DNA of 64,000 bases, taken from positions 124,001 through 188,000 of the forward strand of contig NZ_JAEUFG010000009.1 of assembly GCF_018588585.1 (NCBI RefSeq), written 5' to 3'. This document shows, one piece after another, positions 1-64,000 of the stretch (its first letter is position 1; the number at the start of each line of letters is the position of its first letter). The DNA is from Bacillus sp. SM2101. GTDB taxonomy: Bacteria > Bacillota > Bacilli > Bacillales > SM2101. The notes under the pieces are model-generated. The model was not told the origin of the DNA and did not search any database. It was given only the letters and a program-made list of their open reading frames with translations. Made by a program: the position numbers and the translations under genes.

Positions 1-461
1 TTCATAATTAGAAATTCAGTTTCATTATTAAAAAATGTCTGCTCTTTGCTGAAACCAATTCTACTATAAACCGATATGGCTCTGATATTAAAAGTAGCAA
101 CACTTAACCGTACGAATTTAGGTTTAAAACGTTTTATGGCAAATTCTAATCCTGCTTGCACAAATGACAAGCCGTTTCCATGTCCACATAGATCTGGTTT
201 CATACCTAGCCCGAAATCTATAAAATTTTTTCCATTATCATTATATAACCCAGCAGCTCGTCCATCTGGTACTTGGGCATTGTAACCGAAACATAAAAAC
301 CCAATTAATTCGTTGTTCAATTGAACTCTGAAATATGATCCATCCATCAGTTCTTGTATATCCTCAGGACTATCATCGAAATTGTAAAGTGTGTATGGTT
401 CATCATATTTCCATTTACTTATATGATATGCATCATTTAACAACATTTTGTTAATAATCAA
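1..461 (-). CDS. GNAT family N-acetyltransferase, 3' end cut off by window edge
   Basis: Read on the minus strand from a TTG at 461 preceded by GGAGG 8 bases upstream, and open to base 1. The translation begins MIINKMLLNDAYHISKWKYD and contains GLGMKPDLCGHGNGLSFV around residue 105, the acetyl-CoA-binding (R/Q-x-x-G-x-G/A) loop of GNAT acetyltransferases. It is followed by the usual RLSVATFNIRAISVYSRIGF segment. About 153 codons are present and probably only the last few are missing. The substrate cannot be told. Seen: the frame and motifs. Inferred: a small-molecule or protein N-acetyltransferase. Confidence 0.85.
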   Translation of the reverse strand, partial: MIINKMLLNDAYHISKWKYDEPYTLYNFDDSPEDIQELMDGSYFRVQLNNELIGFLCFGYNAQVPDGRAAGLYNDNGKNFIDFGLGMKPDLCGHGNGLSFVQAGLEFAIKRFKPKFVRLSVATFNIRAISVYSRIGFSKEQTFFNNETEFLIM

Positions 462-586
462 CGTATTGTCCTCCAAAAGTATACCTCTTATAAAGCTCAT
501 CATAACAAAAAATGTAAGAAGTTATCTTGCTTTTCATATTCCCATCTACAAGTATTATTGCTTGGATTTGAAAAGTAGATATTTAA

Positions 587-610
587 GCCCCCACAAGCAA
601 GCGTGGGGGC
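587..610. terminator. GC-rich hairpin downstream of the EamA gene
   Basis: Perfect 8-bp stem GCCCCCAC/GTGGGGGC with an 8-base loop, about 110 bases past the stop of the minus-strand EamA gene. The minus-strand side continues into TTAAATAT, so it may end that transcript, although there is no clean T run. Confidence 0.4.
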
Positions 611-718
611 GATATTGCTCATTGCAAATAGGGGTTTACTAAAACCAAAGCATGATCTAGTATAATCTCAATACTACTAATTAAATAATTTTTGCAGTTG
701 TGTTTTATATTTGTTATG

Positions 719-1636
719 TTATGAGCTTTTGACAACATTTCTTTCATTAGAAGTAGCGATATAAACACCTAAAATTACGATAAACATACCAATAATTTGT
801 TGCAACGTAAGTGTAGAACCATACAAAACTACACTTATCCAAGCGGCATTTATAGGTACGAGGTTCATATAAATACTAGATTTACTAGTTCCAATTCGTC
901 TAATTCCTTCATTCCACAATATAAAGGCAATGACCGAAGCAAAGATACTCATGTAGCTTATTTCAATCCATGATTGTGCTGACATAGTTGCAACGTATAT
1001 CCAACCACCTTCAATAATAGAAAAAACCGCCAGTAAAATAGTACCAATTAACATCGTTATACATGTTGTGAGAGTTGATGAGACGTCTCTCATAACAACT
1101 TTGCCGATTAACCCGTGAATGACCCAACAAATTAAGCCACCAACAAACAATAAATCTCCTTTATTAAAAGAGAGAGAACTAATTGTATCAATCCCCTTAA
1201 AGATGACGATTAGAACGCCTGATAATGATAGAAATAAGCCTAACCCTAAACGTCTATTAAACTTTTCATTTAAAAACAATACAGCCCCCATTGTTAAAAA
1301 AGCAGGGGTTGTAGCCATGATTAATGCGCCGTTTACTTCTGACGTATATTTCAAGCCTACTAAAAAGAAAAGACCGTTATATAAAAATATACCAGTGAGG
1401 GCCATACATGTTAATCCGAACCAATGTCTTTTGAGCTTTTCTGTATTCCATTCTGATCGGTAGATGACAAGTAATAGTAAGATGATTGCTGCTGAACCAA
1501 AACGTAACGTACCAGCAGTCATAGGAGGTATTTCTGTAACGACATGTTTAGATGCACCAAAAGCCCCTCCCCAAAATAGGGGAACTAACAAAAGTAAAAA
1601 ATATATCGATGTTGAATGATATTTAGATGTTTCCAA
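719..1636 (-). CDS. EamA/DMT family transporter
   Basis: 305-residue integral membrane protein of the drug/metabolite transporter superfamily, with about ten hydrophobic helices forming two EamA repeats. The first helix carries PLFWGGAFGASK, typical of the family; the second repeat begins near FVGGLICWVIHGLIGKV. The start is a TTG with GAGAGG about ten bases upstream. It stands alone. Substrate unknown; relatives export amino acids or metabolites. Confidence 0.9.
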   Translation of the reverse strand: METSKYHSTSIYFLLLLVPLFWGGAFGASKHVVTEIPPMTAGTLRFGSAAIILLLLVIYRSEWNTEKLKRHWFGLTCMALTGIFLYNGLFFLVGLKYTSEVNGALIMATTPAFLTMGAVLFLNEKFNRRLGLGLFLSLSGVLIVIFKGIDTISSLSFNKGDLLFVGGLICWVIHGLIGKVVMRDVSSTLTTCITMLIGTILLAVFSIIEGGWIYVATMSAQSWIEISYMSIFASVIAFILWNEGIRRIGTSKSSIYMNLVPINAAWISVVLYGSTLTLQQIIGMFIVILGVYIATSNERNVVKSS

Positions 1637-1811
1637 TTTTCCACAACCTCTCTACCTATAAATAGTAGGTTACAGGTTTTGTCTTTAGGTGTATTAAAAG
1701 GTAATGTCGTCTCATTTATAATTACAAAACTTTCCGCTAAAGTCGACTTCTATTGTAGGAGAAGCAATTGACTTGGTTAACCGATGTTTTAGTATATTTA
1801 ACATGAGCAAA

Positions 1812-2255
1812 CTATGAAAATATCTGTTCCAAGTGATGGCTCAAATGGTTTATATAGTCATTAACTAACCATTTTAAAGTTACAGGTTGTTTATTTTCTA
1901 ATAAGCATGGTAATTCCCACTGTTCTTTCGTAACATGTTTTAGGAGGTTGACAATTTGTGTATTTAAACCAACCCAAACTATAATGAGGTCATCTGTTTT
2001 GAATGAATGCTGATAATTATGAACCTTAACCAATAAATCTTGGTTATAGTTATTGATAGAAACTGAAGCTGTCGTTGCAGATAAAATTTCAACAAACCGT
2101 TGGTGATTTATATTAGCTGAATCACATAAATGCCCTAATATTTCTTTTTTAGACCATTTTGATTGTATGGGTTTATATTCCATATTTGAAAGAGATTTAA
2201 TTTTTTGTGGAACTGATAATAAATAATTTTCTAATTGTGTAGTTGTAGAAAACAT
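1812..2255 (-). CDS. DinB/YfiT-like putative metal-dependent protein
   Basis: 147 residues, of the size and pattern of the DinB four-helix bundle. The candidate metal-binding histidines are in EILGHLCDSANINHQRF (around residues 40-55) and in NHLSHHLEQIF at the C terminus. AGGAGG lies six bases before the ATG. DinB-like enzymes are thiol-dependent transferases or hydrolases; the reaction here cannot be assigned. No neighbour suggests a partner. Confidence 0.8.
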   Translation of the reverse strand: MFSTTTQLENYLLSVPQKIKSLSNMEYKPIQSKWSKKEILGHLCDSANINHQRFVEILSATTASVSINNYNQDLLVKVHNYQHSFKTDDLIIVWVGLNTQIVNLLKHVTKEQWELPCLLENKQPVTLKWLVNDYINHLSHHLEQIFS

Positions 2256-2504
2256 AATTTTCCTCCTATTTATAATATTTAGAATACTATACTGAGACCA
2301 ACTTCGTTATAGGCTGTTGTTTTTCATGTCGGCATTGGGTTTCTTTGCATTATACTTTCGAAAAAATCCTCACTTAACTATATTAGTTTTGTACAATAAG
2401 TTTTCGTCCTGATTTTGTGCATACTTTCTTAAATCTTGAATAACTCGGGTATGCGTGTATTTATAACCTTTGTATAATATTCATAGGTATTGTGTTTCCG
2501 TATT

Positions 2505-3425
2505 TTACACTTCAAAAACAAGTTGACCAGAACCCATCATTACTGAACTACCTCCAATTGAGACGTTTTCATATACATTTCCTTTTTTACTAATTGATAT
2601 GTCTATAAAGCTCGGCCTTTTCATTTCAATCCCTTGTTCATTTCTAATTTTATACGTTTGTTCAGATTTTGGAATTACTGAATATTCAACGAGATATGCT
2701 CCTAATGGGCCATTTGCATTACCAGTTGCAGGGTCCTCTGTAATACCCATTGCTGGGGCAAACATGCGGCTATGGACATCTGAACTCTCATAAATAGTCT
2801 CAGTTGTAAAAGCATAAATATGTTTTATATTTTTATCTTCACTAAAAAACTTATTCCAAACGTCTGTTTGAAGGCTTATTCTTTCCATTGCAGACAACGT
2901 ACGGATGGGAATTAACAAGAAAGGTACACCCGTTGATATTGATTGTATAGGAAGGTTTGAATCAATATCTTCTGAAGAGATTGCTAAAAGTTCAGCAACG
3001 CGCTTAATATTATGAAAAACAGGTCCAAAAACCGGTGTTTTTTGATTCATTTCTACGAAAGAAATCATATCATTTTCTTTTTTTACTGTTACATTAATAT
3101 TGCCAACACCCGTTTCGAATACAAATTGATTAAGTCTAATTTTCATTGTAGAAATGCGGTCCATCCCTAAAACGTAACCAGCTCCAATTGTCGGATGACC
3201 TGCGATAGGTAATTCGATTTGCGGTGTGAAAATACGTAATTCTTTATCAGCTGCTGCACTTCTTGAAGGCCTCATAAAGACCGTTTCAGAAAGATTTAAT
3301 TCCCTGGCGATTTTTTGCATCATCTCAGTTGATAGATTGCCATTCTCTTTAAAAACAGCTAATTGATTTCCTCCAAATGCTTGATTTGTAAATACGTCTA
3401 TTAACGTGTAATGTAAAGTTTGCAT
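2505..3425 (-). CDS. PhzF family isomerase/epimerase
   Basis: 306 residues. The N terminus YTLIDVFTNQAFGGNQLAVF and the downstream LNLSETVFMRPS (with the conserved catalytic-type glutamate) are diagnostic of the PhzF/YddE family. RIFTPQIELPIAGHPTIGAGYVLG and DPATGNANGPLGAYLVEY are further family blocks. A GGGGGG ribosome-binding site precedes the ATG. It is divergently transcribed from the LysR gene at 3532, a common arrangement for a regulator and its target. There is no phenazine operon here, so the substrate is unknown. Confidence 0.92.
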   Translation of the reverse strand: MQTLHYTLIDVFTNQAFGGNQLAVFKENGNLSTEMMQKIARELNLSETVFMRPSRSAAADKELRIFTPQIELPIAGHPTIGAGYVLGMDRISTMKIRLNQFVFETGVGNINVTVKKENDMISFVEMNQKTPVFGPVFHNIKRVAELLAISSEDIDSNLPIQSISTGVPFLLIPIRTLSAMERISLQTDVWNKFFSEDKNIKHIYAFTTETIYESSDVHSRMFAPAMGITEDPATGNANGPLGAYLVEYSVIPKSEQTYKIRNEQGIEMKRPSFIDISISKKGNVYENVSIGGSSVMMGSGQLVFEV

Positions 3426-3531
3426 TGTTTATTGCCCCCCTTTGCTGTAATCTTATTACAACGATTAGGATTAATCAAACGAATGTTTATAATGATATAT
3501 ATTAATTATATTAATAGAAAGGGGTTTGTTG

Positions 3532-4407
3532 ATGACATTACTTCAATATGAAGTGTTTCATACAATTGTTGATACAAAGAGTTTTACGAAGGCTGGGGAA
3601 AAATTAGGTCTCACACAAGGTGCTGTTAGCCATGCCATAAAAGGCTTAGAATCAGAACTTAACTTAACCCTTTTATATAGAAATCGGTCAGGGATTACTT
3701 TAACGAAAGAGGGAGAGGTAATCATTGATTACATCAGACAGATTTTAGCTAAAACTGAACTAATGAAGCAAGAGGCAGGGAGAATGAATGGCCTTGAAAT
3801 AGGAACCATTCGTATCGGTACTTTTAGTAGCGTATCTGTTCAATTATTACCGCTTATTATTAAAAAATTTCACAAGTTGTATCCAGCAATCCGAGTGGAG
3901 TTTTATGAGGGTGGGTATGAGGAAATTAGAAAAATGATTCTACAAGGAGAGGTGGATATCGGTTTTTTACCAGCAACAGAAATAGATAATTTAGACTTTA
4001 TTAACCTTGTTGATGACCACCTCTATGTCATTGTACCAGCTGATCACACATTTGCAAAAAAGAAGAACATTAGTATACATGATATAGCTACTAATCCGTT
4101 TATCATGCCAAAGGGTGGGTGTGATGCACTGGTTAAAAGAGTATTTAAGGAAAACAATGTAAAGCCTTATATATATTGTGAAATTGAAGATAATCCTACA
4201 ATAAGTGCAATGGTTGAACAGAACCTAGGAATAAGTATTGTTCCAAAAATGGTTTTATCCGTTTGTATTGGAGAAATAACTTCAGTAAGGTTAAAAGAAA
4301 ATTACTATCGCTCTATTGGTTTAGTAGCAAACTCGTTTGAACACGCTCCACCAGTTGTACAGGCGTTTGTAGACTTGACTAAGAAGTGCTTAGAAGAAAC
4401 CGAGTAA
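3532..4407 (+). CDS. LysR family transcriptional regulator
   Basis: Winged helix-turn-helix in residues 1-60 (FTKAGEKLGLTQGAVSHAIKG), followed by a periplasmic-binding-like effector domain from about residue 90. The ATG at 3532 sits seven bases after AAAGGGG and is preferred to the TTG codons at 3526 and 3529. The 100-bp intergenic region shared with PhzF is AT-rich and is the likely binding site. It probably controls the divergent PhzF gene; the effector is unknown. Confidence 0.92.
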   Translation: MTLLQYEVFHTIVDTKSFTKAGEKLGLTQGAVSHAIKGLESELNLTLLYRNRSGITLTKEGEVIIDYIRQILAKTELMKQEAGRMNGLEIGTIRIGTFSSVSVQLLPLIIKKFHKLYPAIRVEFYEGGYEEIRKMILQGEVDIGFLPATEIDNLDFINLVDDHLYVIVPADHTFAKKKNISIHDIATNPFIMPKGGCDALVKRVFKENNVKPYIYCEIEDNPTISAMVEQNLGISIVPKMVLSVCIGEITSVRLKENYYRSIGLVANSFEHAPPVVQAFVDLTKKCLEETE

Positions 4408-5192
4408 CCTCGGGTACGATAGAGCTTTTGAAGATATCGTAGAGGTCGAGAACGATTTAAAAACACACAATAAGATATGTGAAAAAATCTCTTAATACTA
4501 ATCGATTTAGTCCTTATTTTTATTTCAAGATATACAAAATCATGTCATAACACCCTCGTAATAAAAAGAATCTCAACAGGTTAAAGACACAGAATAATTT
4601 CAGGGAGTAGCAATGGAAGTAATTATTATAGGGAAGTGGTATTTGTAGTCATCTGATGATGATAAAGTCCACATTAATAGCTAAATCTTTTTGGTAAGAA
4701 GCTAATCAGTATAGCATCCATTAGATCAGATGCAAGATAAGATAATTCGAACTTTATTCTATTAATAAGTTCAGTTTGTTAATTGATTCTATCACACGAT
4801 ATTCAAGGATATTAGTATTACGAAAAAAATGGTTATCTATCCATTAATTCTATATTGTTAACATTTGTAATCTTATGATATGTTTTTTATTAAGATAGAT
4901 ATATTACAACAATTTGGACTGGGCTACCACTAGTCCTTTTTTTATTGTATATGTTAGTCCTCAACTATATTTCATACTTCTAAGATTTTCACTTCCCATT
5001 TAGTGTTTAGTTCGTAATTTCAAGTAAGTTAAGTAAACTCTTCTCCAATTATCATTCGTTCATCTTTTTAGACGATATATAGTGGTACTTATAAGTTGAG
5101 CGACTAATTTACAAAAGGGAATTTGTTGAGGGTATATGGTAATAATAAAGTTCATAGTATTGTATTCAACTATGAAAGGGAGGATTAAGGGG
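4408..5192. other. Long AT-rich gap with an orphan terminator
   Basis: No credible gene. A hairpin with stem GGACT/AGTCC and a seven-T tail at 4916-4943 reads as a plus-strand terminator with no intact gene before it. Short fragments with many stops precede it, suggesting a decayed gene. Confidence 0.5.
4916..4943 (+). terminator. Orphan rho-independent terminator
   Basis: Five-bp stem GGACT/AGTCC with an 11-base loop followed by seven Ts. No gene is upstream on this strand within 500 bases. Confidence 0.45.
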
Positions 5193-5615
5193 ATGAAATC
5201 TATAATATTTGGTCTAGGGGTAATCATTTTAGTAAGCATGATTGTTCTGCTAATTAAAAAGAGAGTATTAACCAATGATAATGAGCCATTATTATCTGAT
5301 TTTAATTGTGACCCTGAAGACATACAACCTTTTTTTATGCAATTATCTTCATCAATCTTTGATAGAGGTTTTACTGAAGATGATATTAATTTAATCAATA
5401 AAGAAATACATATGATGAAAAAAAGACATGAGGATAAAAAAATTGGAACATTTAATGTTATTTTTAAAGAGGAAAAAACTAGGATAAGTGTTGAAGCAGA
5501 AGTCGAAAACGAAGATGGCTCAAAAGGTGTTACTTTATTTATGTACGCTAACCCAGAAGTAGTTAAAGCGATAGATCAAGAAGTTGAGAAATTTTATGTA
5601 GAAAATGACATGTGA
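5193..5615 (+). CDS. Membrane-anchored protein of unknown function
   Basis: From the ATG at 5193, ten bases after AAGGGAGG, the product is 140 residues: one N-terminal transmembrane helix (residues 2-22, IIFGLGVIILVSMIVLLI), then an acidic soluble domain. That domain has a helical segment (IFDRGFTEDDINLINKEIHM) and a probable beta region near the C terminus. An earlier in-frame ATG at 5172 lacks a good ribosome-binding site. A clear terminator follows at 5734. I recognise no family. Confidence 0.75.
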   Translation: MKSIIFGLGVIILVSMIVLLIKKRVLTNDNEPLLSDFNCDPEDIQPFFMQLSSSIFDRGFTEDDINLINKEIHMMKKRHEDKKIGTFNVIFKEEKTRISVEAEVENEDGSKGVTLFMYANPEVVKAIDQEVEKFYVENDM

Positions 5616-5733
5616 ACTAGGATTAATAGTGCAAATAAAGTTCGATAAAATAAAACGGACTTTATGTATACATAAAAAATCTCCATTATTTCTTGTTAGT
5701 TTAGTAATTTTAATGTAGATTATGTTCAACAAT

Positions 5734-5765
5734 AAGCTGATTTACTTTAGAAATCAGCTTTTTTT
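5734..5765 (+). terminator. Rho-independent terminator
   Basis: Stem AAGCTGATTT/AAATCAGCTT followed by TTTTT, about 120 bases after the stop at 5615. Confidence 0.85.
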
Positions 5766-5989
5766 GGATAGTTTTGACCTTTAGATATTGAAGAATTTAT
5801 TGTATAAATAATTAACAATTCTTCGTATTCGTATTTAATGAAGTTAATGTAAATTAAGGACATATAATTGCTTGGTGAATCAGAAATACATACTAAGCGG
5901 TTGAAGTAGGTGATCCCCAGTGGCGATAATGAACTATATTTATAAATTGTAAATAATTTAGGCTTTTTCACAAAATTATATCTCTCCAA

Positions 5990-6000
5990 TTGAATACAAT
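5990..6000 (+). promoter_or_regulatory. Upstream motif shared by the two six-repeat genes
   Basis: TTGAATACAAT ends 40 bases before the GTG at 6040. The same 11-mer ends 42 bases before the GTG at 26264. Part of it (AATACAAT) resembles a sigma-E type -10 box (CATACAAT), but no matching -35 is evident. Confidence 0.4.
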
Positions 6001-6039
6001 ACCTTAAATAACTAAAAGCAGGATTGGTGGGATTTGGAG

Positions 6040-6618
6040 GTGATAAGGACAGGAACTGACTTGCAATTAATTGGTTCATGGCTTCAGTCTATTGGAAACA
6101 TTATTGCGGCAATTGGCAGAACTGAACCTATTTTAAATGATAATGAATTATCTAATCAGTTCATTAGAGTTGGAAATAGTCTTCAAGCAGTCGGGAACAC
6201 ATTTAAGCCGATAGGGAGAACAATGAATATTCAGGGTGATGGGACTGAGGCGGATTCTTTAATTATTTTTGGAAGTTGGATACAGGCATCCGGTAATACA
6301 GCAAGTGCTGTAGCAACCACTATTGAAGAAGATGAGGGAACTCAACTTGGTATTTTAGGTGGTTCATTTCAATCTCTAGGAGCTGCTTTTGCGGCAGTTG
6401 GATCTAACATGATTAAGGCTCCTCTACAAGACTTTGCAGTTGTAGGAAATATATTGCAATCTTTAGGGGCTGGGCTAGGAGCGATAGGTGGCATATACTT
6501 ATTAGTTAGTATGGATGAAGTTGGTTTACAAATATCTAAGATTGGAACTTGGATACAAGCAATTGGTGCCACACTTTCTGCTATCATATTTACTAAGCAA
6601 ATAGCAATTAAGGATTGA
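6040..6618 (+). CDS. Six-repeat glycine-rich hydrophobic protein (DUF6944-like), copy 1
   Basis: About 192 residues made almost entirely of six units of roughly 30 residues. Each follows the pattern hhxhGxWhQxhGNxhxAIG; examples are LQLIGSWLQSIGNIIAAIG near the N terminus and IGTWIQAIGATLSAI at the C terminus. Units are linked by short polar or acidic stretches. There is no signal peptide. The start is the GTG at 6040 or the TTG at 6034; GTG gives the best alignment with the paralogue at 26264. I associate this pattern with DUF6944, from memory only. The spaced glycines suggest packed, possibly membrane-active helices; function unknown. Confidence 0.8.
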   Translation: MIRTGTDLQLIGSWLQSIGNIIAAIGRTEPILNDNELSNQFIRVGNSLQAVGNTFKPIGRTMNIQGDGTEADSLIIFGSWIQASGNTASAVATTIEEDEGTQLGILGGSFQSLGAAFAAVGSNMIKAPLQDFAVVGNILQSLGAGLGAIGGIYLLVSMDEVGLQISKIGTWIQAIGATLSAIIFTKQIAIKD

Positions 6619-6751
6619 AATGTATAAAAACTGTTGATGTGTTCATACTAGCTATTCATATGAGAGAAAACTAATTTTTATTTTAATGATGCTTTCTAGG
6701 AAGGAATTTTGTTCTAGTCATAGAGAATATATAAGCAATAGCTATACATAA

Positions 6752-6920
6752 AATAAAGCTATTTTTGCATAGACTATTGTTTTTTTGTAAGAAAAAATAA
6801 ACACGCATACAACTAGATTTTATGTAGTCTTACTATAAAACGATAAATGTTGAGAAAAATGACATCTTTATCTACTAGTTTAGATACTATAGCAACAAAG
6901 TTTACAATAAGAGTCTAAAA
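6752..6920 (+). repeat. Dispersed MITE-like repeat, copy 1
   Basis: Runs from AAAGCTATTTTTGCATA to AGCAACAAAGTTTA and GAGTCTAAAAGG. It shares the internal AATAAACACGCATACAACTAG block with other copies. The ends are diverged from the GGCTnTTTTC terminal repeat. Confidence 0.7.
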
Positions 6921-6948
6921 GGAAGAATTATGATGAAGGGAGTTAGCC

Positions 6949-7113
6949 ATGGAAATTTTTCTAACAGCGCTAGTAACGGTTTTATTGTATTCGCCAGTGT
7001 TGATAAGGATGAATAACAGAATTTCTTCAGTTGAAGATAAGTTAATTTACATAGAAAGAAAATTGTTACAAAATGAGGGGAAGGTAATAAATATTAATCA
7101 AAGAGATTCGTAG
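6949..7113 (+). CDS. Small single-pass membrane protein with charged tail (54 aa)
   Basis: ATG with AAGGGAG about eight bases upstream. One N-terminal hydrophobic helix (residues 3-19, IFLTALVTVLLYSPVLI) is followed by a charged, probably coiled tail (SSVEDKLIYIERKLLQNEGK). The layout matches the small proteins at 20241 and 52189. Function unknown. Confidence 0.6.
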   Translation: MEIFLTALVTVLLYSPVLIRMNNRISSVEDKLIYIERKLLQNEGKVININQRDS

Positions 7114-7231
7114 GTATTATGTTTCATGATAATGGGCATATTTATGTGAAGGAAAACTCATACTAAAGTACTAAATGTAGCGCATGATAAGAGGAAAAGG
7201 TGGGTAGAATTGTTGAGAAGCATTTCTTTCA

Positions 7232-7402
7232 TCATTTTTGAATTGATAATGTTTGATATATATTTAATAGCAAATCTAAATGTTTACTAATGTATATCGT
7301 ATCATCATGATGAAGTCCTTTTTTTAGGCCCATAGTAATCATTTTAATCCTCAATTCCTCTATTTCCTGCAATAGTTCAGTTTGGTAATTTGATATATTC
7401 AT
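7232..7402 (-). CDS. Spo0E-family aspartyl-phosphate phosphatase
   Basis: 56 residues on the minus strand. LLQEIEELRIKMITMGLKKG and ISKHLDLLLNIYQ fit the Spo0E/YnzD pattern (EIExLRxxMxxxGxxxGL, then SxxLDxLLNxYQ), including the conserved aspartate of the SQELD-type motif (here SKHLD). Members dephosphorylate Spo0A~P and so delay sporulation. AAGGAG lies about 12 bases before the ATG, a little far. Seen: the motif match. Inferred: activity on Spo0A. Confidence 0.85.
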   Translation of the reverse strand: MNISNYQTELLQEIEELRIKMITMGLKKGLHHDDTIYISKHLDLLLNIYQTLSIQK

Positions 7403-7638
7403 TTAGTATAGGAACTCCTTAAAAGTTAGATTAGAGCAATAATGGATAATACTGTATTATGCAAGATATATTATATATCCAACAACTAGGAATTTAAAGA
7501 GATTTATTAAAAAAATATATGGGAATAGTTGGTTTTGATGTTGATGTGTTAGGTTAACATTATTGATTATGTACAAAAGTGAATGGTGAAGATTTTGGTG
7601 TAATGAAGCTATCTTAAATTTCAAAAGGAGGTTATACG

Positions 7639-8352
7639 TTGATTACATATGAGGAAGTAATGACAAAGCTATCGGAACTTGGAAATGAACAAACGAAAAA
7701 TACGTTGCTAAGACATGGAGCAAGCGAGCCGTTAGATGGAGTGAAAATCGGTGACTTAAAAAAGCACCTGGTGAAAAAGGTGAAGAAGGATCAAGACTTA
7801 GCATTAAAACTATACAATTCGGGGAATAGTGATGCTATGTATTTGGCGGGTCTTTCTGTAAGTCCTCAACAAATGACGAAGGAACAACTACAGAACTGGG
7901 TGAAGCAAGCAAATTGGTATATGATAAGTGAATATTCAGTAGCCCAAGTTACAGCGGAGTCTCGGTTTTCATTAGAACTAGCTAGAGAATGGATTGCTTC
8001 CACAAGTGAAAATGTTGCTTGTGCAGGGTGGAGTGTTTTTTCAAACTATTTATCAATTACACCTGATGAACTAATTGATCAAGATGAAATAATGAAACTA
8101 TTAACAAAAGTGGAACACACGATACATGATGAAAGAAATCGAGTTCGTTATGTGATGAATGGATTTGTTATCTCAGTTGGAGCATATTATGAGCCACTTC
8201 ATGGGGAGGCAAAGCGGATAGCAGGAGTAATTGGTAAGGTTAAGGTGAATATGGGGAACACAGCTTGTAAAGTTCCACTAGCTAAAGAATATATTGAGAA
8301 AATGGAGAAAAAAGAGTTAATAGGGAAGAAAAGAAAAACGTGTATTTGTTAG
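7639..8352 (+). CDS. DNA alkylation repair protein (AlkD-like HEAT-repeat family)
   Basis: 237 residues; TTG start nine bases after AAAGGAGG. The N-terminal RHGASEPLDGVKIGDLKKH and the following helical repeats (LALKLYNSGNSDAMYLAGL; SLELAREWIASTSENVACAGW) resemble the AlkD/DNA_alkylation_repair HEAT-repeat fold. Proteins of this fold excise alkylated bases or bind DNA without catalysis. I cannot confirm the catalytic aspartate and tryptophans, so glycosylase activity is inferred only. Stands alone. Confidence 0.8.
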   Translation: MITYEEVMTKLSELGNEQTKNTLLRHGASEPLDGVKIGDLKKHLVKKVKKDQDLALKLYNSGNSDAMYLAGLSVSPQQMTKEQLQNWVKQANWYMISEYSVAQVTAESRFSLELAREWIASTSENVACAGWSVFSNYLSITPDELIDQDEIMKLLTKVEHTIHDERNRVRYVMNGFVISVGAYYEPLHGEAKRIAGVIGKVKVNMGNTACKVPLAKEYIEKMEKKELIGKKRKTCIC

Positions 8353-8377
8353 ACTTAGCATTTAAGGAGCTTTGACG

Positions 8378-8535
8378 CTAAATAAAGGATCTTTTAGTAA
8401 ACTTTTAGTGTTTTTTTCTTTAATATGAGCAACTAATATGTATGATCATTTTTATCGTCTTTTGAGGTGGAAAATGTGGAACGTGTTTAGCACTTATTAC
8501 GAAAAGCAACAATCTAATGTGAAAACAGCTTAAAT
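8378..8535 (-). repeat. Dispersed MITE-like repeat, copy 2
   Basis: Minus-oriented copy running from AAGGATCTTTTAGTAAACTTT to GCAACAATCTAATGTGAAAACAGCTT. The internal ACGTGTTTAGCACTTATTAC block is shared. TAAATAAA lies just outside each end, a possible target-site duplication. Confidence 0.8.
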
Positions 8536-8620
8536 AAAACAGAAATATTTTTCGTCTTATTAAATGATAGTCTCGAGTATGAACTTGTTTCTGAATAAGT
8601 AGCTGTTATGGCAGCTTGAA

Positions 8621-8649
8621 AAAAAGAGAGTCCCGAGGACTCTCTTTTT
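8621..8649. terminator. Bidirectional rho-independent terminator
   Basis: Perfect 11-bp stem AAAGAGAGTCC/GGACTCTCTTT around CGA, with A and T runs on either side. Serves the convergent AlkD-like and HelD genes. Confidence 0.85.
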
Positions 8650-8806
8650 ATGAATGTATTAAGGTAACATATTTTTAATTCTGACATTTGTCGGATAAAC
8701 GTATATATGAACTATTGAAAAAATAATTCGTCCTCGGTTGGTAGGTTCGGAGTATTTATTTTTTCATTCGGTTTTGGTAGCCCATTAAACTTTTTACTTT
8801 AAAGTG

Positions 8807-8824
8807 GTGGGGGTCAGTCCCCCA
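8807..8824. repeat. GGGGG/CCCCC palindrome at the 3' end of helD
   Basis: GGGGGTCAGTCCCCC overlaps the helD stop codon, whose TGA lies inside the palindrome centre. Related elements are at 21226 and 36338. Confidence 0.6.
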
Positions 8825-10940
8825 ACAAGGGTGATTTAGTTTTTGAATATTGGATGCTTAGCTTGTGTAGTGCACGGGTACAGCCCACATAAAGCAGTTT
8901 GGCATCAACATCATTTAAGCCGTAATTTATTTGATCCACATCGGTGATAAGGACTGCATCAAATTCCAAGCCCTTTGTTAAATAAATAGGGATAATTGAG
9001 ATGCCACCTTTGAATTCATTTTGTTTTGTCGTAATGAGTGTCATTTCTTTTTTAGATATATTAAGATTTTTATATAGATGCTCACAATCCTGTTCGGTTC
9101 TCCCGACAATGGCAATTGATTTTACTTTGTCTTCTTGATATTTTTGAATTATATTTGTGATTACTTTGATACGGTTTGATGGTGTTGTATTTATCAATTT
9201 GACTTTATCACCGCTTCGAAATACTGGAACAGCGTCATTAACGGCTTGAGAATTGTTAGCTTTAATTTTATTAGCGAACTGAATAATTTCCAGTGTTGAT
9301 CGATAACTTTTGTTTAGTTCAAAATAGCCTTCCTTGCTCTCTTCACCGAACAGCTGAAAGATTTCTTGCCAGTCATTTAGCCCTTGATAACTGTGAATAC
9401 CTTGTGATAAATCACCTAAGATTGTAAAAGCATTCTTTCTAGTCATTTCCTGCAAAACAGCTACTTGAAAAGGAGAGAAATCTTGTGCTTCGTCTAGTAC
9501 AACATGGTGATAGCGTTTTTGTTTCTCGATCCCGTTGAAATAGTTGTGAATATAAACAATCGGAGCAAGGTCTTCAACTTCAACTCGTTTTTTATTAAGT
9601 AATTTGTTGGTAGTTTTACGAATCTCATCAGGTATATCCTCAAAAATATTTGCAGGCAAATAGTTTACATGTTTTTGGTTGAAGATTTGTTTGTAAAATG
9701 ATAATGGTGTTTGGATGTTCCAACTCTTTGTATATGTCCGTAATGCTTGAGTCGCTTTTCTTTTTACCTTAGCTCTGACATTTTTGTCAGCAATGTGTTG
9801 AAGCTCTGTCTCAATCCAACGTTTTATGCGGGATATCGTACGTTCTGTTCTTTTCACTAGTGGGTATGTTATATATTCTTCGTAAAACCATTGTTTAATA
9901 GTTTCAGCTTTAAGTAATGAATGTTCTAAGCCAGTAAAGTCTTTATTAGGGATGACGTTTTTTTCATAGAATTGTAGGCAGTGTTGAATTTTATTTAAAA
10001 ACCGAACCGAACCTTTAAATCTACCTGGTGTATTTTCATTAATTGCTTGCCTTGAATCGTGGAGAGTGAACCATTTTGAAAAAGAATTAGTTTCATCTAG
10101 TAATTGCACTTCTTGATTTAGCATATTTAATGCCCAATCAGTAAATGTAGTTTGTTCTATGTGTCCTACACCAAGTTCAGGAAGCACATTTGAGATGTAA
10201 TCGAGAAACATATTATTAGGAGCAAAGATGATCATTTTTTCAGCTTGAGTATTATGTTGATATTGATATAGTAAATAAGCTAATCTGTGTAATGCGACCG
10301 TTGTTTTCCCACTACCAGCTACTCCTTGAATAATAAGAGGTAAATTAATTTCTGATCGTATAATGGTATTTTGTTCAGCTTGAATTGTTGAGACAATATC
10401 TCTTAAACGATTATCTTTTTGTTCACTTAACTTATAAACTAAAAATTCATCGCTTCCTGAAAAATTAGATTGTCCCTTTACATAAGTATCAACAACACGA
10501 CCAAGTTCCTTGTTTCTAATAGCAATGTTTCGCTTTAAATAAATAATACCTTCAATTAGCCCTTCCGGTGCTTTGTATGAAGCGATGTCATCACCACCAG
10601 CAAACGAATAAAACATGCTAGCTACTGGAGCTCTCCAGTCAACAATAAGAACTTCTCCAGTTTGTTCATCAGAAATACCTATTTTCCCGATGTAATATTC
10701 TTCTAGTTTTGGGCTGAGTTCCTCCTGGAAATCTAATCTTCCAAAATAAGGTTCATTGAGAGACGCTTGAAGGTTTTGTCGGTTAGTCTCTCTTGCATAC
10801 TCTAACGCTTGTTCTGTGATATCACTGCCATGATATTGAGGTATAGAGTTGAGTAAGTGAAGCTGGCGCTCAATCTCTGCAGCTATTGTACTGAGTTGCT
10901 GCTTCTCTTTATCAAAGGCACTTTGAGTCTTTTTAGTCAA
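8814..10940 (-). CDS. helD: HelD-type UvrD/Rep superfamily helicase (RNA polymerase recycling)
   Basis: 708 residues, close to the 770 or so of Bacillus HelD. An N-terminal coiled-coil arm (residues 1-60) precedes the superfamily 1 motor: Walker A GVAGSGKTT at 206-214, DEAQDF (Walker B) near 485, GDLSQGIHSYQG (motif III) near 510, and a C-terminal GLEFDAVLI plus YVGCTRALHKL. In Bacillus HelD binds RNA polymerase and releases stalled core from DNA. TTG start eight bases after AAGGAGGT. The last residues are encoded within a palindromic repeat. Confidence 0.92.
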   Translation of the reverse strand: MTKKTQSAFDKEKQQLSTIAAEIERQLHLLNSIPQYHGSDITEQALEYARETNRQNLQASLNEPYFGRLDFQEELSPKLEEYYIGKIGISDEQTGEVLIVDWRAPVASMFYSFAGGDDIASYKAPEGLIEGIIYLKRNIAIRNKELGRVVDTYVKGQSNFSGSDEFLVYKLSEQKDNRLRDIVSTIQAEQNTIIRSEINLPLIIQGVAGSGKTTVALHRLAYLLYQYQHNTQAEKMIIFAPNNMFLDYISNVLPELGVGHIEQTTFTDWALNMLNQEVQLLDETNSFSKWFTLHDSRQAINENTPGRFKGSVRFLNKIQHCLQFYEKNVIPNKDFTGLEHSLLKAETIKQWFYEEYITYPLVKRTERTISRIKRWIETELQHIADKNVRAKVKRKATQALRTYTKSWNIQTPLSFYKQIFNQKHVNYLPANIFEDIPDEIRKTTNKLLNKKRVEVEDLAPIVYIHNYFNGIEKQKRYHHVVLDEAQDFSPFQVAVLQEMTRKNAFTILGDLSQGIHSYQGLNDWQEIFQLFGEESKEGYFELNKSYRSTLEIIQFANKIKANNSQAVNDAVPVFRSGDKVKLINTTPSNRIKVITNIIQKYQEDKVKSIAIVGRTEQDCEHLYKNLNISKKEMTLITTKQNEFKGGISIIPIYLTKGLEFDAVLITDVDQINYGLNDVDAKLLYVGCTRALHKLSIQYSKTKSPLLGD

Positions 10941-11106
10941 GATCAGTTACCTCCTTGTGAGAATATTCGCCAATTTTATTTGTGGCGAGATTACAAAATA
11001 TATCATAACAATAGCGTAAATACAAGAGAAATTTAAGTGCAGATCCACAACTCGTTAAGTTCTTGTTTATGCAGTGCCACGAAAACAATAACCATCACAA
11101 AAGCAG

Positions 11107-11133
11107 TAAAAAAAGAGTCCATTATAGACTCTT
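11107..11133 (-). terminator. Rho-independent terminator of the zinc-ribbon gene
   Basis: On the minus strand AAGAGTC, a seven-base loop, GACTCTT, then a T run, directly after the stop at 11136. Confidence 0.85.
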
Positions 11134-11135
11134 AC

Positions 11136-11342
11136 TTAACCTCCGAAAAATAAATCAATGATATTCATTCCAGTAGAAGAATTTGTGTTATATAGCTCAG
11201 AATAGCCACAGTTTTTACAGTAAACAACTTTAAACGTATTGTGTTGAACATCAAATAATTTGGAAAGTCCAGTCCCAGAGGTAGCAATCTCTTTTGATCC
11301 TACCTCAGTTCCTCCGCATTTAATACAGCCTTTATTATTCAT
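11136..11342 (-). CDS. Small zinc-ribbon protein
   Basis: 68 residues from the ATG at 11342, which has AAAGGGG eight bases upstream. A longer start at 11366 would place this ribosome-binding site inside the gene. Two CxxC pairs, CIKCGG near residue 6 and YCKNCGYSELY near 42, form a zinc ribbon. Similar short proteins are annotated only as zinc ribbon or nucleic-acid-binding; function unknown. Confidence 0.85.
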   Translation of the reverse strand: MNNKGCIKCGGTEVGSKEIATSGTGLSKLFDVQHNTFKVVYCKNCGYSELYNTNSSTGMNIIDLFFGG

Positions 11343-11519
11343 AGCGTTAGCCCCTTTCATATACATATATACGTATGATCCAGAGAATAAGTTTCACTAT
11401 TGTTTTTTCTTATAAATATTGTTACTAAACAAAATAATAGAACAGTGAAATGAGAGGGGATATATTTACAAGTTGTAAAAGGAAGAAATAACATTCCAAT
11501 CTACAACGAACATATGTTA

Positions 11520-12320
11520 CTAAGATAATTTGGCAAATTCATCTGGTGTGTTGCCAATGATCGCTTTGAAATCTTTAATGAAATGCGATTGGTCGTAATA
11601 TCCTAAACCATTACATAGTTGTAGCCAATTTAGATTTGGGGTTTTCTCAATCATCTCTGCAGCATTCTGTAATCTGTATAGTTTAATAACCCATTTAGGA
11701 CTAACGCCAACATATTGTTGGAAAAGGCGTTGTAGCTTTCTTTTGTGAATGTTGAATTGATGGCATATTTGGTCCACCTTAGCAATTTCATGATTTGAGA
11801 TAATGTGATCAATAATTTGATTTACGAGTGTCACATTATTATCTTGTTGCGGTAGTTTTTTTCGTATTATGTTTTCCACAAATTTAATCATCTCAAGTTC
11901 TTCTTTGCATGAAAGAACAGTTTCCTCAACCAACTCCTGTTCAATATCAAAAACATCGTGAATTTTCAAAGGTTTGTTCGTTAACTCAGCCACTGATCTT
12001 GTTGTAAAAGGATAAAATCCACCTGGTTTGAATTTTACCCCAACAACACGTCCTTTTCCTTTTACTAGGTAAGAGAATTTACTCGTTGTAGGAGCAAAAA
12101 TACCTGTTTTATGTTGCTCAACAATCAAATTTACGCAAGGATTCGGAATAACATCTTGAAAGAACTGTTCATTTTCCTTTAAATCCCAACTAACGATCCA
12201 AAAGTGTTTAACAAAGAAGCTAGTTTCAAGAGAAGGTGGATAACGTGTAAGTGTATAATCTTTCACACTGTCATTAAATTTTAAAACACCCATACTTGGT
12301 TTAGGTGAATTTACTTTCAA
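11520..12320 (-). CDS. AraC family transcriptional regulator
   Basis: 266 residues. The N-terminal part (to about residue 150) has the DUF6597-type sensor pattern (VVGVKFKPGGFYPF). The C-terminal 100 residues are a double helix-turn-helix (DQICHQFNIHKRKLQRLFQQ; NGLGYYDQSHFIKDFKAIIG). TTG start with GGGAGGGG upstream. Divergent from the SRPBCC gene at 12450, which it may regulate. Confidence 0.9.
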   Translation of the reverse strand: MKVNSPKPSMGVLKFNDSVKDYTLTRYPPSLETSFFVKHFWIVSWDLKENEQFFQDVIPNPCVNLIVEQHKTGIFAPTTSKFSYLVKGKGRVVGVKFKPGGFYPFTTRSVAELTNKPLKIHDVFDIEQELVEETVLSCKEELEMIKFVENIIRKKLPQQDNNVTLVNQIIDHIISNHEIAKVDQICHQFNIHKRKLQRLFQQYVGVSPKWVIKLYRLQNAAEMIEKTPNLNWLQLCNGLGYYDQSHFIKDFKAIIGNTPDEFAKLS

Positions 12321-12449
12321 TTAAACCCCTCCCATTTCTTTATTATGTCGTGTTTTTACAATACTTGTTATGTATATACGATTATAATCCATATTAGCAT
12401 TACTTAAACGTTTGCGTAAATGCTAATACGAAGAGTTAAGGAGGAACAT

Positions 12450-12908
12450 ATGAAGTTATCATACCAGTTTTATATTGATGCACCACCAGTGAAAGTGTGG
12501 AACACACTTATATCACCTGAAGGGACTCGAAGTACGTTTTTTGGAAGTGAACTTAGATCAACATTTACAAAAGGAGAGTCTTTTGAGTATGTGGGACCGG
12601 GTAATGATGGAGAAAAAACAGTGCATGTATATGGTGAAATTTTAGCATGTGAACCAAATAAGTTGTTAAGCTTTATTGAACACCCTGGTCCATCATATCA
12701 TCAAAATCATTCAGAACTTGAATCAAGAGTATCCTTTTCATTGCAACAAGTTGGAAAATGCACAAAACTAACATTAGTTAATGATCAATGGACAGAGAAT
12801 CATCCAGCATATGAAAATGCACAACAACATTGGTGGATGATTTTGAGTAATATAAAAACATATACAGAATCAGGAAAAGCACTAGATTTTGGTGCACAGG
12901 AAATATAA
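12450..12908 (+). CDS. SRPBCC/AHSA1-like ligand-binding protein
   Basis: 152 residues from the ATG at 12450, directly after AAGGAGG; the upstream in-frame ATG at 12420 has no ribosome-binding site. YQFYIDAPPVKVWNTLISPEG is the opening strand-helix of the START/AHSA1 fold, and WWMILSNIKTYTESG forms the long C-terminal helix. This fold binds hydrophobic ligands. Paired divergently with an AraC regulator; ligand unknown. Confidence 0.85.
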   Translation: MKLSYQFYIDAPPVKVWNTLISPEGTRSTFFGSELRSTFTKGESFEYVGPGNDGEKTVHVYGEILACEPNKLLSFIEHPGPSYHQNHSELESRVSFSLQQVGKCTKLTLVNDQWTENHPAYENAQQHWWMILSNIKTYTESGKALDFGAQEI

Positions 12909-12917
12909 TTTACTTCA

Positions 12918-12965
12918 AAGGAGCTGTTTAATAAGTCTGATTTCTGACTTATTAAACAGCTCCTT
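12918..12965. terminator. Bidirectional terminator, perfect 20-bp stem
   Basis: Left arm 12918-12937, loop 12938-12945, right arm 12946-12965, no mismatch. It lies between the convergent SRPBCC and MFS genes. The stem is unusually long, and the flanking T runs are poor. Confidence 0.75.
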
Positions 12966-13013
12966 CAGTTATTCAATATTATTAAGATTAAAATTAGCTT
13001 AAGCATTAGCTAT

Positions 13014-14240
13014 TTAAATAGAATGATTTATCTCACGAACCTTACTGTCATTAGGTAACAACATAGCGATAATCCCGATTATTGGTAGGAAACTACAAAA
13101 TATCATGACAACTTTAATATTAAACATATCAGCAAACGTACCTAAGAAAACAGAGCCAATCGCTCCCATTCCAAATGCAAGTCCGACAATTAAACCAGAA
13201 GCCATTCCGATGTTTTTTGGCATAAGCTCCTGCGCATAGACGACAGAAACACTAAAGCTTGTCATCATAATAAATCCAACAATTAAGAACATAGGCATAA
13301 CAAACTGTATAGGAACATACGGTAATGCAATAGTAAACGGAACGATGCCTAGCATAGAAATCATAATAATATTCTTATTTCCAAACCGATCAGCTAGTGG
13401 TCCTCCAAATAAAGTGCCAATTGCACCTGCAATCATAAATGTAAATAAGTAAAACTGTGCTTCAGTTACAGACAAACCATAGTCTTCAATAAGGTAGAAC
13501 TGATAAAAGCTTGAAATACCGGCATGGTACCAAGAACGAGCAAAGACAAAAAACACTAATAAAATCATAGCTGTTTTAATTTTGCTATTTAATTTATGCT
13601 TCTTTCGTTTAGCTTGAGTTTTTTTCATTGTGTGATAATTCATATGGCTTAACTGATTTTTATACCATGATGAAACAACAAAAAGTATACAAATCCCTAT
13701 TATTGCTAAGATAGAAAAGATAAGACCACCTTTTTGACCGAAAGGAATAAGTATAAATGCGGTATATATAGGTGCCATTGCTTGGCCGGTATTCCCCCCC
13801 ACTTGGTATATTGACTGTGCAAGTCCTCTTTTACCTCCAGCGGCCATCGAAGTTACTCTTGACCCTTCTGGATGAAAGATAGCTGATCCTAAGCCAATGA
13901 ATAGTGCTGCGATTAAAATAAAGAAAAAATTTGAAAAAAGTGCTAGCCCCATTAATCCAAGTAAACTTAGGAATGTACCAAAGGGTAATAAAAAAGGAAC
14001 AGAACGTTTATCTGCGAACGATCCAAATACTGGCTGCATGATCGAAGATGTCATATTTAATACGAAGGCTACCCAGCCAATTTGCGTATAAGTAAAATGT
14101 AAATTTTGTTCTAAGATAGGAAACATGGCGTAGACAACTGCTTGTAGTGAGTCATTAATAAAATGTCCAGCGCTAATTGCAAATAATACCCAATAGATGG
14201 GTGACATCATCATTGTTTTTGATTTAGTCAAGGTAGTCAA
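13014..14240 (-). CDS. MFS transporter, fosmidomycin-resistance (Fsr) type
   Basis: 408 residues with about 12 transmembrane helices. The N terminus AGHFINDSLQAVVYAMFPIL and IGLGSAIFHPEGSRVTSMAA near residue 115 are hallmarks of the Fsr/YfnC group of major facilitator drug:proton antiporters. Likely exports a small drug-like compound across the cytoplasmic membrane. TTG start; the ribosome-binding site is weak (GGGAAGTGG). Divergent from the FAD-Rieske gene. Confidence 0.88.
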   Translation of the reverse strand: MTTLTKSKTMMMSPIYWVLFAISAGHFINDSLQAVVYAMFPILEQNLHFTYTQIGWVAFVLNMTSSIMQPVFGSFADKRSVPFLLPFGTFLSLLGLMGLALFSNFFFILIAALFIGLGSAIFHPEGSRVTSMAAGGKRGLAQSIYQVGGNTGQAMAPIYTAFILIPFGQKGGLIFSILAIIGICILFVVSSWYKNQLSHMNYHTMKKTQAKRKKHKLNSKIKTAMILLVFFVFARSWYHAGISSFYQFYLIEDYGLSVTEAQFYLFTFMIAGAIGTLFGGPLADRFGNKNIIMISMLGIVPFTIALPYVPIQFVMPMFLIVGFIMMTSFSVSVVYAQELMPKNIGMASGLIVGLAFGMGAIGSVFLGTFADMFNIKVVMIFCSFLPIIGIIAMLLPNDSKVREINHSI

Positions 14241-14438
14241 AATGTTCCACTTCCCGAATAGTATGATTGTCTACTTTACAGTAGATTGCTATTACCGTCA
14301 ATGTATTCTAAAAATTAAAACATTCATTACAAAGCATATTTTATTTGGTTAAAAATAGCATCAGTTGTTGTATTTTTAAGAATAGTCATCAAATGGTAGG
14401 TAAACCTAATATTAAAAATTGTAGTAGGAGGATTCAAA

Positions 14439-16019
14439 TTGACTTACAATGATGAAAACACAAAACTTCCTAAGTCTTCAAAGTCATTATGGATGAACTT
14501 TAATGATATGGAGGATTTTCCAGCATTAGATGAACATACAGAAGTTGATGTTGTTATCGTAGGTGGTGGTATAACAGGAATTACATCAGCTTACCTATTA
14601 GTGAATGAAGGCTTTAAAGTAGCTATTTTAGAAGCAGGTAAATTATTTAGTGGTACCACTGGGCATACAACAGCAAAAATTACTGCACAACACAGTTTAA
14701 TATACGATAAGTTTATTCATAGTATGGACATAGGGATGAATAAAGCTAAATTATATTATGAAAAGAACAAAGATGCTTTAGCTTTTATTAAAGAAACAGT
14801 AGAAGAAAACAAAATCGATTGTGATTTTTGTGAGCAAGATTCATACATATACGCTACAACTGAAGAATATAGACGCAAACTTGAGAAAGAGGCGCTAGCA
14901 TATGAAAAAATTGGCATTGAGGGTGGATTAGTTGATAATATACCTTTTAATATAACAATTAAAAATGGGCTTGTCATGAAGAACCAAGCACAATTTCATC
15001 CTGTGAAATATTTAACTCATCTAGTACAAGTTATCATCGAAAAGGGTGGACTTATTTTTGAAAACACTACTGCTGTCAATATTAAGACAGGGGATAAACC
15101 ATCAGTTCTTACTCGGGAAGGGGCTAGTATAACAGGAAACTATATTTTGTCATGTTCGCATTTCCCGTTTTACGAAGGTGCTGGTTTGTATTCTACGAGA
15201 TTACATGCTGAACGCTCGTATATCATAGCTGTAAAAGCTAAAGATGCATACCCTGGAGGCATGTATATTAGTGCTGATCAACCAATACGTTCACTTCGTT
15301 CGGCAACTATAGCTGGGGAGGAAATGATTCTAATTGGTGGAGAAGGGCATAAAACGGGCGAAGGAAAAAGCACGTTAGCACATTTCAATGCCTTGGAGAA
15401 GTTTGGGAATGATGTTTTCGACATAGAAAGCATCGCTTACCGTTGGTCTGCACAAGATTTATATACATTAGACAATATTCCATACATTGGAGCTGTAACT
15501 TTAAGTCAGCCAAATATTATGATTGCAACAGGTTATAGAAAATGGGGCATGACAAATGGAACAGTTGCAGCTTTGTTATTTAAAGATATACTCTTGAAGA
15601 AAATAAGAGTCGATGAGCATATGTTTGGCCCATCTAGATTTCATTTAAATCCTAGCTTGAAAAACTTCTTAGTTGATAATGCGAATGTTGCAGGTCATTT
15701 AATTAAAGGTAAACTTGAAATCTTATCTAAAGATGCTAGTGATTTATCTACAGGGGAAGGGGCTGTCATTACAGTCGACGGACATAGAAAGGGAGCTTAT
15801 AAAGATGATACAGGTAAGCTACATATTATAGATACAACTTGTACACATATCGGTTGTGAAGTTGAATGGAACGATGGGGAGCGTTCATGGGATTGCCCAT
15901 GTCATGGCTCGAGATTCTCATATACTGGTGAGGTCATTGAAGGACCAGCTGAAAAACCGCTACAAAAGTATGATTATAAGATGATTGACAATCTCACATC
16001 AGAGGATTCTGGTTATTAA
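14439..16019 (+). CDS. FAD-dependent oxidoreductase with C-terminal Rieske [2Fe-2S] domain
   Basis: 526 residues in two domains. Residues 35-400 are a DAO-type flavoenzyme with the dinucleotide-binding motif VVIVGGGITGITSAYLL. Residues 430-515 are a Rieske domain with both cluster ligand pairs, CTHIGC and CPCHGSRF. TTG start with AGGAGG upstream. Fused proteins of this type (the Bacillus YhfW group) presumably pass electrons between substrate-reduced FAD and the iron-sulfur cluster; the substrate is unknown. Alone in its unit. Confidence 0.92.
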   Translation: MTYNDENTKLPKSSKSLWMNFNDMEDFPALDEHTEVDVVIVGGGITGITSAYLLVNEGFKVAILEAGKLFSGTTGHTTAKITAQHSLIYDKFIHSMDIGMNKAKLYYEKNKDALAFIKETVEENKIDCDFCEQDSYIYATTEEYRRKLEKEALAYEKIGIEGGLVDNIPFNITIKNGLVMKNQAQFHPVKYLTHLVQVIIEKGGLIFENTTAVNIKTGDKPSVLTREGASITGNYILSCSHFPFYEGAGLYSTRLHAERSYIIAVKAKDAYPGGMYISADQPIRSLRSATIAGEEMILIGGEGHKTGEGKSTLAHFNALEKFGNDVFDIESIAYRWSAQDLYTLDNIPYIGAVTLSQPNIMIATGYRKWGMTNGTVAALLFKDILLKKIRVDEHMFGPSRFHLNPSLKNFLVDNANVAGHLIKGKLEILSKDASDLSTGEGAVITVDGHRKGAYKDDTGKLHIIDTTCTHIGCEVEWNDGERSWDCPCHGSRFSYTGEVIEGPAEKPLQKYDYKMIDNLTSEDSGY

Positions 16020-16350
16020 TTTTGACATGCAGTGCATTATGCAATCGTGGCTATCGATTTATTACGCTTAATCTAAGGCTCTTTTCATAGGACTTGTATT
16101 TGAGTATGTATTATATGACTTTATAGACTTTAGAGTGGAAAAGATATGATGAATGTTAGTTATATTTGTGTCCAGCTCTCATTAAGAAAAGTAGCAATAA
16201 CTGTGAAATCAGTCCACTTGAAAGACGGTAATAACCTGTAATTATGTAAGCAGATCAATGAAAGGAAAACTTCTTTAGAATATTCATATTATATCAAAAC
16301 GATTAAATGAGGGAGTAAAAATAGAGCTTATGCTAGAAGTATTGTTGTAA
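16020..16350. other. Intergenic gap with a dispersed repeat
   Basis: Holds repeat copy 3 (16075-16213). No gene seen. Confidence 0.6.
16075..16213 (-). repeat. Dispersed MITE-like repeat, copy 3
   Basis: Starts AAGGCTCTTTTCATAGGACTT and ends AAAAGTAGCAATAACTGTGAAATCAG. The termini match the family; the centre is diverged. Confidence 0.65.
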
Positions 16351-17793
16351 CTATTTAGGTAAATCATTCACTTCGTGTGCGACCCGAATTCCAGATTCAA
16401 TTGCTCCTTGCATCCAACCGACAGTTTGGGTCGTATGTTCACCAGCAAAGTGTACTTTTCCTTCGGGTGTAGGGATAGAGGGTGCCAATGAATATTCTTG
16501 GCCAGGATCAAATGCTGTAAAAGCTCCTGAAGAATATGGATTCTGGCTCCAGCTAAAGGAAGATCCAGAAACGAATTCAAGGAAAACCTGTTGCCCATAT
16601 ATTTTTGCTAAATCTATTAAAGCATATTGAATCCGTTCTTCTTCACTTAAGCTATCCCATATTAATGCCTCATCCGCCCATGTATAACTCGCTAAAACAA
16701 CTGCATTCCCTTTCGTTCCAATACCATAACTGGGGTAATACGAAAAGCGTATTGGTAAATCTGTAATCGACTTACCTCCATATTGAGCTGCATATTCCCA
16801 AAATCGACTTTTAAACTCAATAGCGATTTTTGTTGAAGGCATATAGTTAAGTTGCCGAATGGCTTTTCTTTTTTCATAGGATAAGGAATCATAAGGTTCA
16901 ACCTTCACAAAGCGTAAGGTTGAAAAGGGTACAGTCACGATTGCAAGATGACCTGTAAAAGTGCTTAGCGTTAAATTTTTTTGATGAAGAGTTTCAATAC
17001 CTACGTTAAATTTTCTATTAATGATTTTTATCATTTTTTGATTAAATAGAATATCGCTTTTTAATTGTGTCAGAAATGCTCGTGGTAAATAATCCATTCC
17101 ACCAGTTATCTCATAATAACGTATGTTTGCGGTGAAGAAACTCATTTTTCGTAATACTTCGATTAAAGATACGCCAGAAAATGCTTTTAAATCAAGCATG
17201 GTATCAATCATATCAATTGCACCATATGAAAAATAAGATTGTAGGAGGAAACCAAATGAATATTTTCGGTATTTTTTTTCTGCTATTTTCCAATTTTTCT
17301 CTGGATTTTGCTGAATAAAATTGACAATTGGTTGAAGGGCTGAAAGCAACAGTTCTACTGCAGTTTTACCACTTTCAGTTTCATCCAAAGGATAGTTTAA
17401 AATATGTGGGTTACACTTAACCGTACTCAAGGTAGTATGGGTCCCATTTATATAAATTTTGTCCAACGGGGTTTGATTTATAAATAGATTTGTAGGCAAT
17501 TTAAACTTGTTAATATAGCTTAAGACAAATCGATGATTTTCAGGAATCCGCATAGAACCAGTATTAAAATATTGAGAACTACTAAATGGAGAACGTAACG
17601 TATGTACACGACCTCCAACTCTATCATTTCCTTCTAAAATGGTCACTTTATGTCCAGCATTTTTTAATAATGATGCTGCAACAAGCCCTGCTAACCCTGC
17701 TCCGATAATAATAATGTGTTTAGGTATATGTGATTTTTTTAATCCAGCTGATATAATATGAAGCATTTGATCGTCAGATAATTTGGGTTTCAT
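16351..17793 (-). CDS. Flavin-containing amine/L-amino-acid oxidase family protein
   Basis: 480 residues. Rossmann FAD motif IIIGAGLAGLVAASLLKNAG near residue 28, then EGNDRVGGRVHTLRSP, the GG doublet motif of the amine oxidase family. The C-terminal FAD block is VHFAGEHTTQTVGWMQGAIE. The arrangement matches L-amino-acid oxidases and bacterial monoamine oxidases, which deaminate amines to aldehydes or keto acids with release of H2O2. No signal peptide. The substrate cannot be fixed from sequence. Confidence 0.9.
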   Translation of the reverse strand: MKPKLSDDQMLHIISAGLKKSHIPKHIIIIGAGLAGLVAASLLKNAGHKVTILEGNDRVGGRVHTLRSPFSSSQYFNTGSMRIPENHRFVLSYINKFKLPTNLFINQTPLDKIYINGTHTTLSTVKCNPHILNYPLDETESGKTAVELLLSALQPIVNFIQQNPEKNWKIAEKKYRKYSFGFLLQSYFSYGAIDMIDTMLDLKAFSGVSLIEVLRKMSFFTANIRYYEITGGMDYLPRAFLTQLKSDILFNQKMIKIINRKFNVGIETLHQKNLTLSTFTGHLAIVTVPFSTLRFVKVEPYDSLSYEKRKAIRQLNYMPSTKIAIEFKSRFWEYAAQYGGKSITDLPIRFSYYPSYGIGTKGNAVVLASYTWADEALIWDSLSEEERIQYALIDLAKIYGQQVFLEFVSGSSFSWSQNPYSSGAFTAFDPGQEYSLAPSIPTPEGKVHFAGEHTTQTVGWMQGAIESGIRVAHEVNDLPK

Positions 17794-18206
17794 TTATTCG
17801 CATCCCTCTCTCCTTAGTGTTGTTATTTAGAGTTCTTTCGTAAGCTTTGGTGCCTCTGTTTCTTATTTGAAGAGAAAGTTTGCCACACTAGTCACCTTTG
17901 AAAGGGTAGAGAAGTATGTGTGCGTTTATTTCTTAGAACTATAAATAACAATCAATTGGAAAACAGAGGTATTTTATTGAATAGGATGCAACAATGTACA
18001 AATGTGTAAAAGCACCGCTTAGCGCAACAAATTCTTTCTTAATAAAAATTAGTTAAATGAACAATAGTGTGCCAACATCAATGAGTACCTTCCTATTGTT
18101 ACTAGGTTTATGTATCTTGAAGCCTTGTCTCTGTTCATTTGATACTGCTGACTATGGTAAAATGAACTCTCACATATGTAATGGAATAATTAAAAGGGAG
18201 AATATC

Positions 18207-18929
18207 ATGTATCTAAGAGAATTAACTTTCTTAAAAGAAAAAATTGGAGAAAAAGCTAACTATCCCCTTAACATACAAGCATTTCGATCAATGGAACAAA
18301 TCCGTTTTGAGAGTAATGTCACTTTTTTTGTCGGTGAAAATGGGTCAGGAAAATCAACTTTGCTTGAAGCAATTGCTGATAAATGTGATTTTCATACTGC
18401 AGGTGGGAGTAGGAATAATATATATGAGGTAGATGCATCGCAGTCACATTTAAGTAAATACATTCGTCTTTCTTGGCTTCCGAAAATGACTGATGGATTT
18501 TTTTTAAGAGCAGAAAGCTTTTATCATTTTGCAAGTTACTTAGATCAATTAGCAAGAGAGGATAGAGCTTATCATTATCAGGGATATGGGGGGAAATCAT
18601 TACACGAACAGTCTCATGGTGAATCATTTCTTACTCTATTTACAAATCGGTTTGATCGCAAAGGGATCTATTTGTTAGATGAACCTGAAGCAGCTTTATC
18701 TCCTACACGGCAGCTATCATTATTAAGTATAATTCATGAACTACAAGAATATTCTCAATTTATCATTGCAACACATTCTCCGATATTATTGGGATTCCCA
18801 AATGCACAAATTCTTTCTTTTGATACTTCACCAATAAGCACAATTGATTATGAACAAACGAGCCATTATCAAATTACGAGAAGATATATAGAAAATCGAG
18901 AGTTTTATTTTAAGGAATTGTTTGATTAA
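18207..18929 (+). CDS. AAA family ATPase (ABC/SMC-like)
   Basis: 240 residues from the ATG at 18207, preceded by AAAAGGGAG. The open frame extends upstream to 18057, but that part has no ribosome-binding site. Walker A FFVGENGSGKST (about residue 38), signature-like HEQSHGESFL (about 140), Walker B IYLLDEPEAALSP (about 162) and H-loop ATHSPILLG (about 197). Single-domain ATPases of this type have unclear roles. No partner gene is visible downstream, only a decayed frame. Confidence 0.88.
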   Translation: MYLRELTFLKEKIGEKANYPLNIQAFRSMEQIRFESNVTFFVGENGSGKSTLLEAIADKCDFHTAGGSRNNIYEVDASQSHLSKYIRLSWLPKMTDGFFLRAESFYHFASYLDQLAREDRAYHYQGYGGKSLHEQSHGESFLTLFTNRFDRKGIYLLDEPEAALSPTRQLSLLSIIHELQEYSQFIIATHSPILLGFPNAQILSFDTSPISTIDYEQTSHYQITRRYIENREFYFKELFD

Positions 18930-18952
18930 TAGCTAATAAAGGGGTACATCTA

Positions 18953-19148
18953 TTGGATGGTCTAAAAACTGCAAATGATAAATACGCTAATTTATCATGA
19001 CACGAATATCGCATTTCACCTGATTCCATCACCAATATCGTATCTTTCTTTTATTAATGAACTAGTGTTTTAACAAGAAGCTTTAGACAACGGATCAAGT
19101 GTTTTTGAAGTTGGTTATTATCAAAAAGTACTTGTTGAAACTCAATGA
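18953..19148 (+). pseudogene. Possible decayed small gene
   Basis: A TTG-started stretch LDGLKTANDKYANLS is followed, after a frame change, by HDTNIAFHLIPSPISYLSF. After one in-frame stop it continues NGSSVFEVGYYQKVLVETQ. Composition and continuity look protein-like, but I do not recognise the family. Confidence 0.3.
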
Positions 19149-19215
19149 AGCAATATTAAAAGTGTATATAAATATTTATTTAAAACCGACAAATAGCATT
19201 TATGTTCAAAGCACT

Positions 19216-19394
19216 TATTATTTACATAAGCTTTTATCGTAAATTTTGTTGCTGCGGTTAGCAAAGTTGAACTGAAACATATGGTTATATACCTTGGTCA
19301 CCTTTTTAGAAAAGTGTAAATGCCACGAACTCAAGTAGTGTAGCTGTTTAAATCTCAATAAGAAAAACAATAATTGATGGCAAAACACCCTTTA
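19216..19394 (-). repeat. Dispersed MITE-like repeat, copy 4
   Basis: Begins AAGCTTTTATCGTAAATTTTG then TTGCTG, and ends AAGAAAAACAATAATTGATG then GCAAAACACCC. Both ends match the family. Confidence 0.65.
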
Positions 19395-19557
19395 CAAAAA
19401 ACAACAGGTTATTTCTATAAATATACCAATAAAGGTAAAAATACCCTGTCAATACTAGGATATTGCTGGTAAACTAACAGTGGAATGATATAGTCAATCT
19501 CATCATTGTAAGTTCGTTATGAAATTAAGTGAAGTTTCTATGTGGGGTGTATCTAAC

Positions 19558-20190
19558 ATGCAAATTAATCAAGAGCCGAAGGTAGAAAAGAAGTTATTAC
19601 AGGTAGGGTTTTTAGCTTCTCACGGTGGTAGTAATATGAAATCAATTGTAGAAGCGATTAAAGTGGGGAGCTTATCAGCAAATGCGAGTGTTGTAATAAG
19701 TAATAATAGTAACTCAGAAGCTTTGAAATTTGGAAGGAGAGAAGGGGTTCCGTCATATCACATTAGCAACAATACTATTAACGACTCAACAAAGCTGGAT
19801 TTACATATTAGAGATACCTTGGTGAAGCACGGTGTAGACCTTGTCATTTTAAGTGGGTATTTAAAAAAAATAGGTCCAAAAACATTAGAAGCTTTTTCAG
19901 GAAGAATTATTAATATTCATCCATCTCTATTACCGAAATACGGTGGAAAGGGTATGTATGGGAATAACGTTCATAAAGTGGTATTAGGGGCTAGAGAAAC
20001 GGTTACAGGGGTGACTGTTCATATCATCGACGAAGTTTATGATAAGGGAAAAATATTAGCACAACGTAAAGTTGATGTGTTAAAACACGATTCTGTCCAT
20101 AGCTTGGCTAAGAGAGTTTTTCATTGTGAAAAACAATTTCTTCCGGAGGTCATACAAAGCATACACTTTGGCAACATAAAATTACCTTAA
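19558..20190 (+). CDS. Formyltransferase, PurN-like (glycinamide ribonucleotide transformylase paralogue)
   Basis: 210 residues from the ATG at 19558, which has GGGGTG upstream; an in-frame ATG at 19519 lacks one. VGFLASHGGSNMKSIVEAI is the GAR-binding start. The catalytic core INIHPSLLPKYGGKGMYG carries the Asn and His of the Asn-His-Asp triad, with Asp in VHIIDEVYDKGKILAQ. PurN transfers formyl from 10-formyl-THF in purine synthesis. This copy is outside any pur operon, so it is probably a second PurN or acts on another amine. Confidence 0.85.
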   Translation: MQINQEPKVEKKLLQVGFLASHGGSNMKSIVEAIKVGSLSANASVVISNNSNSEALKFGRREGVPSYHISNNTINDSTKLDLHIRDTLVKHGVDLVILSGYLKKIGPKTLEAFSGRIINIHPSLLPKYGGKGMYGNNVHKVVLGARETVTGVTVHIIDEVYDKGKILAQRKVDVLKHDSVHSLAKRVFHCEKQFLPEVIQSIHFGNIKLP

Positions 20191-20240
20191 TCCGAACTAA
20201 ATCGTATCGTACAGGATTTAAGAAAGGAGAAGTGAATATT

Positions 20241-20408
20241 GTGGAAATAGTAATATATGTACTATGGCTAGTTATTATATTTACTGTCTTATCTTTTATG
20301 GGTAATGTTCAAAAGCACTTAATGACAATCATTGAAAAGCAAGAGGAGCAAAATAAATTGTTAAGTGAACTAAACAAAAAGCTAGAATATGAAAGACTCA
20401 ATGAATAG
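20241..20408 (+). CDS. Small single-pass membrane protein with coiled tail (55 aa)
   Basis: GTG start with AAAGGAGAAG upstream, 50 bases after the formyltransferase gene. N-terminal hydrophobic helix EIVIYVLWLVIIFTVLSF, then a charged coiled stretch (IIEKQEEQNKLLSELNKKLE). Same layout as the small genes at 6949 and 52189. Function unknown. Confidence 0.65.
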   Translation: MEIVIYVLWLVIIFTVLSFMGNVQKHLMTIIEKQEEQNKLLSELNKKLEYERLNE

Positions 20409-21021
20409 CGAGATTTTTCTAGTACTTAAATATCCTTCCTTTCATTAAATAGAAAAAAATATCGATATCAATACGTTATCATCCTGAATTAAGAGTAAGT
20501 GCTACAGTTATTCCTCTCGAAAAAGTTGTAGATAGTTAGTGTCAATATATATATAAAAGTAAGTTGTGGATGCATTTAAATTTATTTCCTACTATAAAAT
20601 TACCATTCAATTGTAAAGATCCATAAGTTGTCCCCAATGAGAGTCAACAAACAGTAATTGTAGCTTTGAAAGTATTGTTACTTCAATATAAATATATGAT
20701 CCCCTATTTTTTGAATATAATAAGGTTTTATGCTCAGTTTTTGAGTATCCTATTTGATTTATAGCTGTTTGCGCATTAATGTTGCTTTTCGAAATATGAA
20801 TACCCCTTTATCCGATGATCATTCCTGAAATCTTTGCTTCTATAATATGATATTAATCTTCTTTTTTACTGTGGTAAATTTGTATACATATGAACAGAAT
20901 TTACGAAAAGATTTGTTTTTTAACGATTGGAAACGAATGTCTTTTTAACTTGCTTCCTTTATATATTATTTTGTATAGATTTGTCTAGAACACAAATGAT
21001 ATACGTAAAGGAGGTGGGTCC
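20409..21021. other. Intergenic gap, nothing recognised
   Basis: About 610 AT-rich bases without a credible gene, repeat or terminator. Confidence 0.5.
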
Positions 21022-21246
21022 ATGCCTAAAAAAGGAATGAGTTTTGAGGAACATTCATATCATACAAACCCTACTAGCCAAGATGGAATTCTAAATGATA
21101 CAACGACCAACTCTGGTGCCTCAATTGGAGTTAGTATGGAAGTCGATAAACTGAATCAAAATAATAAAAATCCGTTTCATTTAGACCCTAAAAAAGAAGA
21201 AAAGGCGGAAATACAGCAAGAGGGGGTCAGACCCCCAGTGATTTAA
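21022..21246 (+). CDS. Small hydrophilic protein of unknown function (74 aa)
   Basis: Preceded by the strong site AAAGGAGGTG. Polar and charged throughout, no membrane helix; rich in Asn, Thr, Lys and Glu, and likely disordered. The last eight or so codons (GVRPPVI) come from a GGGGGTCAGACCCCC palindrome, which suggests the C terminus was acquired from a repeat. Not recognised. Confidence 0.65.
   Translation: MPKKGMSFEEHSYHTNPTSQDGILNDTTTNSGASIGVSMEVDKLNQNNKNPFHLDPKKEEKAEIQQEGVRPPVI
21226..21240. repeat. GGGGG/CCCCC palindrome at a gene 3' end
   Basis: GGGGGTCAGACCCCC is read through as the C-terminal codons of the gene ending at 21246. Related to the elements at 8807 and 36338. Confidence 0.6.
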
Positions 21247-21256
21247 TGTGGCGAAC

Positions 21257-21278
21257 AGTTGGGGGATAAACCCCAACT
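21257..21278. terminator. Hairpin between convergent genes
   Basis: Perfect 8-bp stem AGTTGGGG/CCCCAACT with a six-base loop, between stops at 21246 and 21281. Only a weak T run follows. Confidence 0.6.
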
Positions 21279-21280
21279 AT

Positions 21281-22180
21281 TTATATCTTAATATATTTTC
21301 TTGTAAGATGTTTAGGCATTGAGATTATGTCTGAATGAAAAAGAGCTGCCAAAAGCTCTACACCATCTATTACACCGATGCTAGGTTGTGTAAATAGATT
21401 TGGGTCAACTAGGTAAACATTATTGTTATTTACAGCTCTCAGCTGTTTCCAACCATCTAGTTGTTGGAGTTGTTTTACTTCTTCAACGGCCTTTTTCCGA
21501 TCATATCCGCACGGTGAAATAATTATTATTTCGGGATCATATTGTTTTAGGTCCTCCCACTTTATGGGGTTAGAGTGCCCTTCATTCTTTGCAAAAATAT
21601 CATCTCCCCCAGCTAGGTGTAATAAATCTGGAATCCAATGACCCGAGTTATAAATTGGATTTATCCATTCCATGAAAAAAACTTGACTATTTCTTCTGTT
21701 ACTTTCCATCAATTTTCTTTGAATTTGATTAAGCCTATCCTTATAATCTTTAACTGCATCTATTCCTTTTTGTTCAGAACCCAGCTCATTAGCAACTGTT
21801 ATGACATTGTCAAAAATATCGTTAAGATTTTTTGGAATAAGCGGTACAATTTTTGGCTGCTTCGATAATTGGTATATAGCCTTTTCTACATAGGATGTTC
21901 CGATTTGGCAAACGTCACAAACGTGTTGAGTGAACATGATGTCGGGTTCAATTTGTTCAAGTAATTCTTGATCTATATAATAGAGCGATTTTTGTTCTTC
22001 CATATATTCAGAGACAGTTTCATTAATTTCTGAAGAGGTCAATTGGTTATCTTCTAGTACTGATCTAACTACTTTTGGTTTAGAAGATGGGCACTCAAAC
22101 GTAACCCCGCTTAAAAACTGATCTAAGCCTAAACTATTAATCATATGGGTTGCTGCTGGAACACAGGATACAACTTTCAT
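21281..22180 (-). CDS. BtuF-like cobalamin/metal-chelate-binding protein, no signal peptide
   Basis: 299 residues of the periplasmic-binding fold shared with BtuF (N terminus VSCVPAATHMINSLGLDQF; EWINPIYNSGHWIPDLLHLAGG at mid-protein). It begins directly with the first strand: there is no signal peptide or lipobox cysteine. It therefore cannot be a classical extracellular lipoprotein unless exported some other way. No permease or ATPase neighbours. Such stand-alone proteins are annotated as cobalamin-binding; the ligand is inferred. Cysteines near HVCDVCQIG are noteworthy. Confidence 0.8.
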   Translation of the reverse strand: MKVVSCVPAATHMINSLGLDQFLSGVTFECPSSKPKVVRSVLEDNQLTSSEINETVSEYMEEQKSLYYIDQELLEQIEPDIMFTQHVCDVCQIGTSYVEKAIYQLSKQPKIVPLIPKNLNDIFDNVITVANELGSEQKGIDAVKDYKDRLNQIQRKLMESNRRNSQVFFMEWINPIYNSGHWIPDLLHLAGGDDIFAKNEGHSNPIKWEDLKQYDPEIIIISPCGYDRKKAVEEVKQLQQLDGWKQLRAVNNNNVYLVDPNLFTQPSIGVIDGVELLAALFHSDIISMPKHLTRKYIKI

Positions 22181-22383
22181 AAATATCTTCCTTTCAAAAT
22201 ACTACTATTGATTAGTAAACTTTATCGTATTTAGGATGTGACCATATTGACAGGTCTAGATTGGACGAATTGGTAGCTTTTATGCTTAAGAGATAACATG
22301 TATTCAATTTACATACGACATTTTTTTAGCTATTATACAATGTCAATTTGATAAACCACTATCTAATTGTTCAACATTAGTTA

Positions 22384-22552
22384 AGGCACTTTTCAAAAAC
22401 TTTATTGCTGCTTCATTTAAATTTAAGTAACTTATGCGTATTTTACGGTTTTTAAGTATCTAAAGATGAAAAGATGTCCCGAACGTTAAAATATTCGTGT
22501 TCAGCTCTTATTACGCAAAGCACCAATTAATTTGCTGCGAAAACGACAGTGG
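22384..22552 (-). repeat. Dispersed MITE-like repeat, copy 5 (tandem, left)
   Basis: AAGGCACTTTTCAAAAACTTT through ATTACGCAAAGCACCAATTA to GCGAAAACGACAG. The block AAAGATGAAAAGATGTCCCG is identical in copy 6. Confidence 0.85.
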
Positions 22553-22710
22553 TAAGGGCTCTTTTCAAAAACTGTTTCTTTTTTTGAATTTGAGCAACTG
22601 GTGTGTATTTTTTATGATTGTTCAAGTCTTTAAAGATGAAAAGATGTCCCGAACATTAAATATATACGTGTTTAGTTCTTATTACGCAAAGCAACAATTA
22701 ATGCTGAATC
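22553..22710 (-). repeat. Dispersed MITE-like repeat, copy 6 (tandem, right)
   Basis: AAGGGCTCTTTTCAAAAACTG through GAGCAACTGGTGTGTATT and ATTACGCAAAGCAACAATTA. The right terminus is degraded. It directly follows copy 5 in the same orientation. Confidence 0.85.
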
Positions 22711-22866
22711 TAAGCATTATTTAAAATAGCAATTTTTTTTCGACAAGAGATTAATAAATTCTATTAGGATAATATGTAACAAGTTCTAGTAGATGAGGAC
22801 TACATCTCAACAGAATTTGTGTATTATTATACTTTATTTTATCACTATTTATAAGAATAATCCCCA

Positions 22867-22896
22867 TACCAAAGAGCACCTTAGAGTCATAGAATA
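22867..22896 (+). promoter_or_regulatory. Sigma-K-like promoter
   Basis: TACC at 22867-22870 (consensus mACm), then 17 bases, then CATAGAATA at 22888-22896 (consensus CATAnnnTA). The predicted transcript start near 22903 leaves a short leader before GGGGGG and the ATG at 22924. Confidence 0.55.
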
Positions 22897-22923
22897 CATT
22901 ATGACATAAATGGGGGGAATAAA

Positions 22924-24315
22924 ATGAGAAAACAAGTATGTAAGTGTCTACAAAACGTTGAAGAGACATTAATTAAAACAAAACAATTTACATTAAATCC
23001 GAATACATCTGGCAGTGTTGAGAAAGAGATCCCTTTGTCACCACAATTTCTCCAATTAGCAGAGCTGCAGCTAAAAGATGTAAGAATGACAGACAAAGTA
23101 TCTATTCATGCAACTGTTGGTTCTAGAGTAGAAGAGGGAAGTGGAGACACAGATATAATTTATAAAGTTTATAGAAATGTGATTAGTGAAGCCAATATTA
23201 TATTTAGTGGTAGAGTTGAATTAGATGATAATCAGAATGATTTTAGCATTGATAGCTTTTTTCATGTGGATATAAATCCGTCATTGGGCAATGTGAAGTA
23301 TATCCTTACCGTTGAGCTTATAGAACAAAGCCAAGAGCAGGTTTTTGTAGTTGGTCCTATTACTTTCGTTATAGAGCAAATTAGAGCAGAACTAAAAAGC
23401 AAATGCATGTGTACTCAAGCTGTTAAACAGACAGTTGTAGATTTAAATCACATAGTTTTATCACCGAACGAGTCTGGAAGCTTCAAAGATGGGATGATTC
23501 CTGTAGGACCAATGTTTTTAAGGCTGGCAGAGTTATCTTTAGATCAAATAAGACCAAATGATATTGTTCTCTTGAAGACTACCGTAGGTACAGAAGCGCT
23601 TATGCAAAGTCCAATATTGTTGTATAAAATATTTCGAAATTCGGTTAATGATGCTAATCTCATTTTTAGTTCAAGAACGGAAATAGATGAAACATTTCAA
23701 GATGAGTTTAGTATTGATAGCTTCATTCATGTAGATATTAAACCAACATTAGGAAAGGTAAAATACATCCTAACTGTTGAGGTTGAAACATCTTTTAATG
23801 ACGAAGCTTCTGTAGTAGGACCACTATCTTTTGTGATTCAGCAAATTAGAACAGAGCAAAGTGGTAAATGCACATGTAACCTAGCTTCCAATATAGAGCT
23901 AGTCGATGTGAATCAGTTCGTATTACCAACAAATGTATCTGAGAGTATTATGATGGACATAGGTATGGACCCACTGGAATTAGCACGTTCATCTTTTGAA
24001 AAAATAAGACCGAGCGACATGATCGTAATAAATGCTACCGTTGGAGCAAAAGTTTCAGATGGTGGAGGTAATCCTGATTTGTTATATAAGGTGTATAGGA
24101 ATTCTATCGTTGCTTCTAATCTTATCTTCAGTGCTAAAAGTGAACTAGATGAGGGTGGTAATGATTTTGCGATAGATAGCTTTACTCATGTAGATACAAA
24201 ACCGACGCTAGGTAAAGTATCATATATACTAACAGTTGAAAACATTGAAGCTAATACACAAGCACAAGTCATTGGACCTATCACATTCAAGTTAGACCAG
24301 TATAGGAAAATATAA
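22924..24315 (+). CDS. Three-repeat beta-rich protein, candidate spore surface protein
   Basis: 463 residues in three tandem units of about 150. Each starts with a CxC pair (CKC, CMC, CTC) and carries VxxxQFxLxPNxSxS, then IhATVGxxV, then YKVYRNxIxxANLIFS. Each ends DFxIDSFxHVDxxPTLGxVxYILTVE and VxGPITFxIxQ. No signal peptide or membrane helix. The alternating hydrophobic pattern suggests three jelly-roll-like beta domains, and the cysteine pairs could cross-link. A sigma-K-like promoter points to mother-cell expression late in sporulation, hence coat or exosporium. Family name not known to me. Confidence 0.8.
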   Translation: MRKQVCKCLQNVEETLIKTKQFTLNPNTSGSVEKEIPLSPQFLQLAELQLKDVRMTDKVSIHATVGSRVEEGSGDTDIIYKVYRNVISEANIIFSGRVELDDNQNDFSIDSFFHVDINPSLGNVKYILTVELIEQSQEQVFVVGPITFVIEQIRAELKSKCMCTQAVKQTVVDLNHIVLSPNESGSFKDGMIPVGPMFLRLAELSLDQIRPNDIVLLKTTVGTEALMQSPILLYKIFRNSVNDANLIFSSRTEIDETFQDEFSIDSFIHVDIKPTLGKVKYILTVEVETSFNDEASVVGPLSFVIQQIRTEQSGKCTCNLASNIELVDVNQFVLPTNVSESIMMDIGMDPLELARSSFEKIRPSDMIVINATVGAKVSDGGGNPDLLYKVYRNSIVASNLIFSAKSELDEGGNDFAIDSFTHVDTKPTLGKVSYILTVENIEANTQAQVIGPITFKLDQYRKI

Positions 24316-24641
24316 ATTTGTAATTAATGATATCTTAGACTAGTATTTAACAATTCTAGTCTTACATAACAACTACTAGTTCGAAAATAATGTTTGACTT
24401 GTTACATCAATATCTACAATTCTAGTATAAATTGGACAAACATAACATTATATACATAATGTAAACAGTTAAAATATAACATTAATGTAAAAATATAAAA
24501 TATTGATAGTTGTATAGGACTACAAGTATTAAAAGAACAACTAGAACTATCGATTCTATAAAGGAAATATTCAATATAAATATTGACTATAAATTTCAAA
24601 GATGTTAAATTTTAAAAAAATTCAAACAATAGAGGTGTGCG
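24316..24641. other. AT-rich gap
   Basis: A small hairpin AGACTAG/CTAGTCT at 24337-24362 may end the upstream gene. Nothing else seen. Confidence 0.5.
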
Positions 24642-25979
24642 ATGAAAATATTTAGAATGATTGTTTTATTTGTTATTAGTGTCGTTCTTTTTGTAAGCCC
24701 TTACAATGTTGGCGCTGAGCAGATTTCCTCATTCAAGAATAGTAATTTTACAACTCTTAGTGATCAATTAACTGACCCACAACCATTTCCTCAGAATCTA
24801 TTACCAAGTGAGAAAAGCTTAGCTAGGATTAATCATTACCCAATTGTACTAGTTCATGGATTAGTAGGGTGGGGACGTGATGAGTTATTAGGTTTTCGAT
24901 ATTGGGGTGGATTAACGGATATTGAAAAAGATTTAAATTCCTATGGTTATGAGACATACAGTGCAGCAGTTGGACCATTTTCAAGCAACTGGGATAGAGC
25001 CTGTGAGTTGTTTGCCCAAATCAAAGGAGGAACAGTTGATTACGGTGAGGTACATTCACTTGAGCACGGTCATGATCGTTACGGTAGAACATATAGTGGT
25101 TTTTATCCTGAATGGGGAGAGGTGAATTCCACTACTGGAGAGGTGAATAAAATACATTTAGTTGGTCATAGTTTAGGCGGTCAAACGATTCGTTTATTAA
25201 CACAGCTGCTGGAACATGGGGACGAAAATGAATTAGCTGTATCAGATTCAAACGACATATCATCTCTTTTTAAGAAAGAGACTTCTTCAATGGTTAGTAG
25301 TGTGTTTACTATATCTTCTCCGCATGATGGATCTACAGCTACAAGATTAGTAGACAGTTTTTTTCCAATGACAAAGGAGATAATAGCTTTAGCAGCAAGT
25401 TTAACAGGAAAAACTGACAATATTCTATATGACTTTAAGCTAGATCAATGGGGACTAAAAAGAAGAGAAGGGGAAACATTTGAAAGCTATGCTAATCGTG
25501 TATATAACAGTTCTATTTGGAACGATACGAAAGATACTGCAGAATGGGATGCCAGCCCAGAAGGTGCACGTGAAATAAATAGCTGGGTATCAGCACAACC
25601 TAGTACATATTATTTTTCAGTTTCCACGGAACAAACTTACCCATCTATATGGTCAGGAAATCATAAACCTGAATTATTTATGAACCCAATATTATACGTT
25701 CTTAGTGATTTTCTTGGAAAATATACAGAAAACGGTAGTATTACTATTAATAGTGACTGGTGGAAAAATGATGGTGTAGTCAATACAAATTCAATGGATG
25801 GACCAACATTAGGATCCACAGACGAGATAGTATTTTACGAAGGGTTACCTGAAAAAGGGGTATGGAATTATTTGGGTGAATTCAATTCGACAGATCATAT
25901 TGATATTGTTGGTATTGGCTTATATGACGTACGTAGTTGGTATCGTTCTGTTGCTGATTTGTTAGGCTCCTTACAGTAA
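24642..25979 (+). CDS. Secreted triacylglycerol lipase (family I.5/I.6 type)
   Basis: 445 residues with a Sec signal peptide (MKIFRMIVLFVISVVLFVSP, cleavage after about AEQ). The oxyanion region YPIVLVHGLVGWGRDE is followed by the nucleophile elbow VGHSLGGQ at about residue 177. SSPHDGS and the late catalytic histidine in TDHIDIVG complete the triad pattern. YWGG and the His/Asp-rich insertion GHDRYGRTYSGFYPEWGE resemble the zinc-containing insert of Geobacillus/Staphylococcus lipases. Likely hydrolyses esters outside the cell. Confidence 0.93.
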   Translation: MKIFRMIVLFVISVVLFVSPYNVGAEQISSFKNSNFTTLSDQLTDPQPFPQNLLPSEKSLARINHYPIVLVHGLVGWGRDELLGFRYWGGLTDIEKDLNSYGYETYSAAVGPFSSNWDRACELFAQIKGGTVDYGEVHSLEHGHDRYGRTYSGFYPEWGEVNSTTGEVNKIHLVGHSLGGQTIRLLTQLLEHGDENELAVSDSNDISSLFKKETSSMVSSVFTISSPHDGSTATRLVDSFFPMTKEIIALAASLTGKTDNILYDFKLDQWGLKRREGETFESYANRVYNSSIWNDTKDTAEWDASPEGAREINSWVSAQPSTYYFSVSTEQTYPSIWSGNHKPELFMNPILYVLSDFLGKYTENGSITINSDWWKNDGVVNTNSMDGPTLGSTDEIVFYEGLPEKGVWNYLGEFNSTDHIDIVGIGLYDVRSWYRSVADLLGSLQ

Positions 25980-26211
25980 TAAGAATGCCCAATCCCCAAG
26001 CCGTGAGCAATTAGACTTTTATTAATTAACCAAGGATGTCCTTGATTGTTGATCATCGTATAAAATAAGGCTTAAGGTTCCTTTGGGTCTGTGAAGCGAT
26101 GGACCATCTAGCTATTAATTATGTTGAATTTGTAACAAAATAAATAATAGGAAACGTATTGAAAAAATTATACGATCGGTGTAGGCCTTGCTCCATAACA
26201 ATTTATATCAC

Positions 26212-26222
26212 TTGAATACAAT
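26212..26222 (+). promoter_or_regulatory. Upstream motif shared by the two six-repeat genes (copy 2)
   Basis: TTGAATACAAT ends 42 bases before the GTG at 26264, matching the 11-mer at 5990. Confidence 0.4.
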
Positions 26223-26263
26223 GAATGTATCAATGTTTTTAGAACGGTGGTGCAAGGCGGGTG

Positions 26264-26839
26264 GTGACTGAGGGGAAAGAATTAGAAGTTCTTGGTGCGT
26301 GGATTCAAGTTGTTGGGAGTGTTATAGCTGCAATTGGGCAATCTGGACGGGTTGATGAACAAGCCGTTAATGACCAACTTATTGTGCTAGGAAATTCTTT
26401 AAAAGCTGTAGGGAACTCTTTTAGAGCTATAGGAAGAGAAAAACAACAACTAGCTGAAAATATCAAAGGTAATGATTTGATTATTTTTGGGAATTGGTTA
26501 CTAGCAGGAGGGTCTGCTGCAAGTGCTGTAGGTGCTGCAATGATGGAGGCACAAAATGAAGATGAAGGTTTGCAAATTGGAGTGATTGGTAATAGTGTAC
26601 AATCACTCGGGGCTTCATTCGGCGCAGTGGGTGCTGTTTTTAGGTCATCAGATCTGTTGGCTCTAGGAAATAGCATTCAATCTTTCGGTGCGGCTCTGTT
26701 AGCAATTGGTATTCTTTACATAATAAATGGCAAAGAGAAAATGGGAAGAATTTTGTCAAGTTTAGGTAGTTGGCTTCAAGCTATTGGAGCATCTATTACA
26801 GCGATTGCACTTACTAAAACGTTAAACAATAATCGTTAA
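26264..26839 (+). CDS. Six-repeat glycine-rich hydrophobic protein (DUF6944-like), copy 2
   Basis: About 191 residues in six units of about 30, e.g. LEVLGAWIQVVGSVIAAIG, NSIQSFGAALLAIG and LGSWLQAIGASITAIALTKT. Colinear with copy 1 at 6040 over the full length, including the ends, so the two are paralogues. The GTG at 26264 (or 26261) follows AAGGCGG. No signal peptide; no conserved neighbour between the two loci. Function unknown. Confidence 0.8.
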   Translation: MTEGKELEVLGAWIQVVGSVIAAIGQSGRVDEQAVNDQLIVLGNSLKAVGNSFRAIGREKQQLAENIKGNDLIIFGNWLLAGGSAASAVGAAMMEAQNEDEGLQIGVIGNSVQSLGASFGAVGAVFRSSDLLALGNSIQSFGAALLAIGILYIINGKEKMGRILSSLGSWLQAIGASITAIALTKTLNNNR

Positions 26840-27166
26840 TTTCTTTATATAGCTAGCTTATTTTTAACAGTGCGATTGAGGTTGTTTAAAATAAGGATAA
26901 TTTTCATAAAAGCTTCTTTGACTATTTTCGTATTCTTGGTTGCTTTATTCTCATAAATTTAAATATCTGGTGAATATTGAAATGATTGACCGAATTTTAG
27001 TTGTGTACGTGTTTTCCCTTACTTTAAAAAATAACAATTAGTGCTAAAGCAGTAAACAGTATAACTAAAATCCGGGTTTTAAAAATTGCAATAATTGTCT
27101 TTAGTAGTCAAGTTCCTCAATAGAGCCATGCAGTAAATGTAGTCTATTCTTTTGATCCACGATGTT
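26840..27166. other. Intergenic gap with a degraded repeat
   Basis: Holds a diverged repeat copy (26892-27050); no gene. Confidence 0.5.
26892..27050 (-). repeat. Dispersed MITE-like repeat, copy 7 (degraded)
   Basis: AAGGATAATTTTCATAAAAGC at the left, ACGTGTTTTCCCTTAC and AACAATTAGTGC at the right. Substantial divergence. Confidence 0.5.
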
Positions 27167-27218
27167 CAAACACATACGTGACTTATAAGCTAATTATCAT
27201 AAGTCACGTATGTGTTTG
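27167..27218. terminator. 20-bp perfect hairpin overlapping the end of the RDD gene
   Basis: Arms 27167-27186 and 27199-27218 are exact complements around a 12-base loop that contains the stop codon. The right arm codes for the last residues of the RDD protein. Confidence 0.65.
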
Positions 27219-27585
27219 CAACAAAATCATGTATTGAGCGATTATCTTCACGTAACAGAACCATAAATATACTGACAATAATGCCTATACCAAGTGTTAA
27301 ACCATATACGATACCTGCAACTATGACACGCAAAACCATAGTCCCGAGGTGAACATTGGTGCCATCTATTTTAACAATTCGAATACCTACTATTTTTTTT
27401 CCGACTGTGTATCCCTTCCAAAAAACAGGAAGTAAGGTTCCGTAGATTACTTCAAATTCGTTTAGTAGGAAACTTTGTTCATTGAAAATGTAATATGCGA
27501 TAAATGTAATGGGTAAACCAATAAGTAACCAATCAAAGAATAATGCGGCAAGACGTACACTAAAGCCTGCTGAGTTTTCGGACAT
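27190..27585 (-). CDS. RDD family membrane protein
   Basis: 131 residues. The defining motif opens the protein (SVRLAALFFDWLLIGLPITF, with the conserved Arg and Asp), and the second block is GYTVGKKIVGIRIVKIDG. Three hydrophobic segments follow the RDD pattern. Role unknown; relatives are implicated in ion or metabolite transport. ATG preceded by GGGGTGA. The C terminus lies in a hairpin. Confidence 0.88.
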   Translation of the reverse strand: MSENSAGFSVRLAALFFDWLLIGLPITFIAYYIFNEQSFLLNEFEVIYGTLLPVFWKGYTVGKKIVGIRIVKIDGTNVHLGTMVLRVIVAGIVYGLTLGIGIIVSIFMVLLREDNRSIHDFVANTYVTYDN

Positions 27586-28007
27586 TTAACTTCACCCCAA
27601 TATAATTACAGTCACAGCATTTTTATAGCATATTACAGTTATAACAGCTTTGTGTATAAGGAGAGGAAATTTAATATTCAAATGTTAACATACTGCTATT
27701 ACCTTCTTTATCTTTTAATCATCGTCTCTCCACGCCTATGCCATAAGGCAAATATACATTTAGGGAGAATCCCAAAAATACAAGTATAGTTTAAGACACT
27801 ACTTATAATTGAAGGTTATTTTCGTAAATATTATTGCTATAATCACGAATTTTGTACTATAAGAAGTGGCTTTAAATGCTAGTTATCATGTTACAGGAGA
27901 AGAGATGATCCGAACGGTCGTTTTGTACGTGTTTATTTGCTTAATGCAGACTTATGTGTATGTTACATAGTTTAATATTAGATTGTATAAATATTCAGTG
28001 AAAAAAC
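27586..28007. other. Intergenic gap with a repeat
   Basis: Holds repeat copy 8 (27823-27950). No gene seen. Confidence 0.5.
27823..27950 (-). repeat. Dispersed MITE-like repeat, copy 8
   Basis: AAGGTTATTTTCGTAAATATT then ATTGCTATA, later GATCCGAACG and TACGTGTTTATTTGC. The right end is missing. Confidence 0.55.
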
Positions 28008-28036
28008 TTGCGTATCTATGATTTACATAATATGAT
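28008..28036 (+). promoter_or_regulatory. Promoter of the SRPBCC gene
   Basis: TTGCGT at 28008-28013, a 17-base spacer, TATGAT at 28031-28036 (sigma-A type). The predicted start is about 28043, just before the operator-like palindrome. Confidence 0.55.
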
Positions 28037-28047
28037 AGAATTATCAA

Positions 28048-28070
28048 ACATACCAACCGGTTAGTTCAAA
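28048..28070 (+). promoter_or_regulatory. Candidate TetR operator 1
   Basis: ACATACCAACCGGTTAGTTC plus AAA. It is a near-palindrome (ACCAACCGGTTAGT) placed at about +5 of the promoter, and matches the site at 31813 with consensus ATACYAACYRGTYAGTWYA. Confidence 0.6.
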
Positions 28071-28099
28071 TATACATAGGACAAAAATGAGGGGGCGTT

Positions 28100-28558
28100 A
28101 TGTTGATATTCCTAGCAGAAAAACAAGCAGAAATTAACAGACCAATAGAAGATGTATATAATTATGTAATTAATATGGAAAATTTCGGAGAATGGTTTCC
28201 TAATGTAATAGAAATGACCTCTAATAATACGCTAGCTCACGGTGAAATAGGTAAAAAATATACTGAACAAACGAAACTACCTTTCAATATAAAAAAATCA
28301 ATACCAATCACTGTCATTGAATCAACACATAATTCAAAGTTCGTAACTGATGGTGATTTTCCACCTTTGATGGAAAGAATGACAGTTACTTTTTCGGCTA
28401 AAACAATAGGTAGTACCCTTGTTACTTGGAAAATGGAGAGTAGAAACCATTCGAGGTTAGCCAATGTTTTCTTTATGCCAATAGCAAAAATAATAATTAA
28501 AAATCGAGCAGAAAAGGGTATGTTGAAGCTTAAACAAGAGCTTGAAAAGCCATCTTAA
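28100..28558 (+). CDS. SRPBCC family protein
   Basis: 152 residues; ATG after GAGGGGG. The opening AEINRPIEDVYNYVINMENFG and the W-F-P pair (EWFPNVIEM) are typical of the polyketide-cyclase/START-like fold, and the long C-terminal helix ends at residue 150. Binds a hydrophobic ligand. It has its own promoter and a candidate TetR operator shared with the CoA-thioester cluster that follows, so a role in handling fatty acyl or aromatic intermediates is plausible. Confidence 0.83.
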   Translation: MLIFLAEKQAEINRPIEDVYNYVINMENFGEWFPNVIEMTSNNTLAHGEIGKKYTEQTKLPFNIKKSIPITVIESTHNSKFVTDGDFPPLMERMTVTFSAKTIGSTLVTWKMESRNHSRLANVFFMPIAKIIIKNRAEKGMLKLKQELEKPS

Positions 28559-29136
28559 TTTTTCAATTTGGAATCCTTTAAGTAAACTTTAATTCGTTAA
28601 AGGACATTCTTCTCTGTATAACTGAAAGAATCTAAACATATGTGAAATGTCTAAAACTTTCATACAATCCATCAACTAGACTTCCTCAACTTTGCTGTTA
28701 CTTAACTAATTAGTTCAGTGAGTTGTTAGTTTTTTATACAAATTACCAATTATTTTATATGAGAAGGCTGGTTGATTTCATATGTTTATGGCATGGGTGA
28801 AAATATGATAATTATTAATAACATAGTCATTATAGAATATTTTTTTTAAGTTTTGTATGAGTATTACATGACAAATGACTGGACATTTATCAATCGTTAT
28901 CGAATTGGAGGTGATAGTATTAAAATTGTGAATCTATCATGAATATTGAAAGCTTCGCATAAATTGTAAAAACAGAAATTCAACAAAACAACATATTATC
29001 TTTCGTTTATAGATGAAATGCTGCAAATACCCTATCAAAATTATTTTTCATAAAAGTAAGTTGTTAGATACGTGAGAATAAATTGTCTTACATCTGAGGG
29101 TTAACTTAGAAAAAATAATAACTTGGGGGTTGTTTC
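28559..29136. other. Leader region before the acyl-CoA ligase
   Basis: 578 bases without a gene. Contains a weaker operator-like palindrome (28698-28720). Confidence 0.5.
28698..28720 (+). promoter_or_regulatory. Candidate TetR operator 3 (weaker)
   Basis: Contains the perfect palindrome AACTAATTAGTT. The right half TTAGTTCA equals that of operator 1; the left half is diverged. About 420 bases upstream of the ligase. Confidence 0.35.
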
Positions 29137-30747
29137 GTGACTGATAAGCATGTTTGGTTAAACCATTATCCAGATGATATCTCAACAGATGTTGAAATTC
29201 CTAACACAACATTACCACAAATCTTACAAAATACTTCAGAGGAATACCCACAAAATGATGCTATTTTATTCTACCAACAAAAGATGTCATATAAAGAATT
29301 AAATATGTCTGTTCAAGCTTTTGCATCATCAATACAACAGTCAGGAATTAATAAAGGTGATCGCGTTGCAATTATGCTACCTAATTGTCCTCAATATGTC
29401 ATTTCATTTTATGGGGTGTTGGCTGCAGGAGCAATCGTAACACAAATTAATCCAATGCTGGTAGAGCGAGAATTGCAATATATTTTAGCAGATTCTGGGG
29501 CGCAAACTGTTGTTGTCCTAGATATGTTATACCCTCGAGTGAAGGCGATTCAACAAAATACAGGATTAAAAAATATTATAGTTGTTAGTCTACAACCAAA
29601 CGATCAAACATATAAACCAGACATATCCTTCTATGAGTTTATGAAAGTTGGAAACGGAATTGTTAGTCCAGTTGACACAGATCCTGAACATGATATAGCT
29701 GTCCTACAGTATACAGGTGGAACGACTGGTAGACCAAAAGGAGCTATGCTAACACACCGTAATTTAATAGCAAATAATGTGCAAGCACAAGAGTTTTTCA
29801 AAAATGATGTAGAAAAGGGTAAAGAGCGTTGTTTAATAGTTCTACCATTTTTTCATGTTTTTGGTATGTCGGCATGTATGAATTTTTCAATATTTAATGC
29901 TGCTTCAATGGTCCTCCTACCGAGATTTGATGTTGAGGAAGTATTGCATACGATAAAAGCTGAAAAACCAACGATTTTCCCAGGAGTTCCGACAATGTTT
30001 ATTGCTATTTTAAATCATCCTAATGCCACTGACTACGGAATTGATTGTATTAAGGTTTGTAATAGTGGAGGAGCACCAATGCCAGTGGAAGTACTAAAAG
30101 CATTTGAAGAAAAAACTGGCTCTAAAATAGTTGAAGGCTTCGGCATGTCTGAATCAGGTCCAGTTACACATTCTAATCCATTATTCGCTGAGCGAAAAAC
30201 AGGAAGTGTTGGGATTCCATACCCTTCAACTGATTTTAAAATCGTTGACATTGCAGATGGCAAGCTAGAGGTACCAGCAGGGGAAGTTGGTGAACTGATC
30301 GTTTCAGGGCCTCAGATCATGAAAGGATATTGGAACATGACTGATGAAACGATGCACACTCTCCGTGATGGTTGGTTATATACAGGGGACATTGCTCGAA
30401 TGGATGAGGATGGATACTTGTATATCGTTGATCGAAAAAAAGACATGATTATTGCAAGCGGTTTCAATATTTATCCGCGTGATATAGAGGAAGTTCTCTA
30501 TGAACACCCTTCTATACAAGAAGCTGTAGTGGTTGGAGTACAGGATGCATATAGGGGTGAAACAGTAAAAGCATTTGTCGTTCTTAAGCAAGGGGAACAA
30601 CCGAATGAACAAGATATTATTAACTATTGCAAAGACCATATGGCTTCATACAAAGTACCAACAATTATAGAGTTCAAGGCTGAATTACCGAAAACGACGG
30701 TTGGAAAAATATTAAGGCGTGCTTTACGGGAGAATAATGTTACGTAA
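29137..30747 (+). CDS. Long-chain fatty acid--CoA ligase / acyl-CoA synthetase
   Basis: 536 residues; GTG start after GGGGGTTG. AMP-binding superfamily: P-loop YTGGTTGRPKGAMLTH near residue 192, A5 motif VEGFGMSESGPVTH near 330, A7 YTGD near 413, A8 DRKKDMIIASGFNIYPRDIE near 432, and A10 lysine in PKTTVGKILRR at the end. It activates a fatty or related carboxylic acid to its CoA thioester with ATP. It heads the catabolic cluster, but a terminator at 30775 separates it from the TetR gene. Confidence 0.93.
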   Translation: MTDKHVWLNHYPDDISTDVEIPNTTLPQILQNTSEEYPQNDAILFYQQKMSYKELNMSVQAFASSIQQSGINKGDRVAIMLPNCPQYVISFYGVLAAGAIVTQINPMLVERELQYILADSGAQTVVVLDMLYPRVKAIQQNTGLKNIIVVSLQPNDQTYKPDISFYEFMKVGNGIVSPVDTDPEHDIAVLQYTGGTTGRPKGAMLTHRNLIANNVQAQEFFKNDVEKGKERCLIVLPFFHVFGMSACMNFSIFNAASMVLLPRFDVEEVLHTIKAEKPTIFPGVPTMFIAILNHPNATDYGIDCIKVCNSGGAPMPVEVLKAFEEKTGSKIVEGFGMSESGPVTHSNPLFAERKTGSVGIPYPSTDFKIVDIADGKLEVPAGEVGELIVSGPQIMKGYWNMTDETMHTLRDGWLYTGDIARMDEDGYLYIVDRKKDMIIASGFNIYPRDIEEVLYEHPSIQEAVVVGVQDAYRGETVKAFVVLKQGEQPNEQDIINYCKDHMASYKVPTIIEFKAELPKTTVGKILRRALRENNVT

Positions 30748-30774
30748 AATCTTTTTGAAAGATGATTCAAGACG

Positions 30775-30833
30775 AACAGGGAGCATATTGATTAAGATAC
30801 ATATTGTCTAACGATATGTTTCCGTTCTTTTTT
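30775..30833 (+). terminator. Terminator after the acyl-CoA ligase gene
   Basis: Imperfect stem, GAACAGGGAGCATAT pairing with ATATGTTTCCGTTC, followed by seven Ts. Confidence 0.65.
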
Positions 30834-31204
30834 TATCATAGAAACACCGCTAAAAGAGTTTATTGTATATACTGTTTTTCCGATATTATAACAACAGAAT
30901 TCTAAAATGCCATTGGGGTTAGTCGTGTACACACTATATAAATGAAATGCTCTTTCGTAAAGTTGTTTTTTTATAATTATGGTTTGTGTGATGAGTTTTA
31001 TAGGAACTTAATAATTAATATGTATACAGATGTTAAGAACACTGTTGTATACATGCTTATAACTTAATTATAAAAGCAATAAACATTGCGAAAGTAGCCT
31101 AATGAAACAATATCAAGCAAATCTAGATTTAACTAATATAGAAATTAGAGGTGATATTTTGTGTTATAATTCCATTAAAAAATATAGAATGTGAGGATAT
31201 AACT
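30834..31204. other. Gap before the TetR gene
   Basis: No gene seen. A TTATAAT box at about 31164 may be the -10 of the TetR promoter. Confidence 0.4.
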
Positions 31205-31771
31205 TTGAAACAACGTATTAAAGAGCAGAGCATCCTTCTGTTTGAGAAAAAAGGATTTACTGAGACTTCTATACAAGATATTGTTGATGCTCTAGGAGTA
31301 ACAAAAGGAACGTTCTATTATTATTTTTCAAGTAAGGAACAACTATTAATGGATATTCATCTACATTACATCGACGATCTGCTACAACATCAACTTGAAA
31401 TTTTAGTAGATAATAAAAAAAGCTGTAAGGAAAAGCTGAAGGATGTTGTATTATTGCTTATTACGGATATAAAAGAACAAGGGCCAAGTGCACGAGTGTT
31501 CTTACGAGAACTAAGAAATTTAACTAATGAACATCTTCAAAAAATTCTAACGAAACGTGACAAATTCAGACTGAATATCGAGCAACTACTAGCTGATGGT
31601 GTCGCGAAGGAAGAGTTTCGTAAGGACCTTGAAATAGACATCATTACTTTTGGTATATTAGGTGTAACAAACTGGACGTATCAATGGTTTGATCCAGCAG
31701 GGACAAAATCTGATCATGATGTTGCAGAAATATATATTGATATGATTTTACGAGGAATACAAAAAGAATAA
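31205..31771 (+). CDS. TetR/AcrR family transcriptional regulator (FadR-like)
   Basis: 188 residues from the TTG at 31205, seven bases after GAGGA. The open frame extends further up but without a ribosome-binding site. The N-terminal helix-turn-helix is TSIQDIVDALGVTKGTFYYYFSSKEQLL at residues 20-47. The C-terminal all-helical ligand domain resembles regulators of fatty-acid degradation (YsiA/FadR group). It lies between the acyl-CoA ligase and the dehydrogenase and probably represses both arms until an acyl-CoA binds. Ligand inferred. Confidence 0.9.
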   Translation: MKQRIKEQSILLFEKKGFTETSIQDIVDALGVTKGTFYYYFSSKEQLLMDIHLHYIDDLLQHQLEILVDNKKSCKEKLKDVVLLLITDIKEQGPSARVFLRELRNLTNEHLQKILTKRDKFRLNIEQLLADGVAKEEFRKDLEIDIITFGILGVTNWTYQWFDPAGTKSDHDVAEIYIDMILRGIQKE

Positions 31772-31812
31772 GTTAAGTCTACTCTAGTTTTGCTAGGGTT
31801 TGAATAAGATCT

Positions 31813-31835
31813 ACATACTAACTAGTCAGTATAAA
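31813..31835 (+). promoter_or_regulatory. Candidate TetR operator 2
   Basis: ACATACTAACTAGTCAGTAT plus AAA, overlapping the ribosome-binding site of the dehydrogenase gene. It matches operator 1 at 17 of 23 positions, with all differences but one being transitions. The core ACTAGT resembles the centre of the Bacillus FadR site. Confidence 0.6.
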
Positions 31836-31847
31836 GGAGGGTATATT

Positions 31848-32732
31848 ATGAATATTCAAGATATTAAGAATATTTGTGTAGTCGGCTCTGGACAAATGGG
31901 ACATCAAATAGGAATGCTATGCGCATTAGGTGGATTTTCAACAATAATTCAAGATGTGAGTTCACAATCATTAACAAAAGCTAAGACAAGTCTTGAGTCG
32001 ATTATGGAAACATGGGTAATGAAAGGTAAAATAGCTGAGGATCAAAAAGAAGCAGCCCTTAAAAGGTTGTCATTTACTGAAAGTTTAGAAGAGGCAAGTT
32101 CGAAAGCTGACTTTGTTATAGAAGCAATTGTAGAAAAACTTGAAATAAAGCGCGAGGTATTTAAAAAGTTAGATGAGTATGCGCCAGCACATGCTGTTTT
32201 AGCAACGAACAGTTCGACGATCGTCAACTCACTTATCGCAGATGCAACAAAACGTCCTGAGAAGGTTTGTAATATGCATTTCTTTTTCCCGCCTCTTGTG
32301 ATGGATTGTGTTGAAGTAGTAATGAGTGAGCAAACTTCAGAAGAAACTGCACAAATTACTTTAGATGTTTGCGAAAAAATTAACCGTAAAGGAATTCTAC
32401 TACGTAAAGAAATTTCAGGGTTTGTTGCAAATAGAATTCTCATTGCTCTTCAAAAAGAAGCGATGTATTTATATGAAGAAGGAGTCGCTGATTATAAAGA
32501 CATCGACTTGATTGTAAAGCAAGCGTTGAAACATCCGATTGGACCGTTTGAATTAATGGATTTATCGGGATTAGATGTAGGTTATTATGTTATGCAGCAG
32601 CGCTTCGCTGAAACTGGAAATCCAAAAGATAAACCACCAGCTTTTATTGAAGAAAGGGTAAAGGCAGGTTTGTTAGGAAGAAAAACGGGAAAAGGCTTTT
32701 ATGATTATTCAAGCAAAAAGGTGAAGCAATAA
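31848..32732 (+). CDS. 3-hydroxyacyl-CoA (3-hydroxybutyryl-CoA) dehydrogenase
   Basis: 294 residues from the ATG at 31848, directly after AAAGGAGG. The NAD-binding motif VVGSGQMGHQIG is at residues 9-20. NSSTIVNSL and MHFFFPPLVMDCVEVV carry the active-site Ser/His region, and the C-terminal helical dimer domain includes HPIGPFELMDLSGLDVG. It oxidises 3-hydroxyacyl-CoA to 3-ketoacyl-CoA. First gene of a tight set; its stop overlaps the next start by one base. Confidence 0.93.
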   Translation: MNIQDIKNICVVGSGQMGHQIGMLCALGGFSTIIQDVSSQSLTKAKTSLESIMETWVMKGKIAEDQKEAALKRLSFTESLEEASSKADFVIEAIVEKLEIKREVFKKLDEYAPAHAVLATNSSTIVNSLIADATKRPEKVCNMHFFFPPLVMDCVEVVMSEQTSEETAQITLDVCEKINRKGILLRKEISGFVANRILIALQKEAMYLYEEGVADYKDIDLIVKQALKHPIGPFELMDLSGLDVGYYVMQQRFAETGNPKDKPPAFIEERVKAGLLGRKTGKGFYDYSSKKVKQ

Positions 32733-33511
32733 TGGAGCCTAATGTGGAATACGAAAAAGTAAATGGTGCAGCGATAGTAACCATTAATAACCCACCGTTA
32801 AACGTTATGAGTAGCTCAGTAAGTAAAGAATTATTAGAAACATTTTTATTGCTTGAAGATGATACTGAAGTGGTTGCTGTTATTTTGACTGGTGCTGGTT
32901 CAAAAGCATTTATGGCTGGCGCAGATATCCGTGAGTTTCCTAGTTTAATAGGGAAAACTGGATTAAAAAGCAAATTTTTAGAAAGCCATCACGTGCTGAA
33001 CTATATCGATACATTTAGCAAGCCTACGATTGCTGTTCTTAATGGGATAACATTTGGTGGAGGTTGTGAGTTAGCATTAGCATGTGATATTAGAATTGCT
33101 GAAAATCACGTGCAAATAGGATTGCCAGAAATAAAGCTAGGTCTTTTTCCAGGTGGAGGAGGTACTCAACGACTCCCTAGATTGATAGGGGAAGCTAGAG
33201 CAAAGGAAATGATCTTCACTGGGGAACCTATTTATGCGGAAGAAGCTTGGCGTATTGGCCTTGTAAATAAAGTAGTGGCAAGTGGGAAGGGCTTATTAGC
33301 TGCGCAGGAGATGGCAATGACCATTTGTCAATATTCACTTGCTGCAATATCACGCAGTAAACAAGCCATACAAGAAGGTGGCCAATTAACGGTTGAAGCC
33401 GGTCTTAAAAGGGAAGCAGAATTATTTGAAGAAGTGTTTCAAACTGCGGATATAAAAGAAGGTGTAAAAGCATTCTTAGAAAAACGCAAACCAATATTTA
33501 CACATAAATAA
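32732..33511 (+). CDS. Enoyl-CoA hydratase (crotonase family)
   Basis: 259 residues. GADIREFPS and the oxyanion segment are present, and both catalytic glutamates are in place: GGGCELALACDIR and GLPEIKLGLFPGGGGTQRLPR. It hydrates trans-2-enoyl-CoA. It starts one base inside the preceding stop, implying translational coupling with the dehydrogenase, the enzyme of the following step. Confidence 0.92.
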   Translation: MEPNVEYEKVNGAAIVTINNPPLNVMSSSVSKELLETFLLLEDDTEVVAVILTGAGSKAFMAGADIREFPSLIGKTGLKSKFLESHHVLNYIDTFSKPTIAVLNGITFGGGCELALACDIRIAENHVQIGLPEIKLGLFPGGGGTQRLPRLIGEARAKEMIFTGEPIYAEEAWRIGLVNKVVASGKGLLAAQEMAMTICQYSLAAISRSKQAIQEGGQLTVEAGLKREAELFEEVFQTADIKEGVKAFLEKRKPIFTHK

Positions 33512-33572
33512 CTGATAGGTATTGTTACAAACATGAACTTAAAATATTTTGATTATTTAAAACTTTAAGTAA

Positions 33573-33741
33573 AATAAATGCTGTTTTCGCTTGGATTTTC
33601 GTATTGAGAAGTAAACACGTACTCAACTAGAATCATGACATCTATTTTTCTGTACAGCGACTAACAATATAATACCGCTTTTTATAGTATTAATCAGATT
33701 ACAACAGCAACAATCTATTCGAAAAGAGCCAAAATAAAAAA
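33573..33741 (+). repeat. Dispersed MITE-like repeat, copy 9
   Basis: ATGCTGTTTTCGCTTGG at the left and AACAATCTATTCGAAAAGAG plus CC at the right form terminal inverted repeats (GCTGTTTTCG / GGCTCTTTTCG). AAAATAAA flanks both ends. The right end abuts the ribosome-binding site of the SDR gene. Confidence 0.8.
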
Positions 33742-33754
33742 GGAGTGAATATGT

Positions 33755-34534
33755 ATGAGATTTTCTGACACAGTCGTAGTGATCACCGGTGGAGGTAGTG
33801 GAATAGGTGAGGCAGCAGCTCATAGAATAGCAAAAGAGGGCGCTGATGTTCTAATAGTAGGAAGGACTCAATCTAAATTAGAAACAGTATCAAAACAAAT
33901 TAATGAAGAGGTCAATAGAAATGCTGTTCAATATTTCGTGGCAGATGTAACAAATGAAGAACGTATCACAGAGTTAGCTGTTTTTGTACAAAAAAACTAT
34001 GGTCACTTAGATATTTTAATAAATAACGCAGGAGCATCCCCCGTTTCTAGATTATTTAATACATCAACAGAAGACTGGGATTTTGTTCAAGAAACAAATT
34101 TAAAAAGTGTGTTTCTCGTTTCTAAATATTTAGGACAACTGATGGCGGAAAGTAGTGAAAAGGATGAAGGAAAGCGCAAAGACAGAACAATTGTCAATGT
34201 CGCTTCATTATCAGGCCATAAAGCTGCGCCAACTTTACCTCATTACAGTGCTGCAAAAGCAGCGGTGGTAAATTTATCTAAAACACTTGCTCATGAACTT
34301 GCACAATTTGGAATCCGTGTGAACTCCGTATCACCTGGCTTTATTAAAACACCCATGACTGAAATAAGTCTTGAAAGTGAACGGTTTATGAAAACGATTG
34401 AGAGAAGCACAGCTATGGGTAGGGTAGGCGAAGCAGAAGAAATAGCCAATGTAATAGCTTTCATGGCATCATCTGAAGCTTCATATATGACCGGATCAGA
34501 TATCGTTGTCGATGGTGGCTGGCTTATATCATAA
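33755..34534 (+). CDS. Short-chain dehydrogenase/reductase (SDR)
   Basis: 259 residues; ATG nine bases after AGGAG. Cofactor motif VVVITGGGSGIGEAAA at residues 7-22, NNAGASP near 88, catalytic Ser (VNVASLSGHK) and YSAAKAA (Tyr-x-x-x-Lys) near 165. The terminal DIVVDGGWL is typical of classical SDRs such as FabG and 3-hydroxyacyl-CoA dehydrogenase type 2. Within the acyl-CoA cluster it likely reduces or oxidises a keto/hydroxy intermediate. Confidence 0.92.
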   Translation: MRFSDTVVVITGGGSGIGEAAAHRIAKEGADVLIVGRTQSKLETVSKQINEEVNRNAVQYFVADVTNEERITELAVFVQKNYGHLDILINNAGASPVSRLFNTSTEDWDFVQETNLKSVFLVSKYLGQLMAESSEKDEGKRKDRTIVNVASLSGHKAAPTLPHYSAAKAAVVNLSKTLAHELAQFGIRVNSVSPGFIKTPMTEISLESERFMKTIERSTAMGRVGEAEEIANVIAFMASSEASYMTGSDIVVDGGWLIS

Positions 34535-34568
34535 GCTGCGAAACTAGTAATAAGGGAGGCTGATAGAA

Positions 34569-35348
34569 ATGCAAAATGAGCACCTAATTGTTAATATCGA
34601 AGGCCCTATTATGGTTCTAACGTTGAATCGGCCAGAAAGCCTTAATCCGTTTAGTTCACATATGATACTAGGTTTATCAGAGGCAATGGAAATAGCTAGA
34701 GACAATGATGATATTCGAGCTGTGGTCATTAGAGGGGCAGGTAGAGCATTTAGTGCAGGTGGAGATGTAAAATCTATGGGCGTAGCTTCGTCACAACAAA
34801 TTTACGATCATATTGGTAAGCTAAATGAATGTATAAAGCTTATGAAAGATCTACCTAAACCAATTATTGCAGCTGTACATGGTTTTGCAGCGGGCGCAGG
34901 GTTTAATTTAGCATTGGCTTGTGATCTTATTATAGCAGCTGACAACAGTAAATTTGTCTTTAGTTTTTCACAAGTAGGACTAATTTCAGACGGAGGAGGG
35001 TCCTATTTCTTTCCAAGGTTAGTAGGGCCATATCGTGCTAAAGAATTATTCTTTAGTGGAGAAACAGTTTCCGCTGACCAAGCTAAAGAACTAGGTATAT
35101 TAAATCGAGTTGTTCCACTTGAAAGCCTTGAATCTGAAACGACAAAGCTAGCGATGAAGCTTGCCCATGGTCCAAGTAAAGCTTATGGAATGATGAAGAA
35201 AATCATTGATCGATCTTACGAGTCATCATTAGATGATATTTTGGAGCAAGAACGAATTACACAAACGTTGATGATTCATACTGAAGACCATTTAGAAGGT
35301 GTTAGCGCATTTAAAGAAAAAAGAAAGCCACAATTTAAAGGTAAATAG
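34569..35348 (+). CDS. Enoyl-CoA hydratase/isomerase, PaaG-like
   Basis: 259 residues, crotonase fold: GAGRAFSAGGDVKSMG near 60. Neither hydratase glutamate is present: the first position reads GAGFNLALACD (Asn) and the second FSFSQVGLISDGGGSYFFPR (Gln). The aspartate of the ISDGGG segment matches the PaaG branch (LIPDxGG), whose members isomerise ring or enoyl-CoA double bonds. It is therefore more likely an isomerase than a hydratase. AGGGAGG precedes the ATG; 35 bases after the SDR gene. Confidence 0.88.
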   Translation: MQNEHLIVNIEGPIMVLTLNRPESLNPFSSHMILGLSEAMEIARDNDDIRAVVIRGAGRAFSAGGDVKSMGVASSQQIYDHIGKLNECIKLMKDLPKPIIAAVHGFAAGAGFNLALACDLIIAADNSKFVFSFSQVGLISDGGGSYFFPRLVGPYRAKELFFSGETVSADQAKELGILNRVVPLESLESETTKLAMKLAHGPSKAYGMMKKIIDRSYESSLDDILEQERITQTLMIHTEDHLEGVSAFKEKRKPQFKGK

Positions 35349-35359
35349 AAAAGGGGAAT

Positions 35360-36346
35360 ATGACTATGAAAGCAGTACAGATAGATAAATTTGGTGGACC
35401 AGAAGTTTTACAATATGTTGATTTGAATAAACCAATGCCTAAAGGCAATGAAGTATTAATTGAAGTAAAAGCCATCGGAGTAAATTATGCTGATACAGCG
35501 AGAAGAGAAGGACAGTATGTAGTTGAGACAACATTACCGTATGTTTTAGGAGGCGAGGTTGCTGGTATTGTAGTTGCAGTTGGAGAAGATGTTACTTCTG
35601 TTAGTATAGGTTCGAAAGTTGTGACTATCATGGAATCAGGTGGATATGCAGAGTTTGCGATGGTCGATGAAAGATCAGTCATACCGATACCTGATGGGGT
35701 TGATTATAACCATGCTGTTATTTTGCCGATACAAGGATTAAGTGCCTATCATATTTTAAAAACAATGGGGCGCCTTGAAGAAGGTGAAACAGTCCTTGTT
35801 CATGCGGCTGCTGGTGGAGTCGGTTTACTTGCCGTTCAGCTCGCTAAGTTATTTGGTGCAGGTAAAGTAATAGCAACAGCTAGTACTGATGAGAAGTTAG
35901 CACTCGCCCAAGAGATGGGAGCTGACGTAACTGTAAACTACACTGTAGACGGCTGGGATAAAGAAGTAAAGAAAGCGACAGAAGGTAAAGGTGTAGATGT
36001 AGCACTTGAAATGGCTGGTGGAGATATATTTAATAAAACAGTCCGTTGTTTAGCACCATTCGGTAGACTTGTCATATATGGTGTAGCTAGTGGAGAAATG
36101 AGCACAATGCAACCAGCAGAGTTAATGAGACGTAACCAATCGGTTATTGGTTTCTTTTTACCACAAATTATGCGTAAACCACAGCTCCTCCAATCTAGCT
36201 TATTAGAATTACTTCAATATGTACAGACAGGCCAATTAAAATTAACAGTTGGAGGCGTATACCCATTAGCAGAAGCAGCAAACGTTCATACACTATTACA
36301 AGCAAGAAAAACAACTGGAAAAATTGTTTTAGTGCCGGGGATCTGA
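35360..36346 (+). CDS. Zinc-independent quinone oxidoreductase / MDR family NADPH reductase
   Basis: 328 residues; ATG at 35360 or 35366 after AAGGGG. The GroES-like half (MKAVQIDKFGGPEVLQ) is followed by a Rossmann half with VLVHAAAGGVGLLAVQLAK near 150. It lacks the cysteine and histidine ligands of zinc alcohol dehydrogenases. It reduces quinones or 2-enoyl-CoA-like alkenes with NADPH. Last gene of the CoA cluster; its stop codon comes from a palindromic repeat. Confidence 0.92.
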   Translation: MTMKAVQIDKFGGPEVLQYVDLNKPMPKGNEVLIEVKAIGVNYADTARREGQYVVETTLPYVLGGEVAGIVVAVGEDVTSVSIGSKVVTIMESGGYAEFAMVDERSVIPIPDGVDYNHAVILPIQGLSAYHILKTMGRLEEGETVLVHAAAGGVGLLAVQLAKLFGAGKVIATASTDEKLALAQEMGADVTVNYTVDGWDKEVKKATEGKGVDVALEMAGGDIFNKTVRCLAPFGRLVIYGVASGEMSTMQPAELMRRNQSVIGFFLPQIMRKPQLLQSSLLELLQYVQTGQLKLTVGGVYPLAEAANVHTLLQARKTTGKIVLVPGI

Positions 36347-36366
36347 CCCACAATGCGTTAATGTGG
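36338..36366. repeat. GGGG/CCC palindrome at a gene 3' end
   Basis: CCGGGGATCTGACCC overlaps the TGA of the quinone oxidoreductase, and CCCACAATGCGTTAATGTGGG follows as a short hairpin. Related to 8807 and 21226. Confidence 0.55.
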
Positions 36367-36383
36367 GAAAGTAGTAGCTAAAT

Positions 36384-36560
36384 TAAATAAAGACTATATT
36401 TGCATAGGTTAGTGTTTTTTGTACTAATTAATAAACACGAAAACAACTGGATGTAGTGGTATCTTTTCTTCTAAAAAATGGTGAATGCTGAGTAAACGAC
36501 AGTTTTATATTCTAGTTTTGAAACGATCGCAACGAAGTTTATGAATAGAGTCAAAATAAA
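36384..36560 (+). repeat. Dispersed MITE-like repeat, copy 10
   Basis: AAAGACTATATTTGCATAGG at the left; CAACGAAGTTTATGAATAGA then GTCAAAATAAA at the right. Internal AATAAACACGAAAACAACTGG block. A terminator directly follows. Confidence 0.8.
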
Positions 36561-36561
36561 A

Positions 36562-36587
36562 AACAGAGTGGCTCCGACCACTCTGTT
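36562..36587. terminator. Rho-independent hairpin after the CoA cluster
   Basis: Stem AACAGAGTGG/CCACTCTGTT with a six-base loop. The better T run is on the minus strand. It adjoins the right end of repeat copy 10. Confidence 0.65.
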
Positions 36588-37182
36588 AAACTTTATAAGA
36601 AGGAAGATTATTAGTGTAATAGCAATTCAGCTGTTTCTCGGTTACAGGATGCTTTCCTGTATTTGGGGTTGATTATATAATCCATATTTTGTTGTTAAGC
36701 TTATTATCATAACAGTAGCTTTTTATTACTGGATGTCAAAATAGTAAATTCCAACGATGATCTTTACAAAAAGCCAATTGTTCTCCTAAAAGGGTAAATC
36801 ATACTATATAGTAAGATAGAATATTTTATGCTAATGGTTATAACTTGTGTAGGAAAATGACAAGAAAATAAAAAAATGATTAAAATACCTAAGAAACTTA
36901 TATTTGGCATGTGAAAACATGCATTTTTAGAATGATAAACGTAGCATAGTAAGTACTTGGATATAAAACCGCTTGGTTAGTTATTGTGAATTATCAATGT
37001 GTTGCTAATGGAAAAGGATTCACTAACAACGTAAATTGAAAGGAATCATTTTTCTTCACAGTCATAAATCAGTCAGTACAAAAGCTTCTTATCGGAACTG
37101 TTACCAATGCCTAATAACCTTCTTGTTGCTCCTCGAACTTTCTCTGCTTGTTTCTACGACTGTTGAAATTGGTTGAACTACT

Positions 37183-37350
37183 TTACAATGTCTTTTTATC
37201 GCTAAAACTACCAAAGTAATACCCAAAGGTCATTTGTTTCAAAATCCTAAAGATCATTGGAAACAGTTTATCCTTTGTATCTCTATAAATACCATTAAAA
37301 TATCCACAGTAATCACATTCTACTAAAAAATTAAATTTATGATTTACGGT
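37183..37350 (-). pseudogene. Decayed frame with a CxxC pair
   Basis: Minus-strand stretch of about 55 codons without a usable start. It contains NFLVECDYCGYFNGIYRD and ends MTFGYYFGSFSDKKTL. Looks like the remains of a small zinc-binding-type protein; not recognised. Confidence 0.3.
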
Positions 37351-37542
37351 ATGATATCAGTAGATTTTTTCAATTTTTATTACAAAATCTATTTATACGG
37401 GATATATATAAGGTTCCGAATTAGAAGCTGTTTCTTTATAACATATGAGGATAAAGCCAATAGGTCCGACCACCTGTACTTAATAGTGTTAATGGAAATT
37501 AGTGGTATAATCTACTATTCTTTATATTATTTTATTAAATTA

Positions 37543-37571
37543 ATATATTGTATCCTTTCTATGCATATAGA
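37543..37571 (+). promoter_or_regulatory. Possible sigma-E promoter of spoIIP
   Basis: ATATATT at 37543, a 14-base spacer, CATATAGA at 37564. Partial match to KMATATT-N14-CATAYAHT, in keeping with the mother-cell expression expected for SpoIIP. Confidence 0.35.
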
Positions 37572-37594
37572 TTAACATAGGGGGGATTATATTT

Positions 37595-38740
37595 ATGAAG
37601 CCGTATAGAAACAAAAGGTTATTGCTCATGACTAGTATTCCAATGCTGATATTTTTCATCTTCTTCATATCAACATTAATCGTTAGCTTAAACGTTAAAT
37701 ATGAATCTAGCTTTATTGATACTGCGTTAGGAAATGTAGAATCAGAAGACCTACTAATTCACTTTCTGAAGGCAGAAAATCAACATTTTACTCTAGAAGA
37801 AAGTGAGAATGATTTATTTTCTATTAAGAATATAGCTGAATCTATTCTACAATTTGGCACAAATATTATTCTAAGTGATTCAACAACATTTTTTGGCGGA
37901 GAATTACCAGGCATAACTTCCTCCTTAAACAAAACGAGTATAACCGAAGAAACTGAGTACGTATTTGAATCGTCACCACCAATTGAAGTTTTATTAAAAG
38001 AACGAGAAGTCGCAACAGAAAAACTAAAACAGGATGAAAACATAATGTTAGTTGAAAATAATCTTGTTGATCATATACCAAATAAGACTGTATATATCTA
38101 TCAGACGCATAGTTGGGAATCTTTTTTACCATATATAAAAGATGCTAGCAGTCCAAATCATGCAATCAGTAATGATAATCGAGTGAATGTCGTTGCACTA
38201 GGTAAGCGCTTATCAGCTAATCTCCTTAAAGAAGGGATCGGAGCACATCATGATCAAACGAATATGACAGCAAAGTTGCATGAGAAAGAATGGAAAACAA
38301 CAATGTCATATAACTTGTCTCGTGAGATTTTAGAAGTCAACACAAATAACAATAGTCATGTAGAGTACTATATTGATATACATCGGGACTCGGCACGTAG
38401 AGATGTTACAACTAAAATGATTAATGGAATTGAATACGCAACATTATATTTTGTATTAGGAACGGAAAATATAAATTATGAGCAAAATAAACAATTTGTC
38501 GAAAAACTTAATGCAGAGCTGAATAAAAGGTACCCTGGAATTAGTAGAGGAATATATCAAAAATCAAAAAAAGATGGAAATGGAATATATAATCAAGATA
38601 TATCTAGTAAAGCTATCACGTTAGAAATAGGCGGTGTAGACAATACATTTGAAGAACTTGAAAGAAGTGTTGACGCTTTCTCAGAAATTTTTTCAGATTT
38701 ATATTGGGCAGATCGTGAAGCGATAGAGGTAAATGGATGA
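37595..38740 (+). CDS. spoIIP: Stage II sporulation protein P (peptidoglycan hydrolase for engulfment)
   Basis: 381 residues with an N-terminal membrane anchor (residues 9-30) and a C-terminal amidase/endopeptidase domain. The conserved metal and catalytic blocks are all present: YIYQTHSWESF, YYIDIHRDSARRD and ITLEIGGVDNT (His, His-x-x-x-x, Glu). With SpoIID and SpoIIM, SpoIIP cuts septal and lateral peptidoglycan during engulfment. It is not next to gpr, where B. subtilis spoIIP lies, so this may be an extra copy. Confidence 0.92.
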   Translation: MKPYRNKRLLLMTSIPMLIFFIFFISTLIVSLNVKYESSFIDTALGNVESEDLLIHFLKAENQHFTLEESENDLFSIKNIAESILQFGTNIILSDSTTFFGGELPGITSSLNKTSITEETEYVFESSPPIEVLLKEREVATEKLKQDENIMLVENNLVDHIPNKTVYIYQTHSWESFLPYIKDASSPNHAISNDNRVNVVALGKRLSANLLKEGIGAHHDQTNMTAKLHEKEWKTTMSYNLSREILEVNTNNNSHVEYYIDIHRDSARRDVTTKMINGIEYATLYFVLGTENINYEQNKQFVEKLNAELNKRYPGISRGIYQKSKKDGNGIYNQDISSKAITLEIGGVDNTFEELERSVDAFSEIFSDLYWADREAIEVNG

Positions 38741-38858
38741 GCAGTCAAAAATTGACTAGCAAGCAAATCATATTATTCAAATGAGGTTAGATGTTCGTAC
38801 AAGCTGTTTAAGGTTTTCAAAAAGCGGAAGAATGAATAGATAACCTAATTACCAATAG

Positions 38859-38892
38859 ACCAAACCGTTTTGTTTTGATGGTTTGGTTTTTT
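38859..38892 (+). terminator. Rho-independent terminator
   Basis: Stem ACCAAACC/GGTTTGGT and a T run, about 120 bases after spoIIP. Confidence 0.8.
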
Positions 38893-39075
38893 ACTTACTT
38901 AATACATTGGTAATCTTTTTTATCTTAAATATGTAGTGAAAAGATTAAAGGCATTTTAAGATCATATGAATACAATATTTGCTATTTTCTCATTAATGAT
39001 AGGAATATAATCAGGAAAAACATTATACTCAGGCCTTTTCTCCATAGTTAAGAAAATTTAGTAGAGTAGCTAGAT

Positions 39076-39306
39076 TTATTTTTTAAGTGAAAAAGTAGAA
39101 ATCATAATATTTATGAATAACATACAGCCAAGTAAAATTATGCACGTAATGATTGCGTAGGAAAAAATAAAATATAAAAGACTAATATTTCCATCTATTA
39201 TAAGGAAAGGTGTAAATATGTAATCCGAGAACGCTATGCTAATGAACTCTATAAAAACAAGAACTATGATAAGTGTTGCTAAAATTTTTTTGATTTGTAT
39301 TTTCAT
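39076..39306 (-). CDS. Small membrane protein with two helices (76 aa)
   Basis: AAGGAGGG precedes the ATG. Two hydrophobic segments, residues 8-24 (ILATLIIVLVFIEFISI) and 43-68 (LLYFIFSYAIITCIILLG), with lysines at both ends. Not recognised; the strong ribosome-binding site supports translation. Confidence 0.7.
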   Translation of the reverse strand: MKIQIKKILATLIIVLVFIEFISIAFSDYIFTPFLIIDGNISLLYFIFSYAIITCIILLGCMLFINIMISTFSLKK

Positions 39307-40504
39307 TAGAAAAACCCTCCTTTTTAGCCTTTATATATACAGACGAATAAGATTACAAAAAAGTTGTAATAAAATACAAAAATTTTCTTACAAACTTACT
39401 ATCGTATACGTCCACATATAAATCTGTCATCAGTGACCCTTTGTCACCTTATTAATTCACTCCAATTGAGATAAGCGCTCACAACATTTTTTGATTGAAA
39501 AACTATTACTAAATCTAATTCCAGAGAGCTTCAATACGCAATGTGCTCAACGAACTTATAAGTTTTCAACCATCTAAGTAGAGGTATGTTCCTTTATACT
39601 ACGAAACCTGATCATTTATTTAGTGTAAATTTCACTAAAGCCTGGAAATTATATTGTTATTGTTATTGAAGTGGATTGAGTGTGTAGAACGACCATATAA
39701 TATTAATTTGAAGATTTAACCGTAAATAAAAGGAAGGCGACAAGTGAGGGGGGAGGACAAAGAAAAAAGCTAATGTCATCATGACTGGGGTTATGGAAAA
39801 CAGTCAAAAGCTCACTTTACTGAAAGTAAAGTGTGTGTGCACTGTTTGAATAAGTTCCAACTGTAGTGGCAGGAATGGTTGAAGCTTTAATAATGATATT
39901 GACAAGCAATGACAGATGTTTATATACATATTCATAGATGGAATGCTCCGGATGGCTACCTTACTGAAATAATAGGTGCTGCCTTTATTAACTTAGCTGT
40001 TATGCTATTACAATGATTTAAAGCCTAATTATTACAATGCTATACAGCTGTAATGATAAGAAAGATCGGTTTACATAAGCTATTCAACAAGGACTTAACC
40101 CCATTTATGTTTAGTTACTTTAGCTATTTCAGAAATAATGGTTTTTGTGATAATGCTGTGTCATCACTAACAAATGTGCTAGTGATGACTGCAGAAGCAT
40201 TAACTTTTTAGAGGGTTAGAAGGTTGTATACTGTTGCAATTTTGGTAATGATATATTTTAAGAACTTTATTTCCGTTCGATGAAAATTGGCGATAAAGCT
40301 TTATGTTAGTGCCTCTGAAGTATTTTTATTTAAAATTACCGCTAATGGGGCATGTGAAATTAAAACGTTCAGGAATGCAACCTGAATCAATTATTATCAC
40401 AGGTCTTTATCTCTCATAACAATCCTTAAGCATTATTAGTCAATCATGGGGTTGAAGGTCAAACTGGTAAAGAACAAATGAACTATTGCAGGTACGATGT
40501 CAAG
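39307..40504. other. 1.2-kb region of decayed coding sequence
   Basis: No intact gene. From 39730 onwards there are protein-like fragments broken by stops and frame changes, including DVYIHIHRWNAPDGYLTEII and FNKDLTPFMFSYFSYF. The original family is not recognised. Confidence 0.45.
39915..40211 (+). pseudogene. Decayed gene fragments
   Basis: In one frame MTDVYIHIHRWNAPDGYL leads into GAAFINLAVMLLQ, two stops, then MIRKIGLHKLFNKDLTPFM and NAVSSLTNVLVMTAEALTF. The single-frame continuity through stops suggests a pseudogene. Confidence 0.35.
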
Positions 40505-41698
40505 TTAGACATTTGGAAGCATGCTTTCAGCTGCAAACACGTCGACTAAAGTGCCCATTCCTTCTCTAAGCTTGTCGGGAGTCGAGTGAGAAAAGTTTAA
40601 GCGTAGAGTATTTAGTTCAGGAGAGCTAACATAAAATGGTTTACCTGGTACATACGCAACACCTTTTTGAATGCAAGCTGTCAATAATTTAGTAGCATCA
40701 ATGTTTGCAGGGAGAGTTACCCAAAAGAACATGCCACCTTTCGGAATATCATAAGAAATGTTTGGTATATTAGCTGAATCCAACAATTCCAGCATGATTT
40801 TCATTCTTTTATGATAAACAGCTCGAATTTGTTTAATATGATTATCAAGATTAAAGTCTGTACAAAGGTGATAGAGTGCTTGTTGAGATAAAGAATTGGA
40901 ATGAAGATCTGCAGCTTGTTTTGCCTGTGTCATCATCCTTATAATTTGGTGAGGACCTTTAATCCATCCTGTGCGTAATGCTGGTACTACGGTTTTAGAA
41001 AACGTACTTGTATAAACAACCTGAGTCCCGCTCTGGTCCAGTGCTGCAACAGGTAAGTATTCTTGGTCATCGAACTTTATTTGTCCGTAAGGATCATCTT
41101 CAAATATAATAACGTTTTTCCTTTTCGCATACTCTAGTAACTTTTGTCTACGTTCCATAGACCATACTCTACCTGTAGGGTTTGAAAATGTTGGTACAAC
41201 ATAAATACATTTCGGCTTATATTTTCTAATTTTATATTCAAGATCATCAGGTAACATGCCGTGCTCATCACTTGAAACAGGCAATATAGTAGCCTCACAT
41301 GATTTAAAAACTTGAAGAGCTGCTAAGTAAGTTGGATTTTCAGTTAGTATGATGTCACCAGGGTTAAACATTATCCTTGAAAAAAGGTCAATCGCTTGTT
41401 GTGAACCAGTCGTTAACAATAATTCATTAGTAGTTGTTACAATTTTTTGTTTTTTCAAAAGCTCAACAATCAAGTCACGTAGTGGAGTAAAGCCTTCGGT
41501 AACACCATATTGAAGAGATTTTTTTCCTGATAAAAATGTTTTTTCGAAAGCATCTTCAACAGCTTTAATAGGAAATAAACTCTCATCAGGTAAACCACCA
41601 GCAAAAGAAATTACATCTCCGCTCTCAATGATTTTTAATAGCTCTCGAACTTCTGACCCTTGTAAATGTTGAACTCGTTTAGCAAATCCATATTTCAT
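40505..41698 (-). CDS. PLP-dependent aminotransferase (class I/II, 2-aminoadipate type)
   Basis: 397 residues. LLTTGSQQAIDLFSRI binds the PLP phosphate, FEDDPYGQIKF carries the Asp-Asp-Pro-Tyr motif, TSTFSKTVVPALRTGW has the Schiff-base lysine, and LRLNFSHS has the carboxylate-binding arginine. This is the stand-alone aminotransferase resembling the C-terminal half of MocR regulators and LysN/aminoadipate transaminases. AAGGTGG precedes the ATG. Amino donor unknown. Confidence 0.92.
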   Translation of the reverse strand: MKYGFAKRVQHLQGSEVRELLKIIESGDVISFAGGLPDESLFPIKAVEDAFEKTFLSGKKSLQYGVTEGFTPLRDLIVELLKKQKIVTTTNELLLTTGSQQAIDLFSRIMFNPGDIILTENPTYLAALQVFKSCEATILPVSSDEHGMLPDDLEYKIRKYKPKCIYVVPTFSNPTGRVWSMERRQKLLEYAKRKNVIIFEDDPYGQIKFDDQEYLPVAALDQSGTQVVYTSTFSKTVVPALRTGWIKGPHQIIRMMTQAKQAADLHSNSLSQQALYHLCTDFNLDNHIKQIRAVYHKRMKIMLELLDSANIPNISYDIPKGGMFFWVTLPANIDATKLLTACIQKGVAYVPGKPFYVSSPELNTLRLNFSHSTPDKLREGMGTLVDVFAAESMLPNV

Positions 41699-42321
41699 AT
41701 TATAGCCACCTTATAAATTATCGAATTTTCAAAAACTTATGATTAATCATATTACGATAATTTAAATTGTCAATAGGATAAACAAAAGTTTATTTTTTTT
41801 ATAAGATATGGGTGAGAATAGGTTGAGCACTTAATAAATGATGATTGATAGTTTCATAGGGGTAGCATTACTTTACAATTTCTAGAAGTCTTATTCGCAA
41901 ATGAATCGTAGAAGAAAATCTGCTAACGTTAGTTATATGGCTGGCATCGTTCGTCAAAACACTAACATCCAAGTAGTAAGGTGACAAAGTTCTAGTTTTG
42001 GATAATTTGTTGAAAATCATTCATTTGCACACCTCCAATATGAAATTCAATGTTCTCTTACTTGTAACGAAACACCACCCTTAGTTTTAACTCATGGTGA
42101 TTTAGGTATTTGTTCAAGGCTGTTTTCGTATTGATTGACGCCTTTTGTCCTTAAATATAAGGTCATATACGCATAGCGTTCGTAGCAAATTGCTCGTGCT
42201 ACATTCTCTAGTCCCAAAGGAATATAAGCTATATTATTATTGGTAGTTAATCCTTTTCAAGAAATACCGTGTAGCCACGTTTTTCGTTTATTAATATAAG
42301 GATAGTCTCAAATTCAGGTGG
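41699..42321. other. Gap with a vestigial gene start and a partial repeat
   Basis: On the minus strand GGAGGTGTGCAAATG (ATG at 42024) opens a frame that stops after ten codons, apparently a gene remnant. A partial repeat lies at 42114-42200. Confidence 0.45.
42114..42200 (+). repeat. Dispersed MITE-like repeat, copy 11 (partial)
   Basis: AAGGCTGTTTTCGTATTGAT then GCGTTCGTAGC, the latter shared with copy 13. No right terminus found. Confidence 0.55.
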
Positions 42322-43047
42322 TCATATACTTAGAATTAGTTGAATAATTAGTATGGTAGTTACTATTCTCAGGAGATTCTTTACGTGATTTGTTGAGAGC
42401 CTTGTAGCAACTCTTACAGCTATGAGTCCACCAATTAGTGAACCTGTTGCTAGCAATATCGAGATTTGCCAATCGAAATAACCAGCAAAGAAATAGGTGA
42501 AAAATGCGCCGATACAGCTCATAAAGGTCTGAAAACGTGTAAAAGCCACTGCTTTAATATATGACAATCCGTTGTATAAGTGGGTATACAATAATATGGT
42601 AGCCTGTCCTGGTCCAAATAAACCGTCATACACTCCGATGAAGAATAACAGAGGGTGTGTATTTTTCAGAATGATGTTATTCACTACTTTTTCTTGTGGT
42701 AGTTTCTTTAGTAAATTCACCACTAACGCAAAACTGAGTAATACAATTGCAATCATCGTCATTTGTTGTTCAGATAATACAGATGCACAAAGTGCCCCTG
42801 CAATCCCTCCAAGTAAGGCTAAAGGAACAATAACCACTACTGAAGAGAAAGTAACTTCTTTTTTCCATAACAGCGTATAAAAACTAGAAAATGAACTAAA
42901 TATATTTGAAAATTTGGCTGCAGCGATAGCTGAATGAATAGGTACACCAAGCAAAAGTAGAGCTGGCATACTGATAAGTCCACCGCTACCAGCCAATGTT
43001 CCAATAAATGATGCGCAGATCCCTATTAATATTAGTAAAATCATCAT
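42322..43047 (-). CDS. TauE/SafE family sulfite/sulfonate exporter-like permease
   Basis: 241 residues and seven to eight hydrophobic helices. The two family repeats each hold a glycine-rich helix: FIGTLAGSGGLISMPALLLLG at the start and FIGVYDGLFGPGQATILL at mid-protein. GGAGGG before the ATG. It probably exports small anions such as sulfite or organosulfonates; single-gene unit. Confidence 0.9.
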   Translation of the reverse strand: MMILLILIGICASFIGTLAGSGGLISMPALLLLGVPIHSAIAAAKFSNIFSSFSSFYTLLWKKEVTFSSVVVIVPLALLGGIAGALCASVLSEQQMTMIAIVLLSFALVVNLLKKLPQEKVVNNIILKNTHPLLFFIGVYDGLFGPGQATILLYTHLYNGLSYIKAVAFTRFQTFMSCIGAFFTYFFAGYFDWQISILLATGSLIGGLIAVRVATRLSTNHVKNLLRIVTTILIIQLILSI

Positions 43048-43797
43048 AAATATAAATCCCTCCTTTCATATCTTTTATCATATAACCCATTTATTTATAA
43101 TTAAAATACGAATTAATGTATACTTAACATAAGTAAAACTTATTGGTTTTTATGTTCTATAAAGGTGTTTTATTTAAAAATGTTTTTAAGAAATAAACAC
43201 GATCATAACTCCTCTTATGTAAAATGAAGATTGAATAAAATTATTTATCGTGGTATCAATAGCAACAAAGTGTATGAAAAGAAGCTTGATAAAAGATAGG
43301 GTGCAACTCACACTTTTATGTTGATGAAATATGAGTAGAATACATTTAAATAGTCAGTTTAATAGCAAAATTATTTGACTGGAGGCTAAATGATGAGATA
43401 TATGTAATCCAAGAGGAAAACTACATTATAACTACATGTAGTGAAAAAACTCCACCTTACGAAAATAATGACATTAATTCAAATGGATATATATACGCTT
43501 AACGAGAAAGAAATATTGAGAAAAGCTACTATATTCCATGGGGATTTTATAAATTTTAATAACTAGCAATATAAAACTCTAATAGCCGTAGTAACATACC
43601 AACAATGGAAAAAAGTCTAGATAAATATTTAATGGTAACATTGTATAAAAATTAAGTATGCATACCGCCGACGGTTAGCTTTTCCTTATCTACGGTGTTA
43701 TAATGTTGCTAATGTTAACTCTAAACAATTTAATTCATAATACTTGGTTATTTTTTGACAAATATAATTATTTAATCTAGCAGCAAGGAGTTCGGTT
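43048..43797. other. Gap with a repeat and a decayed frame
   Basis: Repeat copy 12 (43162-43296) is followed by a short broken frame near 43380-43560 (NDEIYVIQEENYIITTCSE, one internal stop). No intact gene. Confidence 0.5.
43162..43296 (+). repeat. Dispersed MITE-like repeat, copy 12
   Basis: AAAGGTGTTTTATTTAAAAA at the left, GAAATAAACACGATCATAAC in the middle, GCAACAAAGTGTATGAAAAG at the right. Confidence 0.75.
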
Positions 43798-44184
43798 ATG
43801 AAAACACTTCAAAAAACCGTATTGATCGTAATAGGAACAGTTGCTTTAATATGTGGTGTCATAGGTATCATATTGCCCTTAATACCGACTACACCTTTTT
43901 TATTACTAGCAGGCTTTTGTTATGCTAAATCATCGAGAAAATTATATGATAAGTTGATGAATAATAAAATACTTGGGGAGTATATAAAAAACTATCGGGA
44001 GCATAAAGCGATTCCTATGAAACCAAAGATAATAGGGGTCTTGATTATTTGGAGCTCAGTTTTTTATACATTTTTCTTTTTGTCAGCCATAATATATCTT
44101 AAAGTTATATTCTTCATTGGTGCAGTTGTAATCACTTATTTAATTTTATCCATTAAAACGTTAAAACGTGACATAACAGCTTAG
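43798..44184 (+). CDS. YbaN-like DUF454 inner membrane protein
   Basis: 128 residues; AAGGAG before the ATG. The diagnostic block GVIGIILPLIPTTPFLLLAGFCYAKSS (residues 19-45) and three transmembrane helices define the DUF454/YbaN family, of unknown function. It is followed after 13 bases by a small membrane protein and then by dUTPase, possibly one transcript. Confidence 0.92.
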   Translation: MKTLQKTVLIVIGTVALICGVIGIILPLIPTTPFLLLAGFCYAKSSRKLYDKLMNNKILGEYIKNYREHKAIPMKPKIIGVLIIWSSVFYTFFFLSAIIYLKVIFFIGAVVITYLILSIKTLKRDITA

Positions 44185-44197
44185 CGAGGGTGCATTT

Positions 44198-44353
44198 ATG
44201 CATCTTTTTTGTTGGTTGTTGCGATATCGCATAAAGATAAATACTGTCATTAAAGAACATAGACAGGGTTCGTACAATAAAACGGTTTATACTAATAGAG
44301 TATGGACAATAGTTTTTAGCATAACTTTATTTTACTTTATTTTTACTATATAA
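44198..44353 (+). CDS. Possible small membrane protein (51 aa)
   Basis: ATG seven bases after GAGGG, which overlaps the DUF454 stop. A basic N-terminal half (LLRYRIKINTVIKEHRQ) is followed by one C-terminal hydrophobic helix, VWTIVFSITLFYFIFTI. Spacing suggests co-transcription with its neighbours. No family recognised. Confidence 0.45.
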   Translation: MHLFCWLLRYRIKINTVIKEHRQGSYNKTVYTNRVWTIVFSITLFYFIFTI

Positions 44354-44382
44354 ATTAGTCCATGGTAGAGGAGAAAACATAA

Positions 44383-44817
44383 ATGTCATTAACGATAAAA
44401 ATAAAGTATTTTCATAATCAATTACCAAAAATCAATAAAATTGAAGTTGGGGATTGGATTGATTTACGTGCAGCTAAAACTGTAGTAATCCAAAAGGAAG
44501 AGTTCTGTTTAATTCCTCTTGGTGTTGCGATGGAACTCCCTGATGGGTACGAAGCGCATGTTGTACCTAGATCAAGTACATTTAAAAATTTCGGTATCAT
44601 CCAAACAAACTCAATGGGGGTAATCGATGAGTCGTATAAAGGTGATAATGATCAATGGTTTTTCCCAGCGTATGCTCTGAGAGATACTAAGATTGAATTT
44701 GGAGATCGGATTTGTCAATTTAGAATGATAAAAAAAATGCAGCATGTGACTTTTAAGGAAGTAGACTTTCTAAATAATGAAAATAGAGGTGGCCACGGCT
44801 CTACTGGAACGAGGTAA
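44383..44817 (+). CDS. dUTP diphosphatase (trimeric, YncF/YosS type)
   Basis: 144 residues, the size of the B. subtilis YncF/YosS enzymes. All five motifs are present: DLRAA (I), [10 protein letters not shown] (II), [15 protein letters not shown] (III), [10 protein letters not shown] (IV) and [11 protein letters not shown] (V, the C-terminal lid). It hydrolyses dUTP to dUMP and PPi, limiting uracil in DNA. GAGGAG before the ATG. Such genes are frequent on phages, but no other phage gene is nearby. Confidence 0.95.
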
Positions 44818-44847
44818 ATATATTGAATTTATGGTGGGTGTCCAATA

Positions 44848-45166
44848 ATGACAATAAGGATATCACTCTTGATATTTACTGTTTTTAATATTGCTTTCAG
44901 CCTGTAACAATAATGAAGAATATTTAGCCGAATCAGACTTTATTGGGGAAATAATAAAACTTAATAATCAATCAATAGAAATGGAAGTTAAACAAGGTGT
45001 TTTTTTTGAAAAAGGAAACACCGGAAATATTATTCTAAGCTATGGAAAGTCGGTTGATAAAAGCAGCTTGGAAAAAGATAAGAAGTTTAAAGTATGAATA
45101 GATGGTGAAGTTTTAGATAGTAGCCCAATGCAAGCAACCATTGGAAAGATTGAAGTTTTGGATTAA
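44848..45166 (+). pseudogene. Broken DUF3221-like lipoprotein gene
   Basis: A GGTGGGTG-led ATG starts TIRISLLIFTVFNI. A one-base frameshift near 44890 then moves into LLSACNNNEEYLAESD, a lipobox (LSAC) plus mature start. The frame ends at a TGA (45095) inside KKFKV-stop-IDGEVLDSSPMQATIGKIEVLD; the far side continues in frame to the natural stop. Two lesions make it a pseudogene. The C-terminal part resembles small DUF3221 lipoproteins. Confidence 0.75.
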
Positions 45167-45172
45167 CGCATT

Positions 45173-45346
45173 TTGGTCTATTTAGGCAATGAATATTACG
45201 TTAGTTTAGGTGTTACATCTAACGGGTAATTTTGGGATTAGTATTGGCAAACTTCCTATGGAAGCGGTAGATGGGAAAATAAGTCGTCTCAAACAAAGGA
45301 AAAAAATAATATTTTTGTACCAACGATGATTAATAAGAATAATTAG
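45173..45346 (+). pseudogene. Short frame with two internal stops
   Basis: YLGNEYYVSLGVTSNG, stop, FWD, stop, YWQTSYGSGRWENKSS and on to FVPTMINKNN, all in one frame. It directly follows the broken lipoprotein gene, so this end of the operon is decaying by nonsense mutation. Confidence 0.5.
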
Positions 45347-45675
45347 CTGTATTTACTCAGTGCTAATAGCATTAAATTCACGAAAAAACTGCAATTTTAA
45401 CATGGGAACTTCTACATAAAAGGAGTTTCTTTTTTTGTTTTAGGTTTTTTTCTTAGTAAGATATAAGGAGGTACATCTAGCGTTCGTAGCATCTTTGGAT
45501 ACTTTAAATAGATGCTTGTTGTGAAAACGACTTCTTTATTTTCTAGGTTGGACTATAGCAAAGAATGTTATGAAAGCGTTTTTAAAAACAGAATTTCCAA
45601 AAAATGTTGACATTAAACCCACTTTAAGGTTTAGGATATATATGTAGATATTCATATTAAGGAGCGTGATTGGTT
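45347..45675. other. Gap with a repeat
   Basis: Holds repeat copy 13 (45436-45590); no gene. Confidence 0.5.
45436..45590 (+). repeat. Dispersed MITE-like repeat, copy 13
   Basis: TTTTTTTCTTAGTAAGATATA at the left, AAACGACTTCTTTATTTTCT in the middle, ACTATAGCAAAGAATGTTAT then GAAAGCG at the right. Confidence 0.7.
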
Positions 45676-46491
45676 ATGTTTCGTTGGGATGGAGGCTTCA
45701 TCATGGTTTCGTGGGAGCGATTTGACGAAGGGGTAATTTGGTACACAACACATATGGGATGGGAGTGTTTAGATCAGGTTCAGACGCCATTGGGGAAAAA
45801 AGCTTTTTTGAAAATGCCTAGACAAGGAGTAGTTACGGTAAAATCATTTGATTCCGATATAGACCATTTCATAAATGAAACTGCGGAAGAAGGTAATGTT
45901 AGGTTGTGTTTTGAGATTGGCAGTATCGAAAATACACTTAACTATTTTGAACAGCATGGCATTACATACTCAAAACAGGTCACATTAGTAAATGGTTTGA
46001 AAACGTTTGATTTTTATGGGTTTGAAAATGCTCGATTTACAGTTTTTGAAAATCCTACAGAGAAGGATCATTACCCTGATGCTAGACTATTAGGATTTGG
46101 TGAGATAAATGCAAGAATCGGTGTCACCGACATAAGCAAAGCTGTTGATTGGTATACAACTCATCTAGGTTTTTTGAAGGTCATTGAACACACAGAGAAA
46201 GGATATGCTCATCTTCAAACGGAAGATGCCTATGACTTCAATGTTCATCAACAAACATTGATGGATAATATTTTTCTAGAAAAAATTAATGAACCAGTTA
46301 GAGGGAATCCAGCAGTACGTACATATTTTGATATTAGACCAGATAAATTTTATGAAACATATAATAGACTCAAAGATCAGCATATGGAATTATCAGAAAT
46401 TGCTGGGAATCCATTGGAAGGGTGGGGAGGATTCCACTTTTTTGACCCTGATGGAAATCGAATTAACGTTTGGTCGTATCGCATGATGTAA
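45676..46491 (+). CDS. Tandem VOC (glyoxalase/dioxygenase) family protein
   Basis: 271 residues from the ATG at 45676 (AAGGAG upstream; a TTG at 45670 is possible). Two vicinal-oxygen-chelate modules are visible: residues 1-125 (IWYTTHMGWEC) and 145-270 (NARIGVTDISKAVDWYTTHL, ending FHFFDPDGNRINVWSY). The second has the FxDPDGN end motif with a possible metal ligand. Substrate unknown. Confidence 0.85.
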   Translation: MFRWDGGFIMVSWERFDEGVIWYTTHMGWECLDQVQTPLGKKAFLKMPRQGVVTVKSFDSDIDHFINETAEEGNVRLCFEIGSIENTLNYFEQHGITYSKQVTLVNGLKTFDFYGFENARFTVFENPTEKDHYPDARLLGFGEINARIGVTDISKAVDWYTTHLGFLKVIEHTEKGYAHLQTEDAYDFNVHQQTLMDNIFLEKINEPVRGNPAVRTYFDIRPDKFYETYNRLKDQHMELSEIAGNPLEGWGGFHFFDPDGNRINVWSYRMM

Positions 46492-46781
46492 ACAGCGAAA
46501 AAGTAATAAAGTTACGAATCAGATTTTATAAATTTTGTATTACCGTTCTTAACATTTAATGTGTTCACTGTCATCATTCCTTCTTATTAAATAATGACAG
46601 ACGTTTGTTGCGTAAGTTCACACCTCTGCAGATGAGCTTTGGATAGGGTTGTCACTTCATTTGCCGATGTTCAATTTCCTAAGATTATTATATGAAGCAA
46701 TTGAGCATAAAAGGAAAATGTTGAACATATTCAAAATAACAGCTAGAATAAAAACGTTAATGGAAAATTGAGGTGATTAAC

Positions 46782-47426
46782 ATGGAAAGAAACATAGTTT
46801 CTATAAGTATTGGGCAACCCAAAAGTTATGTTTGGAATGGAAAAACCGAAGATTCAGGCATAGGGAAACAAATCATTGAGGAAGCGTTTTTAACAACAGA
46901 GGGGTTTGTAGGTGATGGAGTAGCTAATCAAAAGTATCATGGTGGTCCAGATAGGGCGGTTTGTGTTTATCCATACGAGCATTACTTACAGTTTGAAAAA
47001 GAGTTTAATAAATCTATTGAACCACCAGCATTTGGTGAAAATATAACAGTGAGGAATATGCTTGAGAAAGATATTTTTATAGGAGATATATTTGCTCTTG
47101 GAGATGCAATTGTTCAAGTTTCACAGGGCAGAATTCCTTGTAATACGATTTCGAAGTTCAACGAAATTGATTCTCTACTATCTAGATTCGTAGAAACAGG
47201 GTATACTGGTTATTTCTTTAAGGTCATTAAAGAAGGTGCTGTGAACTGTAACTCAGAGATCAAATTGATCGAGCGTGCACAAAATAACGTGTCCATCTGG
47301 TCTGCTAACCAAGTTTTATTTCATGATAAGAAGAATAAAGAAGCTATAGAGGAAATTTTAAAATGTACAGACTTAGCAAATGCATGGAAAGGCAAGGCTG
47401 GAAAATTATTAAAAAATCTCACTTAA
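46782..47426 (+). CDS. MOSC domain protein (YiiM-like)
   Basis: 214 residues from the ATG at 46782 after GAGGTGAT. VGDGVANQKYHGGPDRAVCVYP and FGENITVRNM are MOSC signatures, and the conserved cysteine lies in QVSQGRIPCNTISKF at about residue 125. A C-terminal three-helix tail is present, as in YiiM. MOSC proteins act with molybdenum cofactor-linked sulfur or N-hydroxylated substrates; the specific role is inferred. Confidence 0.9.
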   Translation: MERNIVSISIGQPKSYVWNGKTEDSGIGKQIIEEAFLTTEGFVGDGVANQKYHGGPDRAVCVYPYEHYLQFEKEFNKSIEPPAFGENITVRNMLEKDIFIGDIFALGDAIVQVSQGRIPCNTISKFNEIDSLLSRFVETGYTGYFFKVIKEGAVNCNSEIKLIERAQNNVSIWSANQVLFHDKKNKEAIEEILKCTDLANAWKGKAGKLLKNLT

Positions 47427-47760
47427 CCATATAATACATACCTAGGTTTACTCATAGAAATCACTTTTTAACTATGAATTAAACGTTTTTTTAGGAATAC
47501 CAGTAATGAAAGATAGCTTGTTAGTGATTAATCTGTATTATCACATGCATAAGGAAAAGAGAATGGTTTCGACATATGAATATAAGAAGCCAGCACGATA
47601 ATAGAGTGTGGAAAAGAGAATACATAAAAAGCGTGCTTTGATCAATCTTTTATCAAACACGCTTTTTATATTTGTAACTTATTGAGTTTTATAAAAAGTG
47701 ATAAGTAAACTTAATGTCATTCCTACAGTTCCATCGAAGAATCGTTAACTATAGTGAATT
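47427..47760. other. Gap between convergent genes
   Basis: Holds the bidirectional terminator at 47626; nothing else seen. Confidence 0.6.
47626..47667. terminator. Bidirectional rho-independent terminator
   Basis: AAAAAGCGTG...TTGAT pairs with ATCAA...ACGCTTTTT (one two-base mismatch), between the convergent MOSC and chemoreceptor genes. Confidence 0.85.
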
Positions 47761-49449
47761 TTACTTAGTTATTTTAAACTTCAATATTTGATTATGCAAT
47801 TTATCGGCTAAGGCAGATAAGGATTCTGCGGAACTTGTGATTTCTTCTGTAGTAGCTAACTGTTCTTCAGAAGCTGCAGAACTTTCTTGGTTTGCTAAAA
47901 CAGATGAATGTGCCATTTCTTCTACAGATTTTGAGCTTGAAACTAATTGCTCATTTGCTTCAGCCATCGTTTGGATAGAACGCATAACCTCGTCTACTTT
48001 CGTAGCAACGTCAGATATTAATTGAGATATATTGCCGAATACGTCATTTACTTCTTCTGTTAACGTAATGCCTTCATTTACCTTGTCTGAACCTTCACTC
48101 ATATGTTTTACAGAGCTTCTTGTTTCATTTTGTATCTCATGTAATACAGAAGCAATTTGTGATGCGGATTGCTTTGTTTCTTCTGCTAGTTTCCTTACTT
48201 CATCTGCAACAACAGCAAAGCTTTTACCATTTTCTCCGGCTCTAGCCGCTTCGATGGCAGCGTTTAAGGCAAGCAAGTTAGTCTGTTCTGATATATCGGT
48301 AATAATATTAATAATATTACTAATCTTATTGGATTTTTGGTCAAGCTGATATATTTGACTTGTGCTGTCAGTTACTATATTAGTGATCATATTCATTTGT
48401 TCAACCACTTTTGTAACAATAATAGAGCCATTTTCAGAAGCCGCCGTTGCTTTTTTAGAGATTTCTACCATGTCACTACTGTTAAGTGCTATTTCTAATG
48501 TATTGTCAGATACCTTCTTAATCGTTGAAGAAATATTATTAATACCTTGTAGTTGTTTCTCAACACGTTCAGCCGAATGTTGAGCCAGTGTTGCCATTTG
48601 TTCAGTAGCTAATGAACTTTGCTCTGTGCTTGCACTTAGTTCTTCAGCTGCTGCTGCTAGTTGATCTCCTGCTTCAGCTGCATTATTAACTAACACTTTT
48701 AAATTATCTTGCATTGTGTTGATATCATTTCCTAACAAAAATAATTCATCTTTAGTCTTAATTTTGATGGGTTCACCCGTTAATTCTCCATCAGCAATTT
48801 GACTTACACGCATACTTATCGTTTTTAAAGGATTAGTAATTTTCCTTCCTGCGACTAGTGCGATAACAAAGGAAGTGATTATTGCTATGACTAGACCAAT
48901 CAATAATAACGTTTTTGTAGATTGGTAAATTTTATTGTTTTGTGATGATAGTTCATTAGCAAGATCTATATTAACCTTCATGAGTTTTCCGACTTTGTCC
49001 TCAACTTTGTCGAATTGATCACCACTTAATGCAATTCCTTCACGAGCCTTTTCATATTGACCTTGCATAATAAACTCAGTATTTTCAGAGACTCGTTCTT
49101 TAAATAGTTCCCAATCATCTTCTAATTGTTGAAAAATTTCTTTTTCTCCAGCAGTCATTGAATTTTCCTTATAGTATAGTAACATTTGATCAACGGTATC
49201 CATACTAATTTTCGCCTTTGCTGTCATTGAACTATCTTCATTGACTAAAGCTTGGAGCATTTCAATTCGCGTGTTACTAGCATACTGTGCAATTCTACCA
49301 ATTGAAGAGGTAGGTACTAGTCTTTCATCTACTATATGTTTGCCGTTTTCGTTAATATTAGAAATATTAACAACGGCGTAACTCCCCAGTATAATGAGGA
49401 TTATTATTAAAGATGAATATGAAAGTAACAGTTTTGTTTTAATTTTCAT
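47761..49449 (-). CDS. Methyl-accepting chemotaxis protein
   Basis: 562 residues from the ATG at 49449, seven bases after AAAGGGAG; a TTG/ATG further upstream lacks one. Transmembrane helix 1 is at residues 9-27. A four-helix-bundle sensor follows to about 180, then helix 2 ([21 protein letters not shown]) and HAMP ([20 protein letters not shown]). The signalling domain carries the hairpin tip [20 protein letters not shown]. Detects an extracellular ligand and controls CheA; ligand unknown. Confidence 0.94.
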
Positions 49450-49857
49450 CCGTGTCTCCCTTTCTAAAAGTGGTAACGTTAACATTAGTACATTAGTTAA
49501 TTGCTAAATACATAGTCGAGTTAACAAAGCAACCTGTATTTTCTGCAAGCATTTCCATATTAATGCATGTATAGCTGTAAATCAAGATCATTTTTGTGAA
49601 TTCTTATAGTATTTTTAATAAAGTAGGTGAGTTGGTATTTATTGTCCAATACAAATCCTTTTTAAACAAACTTCGTGAATAGAACCTAAAAAAGATTGAT
49701 CGCTATGCCGATCAATCTTTTTTACTATATAAATATACTATGTGTGTAGAAAAAGTAATATTTATTATAAGTAGGGAGAATAAACACTATTGTCATCATT
49801 TTAAAAAAAACATAATGTAAGGGAAAATACAGTCATTGCAGTTATTGTCAATTTATA
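49450..49857. other. Gap between two minus-strand genes
   Basis: Contains the MATE terminator at 49688 and presumably the chemoreceptor promoter. No gene. Confidence 0.5.
49688..49723. terminator. Rho-independent terminator of the MATE gene
   Basis: Perfect 15-bp stem AAAAAAGATTGATCG/CGATCAATCTTTTTT with a six-base loop, symmetrical enough to work in both directions. Confidence 0.85.
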
Positions 49858-51234
49858 CTAGGCGGAGGCATTTGCATTGCTATTTTGTGTTTGTTTCTTC
49901 CAAGTAATTATACGATCCTTCCATGCATAGGCAAAAGTTATCATAAATGCAAACAAATCAGCTAGCGGAAAAGCAAGCCATACGCCTGTTAATCCATACA
50001 GACGAGGTAATAATAAAACGAGAGGGATTAAAAATAATACTTGGCGAGCCATTGATAATATGAATGCTGGTTTAGCTTTGCCAAGTGCTTGATAAACACC
50101 TCCAATTACCATTTGGAAACCAACTGTGATCATGAGTGCAAATATAATTCTGAGCGCATTTTCTCCCATCGTAATTGCCTGAACATCAGATGTGAAAATT
50201 GAAATTAATGGTTTAGCAAATGCTAGGACAATTACGAATACTGCAGTTGAAATAATTGTTGTTACTTTAATGGATAACATTACTGTATCGTTCACACGTT
50301 CAGGCTGTTTCGCCCCATGGTTAAAGCCAACAATAGGTTGCAAGCCTTGAATAACTCCGAACATCGGCATGACAGAAAGCGCCATTACCTTATGAATCAT
50401 TCCGAATACTGCTACCCCAAGCTCACCACCGTAAATAATTAACATCCTATTTACTGCAACAAACATAATACTACCTGCGATTTGTCTAATGAAAGCAGAA
50501 GAGCCGATAGTTAAAATGGATCTAATATATGATAGTTTTAGTTTGAGATGTTTAAATGAAATGCTCAAGCTACTTTTCTTACTTATAAAGAAATAATTAA
50601 ATATATAAAGCGCTGCAACAACTTGTGAAATAATAGTAGCGATGGCAGCACCTTTGACACCCATATTTAATGTGAAAATAAATATAGGATCAAGGATAAT
50701 ATTGATAATCGATGAAACAATCATTGTTATCATGGCTGTTTTTGCGTTACCTTCTGCGCGTACAATATTGTTCGAAGACATAGCAAATGCAAAAAAGATC
50801 ATTCCTAATAAAATAATGCTTAAATAATCCATTGCATAAGGAAGGATGGAATCCGTTGCACCGAAAAGTCGTAGTAACGGTTCTAGAAATAAAAGTCCAA
50901 GAGTAATTGCTATTAAGTTTAAGCCGAGTAATAAAGCAAGAAAATTACCAAAAACATGATTAGCTTCTTCTTGCTTTTTTTGCCCAAGTTTAATTGATAT
51001 GACTGCCGAACCACCTATACCAATGGCAGCAGCTATTGAAGACAATATCAATTGCAAAGGAAAGGCTATTGATACGCCAGCAACTCCAAGTGTCCCTACA
51101 CCTTTAGCTATAAAAATTGTATCAACAACGTTATAAAGCGACATAACTAACATGCCGATCATTGCAGGAATCGATAACTTAGACAATAGTTTGGGTATTG
51201 GTTCGGTACCTAAGATTTCACTTCTATTATTCAT
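49858..51234 (-). CDS. MATE family multidrug efflux transporter
   Basis: 458 residues, 12 hydrophobic helices in two halves. The N terminus LSKLSIPAMIGMLVMSLYNV followed by VDTIFIAKGVGTLGVAGVS is the MATE opening, and the second half starts IGSSAFIRQIAGSIMFVAVN. Sodium- or proton-driven export of cationic drugs is the usual role. It follows a MarR gene in the same direction, with a perfect palindrome between them, suggesting MarR control. Confidence 0.92.
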   Translation of the reverse strand: MNNRSEILGTEPIPKLLSKLSIPAMIGMLVMSLYNVVDTIFIAKGVGTLGVAGVSIAFPLQLILSSIAAAIGIGGSAVISIKLGQKKQEEANHVFGNFLALLLGLNLIAITLGLLFLEPLLRLFGATDSILPYAMDYLSIILLGMIFFAFAMSSNNIVRAEGNAKTAMITMIVSSIINIILDPIFIFTLNMGVKGAAIATIISQVVAALYIFNYFFISKKSSLSISFKHLKLKLSYIRSILTIGSSAFIRQIAGSIMFVAVNRMLIIYGGELGVAVFGMIHKVMALSVMPMFGVIQGLQPIVGFNHGAKQPERVNDTVMLSIKVTTIISTAVFVIVLAFAKPLISIFTSDVQAITMGENALRIIFALMITVGFQMVIGGVYQALGKAKPAFILSMARQVLFLIPLVLLLPRLYGLTGVWLAFPLADLFAFMITFAYAWKDRIITWKKQTQNSNANASA

Positions 51235-51323
51235 GCATATTCCCCCATTTGTAATTTATTAGCTTCCTAACTATTTTTAAATATTTTTTTCCAACCATCA
51301 TCCTTAAAGTGGCAATAATATAA

Positions 51324-51352
51324 TTAACATTAACCAATGTGGTTAATGTTAA
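51324..51352. promoter_or_regulatory. Perfect palindrome between marR-type and MATE genes
   Basis: Arms TTAACATTAACC and GGTTAATGTTAA around AATGT, 90 bases before the MATE start. It could be an operator for the neighbouring MarR protein; the absence of a T run argues against a simple terminator. Confidence 0.5.
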
Positions 51353-51417
51353 TGAACTAGTCAGATATGGATATTTGGTAGATGATATCTAAGAGGGGAG
51401 TCAAGATTATACTCTCT

Positions 51418-51855
51418 TTATTCATTTGCTTCCTTGCAAGTATTTCTTTTCAACTTCTTTAACCAAGATACCATAAGGGCCTTTTCCTCTGGTGAAAATC
51501 CACTTGTAAGCTCATTTTCTAATTCGACAATAATATTCCATAACTGTTCAATCTTTTCAGACCCCTGGTTAGTTAAATAGAGTCTTTTTAAACGTCCGTC
51601 TTTACTGTCACATTTTCTTGTCACAAGTTTTTTATTCTCAAGTTGTTCAATTAACCCTGTCAATGAGGAAGGTTTAATTTGCAAAGCATCAAGTAGCTCT
51701 GACTGTGATAAGCCTTCCTTTTCTTTTAGATGATAAAGGACGCGGTATTGTGCGATCGTTACTCCGTGCTGCTCTAATTTGTTATTCTGTATATTTGTAA
51801 GTGTTCTAGCAACTACTTTTAAGTTGAAACCAACATGGTTGAGATAATCATCCAT
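51418..51855 (-). CDS. MarR family transcriptional regulator
   Basis: 145 residues; AGGAGG before the ATG. Winged helix: YRVLYHLKEKEGLSQSELLDALQIKPSSLTGLIEQLE at residues 37-73, then the wing RKCDSKDGRLKRLYLT. Dimer helices at both ends. It lies 180 bases upstream of the MATE pump on the same strand and is the obvious candidate for its repressor. Confidence 0.92.
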   Translation of the reverse strand: MDDYLNHVGFNLKVVARTLTNIQNNKLEQHGVTIAQYRVLYHLKEKEGLSQSELLDALQIKPSSLTGLIEQLENKKLVTRKCDSKDGRLKRLYLTNQGSEKIEQLWNIIVELENELTSGFSPEEKALMVSWLKKLKRNTCKEANE

Positions 51856-52188
51856 TTAGTTAGCCTCCTAATTATTATAATATAAAATATACACCTAATT
51901 TTGTCGCAATGCAACAGGAATGCTTAGGAAAATATTAGTATGATACTTTAAAATTATTTAGGGTACGTAAAAATCATTATAAATCGTATAATAGATGTTA
52001 TAATAAAGTGCAAAAAATAGAAGGTGGATTAATATTTATTAATACATAAATGAAAAGCTCTTTTTGAACGGCACGGTGGATTTACATGCAGCTGAGAGCA
52101 TGCACTTTTAGACTAGGTATCGATTTTAATAGAAAAAATGTATGAATGGGAATAGTGCTTCATAAAGCTTGGGGAGGAGATGGAATTG
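51856..52188. other. Intergenic gap
   Basis: No gene, terminator or repeat recognised. Confidence 0.5.
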
Positions 52189-52347
52189 ATGAAAACAAAT
52201 ATTATTCAGCAAAATCATAATATCACTTATATAGGGTTTTTCCTTCTTTCTATCATATCATTGATATCTTTGCGTAAATTTAGAAAAATCGAGAGCAAAA
52301 GACTTGAAATGAAAGAAAAAATAGCTGAATTTCATGGGAGAATTTAA
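52189..52347 (+). CDS. Small single-pass membrane protein with charged tail (52 aa)
   Basis: ATG nine bases after GGGGAGGAG. Hydrophobic helix ITYIGFLLLSIISLISL (residues 12-28), then a strongly charged helix (RKFRKIESKRLEMKEKIAEF). Third example of this layout in the window (also 6949 and 20241). Function unknown. Confidence 0.6.
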   Translation: MKTNIIQQNHNITYIGFFLLSIISLISLRKFRKIESKRLEMKEKIAEFHGRI

Positions 52348-52466
52348 GTTAATTGTAAAGAGTGTTGGAGATTGCTACCTATGAAGGTGGTGGTTTTTCT
52401 ACCAGGAGATTAGTGGCTTAAGTCAATTTGTGACAGTCCTTGGACGATTTCATGTTTCAATCAATC

Positions 52467-52509
52467 CCGTGCCATCATTGTCATATTAGGTCACCTGATG
52501 ATGGCACGG
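52467..52509. other. 12-bp perfect inverted repeat without T run
   Basis: CCGTGCCATCAT pairs with ATGATGGCACGG across a 19-base loop. Neither side has a T run, so it is not a standard terminator. Lies between convergent small genes. Confidence 0.5.
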
Positions 52510-52593
52510 ATCGTAATTGTGGCTACAAACTATGCTTATAGAAATGGTTTGTTAATGGTTAATATGGTTCGTTGATAGATAATATTATTGAGG

Positions 52594-52794
52594 TTATGAA
52601 ATAATGGAGTTATTAGGAACGATTTCCAACTCTTTAAATGCCATCTCCATCTCACTATTACAAGCGGGGCAAGTAGTTTGGTCTTTACTTCTAAAATTAT
52701 CTCGTACCCAACAATTACACAACTCAGATGAGCATACCCATATTTTTGTTTCTTCTGTTTCAATTTCTTTGATAACCTTTTTGCCAAATACCAT
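52594..52794 (-). CDS. YdjO-like cold-inducible zinc-binding protein
   Basis: 66 residues; AGGAGG before the ATG supports this frame over a longer overlapping one. WVCSSELCNCWVRDNF and TTCPACNSEMEMAFKELEIV match the YdjO pattern (Cys-rich knuckle, W-x-R-x-N-F, then CxxC). B. subtilis YdjO is cold-induced; its role is unknown. Confidence 0.85.
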   Translation of the reverse strand: MVFGKKVIKEIETEETKIWVCSSELCNCWVRDNFRSKDQTTCPACNSEMEMAFKELEIVPNNSIIS

Positions 52795-53119
52795 CCAATC
52801 AACCTCCTAAGTGATGTAACAAGAGAAGCCATCCGATTTTGGATAGCTCCATTTGTTCAGGAAACGATTTACTTTCTAAAACAATTCGTCCAAAATTTAA
52901 TATATGCAATTTTTAATAAAACATTCATGAAAAATAACAAGTAATCTTGAAGTAATCGAGATTATCGTTAATACTTGTACATTACTTTAATTTTTATTAT
53001 TTTGCAAATTTTACAATGCTTTTGAAATTATTTATAATTAATATTTAATGTCAGTCAGAGTATATAGTGCATTTCCAATAGAAATAAACTAAAGTCGGAC
53101 AAAAAGGAGAGCATTGTTA

Positions 53120-54040
53120 GTGAAGACAAAGTTTTCGAGATCAAAGAAATCTGCAGCAATGGTTGGCATGATTGTAGCTATGAGTATTTTTGGATCTATT
53201 GGATTTGTAGCTGCAAAAACTGGACTTCATGCGTTTGAATTAGTTTTTGTGCGATGTGTTTTTGCTTCAATTTTTTTAGGCGTATTTTGGTTATTAACAG
53301 GAAAATTCGCTTCGGAAAAGTGGAACAAACATGAAGTAAAACAAATTATTTTTTGTGGTCTTATATTAGTGCTAAATTGGGTGTTTCTTTTTAAAGCATT
53401 CGAAATGATGCCTGTCACTGTTGCTGTATCAATTTATTATTTAGCCCCTGTGATTGTTTTACTGTTTGGTAGTCTTTTTTATAAAGAAAAGTTAACTGTT
53501 GTGACTGTATTAACGATAAGCGTCTGCTTTCTAGGAACAATGCTCGTTTCGGGTTTAGGAACTAATACACCATTTGGCCAATTACTTTCATCTGGTCTCA
53601 TTTGGGCATTTTTAGCAGCTGTGTTATATGCTTTTCTTACACTATTAAGCAAAAACATTCGCCAATTAAGTTCATATGCAGTGACTGTCATTCAAACAAC
53701 ACTCGGCGCGATTTTGTTATTACCTCTTGTTAATTTTGAAGCGTTTATGGGGTTAGAAACAAGTAATTGGATTGCTGTAACACTCATTGGATCACTCCAT
53801 ACAGGTGTTGTCTATTTTTTGTTTTTTGGAAGTGTGAGACATCTATCAGCAGGTTTAATATCAGCGTTAGTTTTTTTAGATCCAATTGTAGCCATTTTAC
53901 TCGATACAATGATTACAGGTTTTCGACCTAGCTTTCTACAAATGATTGGAATTGTGCTTACATTTATCGGCATGGCGATTACTTTAATGTTGTCACAAAA
54001 TAAACGATCTGCAAAGGTGGATGAGTCTGCAGCATCATAA
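53120..54040 (+). CDS. EamA/DMT family transporter
   Basis: 306 residues, ten helices in two EamA repeats (MSIFGSIGFVAAKTGLHAFE first; GLIWAFLAAVLYAFLTLLSK second, ending in QMIGIVLTFIGMAITLM). The GTG at 53120 is nine bases after AAGGAGA; the TTG at 53114 is too close to it. Exporter of unknown substrate. Terminator follows at 54088. Confidence 0.9.
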   Translation: MKTKFSRSKKSAAMVGMIVAMSIFGSIGFVAAKTGLHAFELVFVRCVFASIFLGVFWLLTGKFASEKWNKHEVKQIIFCGLILVLNWVFLFKAFEMMPVTVAVSIYYLAPVIVLLFGSLFYKEKLTVVTVLTISVCFLGTMLVSGLGTNTPFGQLLSSGLIWAFLAAVLYAFLTLLSKNIRQLSSYAVTVIQTTLGAILLLPLVNFEAFMGLETSNWIAVTLIGSLHTGVVYFLFFGSVRHLSAGLISALVFLDPIVAILLDTMITGFRPSFLQMIGIVLTFIGMAITLMLSQNKRSAKVDESAAS

Positions 54041-54087
54041 CAAAATTCGTAGTTCAAACATTAAAAAGACAAATAATAGCAACGAGG

Positions 54088-54124
54088 AAAACCACATGGG
54101 TTATATTGATGCCCATGTGGTTTT
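54088..54124. terminator. Bidirectional rho-independent terminator
   Basis: AAAACCACATGGG pairs with CCCATGTGGTTTT, between the convergent EamA and FAD dehydrogenase genes. Confidence 0.88.
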
Positions 54125-54160
54125 AAAAAAGTAGTTACTTGATATTATTAAACTACTGAA

Positions 54161-55597
54161 CTATTTAATTGTTTCAATAATATCACGGGCAATCCATACA
54201 CCACATGCACCAGCTTGAGCAAGACCACGAGTGATACCAGCCCCATCACCACCAACATAAAGTCCATCTATTTCTGATTCAAACTTATTATTAAGATTCG
54301 GTCGTGCTGAATAAAACTTTGCTTCAACTCCGTAAAAAAGTGTATGTTCAGATGCAAGACCAGGAGTAACGTGGTTAAGTGCTTCTGTCATCTCTATTAA
54401 ACTTTTCATCGTGTTATAAGGTAATACAAGACCTAAATCTCCAGGTACGGCCTCTTTTAAAGTTGGTTCTAAAAATCCTTCCTTCATTCTTTTTTCAGTT
54501 GAGCGGCGACCTTTTAAGATATCACCATACTTTTGAACGATAATCCCGCCGTTTGATAAACGGTTTGCTAATCTAGATACTTCGTGTGCAAACTCATTTG
54601 GTTGATCAAATGGTTCAGCAAATTTATGTGATACGAGTAGAGCGAAGTTAGTATTGCTACTTCCTAAGTTAGGATCTTTGTACGAATGTCCATTAGCTAG
54701 CATGATCCCTGAATGGTTTTCGACAACAACATGACCAGATGGATTACTACAAAACGTCCGAACGGTTGTTCCTACAGAAGAATTGAATACAAATTTACCC
54801 TCATATAAATGTGTATTAATTTCCTCCATAACTATATCTGATGTCTCAACCCGAACACCGATATCTACTTGGTTATTTATCATGTTGAGTCGTCGTTTTC
54901 TAAATATATTTGATAGCCACGCGGAACCGTCACGTCCAGGAACAATAACGACTTTTTTTGATGTTATAATTTCACCGTTCGTAAGTTCGATTCCTTTCAC
55001 CGTATGATGACCGTCACTCTTCTCTGTAATGATATCGGCAACTTCAGTTTTAAATTTCATCTCTATTTTTCTTTTTAAGTATTCATAAATACTTTGTAGT
55101 ATTTGAAGGTTTTGTTCTGTTCCAAGGTGACGAACTTGAGCACGTAATAATTTTAAACCTGCTGCATAACCTCTTTTTTCAATGTCACGAACCTTGGAAG
55201 TTAATGGGTCTGTAATTGTTTCTGTAGCTCCGTGTTGTAAGTTAATTTGATCAACATATTTTATAAGATCAACAACTTCAGAATTAGGCAGGTAATCTGT
55301 CATCCATCCACCAAATTCACTTGTAATATTAAATTTTCCATCAGAGTATGCTCCTGCTCCACCGAACCCGTTTGTTATTGAACATGCTGGTAAACAACCT
55401 GAAAAATCTTTCTTTCCAGCTGGTGGAGGGCATTTTTGGATTTTTTTCTCTAGAATTGGACAATGTCTACGGTATATATCGTGACCTTTATCTATTAATA
55501 GGACATTGGCATGAGGCATTTTTAACGAAATTTCATAACTAGTAAAAATACCAGCTGGTCCTGCACCGACAATAATTACATCATAATCAAAATTCAT
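54161..55597 (-). CDS. FAD-dependent dehydrogenase (COG2509-like)
   Basis: 478 residues; GGAGGATTTCTC before the ATG. FAD-binding start YDVIIVGAGPAGIFTSYEIS, a cysteine-rich stretch CPILEKKIQKCPPP and CLPACSITNGFGGAGAYSDGKFN, and a terminal GLYVGGDGAGITRGLAQAGA. These features define the uncharacterised COG2509 FAD dehydrogenases. Reaction unknown; the cysteines are conserved in family members as I recall. Confidence 0.88.
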   Translation of the reverse strand: MNFDYDVIIVGAGPAGIFTSYEISLKMPHANVLLIDKGHDIYRRHCPILEKKIQKCPPPAGKKDFSGCLPACSITNGFGGAGAYSDGKFNITSEFGGWMTDYLPNSEVVDLIKYVDQINLQHGATETITDPLTSKVRDIEKRGYAAGLKLLRAQVRHLGTEQNLQILQSIYEYLKRKIEMKFKTEVADIITEKSDGHHTVKGIELTNGEIITSKKVVIVPGRDGSAWLSNIFRKRRLNMINNQVDIGVRVETSDIVMEEINTHLYEGKFVFNSSVGTTVRTFCSNPSGHVVVENHSGIMLANGHSYKDPNLGSSNTNFALLVSHKFAEPFDQPNEFAHEVSRLANRLSNGGIIVQKYGDILKGRRSTEKRMKEGFLEPTLKEAVPGDLGLVLPYNTMKSLIEMTEALNHVTPGLASEHTLFYGVEAKFYSARPNLNNKFESEIDGLYVGGDGAGITRGLAQAGACGVWIARDIIETIK

Positions 55598-55884
55598 GAG
55601 AAATCCTCCATTGACTTTATATTGTGAATTTACAAATATTATTTTTTTGCTCTAACCAGAGGATAATATAACAATTATTTAAATAGATGTCAACTAAATC
55701 ACGAATAATATAAAATAAATTAATAAAAATGTTCGTAAAAATACAACGTTATTTCAAGAGTACTTTAATCGTTTTAATCTTAAGCTAAAGATTTGTTTAT
55801 AATATGTATAGGCAGTGAATAATCATAGTTCACTGTCATCTAAATATACTTTTCAAAATTATTACGCATTTATGTAAGGTTTTT

Positions 55885-55910
55885 TGAACGAATCTATCAT
55901 GTATAGCGTA
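55885..55910 (+). promoter_or_regulatory. ECF-type promoter of the sigY operon
   Basis: TGAACG at 55885-55890, a 16-base spacer, CGTA at 55907-55910: the ECF sigma layout reported for SigY autoregulation. The predicted start is near 55918, 46 bases before the ATG. Confidence 0.65.
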
Positions 55911-55963
55911 TTATTATTGACTCGAAGGTTGGGGTGTTTGGGTTCCCATGAAGGAGGGTGGGT

Positions 55964-56527
55964 ATGCAGGAACAGGAATTGATAGAGAATGCAAAACGAG
56001 GAGATTCACAAGCTTTTGCAATATTATTTCAACATCATTATCCCTTTTTAGTAAAGTATTTAATAAAAGTCACAATGAATTACAATTTGGCAGAGGAACT
56101 TGCTCAAGAAACGATGACAAAATGCATAGAAAAAATAAGGTTATACAATGGGAAGTCGGCTTTTTCTTCGTGGCTCATTTCTATCGCTACAAATGTTTAT
56201 ATAGATCAATGTAGAAAAAACAAACGTGAAAAAAAATGGCTTGAACAAATGCAAGCTTTGCGGGAAATGAGATGGCAGTTTGAAACTCAAAATGAGGAGT
56301 GGGCTGATGTTAATCAAGCATTGGGACAATTAGCTAGTAATTATCGAATCCCGATTGTACTAAAGCATTATTATGGATATACGTATGAAGAAATATCAAA
56401 AATGCTTAATATATCAGTAGGTACGGCTAAATCACGTATTCATTATGGTATAGATAAGATTAGAAGGGAGTTGAAAATTAGTGACGAAAAACAAAGTAAC
56501 ACACATCGACGACAAAAAAAGCTATAA
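55964..56527 (+). CDS. sigY: RNA polymerase ECF-type sigma factor SigY
   Basis: 187 residues from the ATG at 55964, just after AAGGAGGG. Sigma-2 region: AKRGDSQAFAILFQHHYPFL through SSWLISIATNVYIDQCRKNKR. Sigma-4: IPIVLKHYYGYTYEEISKML with NISVGTAKSRIHYGIDKIRR. The identity as SigY rests on the downstream genes, which reproduce the B. subtilis sigY-yxlC-yxlD/E-yxlF-yxlG order, and on the upstream TGAACG/CGTA promoter. In B. subtilis SigY chiefly drives its own operon. Confidence 0.9.
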   Translation: MQEQELIENAKRGDSQAFAILFQHHYPFLVKYLIKVTMNYNLAEELAQETMTKCIEKIRLYNGKSAFSSWLISIATNVYIDQCRKNKREKKWLEQMQALREMRWQFETQNEEWADVNQALGQLASNYRIPIVLKHYYGYTYEEISKMLNISVGTAKSRIHYGIDKIRRELKISDEKQSNTHRRQKKL

Positions 56528-56822
56528 GAGCACTGTGGAAGAGGTTAATAAAGGCTTAGCAAGTATCGATCATCAGTTCTCAATCGAAACACCAGATTTA
56601 AACTGGCTTGAACAAAAAATAATAGCGGATAAATTAGCTTTGAGAAAGAAATTTATACGAGATATACTCATATACATTTTGATAATCTTGACCGTAGGCT
56701 CCGGGTTAATTGTGATATTAACTCAATCGCCAGAAATTTTTGTTGCATTACAACTTGTTGTCACTGCCATCCTTCCAATTATCGTTTATTTTACAAAAGA
56801 TAAGCAGGTGGCTGATGGATGA
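56481..56822 (+). CDS. yxlC: YxlC-like anti-SigY component
   Basis: 113 residues; GTG after AGAAGGGAG, overlapping the end of sigY by 47 bases. A soluble N-terminal half (LNWLEQKIIADKLALRKKFI) is followed by two membrane helices (residues 60-105). Size, place and layout fit YxlC, a negative regulator of SigY in B. subtilis. No other similarity was used. Confidence 0.85.
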   Translation: MTKNKVTHIDDKKSYKSTVEEVNKGLASIDHQFSIETPDLNWLEQKIIADKLALRKKFIRDILIYILIILTVGSGLIVILTQSPEIFVALQLVVTAILPIIVYFTKDKQVADG

Positions 56823-57037
56823 CTAGCGAAGAATTAGTTGTTATACCAATTGTAGCCATCATACTAATTACTCAAAGTACCTTGTTATTTTTTGACGCAA
56901 GAAGACATGGGCATAACTATTGGCTGTGGGGAATCATTGGGTTAATACAAGCCCCTATGCCATCTTTATTTTATGTGCTATTTGTGAGGAGAGGTGGATA
57001 CTATTTTAATAAGAGAAATAAAAAGCACAAAAAGTGA
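56819..57037 (+). CDS. YxlD/YxlE-like anti-SigY component (PLDc_N type)
   Basis: 72 residues; ATG overlaps the yxlC stop (ATGA). Two hydrophobic helices with HNYWLWGIIGLIQAPMPSLF and YVLFVRR resemble the phospholipase-D N-terminal-type segment of YxlE/YxlD. B. subtilis has both; only one is present here. Confidence 0.82.
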   Translation: MTSEELVVIPIVAIILITQSTLLFFDARRHGHNYWLWGIIGLIQAPMPSLFYVLFVRRGGYYFNKRNKKHKK

Positions 57038-57071
57038 AATGTTTTCTCATTAATAGAAAGAGGGGAATACC

Positions 57072-57947
57072 GTGAATGCCATTCAGATGGATAATTTAAC
57101 GAAGTTTTTTGGTAAAAATCGAGGAATTGAAAATGTTACCTTAGAAGTAGAAGAAGGAGAAATATTTGGATTTATTGGACCTAACGGCGCAGGGAAAAGT
57201 ACAACCATCCGTACATTATTAAACTTAATATATCCTACGAAAGGAAGTGCTACTGTTTTCGGAATGGATGTAGTAAAAGATTCGAAAGAAATTCGTAAAA
57301 TAATTGGTTATCTTCCTTCAGAGGTACATTACTACGATGATATGAAAGCCAAAGATCTACTTCAATATTCTTCGAAATTTTATAAACTAGATGCTACAGC
57401 TAAAATTAATGAATTAGCGGCAAGGTTAGATTTAGATTTAACGAGAAAGGTCGAAGATTTGTCATTTGGGAATAGAAAAAAAGTAGGAATAATCCAAGCT
57501 CTTCTTCATCAACCGAAGCTATTAATTTTAGATGAACCTACAAGTGGATTAGACCCGTTAATACAACAAACGTTCTTTGATTTACTTCATGAGTTAAGGA
57601 ATGATGGAACAACTATTTTTTTCTCATCGCATTATTTAGGTGAAGTACAAAAAATGTGTGATAGAGTAGGAATTATTAAAGAGGGAAGGGTATTGAAAGT
57701 AGAACAGATTGAACAGCTCCGCCATAATCAATTTAAAAAAGTCTCAATTCTGTTCTCTGAACATCCGCCTCAAGGCTTGGACTTAGAGGGTGTTATTAAT
57801 CAAGAAGTAGTTGGTGATGAAATGCATTTTTTATATAGTGGTAACGCGACTGCGCTAATTAAACAATTATACAATTTCAAATTAAGAGATATTAACATTG
57901 AGGAACCTTCATTAGAGGAAGTGTTCATGCACTATTATGAGAATTGA
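57072..57947 (+). CDS. yxlF: ABC transporter ATP-binding protein YxlF
   Basis: 291 residues; GTG start after GAGGGG. Walker A GFIGPNGAGKST near 35, Q-loop-type YLPSEVHYYDD, signature LSFGNRKKVGIIQAL near 137, Walker B LLILDEPTSGLDP near 155, and H-loop FFSSHYLGEVQ. An export-type ATPase paired with the permease that follows. In B. subtilis YxlFG is part of the SigY operon with unsettled substrate. Confidence 0.9.
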   Translation: MNAIQMDNLTKFFGKNRGIENVTLEVEEGEIFGFIGPNGAGKSTTIRTLLNLIYPTKGSATVFGMDVVKDSKEIRKIIGYLPSEVHYYDDMKAKDLLQYSSKFYKLDATAKINELAARLDLDLTRKVEDLSFGNRKKVGIIQALLHQPKLLILDEPTSGLDPLIQQTFFDLLHELRNDGTTIFFSSHYLGEVQKMCDRVGIIKEGRVLKVEQIEQLRHNQFKKVSILFSEHPPQGLDLEGVINQEVVGDEMHFLYSGNATALIKQLYNFKLRDINIEEPSLEEVFMHYYEN

Positions 57948-57960
57948 GGGGAGAAAAGCA

Positions 57961-58758
57961 ATGTTATTCAAAAGGGAGTTTGCAAAAGCACAGAAAGCAT
58001 TATGGATTTGGATAGCAGTTCTCGGAGGGTTAATCATAATGATGCTAAGTATGTACCCTTCATTTGCTGAGCAGCAAGAAACATTAGACCAATTGTTAAA
58101 TGCTTACCCAGAAGCTATGCTTCAGGCATTTAACATGGATCAATTTAGCTTGCATACGGTTCTTGGATTTTATGCTATTGAAGGCTATTTGTTTACAACA
58201 TTGTTCGGAAGTATATACGCGGTCCTACTAGCTTCTAGTATTCTCGTTAAAGAAGAAAGTGAGAAGACAGCAGAATTTTTGCTTTCTAAACCGCTAACTC
58301 GAACGGAGGTTGTAGGACAAAAATTATGCGCTGTGTTATTATCTTTAATAGTCTTTAATATAGCATTGTCGTTAATCACATACATTGGTTTTACGATTGC
58401 AGGTGATGAGCCTATAGAATCAACAACATTTTTTCTAATCACCATAGCACCTTTTCTACTACATTTAACATTTGCGGCAATAGCATTTTTCATATCTAGT
58501 GTGATGAAAAAATCGAGAAATATAATCTCCATATCGCTAGGTATTGTATTAATTTCATACTTTTTAGATATCATATCTGGCATTTCAGATAAATTTGACG
58601 CAATAAAATATTTTACACCGTTCGAATATGTTGATTCTGCCTCAATCATGATTGATAACACGATAAAACCTCTGTACTTGATAATTATGCTCTTAATCAT
58701 AACAGTGAGTTTCTTAGGGGCATTTACTGTTTATCGAAAAAAAGATATTGCCTCGTAA
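57961..58758 (+). CDS. yxlG: ABC transporter permease YxlG
   Basis: 265 residues from the ATG at 57961 after GAGGGGAG, 13 bases past yxlF. Six hydrophobic helices in the ABC-2 membrane pattern: FAKAQKALWIWIAVLGGLII first, then EKTAEFLLSKPLTRTEVVGQ, typical of these permeases. Forms the membrane half of the YxlFG exporter. Confidence 0.9.
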   Translation: MLFKREFAKAQKALWIWIAVLGGLIIMMLSMYPSFAEQQETLDQLLNAYPEAMLQAFNMDQFSLHTVLGFYAIEGYLFTTLFGSIYAVLLASSILVKEESEKTAEFLLSKPLTRTEVVGQKLCAVLLSLIVFNIALSLITYIGFTIAGDEPIESTTFFLITIAPFLLHLTFAAIAFFISSVMKKSRNIISISLGIVLISYFLDIISGISDKFDAIKYFTPFEYVDSASIMIDNTIKPLYLIIMLLIITVSFLGAFTVYRKKDIAS

Positions 58759-58787
58759 CCTTATATTTATAAAAAAGCATAACCCTT

Positions 58788-58828
58788 AAAAATGTTACCC
58801 TCATTAATGAGGAGTAATGTTTTTTTGT
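58788..58828 (+). terminator. Terminator of the sigY operon
   Basis: AAAATGTTACCCTC pairs imperfectly with GAGGAGTAATGTTTT, followed by a T run. Confidence 0.75.
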
Positions 58829-59032
58829 TTAGCATGCATTTGCAATAACAGTTGTTTCTCGTACTAAGAAGTTAACGCCTCAACTACGGTTCATAACATT
58901 TTTTTCTAAAACCTATTAATCTAAAATTACGACGTTCGTTTGTTGTACAATGGTAACTAAATTTACGGAAAACGTTATTATGTAATAAAATACCATTAAA
59001 AAATAACGAATAGACTATGATATTATTAAAAG

Positions 59033-59158
59033 TAAAGGCTTTTTTCGCATTAATTGATTGTTACTTTTGAGATAAAAGTATGTATACATCTATTTTTTCG
59101 GACCTTTTCTAGTTTCAAGACTATTGATCTAGCAACAAAGTTTAAGAGAAGAGCCTAA
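59033..59158 (+). repeat. Dispersed MITE-like repeat, copy 14
   Basis: AAAGGCTTTTTTCGCATTAAT at the left and GCAACAAAGTTTAAGAGAAG then AGCC at the right. Clear terminal inverted repeats GGCTTTTTTC/GGCTCTTCTC. Confidence 0.85.
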
Positions 59159-59221
59159 CTATAAAAAGCTAATAATCTAAGGATTTATAGAATGGTAGGA
59201 GGGCAGCTTACATAATTTAAG

Positions 59222-59330
59222 GCTAGGCTATTTCAGATTGGGGCTTTTCCTACTAAGATATAAGCACGTATACGTGGCATCTTTTCTACTTTTTACTTAT
59301 TGAACTCTCACAAAATTCATCATACCGTCC
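59222..59330 (+). repeat. Dispersed MITE-like repeat, copy 15 (partial)
   Basis: AGGCTATTTCAGATTGGGGCT with AGATATAAGCACGTATACG, 60 bases after copy 14. No clear right end. Confidence 0.5.
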
Positions 59331-59419
59331 ATTTTTATAAAAATAGCCTAATTTTATTTCGAAGAATGTTAACCGAAAAAATTTCTTAAAAAAATGTTAA
59401 TGATGGAGTTGAAAATAGA

Positions 59420-59695
59420 TTGACTAAAATACTAAAACAAATATATAGGATATTGAAAGTAGCTTTGCTAGTTTTCGGGAGTGTCGAGTTAGTATTCGGC
59501 AGACCGTTTTTAGGAGTTCTGTCTATGGGGGGATGGTTCTTAATTGATGGAGTTGAAAAAATAATACAAAATTTTAGAGAAGGTAATAGAAGAGGCATCA
59601 TATTTAATGTGATATTTTTATGTGTGATCATAGGTTTTTTTTGGTGGCGGGGCTATGATATTTATCATTGGTACCATTTTGATTACAGATATTAG
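59420..59695 (+). CDS. Small membrane protein of unknown function (91 aa)
   Basis: TTG start about 11 bases after GATGGAG. Hydrophobic stretches at residues 13-45 (LKVALLVFGSVELVFGRPFL) and 65-76 (IFNVIFLCVIIGFFWW), and an aromatic C terminus (YDIYHWYHFDYRY). Not recognised; could be spurious, but the composition looks real. Confidence 0.55.
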   Translation: MTKILKQIYRILKVALLVFGSVELVFGRPFLGVLSMGGWFLIDGVEKIIQNFREGNRRGIIFNVIFLCVIIGFFWWRGYDIYHWYHFDYRY

Positions 59696-60020
59696 ATTCA
59701 ATGAATTAACCCACATAAAAAACGCTTTTGATGCAAACTTCTTCCATGGCTGAATAAAGTTAAATATGTAAAAAAGTATATATTAAGCTTGTATGCTAAT
59801 TATCTAGCAATAGAAACAGGTGCGTATATTCAATTACCTGTTTCTATTTGTCAGTTGTTATGATGGCTGTTTTACAATGATGATTGTTTTTCTTAGACAT
59901 AAACACGAAAGCAACTCTCACTGGAGATACCTTTTCTTCATTAAACTTAGATGAATGGCGTGAAGATTCAGCTAGTTATAATAGTATAAAAGCTTAGCGC
60001 ACAAAGTCTTGAATTAATGT
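59696..60020. other. Gap with a repeat
   Basis: Holds repeat copy 16 (59866-60005). No gene. Confidence 0.5.
59866..60005 (+). repeat. Dispersed MITE-like repeat, copy 16
   Basis: ATGGCTGTTTTACAATGATG, then ATTGTTTTTCTTAGACATAA then ACACGAAAGCAACTC. The right end is decayed near 60000. Confidence 0.7.
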
Positions 60021-60932
60021 TCACGCACGTAGAGTTTTCTTCTCTGTTTGTTTACCAAGATGTAAATTTGAAGCTGTATAAATAACAAGACCACACCAAA
60101 TGGACGTAAAGCTTGCTAGGTGAACTTTTGTAAATTCTTCTTTAAAAATAAACACCCCAATTAATAAACTTATTGTAGGAGCTAAGTATTGAAAAAAACC
60201 ATTCATTGATAATGGAATGCGTTTTACTCCCTCTGCAAAGCATAGTAATGGTATCGCTGTTGCTACTCCACTTCCAATTAATAATAACACTGTGCTGAAA
60301 GAACTCGACAAGAACACGCTTGTGCCTTGTGCTTGTATCGTTCCAAGATAGATGAAAGCAATTGGAGTAACGATAGAGGTCTCTATTGCGAGACCGAACA
60401 GTGAGTCCAGTTTAACTAATTTTTTGGCTAACCCATATAAGGCAAAGGATAGTGCCAATGATAATGCAATCCAAGGGACCTTTCCATATTGCAACGTTAA
60501 TATTCCTACACCTATCCCCGCAAAGAGAACAGATATAATCTGCCATTTTGTTAATTTTTCCCGTAAGACGAGTACACCGAGTAATACACTTAAAAGGGGA
60601 TTAATATAATAGCCCAAACTAGCCTCAATAAGGTGGTCGGTATTTACCGCCCAAATGTATATAAACCAGTTTCCACTTACTAAAACCCCTGCAAGAAATA
60701 CAGCTGCCAATTTCTTCGGTCGATTTAGTAATGAATTAAACTCTTTTTTAAAATTCATAAATCTATTTTTAAAGATAATAATTGATAAAACAAATATAAA
60801 GGACCAAATAATTCTGTGAGCGAGTATCTCACTAGCAGGAACATGCTCAATCAATTTCCAATATAATGGCAGTATTCCCCAAAGCACATACGCTATAATT
60901 GTATAAGAGACTCCAACCTTAGTTTGCTTCAA
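60021..60932 (-). CDS. rarD: RarD-type EamA transporter
   Basis: 303 residues, ten helices. VGVSYTIIAYVLWGILPLYW then WKLIEHVPASEILAHRIIWSF is characteristic of the RarD group, named after chloramphenicol-sensitive RarD; RIPLSMNGFFQYLAPTISLLI is a further group block. TTG start; weak GAGTGAT upstream. Substrate unknown. Confidence 0.9.
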   Translation of the reverse strand: MKQTKVGVSYTIIAYVLWGILPLYWKLIEHVPASEILAHRIIWSFIFVLSIIIFKNRFMNFKKEFNSLLNRPKKLAAVFLAGVLVSGNWFIYIWAVNTDHLIEASLGYYINPLLSVLLGVLVLREKLTKWQIISVLFAGIGVGILTLQYGKVPWIALSLALSFALYGLAKKLVKLDSLFGLAIETSIVTPIAFIYLGTIQAQGTSVFLSSSFSTVLLLIGSGVATAIPLLCFAEGVKRIPLSMNGFFQYLAPTISLLIGVFIFKEEFTKVHLASFTSIWCGLVIYTASNLHLGKQTEKKTLRA

Positions 60933-61146
60933 AGTATATCACTCATTTCACTTAAGAATATTTTCTATTGTAGTCAACAGCAGTGAAATGTGCAATAAAA
61001 GAATTCTACGTTTTAATGTTTTTGTTCTGTTATAAAACATTCCAGAAAATTAAACGACATGAACCCGATCACGTAACCTCTTTGGAATGATGGTATATAT
61101 CTAGTTCATCTTTTTGAAGACTTTTCGGCAGAAGGAGAAAATACAT

Positions 61147-62796
61147 TTAACAACCTTGATCAGACTTCGAGTAATCAAATAATCTTTGGATACAGTATGG
61201 GAACAACTCCAGCAACGTGTCACAAGTATAATTAACATCTAATCTCTCTGTCCATTTATGAGCATCTCGTCCTATTGGTCCAACATTTAATACAGGTATA
61301 TCTAATTGCTTTAAATCTTCAATTGGCAGTGAATATCCATGATCCCAAAGTGGGAAATTAGCAATTAATGGTTGAATGGATGATGGTGAATGTTGGAGTC
61401 CGACATAGCTTAAATCGGATATACCATTAAAAAACAGCACTTGCTGAAATAGTATGTTGTGCATACGGTTAGCATGGATATTTAAGTCTGACATAACTTG
61501 TTGAATCATTGGATGTTCATGGGAATAGACAGCTGGATAGAAGGGTGGAGCAAAAAAGAGAACGATCATTGGTGATAAATGTTTACATAAAGAAGAAAGT
61601 TGATCAACTATAGTAATAGAAAGCTCTCGATCATCTAGATTTTGCTTATGCTGTTCGAATATTTCTTGATGCAATGCTTCAATTCTTTTACTTCCGTACC
61701 TTTCTTTTGCGTATGTAACGAGCTCTTCATACGTATAAACTTTTACATGTAGGGAAGGTGTTTCAGAATTTGTTAATGCTGCAAAGCTGCTAGCTTTATC
61801 AACAAATGATTGTTGGATACGTAAGGCAGCTGTATCCGTAATTTTTTTTAATTCGTCTGTAAGTTTATTCATTGGTTTTTTAAACATGAATACATTAAAG
61901 AGCGTCACAGCTTTATTTGTTACTTGTACAGAGTATTCTTTTTGTAGGTCATGTTGAATAAGGGCAGTTGGTGGAGGGGTTACTTCATTATTTATTTTTT
62001 CACAAAGAATTGTATTTAACTCTAATTCATCGTTAATGATTGAAGCCATGTAATTGGCATTTAGTCCTGAAAATGGCTCGCCAACATGTGTTTCTTTGCC
62101 ATAACAAAAAAATCCGGGCAAAACTTTGCCAATTGTTCCGGTATAAAGATATTTTGTTTGATCGCCTGGAAAACGTGAAAACATCGGTTCCGAATTGAGT
62201 ACAGCAGTATATGTTAATTTGTGAGTATCTGCTAATTCAAGAAGGGTAGGTATAGCAGCTCTCATACCTACAGAATTCACTTCCTCATCAGGAACTGTTA
62301 GCAATAAAATATTTCCATCAAAATCCCCGTTACATGCTAACTCAATCATTGCCATGTGCATAGCCAGGCCACATTTCATATCCATCGTACCTCTTCCGAA
62401 TAACCAATCCCCAGTTTCCAAATCATCGCTTACTTCTTTTGCCATTTCAAATTTGTGTTTATAGAAATATGCTGTTAACTTTTTCGCATCAAAGGCAAGG
62501 TGATGGAGGTTGCCGTAATCAGCAACGTCAACGACGTCAAAGTGGCTAAGGAGAATGACGGTTTTTTTACATTTGTCAGACCTTTTAACTAGAGCCGACG
62601 CAAAATAACGTCCATCGTCTGTTGCATGTAAGGTTATATGGTCTTTGTGATTTTGAAAATAGGGTAGTGACTCGAGTTCAGATATTACAAATTGTGGTAA
62701 CCATGTTTCTGCTTGAGAACCAGTAACACTAGGAATACTTACAAGCTGGCAAAGAAGATCTATGAATTGCTGCTTTGATTGCCATTTTTTACTCAT
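61147..62796 (-). CDS. RocB-like M20 family metallopeptidase
   Basis: 549 residues, close to B. subtilis RocB (about 566). Metal-binding motifs of the M20 fold: LLSHFDVVDVADYGN, GRGTMDMKCGLAMHM and TVPDEEVNSVG. A large C-terminal insert not found in typical M20 enzymes gives the RocB length. RocB belongs to the arginine-utilisation regulon, although its reaction is not established. GGAGGG before the ATG. No other roc gene is nearby. Confidence 0.88.
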   Translation of the reverse strand: MSKKWQSKQQFIDLLCQLVSIPSVTGSQAETWLPQFVISELESLPYFQNHKDHITLHATDDGRYFASALVKRSDKCKKTVILLSHFDVVDVADYGNLHHLAFDAKKLTAYFYKHKFEMAKEVSDDLETGDWLFGRGTMDMKCGLAMHMAMIELACNGDFDGNILLLTVPDEEVNSVGMRAAIPTLLELADTHKLTYTAVLNSEPMFSRFPGDQTKYLYTGTIGKVLPGFFCYGKETHVGEPFSGLNANYMASIINDELELNTILCEKINNEVTPPPTALIQHDLQKEYSVQVTNKAVTLFNVFMFKKPMNKLTDELKKITDTAALRIQQSFVDKASSFAALTNSETPSLHVKVYTYEELVTYAKERYGSKRIEALHQEIFEQHKQNLDDRELSITIVDQLSSLCKHLSPMIVLFFAPPFYPAVYSHEHPMIQQVMSDLNIHANRMHNILFQQVLFFNGISDLSYVGLQHSPSSIQPLIANFPLWDHGYSLPIEDLKQLDIPVLNVGPIGRDAHKWTERLDVNYTCDTLLELFPYCIQRLFDYSKSDQGC

Positions 62797-63258
62797 ATGA
62801 TTATCCCTCCACTTACTTTATGGAATAGTTAATTATAATTAATCTTTAAAAACTATTGAACACTCAAATTTTTGTAAAAAAGCCAGCCTAATTAAAGTTG
62901 TTAATTATTCTACTAGAAAAATTTACAAATTAATAGACTATTATTTAATTTTATCAAAGTTACAATAAGGTAAACAGAATGAACCCATTATAGAAAATAC
63001 GCTCAATAATTAATCAATTAAAGATTTTTTCTAATTACAAATCCGAACAATTGAGGAGTCTATATGTTGTAGAAAAGGTTCTGTACGAACATTTTTTAAC
63101 TATTGTTAACAAACAAATGACATCATTAACAAGTAGGTTATAAGGTTGTCATCGTTATAAAGAAAAGAATACGCTCTGCATTTATGGTTAAGTGTGCAAT
63201 GTATGAGCACAATTATACATTGAAGAAATTAGGTCAATAATTATTAGGGGTAAAGTAA
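62797..63258. other. Intergenic gap between divergent genes
   Basis: 460 AT-rich bases. No gene, repeat or terminator recognised; promoters of both flanking genes must lie here. Confidence 0.5.
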
Positions 63259-63852
63259 ATGATTTCTTACAAAAATAAATCAGACAAATTAGTGATCGTT
63301 GTTCATGAAATATACGGCGTAAATGAGCATATGAGACATATTTGTAAAGAACTATTCAATAAAGGCTTCGATGTGATTTGTCCCAATTTGTATAGTGAAA
63401 ACAATCAATTTCATTACGATGAGGAGAAATTGGCTTATCACCATTTTGTTAATAAAGTCGGATTTGCTAGAGCAGCTACCTACGTTAAGGCACTTTTAAA
63501 AAAATCTAGGCAGGAATACAGTAAAATCTTTATTCTTGGTTATAGTGTAGGTGGGACAGTCGCATGGCTGTGCAGTGAAGACCAGAATTGCGATGGAGTT
63601 ATTAGTTATTACGGTTCAAGGATAAGGGACTTTATTGACATGATCCCAGCTTGTCCCACACTACTAATTTTCCCAGAGAATGAAAAATCATTTCATGTCG
63701 ATCAATTGATTACTAAACTAAACGATAAAGAAAAAATCACCATTAAAAAATATAGAACAAATCATGGATTTAGCGATAACAACTCAGAGAACTATTGTGA
63801 ATTATCTGCTAAGCATGCATTTAATGAATTGTTACGCTTTATAAGTAGTTAA
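63259..63852 (+). CDS. Dienelactone hydrolase-like alpha/beta hydrolase
   Basis: 197 residues; AGGGGTAAAG before the ATG. IVVHEIYGVNEHMRHICKEL is the typical dienelactone hydrolase opening (the glutamate pairs with the nucleophile). The nucleophile elbow is GYSVGG at about residue 95, with serine where classic enzymes have cysteine. The histidine lies in TNHGFSD at about residue 172. Likely hydrolyses an ester or lactone; substrate unknown. Confidence 0.87.
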   Translation: MISYKNKSDKLVIVVHEIYGVNEHMRHICKELFNKGFDVICPNLYSENNQFHYDEEKLAYHHFVNKVGFARAATYVKALLKKSRQEYSKIFILGYSVGGTVAWLCSEDQNCDGVISYYGSRIRDFIDMIPACPTLLIFPENEKSFHVDQLITKLNDKEKITIKKYRTNHGFSDNNSENYCELSAKHAFNELLRFISS

Positions 63853-63861
63853 TAAGAAAGG

Positions 63862-64000
63862 GTCTTCGAAAACTTTGTTGCATTTTTTCACCTACATTTG
63901 AGCAACTGGATGAGTATGATATGATTTTTATAGTCTTTAAAGAAGATAAGGTGCCGAACGTGTTTAGCGCTTATTATAAGGCGCTTTTTGTAAACTTTGT
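63862..64000 (-). repeat. Dispersed MITE-like repeat, copy 17 (cut by window edge)
   Basis: GGGTCTTCGAAAACTTTGTTG then GAGCAACTGGATGAGTAT, AGGTGCCGAACGTGTTTAGC. A further AAACTTTGT at the very end may start another element. Confidence 0.75.

What the first reader, a model, noticed from the sequence alone, without database searches (positions are those of the whole stretch)
22867..24315. Triple-repeat protein behind a sigma-K-like promoter: candidate new spore coat/exosporium component
Each 150-residue unit begins with a CxC pair and has a beta-sandwich-like pattern. There is no signal peptide. TACC-17-CATAGAATA fits the sigma-K promoter, and the transcript would start 20 bases before the ATG. 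Cysteine pairs could cross-link units at the spore surface.
Basis: partly seen in the sequence, partly recalled or inferred. Interest (0 to 1): 0.6.

Follow-up and report, generated by a model that had tools for sequence, protein, structure and literature searches.

The report
Three-in-one ExsC-like spore surface protein
This gene encodes three fused copies of a spore-surface protein domain (ExsC) predicted to fold like proteins that normally assemble in threes, so one chain probably makes the whole trimer; gene trees suggest this fusion arose at least twice in spore-forming bacteria.

Summary
ORF 22924-24315 (463 aa) has three ~155-aa repeats (46-48% identical), no hydrophobic leader, and only six cysteines, forming one CxC pair at the start of each repeat. 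TACC-N17-CATAGAATA ends 27 nt before the ATG.

The spore-surface reading is well supported, but the domain is not a new kind: it belongs to the ExsC family. I located the Brevibacillus laterosporus exsC gene by its published primers; its product was found by mass spectrometry in spore-coat extracts and matches the window repeats (hhalign probability 96.5). Sigma-K -10 boxes are enriched upstream of family genes: 10/22, then 24/61 in a second set, against 10/149 controls.

One repeat modelled with AlphaFold2 (pLDDT 81) is a TNF/C1q-like jelly roll, close to trimeric lectins and the exosporium protein BxpB (Z 11.5). Such domains form trimers. Among the relatives recovered, ORFs carry one domain or exactly three, and a single origin of the two triple lineages is rejected (p-AU 0.0017). 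Best reading: a natural single-chain pseudotrimer, perhaps tied to the cysteine-rich coat through its CxC pairs. The fold is predicted; trimer closure, cross-linking and spore location are inferred.

The parts
22924..24315 (+). triple ExsC-domain protein, 463 aa
22924..23391 (+). domain 1 (residues 1-156)
23392..23865 (+). domain 2 (residues 157-314); modelled as a TNF/C1q-like jelly roll
23866..24312 (+). domain 3 (residues 315-463)
22939..22947 (+). CxC pair 1 (Cys6, Cys8)
23404..23412 (+). CxC pair 2 (Cys161, Cys163)
23869..23877 (+). CxC pair 3 (Cys316, Cys318)
22867..22870 (+). TACC, candidate sigma-K -35 element
   Evidence: conserved in the sister species
22888..22896 (+). CATAGAATA, candidate sigma-K -10 element
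   Evidence: family-wide enrichment
22912..22917 (+). ribosome-binding site GGGGGG

Best explanation
A spore-surface (outer coat or exosporium) protein made late in the mother cell from a sigma-K promoter. Each of its three domains is an ExsC-family domain with a TNF/C1q-like jelly-roll fold. This fold normally works as a trimer, and in the BclA cap the chain ends lie together on the side facing the basal layer, so the three domains of one chain most likely pack against each other as a single-chain pseudotrimer. The three CxC pairs, each just before a domain's first strand, would lie together near that base, placed to form disulfides with the cysteine-rich coat scaffold. Shown here: the repeats, homology to a mass-spectrometry-identified ExsC, promoter enrichment in the family, the predicted fold. 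Inferred: location on this species' spores (about 0.85 likely), intramolecular trimer (about 0.6), disulfide anchoring (about 0.45).
For: B. laterosporus exsC primers match without mismatch at a family ORF whose product aligns with the window family; ExsC is in the spore-surface proteome (PMC5335551). An ExsC-like profile without window sequences hits all three domains at 6e-21 to 1e-18. Fold: TNF-like lectin Z 12.8, BxpB Z 11.5 rmsd 2.5, ExsFA Z 10.8. The same domain caps collagen-like proteins, as trimerising TNF/C1q domains do. Domain counts: 87 ORFs with one, 12 with three, none truly with two. Two origins of the triple: common clade rejected, p-AU 0.0017. Sigma-K -10 boxes: 10/22 and 24/61 against 10/149. 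Host has sigK, cotE, cotZ-family gene. BxpB trimer and BclA cap geometry (PMC10470788); single-chain TNF with GGGGS linkers works (PMC3215731).
Against: No structure of the whole chain: the full-length AlphaFold2 run failed (pLDDT 35). The domain model rests on 10 sequences. The tree has two long branches. In B. laterosporus the rise of exsC transcript in sporulation was slight and not significant, which is not what strict late sigma-K control predicts. The triple genes of G548 lack CxC pairs, so anchoring by CxC is not general. No spore proteomics for this species.
Confidence: 0.6

Rival explanations
1. Spore-surface ExsC-like protein, but the three domains are beads on a string: each trimerises with domains of other chains, making a cross-linked mesh instead of a closed single-chain trimer.
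For: Same homology, fold and promoter evidence. The stretch between domains, about 12 residues in the model of repeat 2, would also allow this. Exosporium basal layers are two-dimensional arrays.
Against: Does not explain why tandem forms always have three domains and arose as three in two lineages; a mesh would work with two or four.
Confidence: 0.25
2. The domain is a sugar-binding module: a TNF-like lectin on the spore that binds spore or host glycans, and the triple gives high avidity.
For: Nearest folds are the TNF-like lectins PLTL and BC2L-C-N; ExsC-like genes in other genomes sit among glycosyltransferase and sulfotransferase genes.
Against: Sequence identity to those lectins is 6-10% and no binding-site residues were compared; BxpB has the same fold and is a structural protein. 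It does not exclude the main explanation.
Confidence: 0.15
3. Not a spore protein: an ordinary vegetative cytoplasmic protein, with a chance promoter match.
For: CATANNNTA is common in this AT-rich DNA; location was not measured.
Against: Family-wide enrichment of the box at the right distance, including the paralog and the separate triple genes; homology to a spore protein found by mass spectrometry.
Confidence: 0.06

Closest known systems
ExsC, exosporium protein C (B. laterosporus; also reported in B. cereus and B. thuringiensis)
   Same: Same domain by profile comparison; sigma-K-like -10 box upstream; no signal peptide
   Different: ExsC is one domain of about 140 aa; here three domains in one chain, each headed by a CxC pair
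BxpB/ExsFA, TNF-like trimeric exosporium protein
   Same: Predicted fold (Z 11.5 and 10.8); BxpB's only two cysteines lie in a disordered N-terminal stretch before the domain (PMC10470788)
   Different: No detectable sequence similarity; BxpB is a homotrimer of single-domain chains
BclA and other collagen-like spore proteins with a C1q-like cap
   Same: Relatives of this domain cap collagen-like proteins in other genomes
   Different: No collagen region here
HcC1qDC6 of a pearl mussel; engineered single-chain TNF
   Same: Three tandem TNF/C1q domains in one chain (PMC5519582; PMC3215731)
   Different: Eukaryotic immune protein, and a man-made fusion; neither is a spore protein, and no sequence relation was tested

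Membership tests
ExsC domain family | sequence homology to an experimentally identified ExsC | tested here: met
   B. laterosporus exsC found by its published primers; hhalign probability 96.5, E 8e-10; ExsC-like profile hits 6e-21 to 1e-18
ExsC domain family | homology to the original B. cereus ExsC | not tested
   No B. cereus-group ExsC sequence was available in a named record
ExsC itself (single-domain protein of about 140 aa) | one domain per chain | tested here: not met
   Three domains; so filed as an ExsC-domain protein, not as ExsC
ExsC domain family | present on spores | not testable with these tools
   Needs proteomics; only the homolog was shown
TNF/C1q-like superfamily | jelly-roll fold | tested here: met
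   By prediction only: pLDDT 81, Z up to 12.8 over 121-130 residues
TNF/C1q-like superfamily | threefold assembly | not testable with these tools
   No assembly prediction was possible; indirect: three domains per chain, collagen-cap relatives
BxpB/ExsFA family | sequence similarity to BxpB | tested here: inconclusive
   No PDB sequence match with the protein or with two profiles; fold similarity only
CotY/CotZ/ExsY cysteine-rich scaffold (PF10612) | PF10612 match and many cysteines | tested here: not met
   No PF10612 match; only six cysteines
S/L-ENA and F-ENA endospore appendage subunits | match to their Pfam families (DUF3992, DUF4183) | tested here: not met
   No such Pfam match with the protein, its repeats or relatives
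sigma-K regulon | -10/-35 sigma-K consensus upstream | tested here: met
   TACC-N17-CATAGAATA; enrichment across the family
sigma-K regulon | SigK-dependent transcription | not testable with these tools
   Needs a reporter in a sigK mutant

The most novel reading that the evidence does not exclude
Spore formers evolved, at least twice independently, natural single-chain trimers of a TNF/C1q-like domain on the spore surface; here each third carries its own CxC anchor, giving one covalent three-legged building block.
Probability: 0.55. Interest if true: 0.68.

Novelty: new variant of a known kind. Interest (0 to 1): 0.57.

Why it matters
ExsC is known from spore proteomics, but in the libraries searched it has no family model and no fold. 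Giving it the TNF/C1q fold puts another exosporium protein beside BxpB and the BclA cap, links it to collagen-like spore proteins that carry the same cap, and makes its trimer state directly testable. Natural three-in-one chains let the three positions of a trimer be changed one at a time, which is useful for studying spore-shell assembly and for displaying proteins on spores.

Tried and rejected
Pfam, NCBIfam and PDB sequence searches of the protein gave nothing significant. The genome-contig scan with the whole protein found nothing, and two alignments were too varied to scan with. The full-length AlphaFold2 model was worthless (pLDDT 35) and was not used. I looked at whether the ExsC-like gene of G184, a 5.5-Mb genome, lies near an inosine hydrolase gene as in B. 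thuringiensis: no such gene in the stretch read, so no B. cereus-group identity is claimed. No ENA structure appeared among the top fold matches; this is not evidence against relation. Phage records hold no relative at the sensitivity used. One apparent two-domain ORF (L142) proved to be a three-domain gene cut by the end of the locus.

Full report
Observation. The window carries an intact ORF at 22924-24315 (463 aa) between a periplasmic-binding-type gene and a lipase. It consists of three repeats of about 155 residues, 46-48% identical to each other. The protein has only six cysteines, at 6/8, 161/163 and 316/318: one CxC pair at the head of each repeat, exactly 155 residues apart; there is no hydrophobic leader. 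TACC-N17-CATAGAATA ends 27 nt before the ATG. The gene is under purifying selection between two species (dN/dS 0.33).

Relatives. The host genome has a paralog of the same three-domain build on another contig (54-56% identical; L010 8541-9923, GTG start), and the one other species of the genus in the sample has both. No Pfam or NCBIfam model covers the domain. A profile of the repeats finds relatives in 41 of 397 sampled genomes of the order and 48 of 398 of the class, nearly all single-domain. One, on a Peribacillus plasmid, is annotated 'exosporium protein C'; it matches the repeats at hhalign probability 97.7. A second profile, made only of such ExsC-like proteins and no window sequence, hits all three window domains at 6e-21 to 1e-18.

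Tie to experiment. A product name alone is thin evidence, so I used the exsC primers printed by the Brevibacillus laterosporus study PMC5335551. Both qPCR primers and the forward cloning primer match without mismatch in locus L155 of genome G529, at the very ORF that the family profiles pick out. Its product (MVRILDYNATQ...) aligns with the window family at probability 96.5, E 8e-10, and a CATATTTTA box lies upstream of it. That study identified ExsC by LC-MS/MS in extracts of the spore coat and parasporal body. So the domain family contains a protein physically found on spores. B. thuringiensis exsC is listed as a basal-layer gene in a study that reports SigK consensus sites upstream of exosporium genes (PMC4750369); I could not compare its sequence.

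Regulation. CATANNNTA alone is not rare here (78 against 71 expected). But 8-45 nt upstream of start codons it occurs in 10 of 22 family genes against 10 of 149 other genes from the same loci (P 1e-5). In a second set not used before it occurs in 24 of 61 (P 4e-8), and in 6 of 7 intact triple-domain genes of genome G548 (P 3e-6). Genes within these sets are partly related to each other, so the P values are optimistic; start codons were set by eye in the first set and by script in the second. Some of the ten control hits are glycan genes next to ExsC-like genes (L048), which may themselves be sporulation genes. The host has a sigK over the family cut-off, cotE and a cotZ-family gene. Against strict late control, the rise of exsC transcript in B. 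laterosporus was slight and not significant.

Fold. AlphaFold2 on repeat 2, with the other two repeats and seven Sutcliffiella-type relatives as alignment, gave pLDDT 81 and an all-beta model of eight long strands. The best structural matches are TNF-like lectins (PLTL Z 12.8; BC2L-C-N 11.8), the TNF family, and the exosporium proteins BxpB (8d02, Z 11.5, rmsd 2.5 over 121 residues) and ExsFA (7r5i, Z 10.8). BxpB and the BclA cap are trimers, and in the BclA cap the chain ends come together on the side facing the basal layer (PMC10470788). The same domain also caps collagen-like proteins in several other genomes, as TNF/C1q domains do.

Why three. Among distinct ORFs in the loci fetched, 87 have one domain and 12 have three; the one apparent two-domain ORF is a three-domain gene cut by the end of its locus. 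The triple ORFs come from this genus (two genes in each of two species) and from G548, a genome of another order with eight such genes, one of them with its third domain split by a frameshift. In the tree the window repeats group together, and the G548 repeats group with single-domain ExsC relatives; holding all triples as one clade is rejected (p-AU 0.0017), although two rows have long branches. Repeats of the G548 genes cluster by position, so triplication came before gene multiplication there. Two separate origins of exactly three domains, in a fold that works as a trimer, are best explained by a single-chain pseudotrimer. Engineered single-chain TNF, three domains joined by GGGGS, is a working precedent (PMC3215731), and a mussel protein with three tandem C1q domains exists (PMC5519582).

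Mechanism proposed. Late mother-cell expression from sigma-K; folding of one chain into a threefold unit; the three CxC pairs, each just before a domain's first strand, lie together at the base and could form disulfides with the cysteine-rich scaffold. The first step rests on comparative sequence evidence and the fold on prediction; closure of the trimer and disulfide anchoring are inference. The G548 triple genes have no CxC pairs, so anchoring must differ there.

Verdict. A real gene, rightly read as a spore-surface candidate, belonging to the ExsC domain family in a three-in-one architecture that I have not found described in bacteria in the papers searched.

Noticed in passing
L010 8541-9923 (G000:C7): Paralog of the window gene, also three domains and CxC pairs, GTG start, CATATAATA 29 nt upstream with AC at spacing 16; conserved in the sister species.
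   Followed up: yes
L046 7081-7524 (G000:C37): A third, distant single-domain relative of 147 aa in the host genome (E 3e-6).
   Followed up: partly
L144 3693-13557 and L145 2038-4760 (genome G548): Eight genes in two clusters, each with three ExsC-like domains and no CxC; in one the third domain is split by a frameshift.
   Followed up: yes
L146 1610-4621, L147 3889-5325, L148 3590-5392, L149 4067-5185: Collagen-like proteins whose C-terminal cap is a relative of this domain and has no Pfam name.
   Followed up: partly
upstream of many relatives, e.g. L018-L026, L041, L057, L094, L155: A recurring GTCCAAGCA / GACCAAGCA element about 15-25 nt before the -10 position; could be the -35 element of these promoters or a regulator site.
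   Followed up: no
L048, L053, L056, L106, L108, L111, L114: ExsC-like genes of other Bacillales sit among glycosyltransferases, a UDP-GlcNAc 2-epimerase, sulfotransferases and, in some, sulfate-activation genes; several of these neighbours also carry CATANNNTA boxes. Looks like spore glycan clusters.
   Followed up: partly
window 22440-22530 and 22610-22700: Two similar non-coding stretches (AAAGATGAAAAGATGTCCCGAAC..., then ...TTCTTATTACGCAAAGCA...) about 170 bp apart upstream of the gene, seen by eye.
   Followed up: no
window 26261-26839: DUF6944 protein of 192 aa (Pfam E 6.5e-37) of unknown function, downstream of the lipase gene.
   Followed up: no
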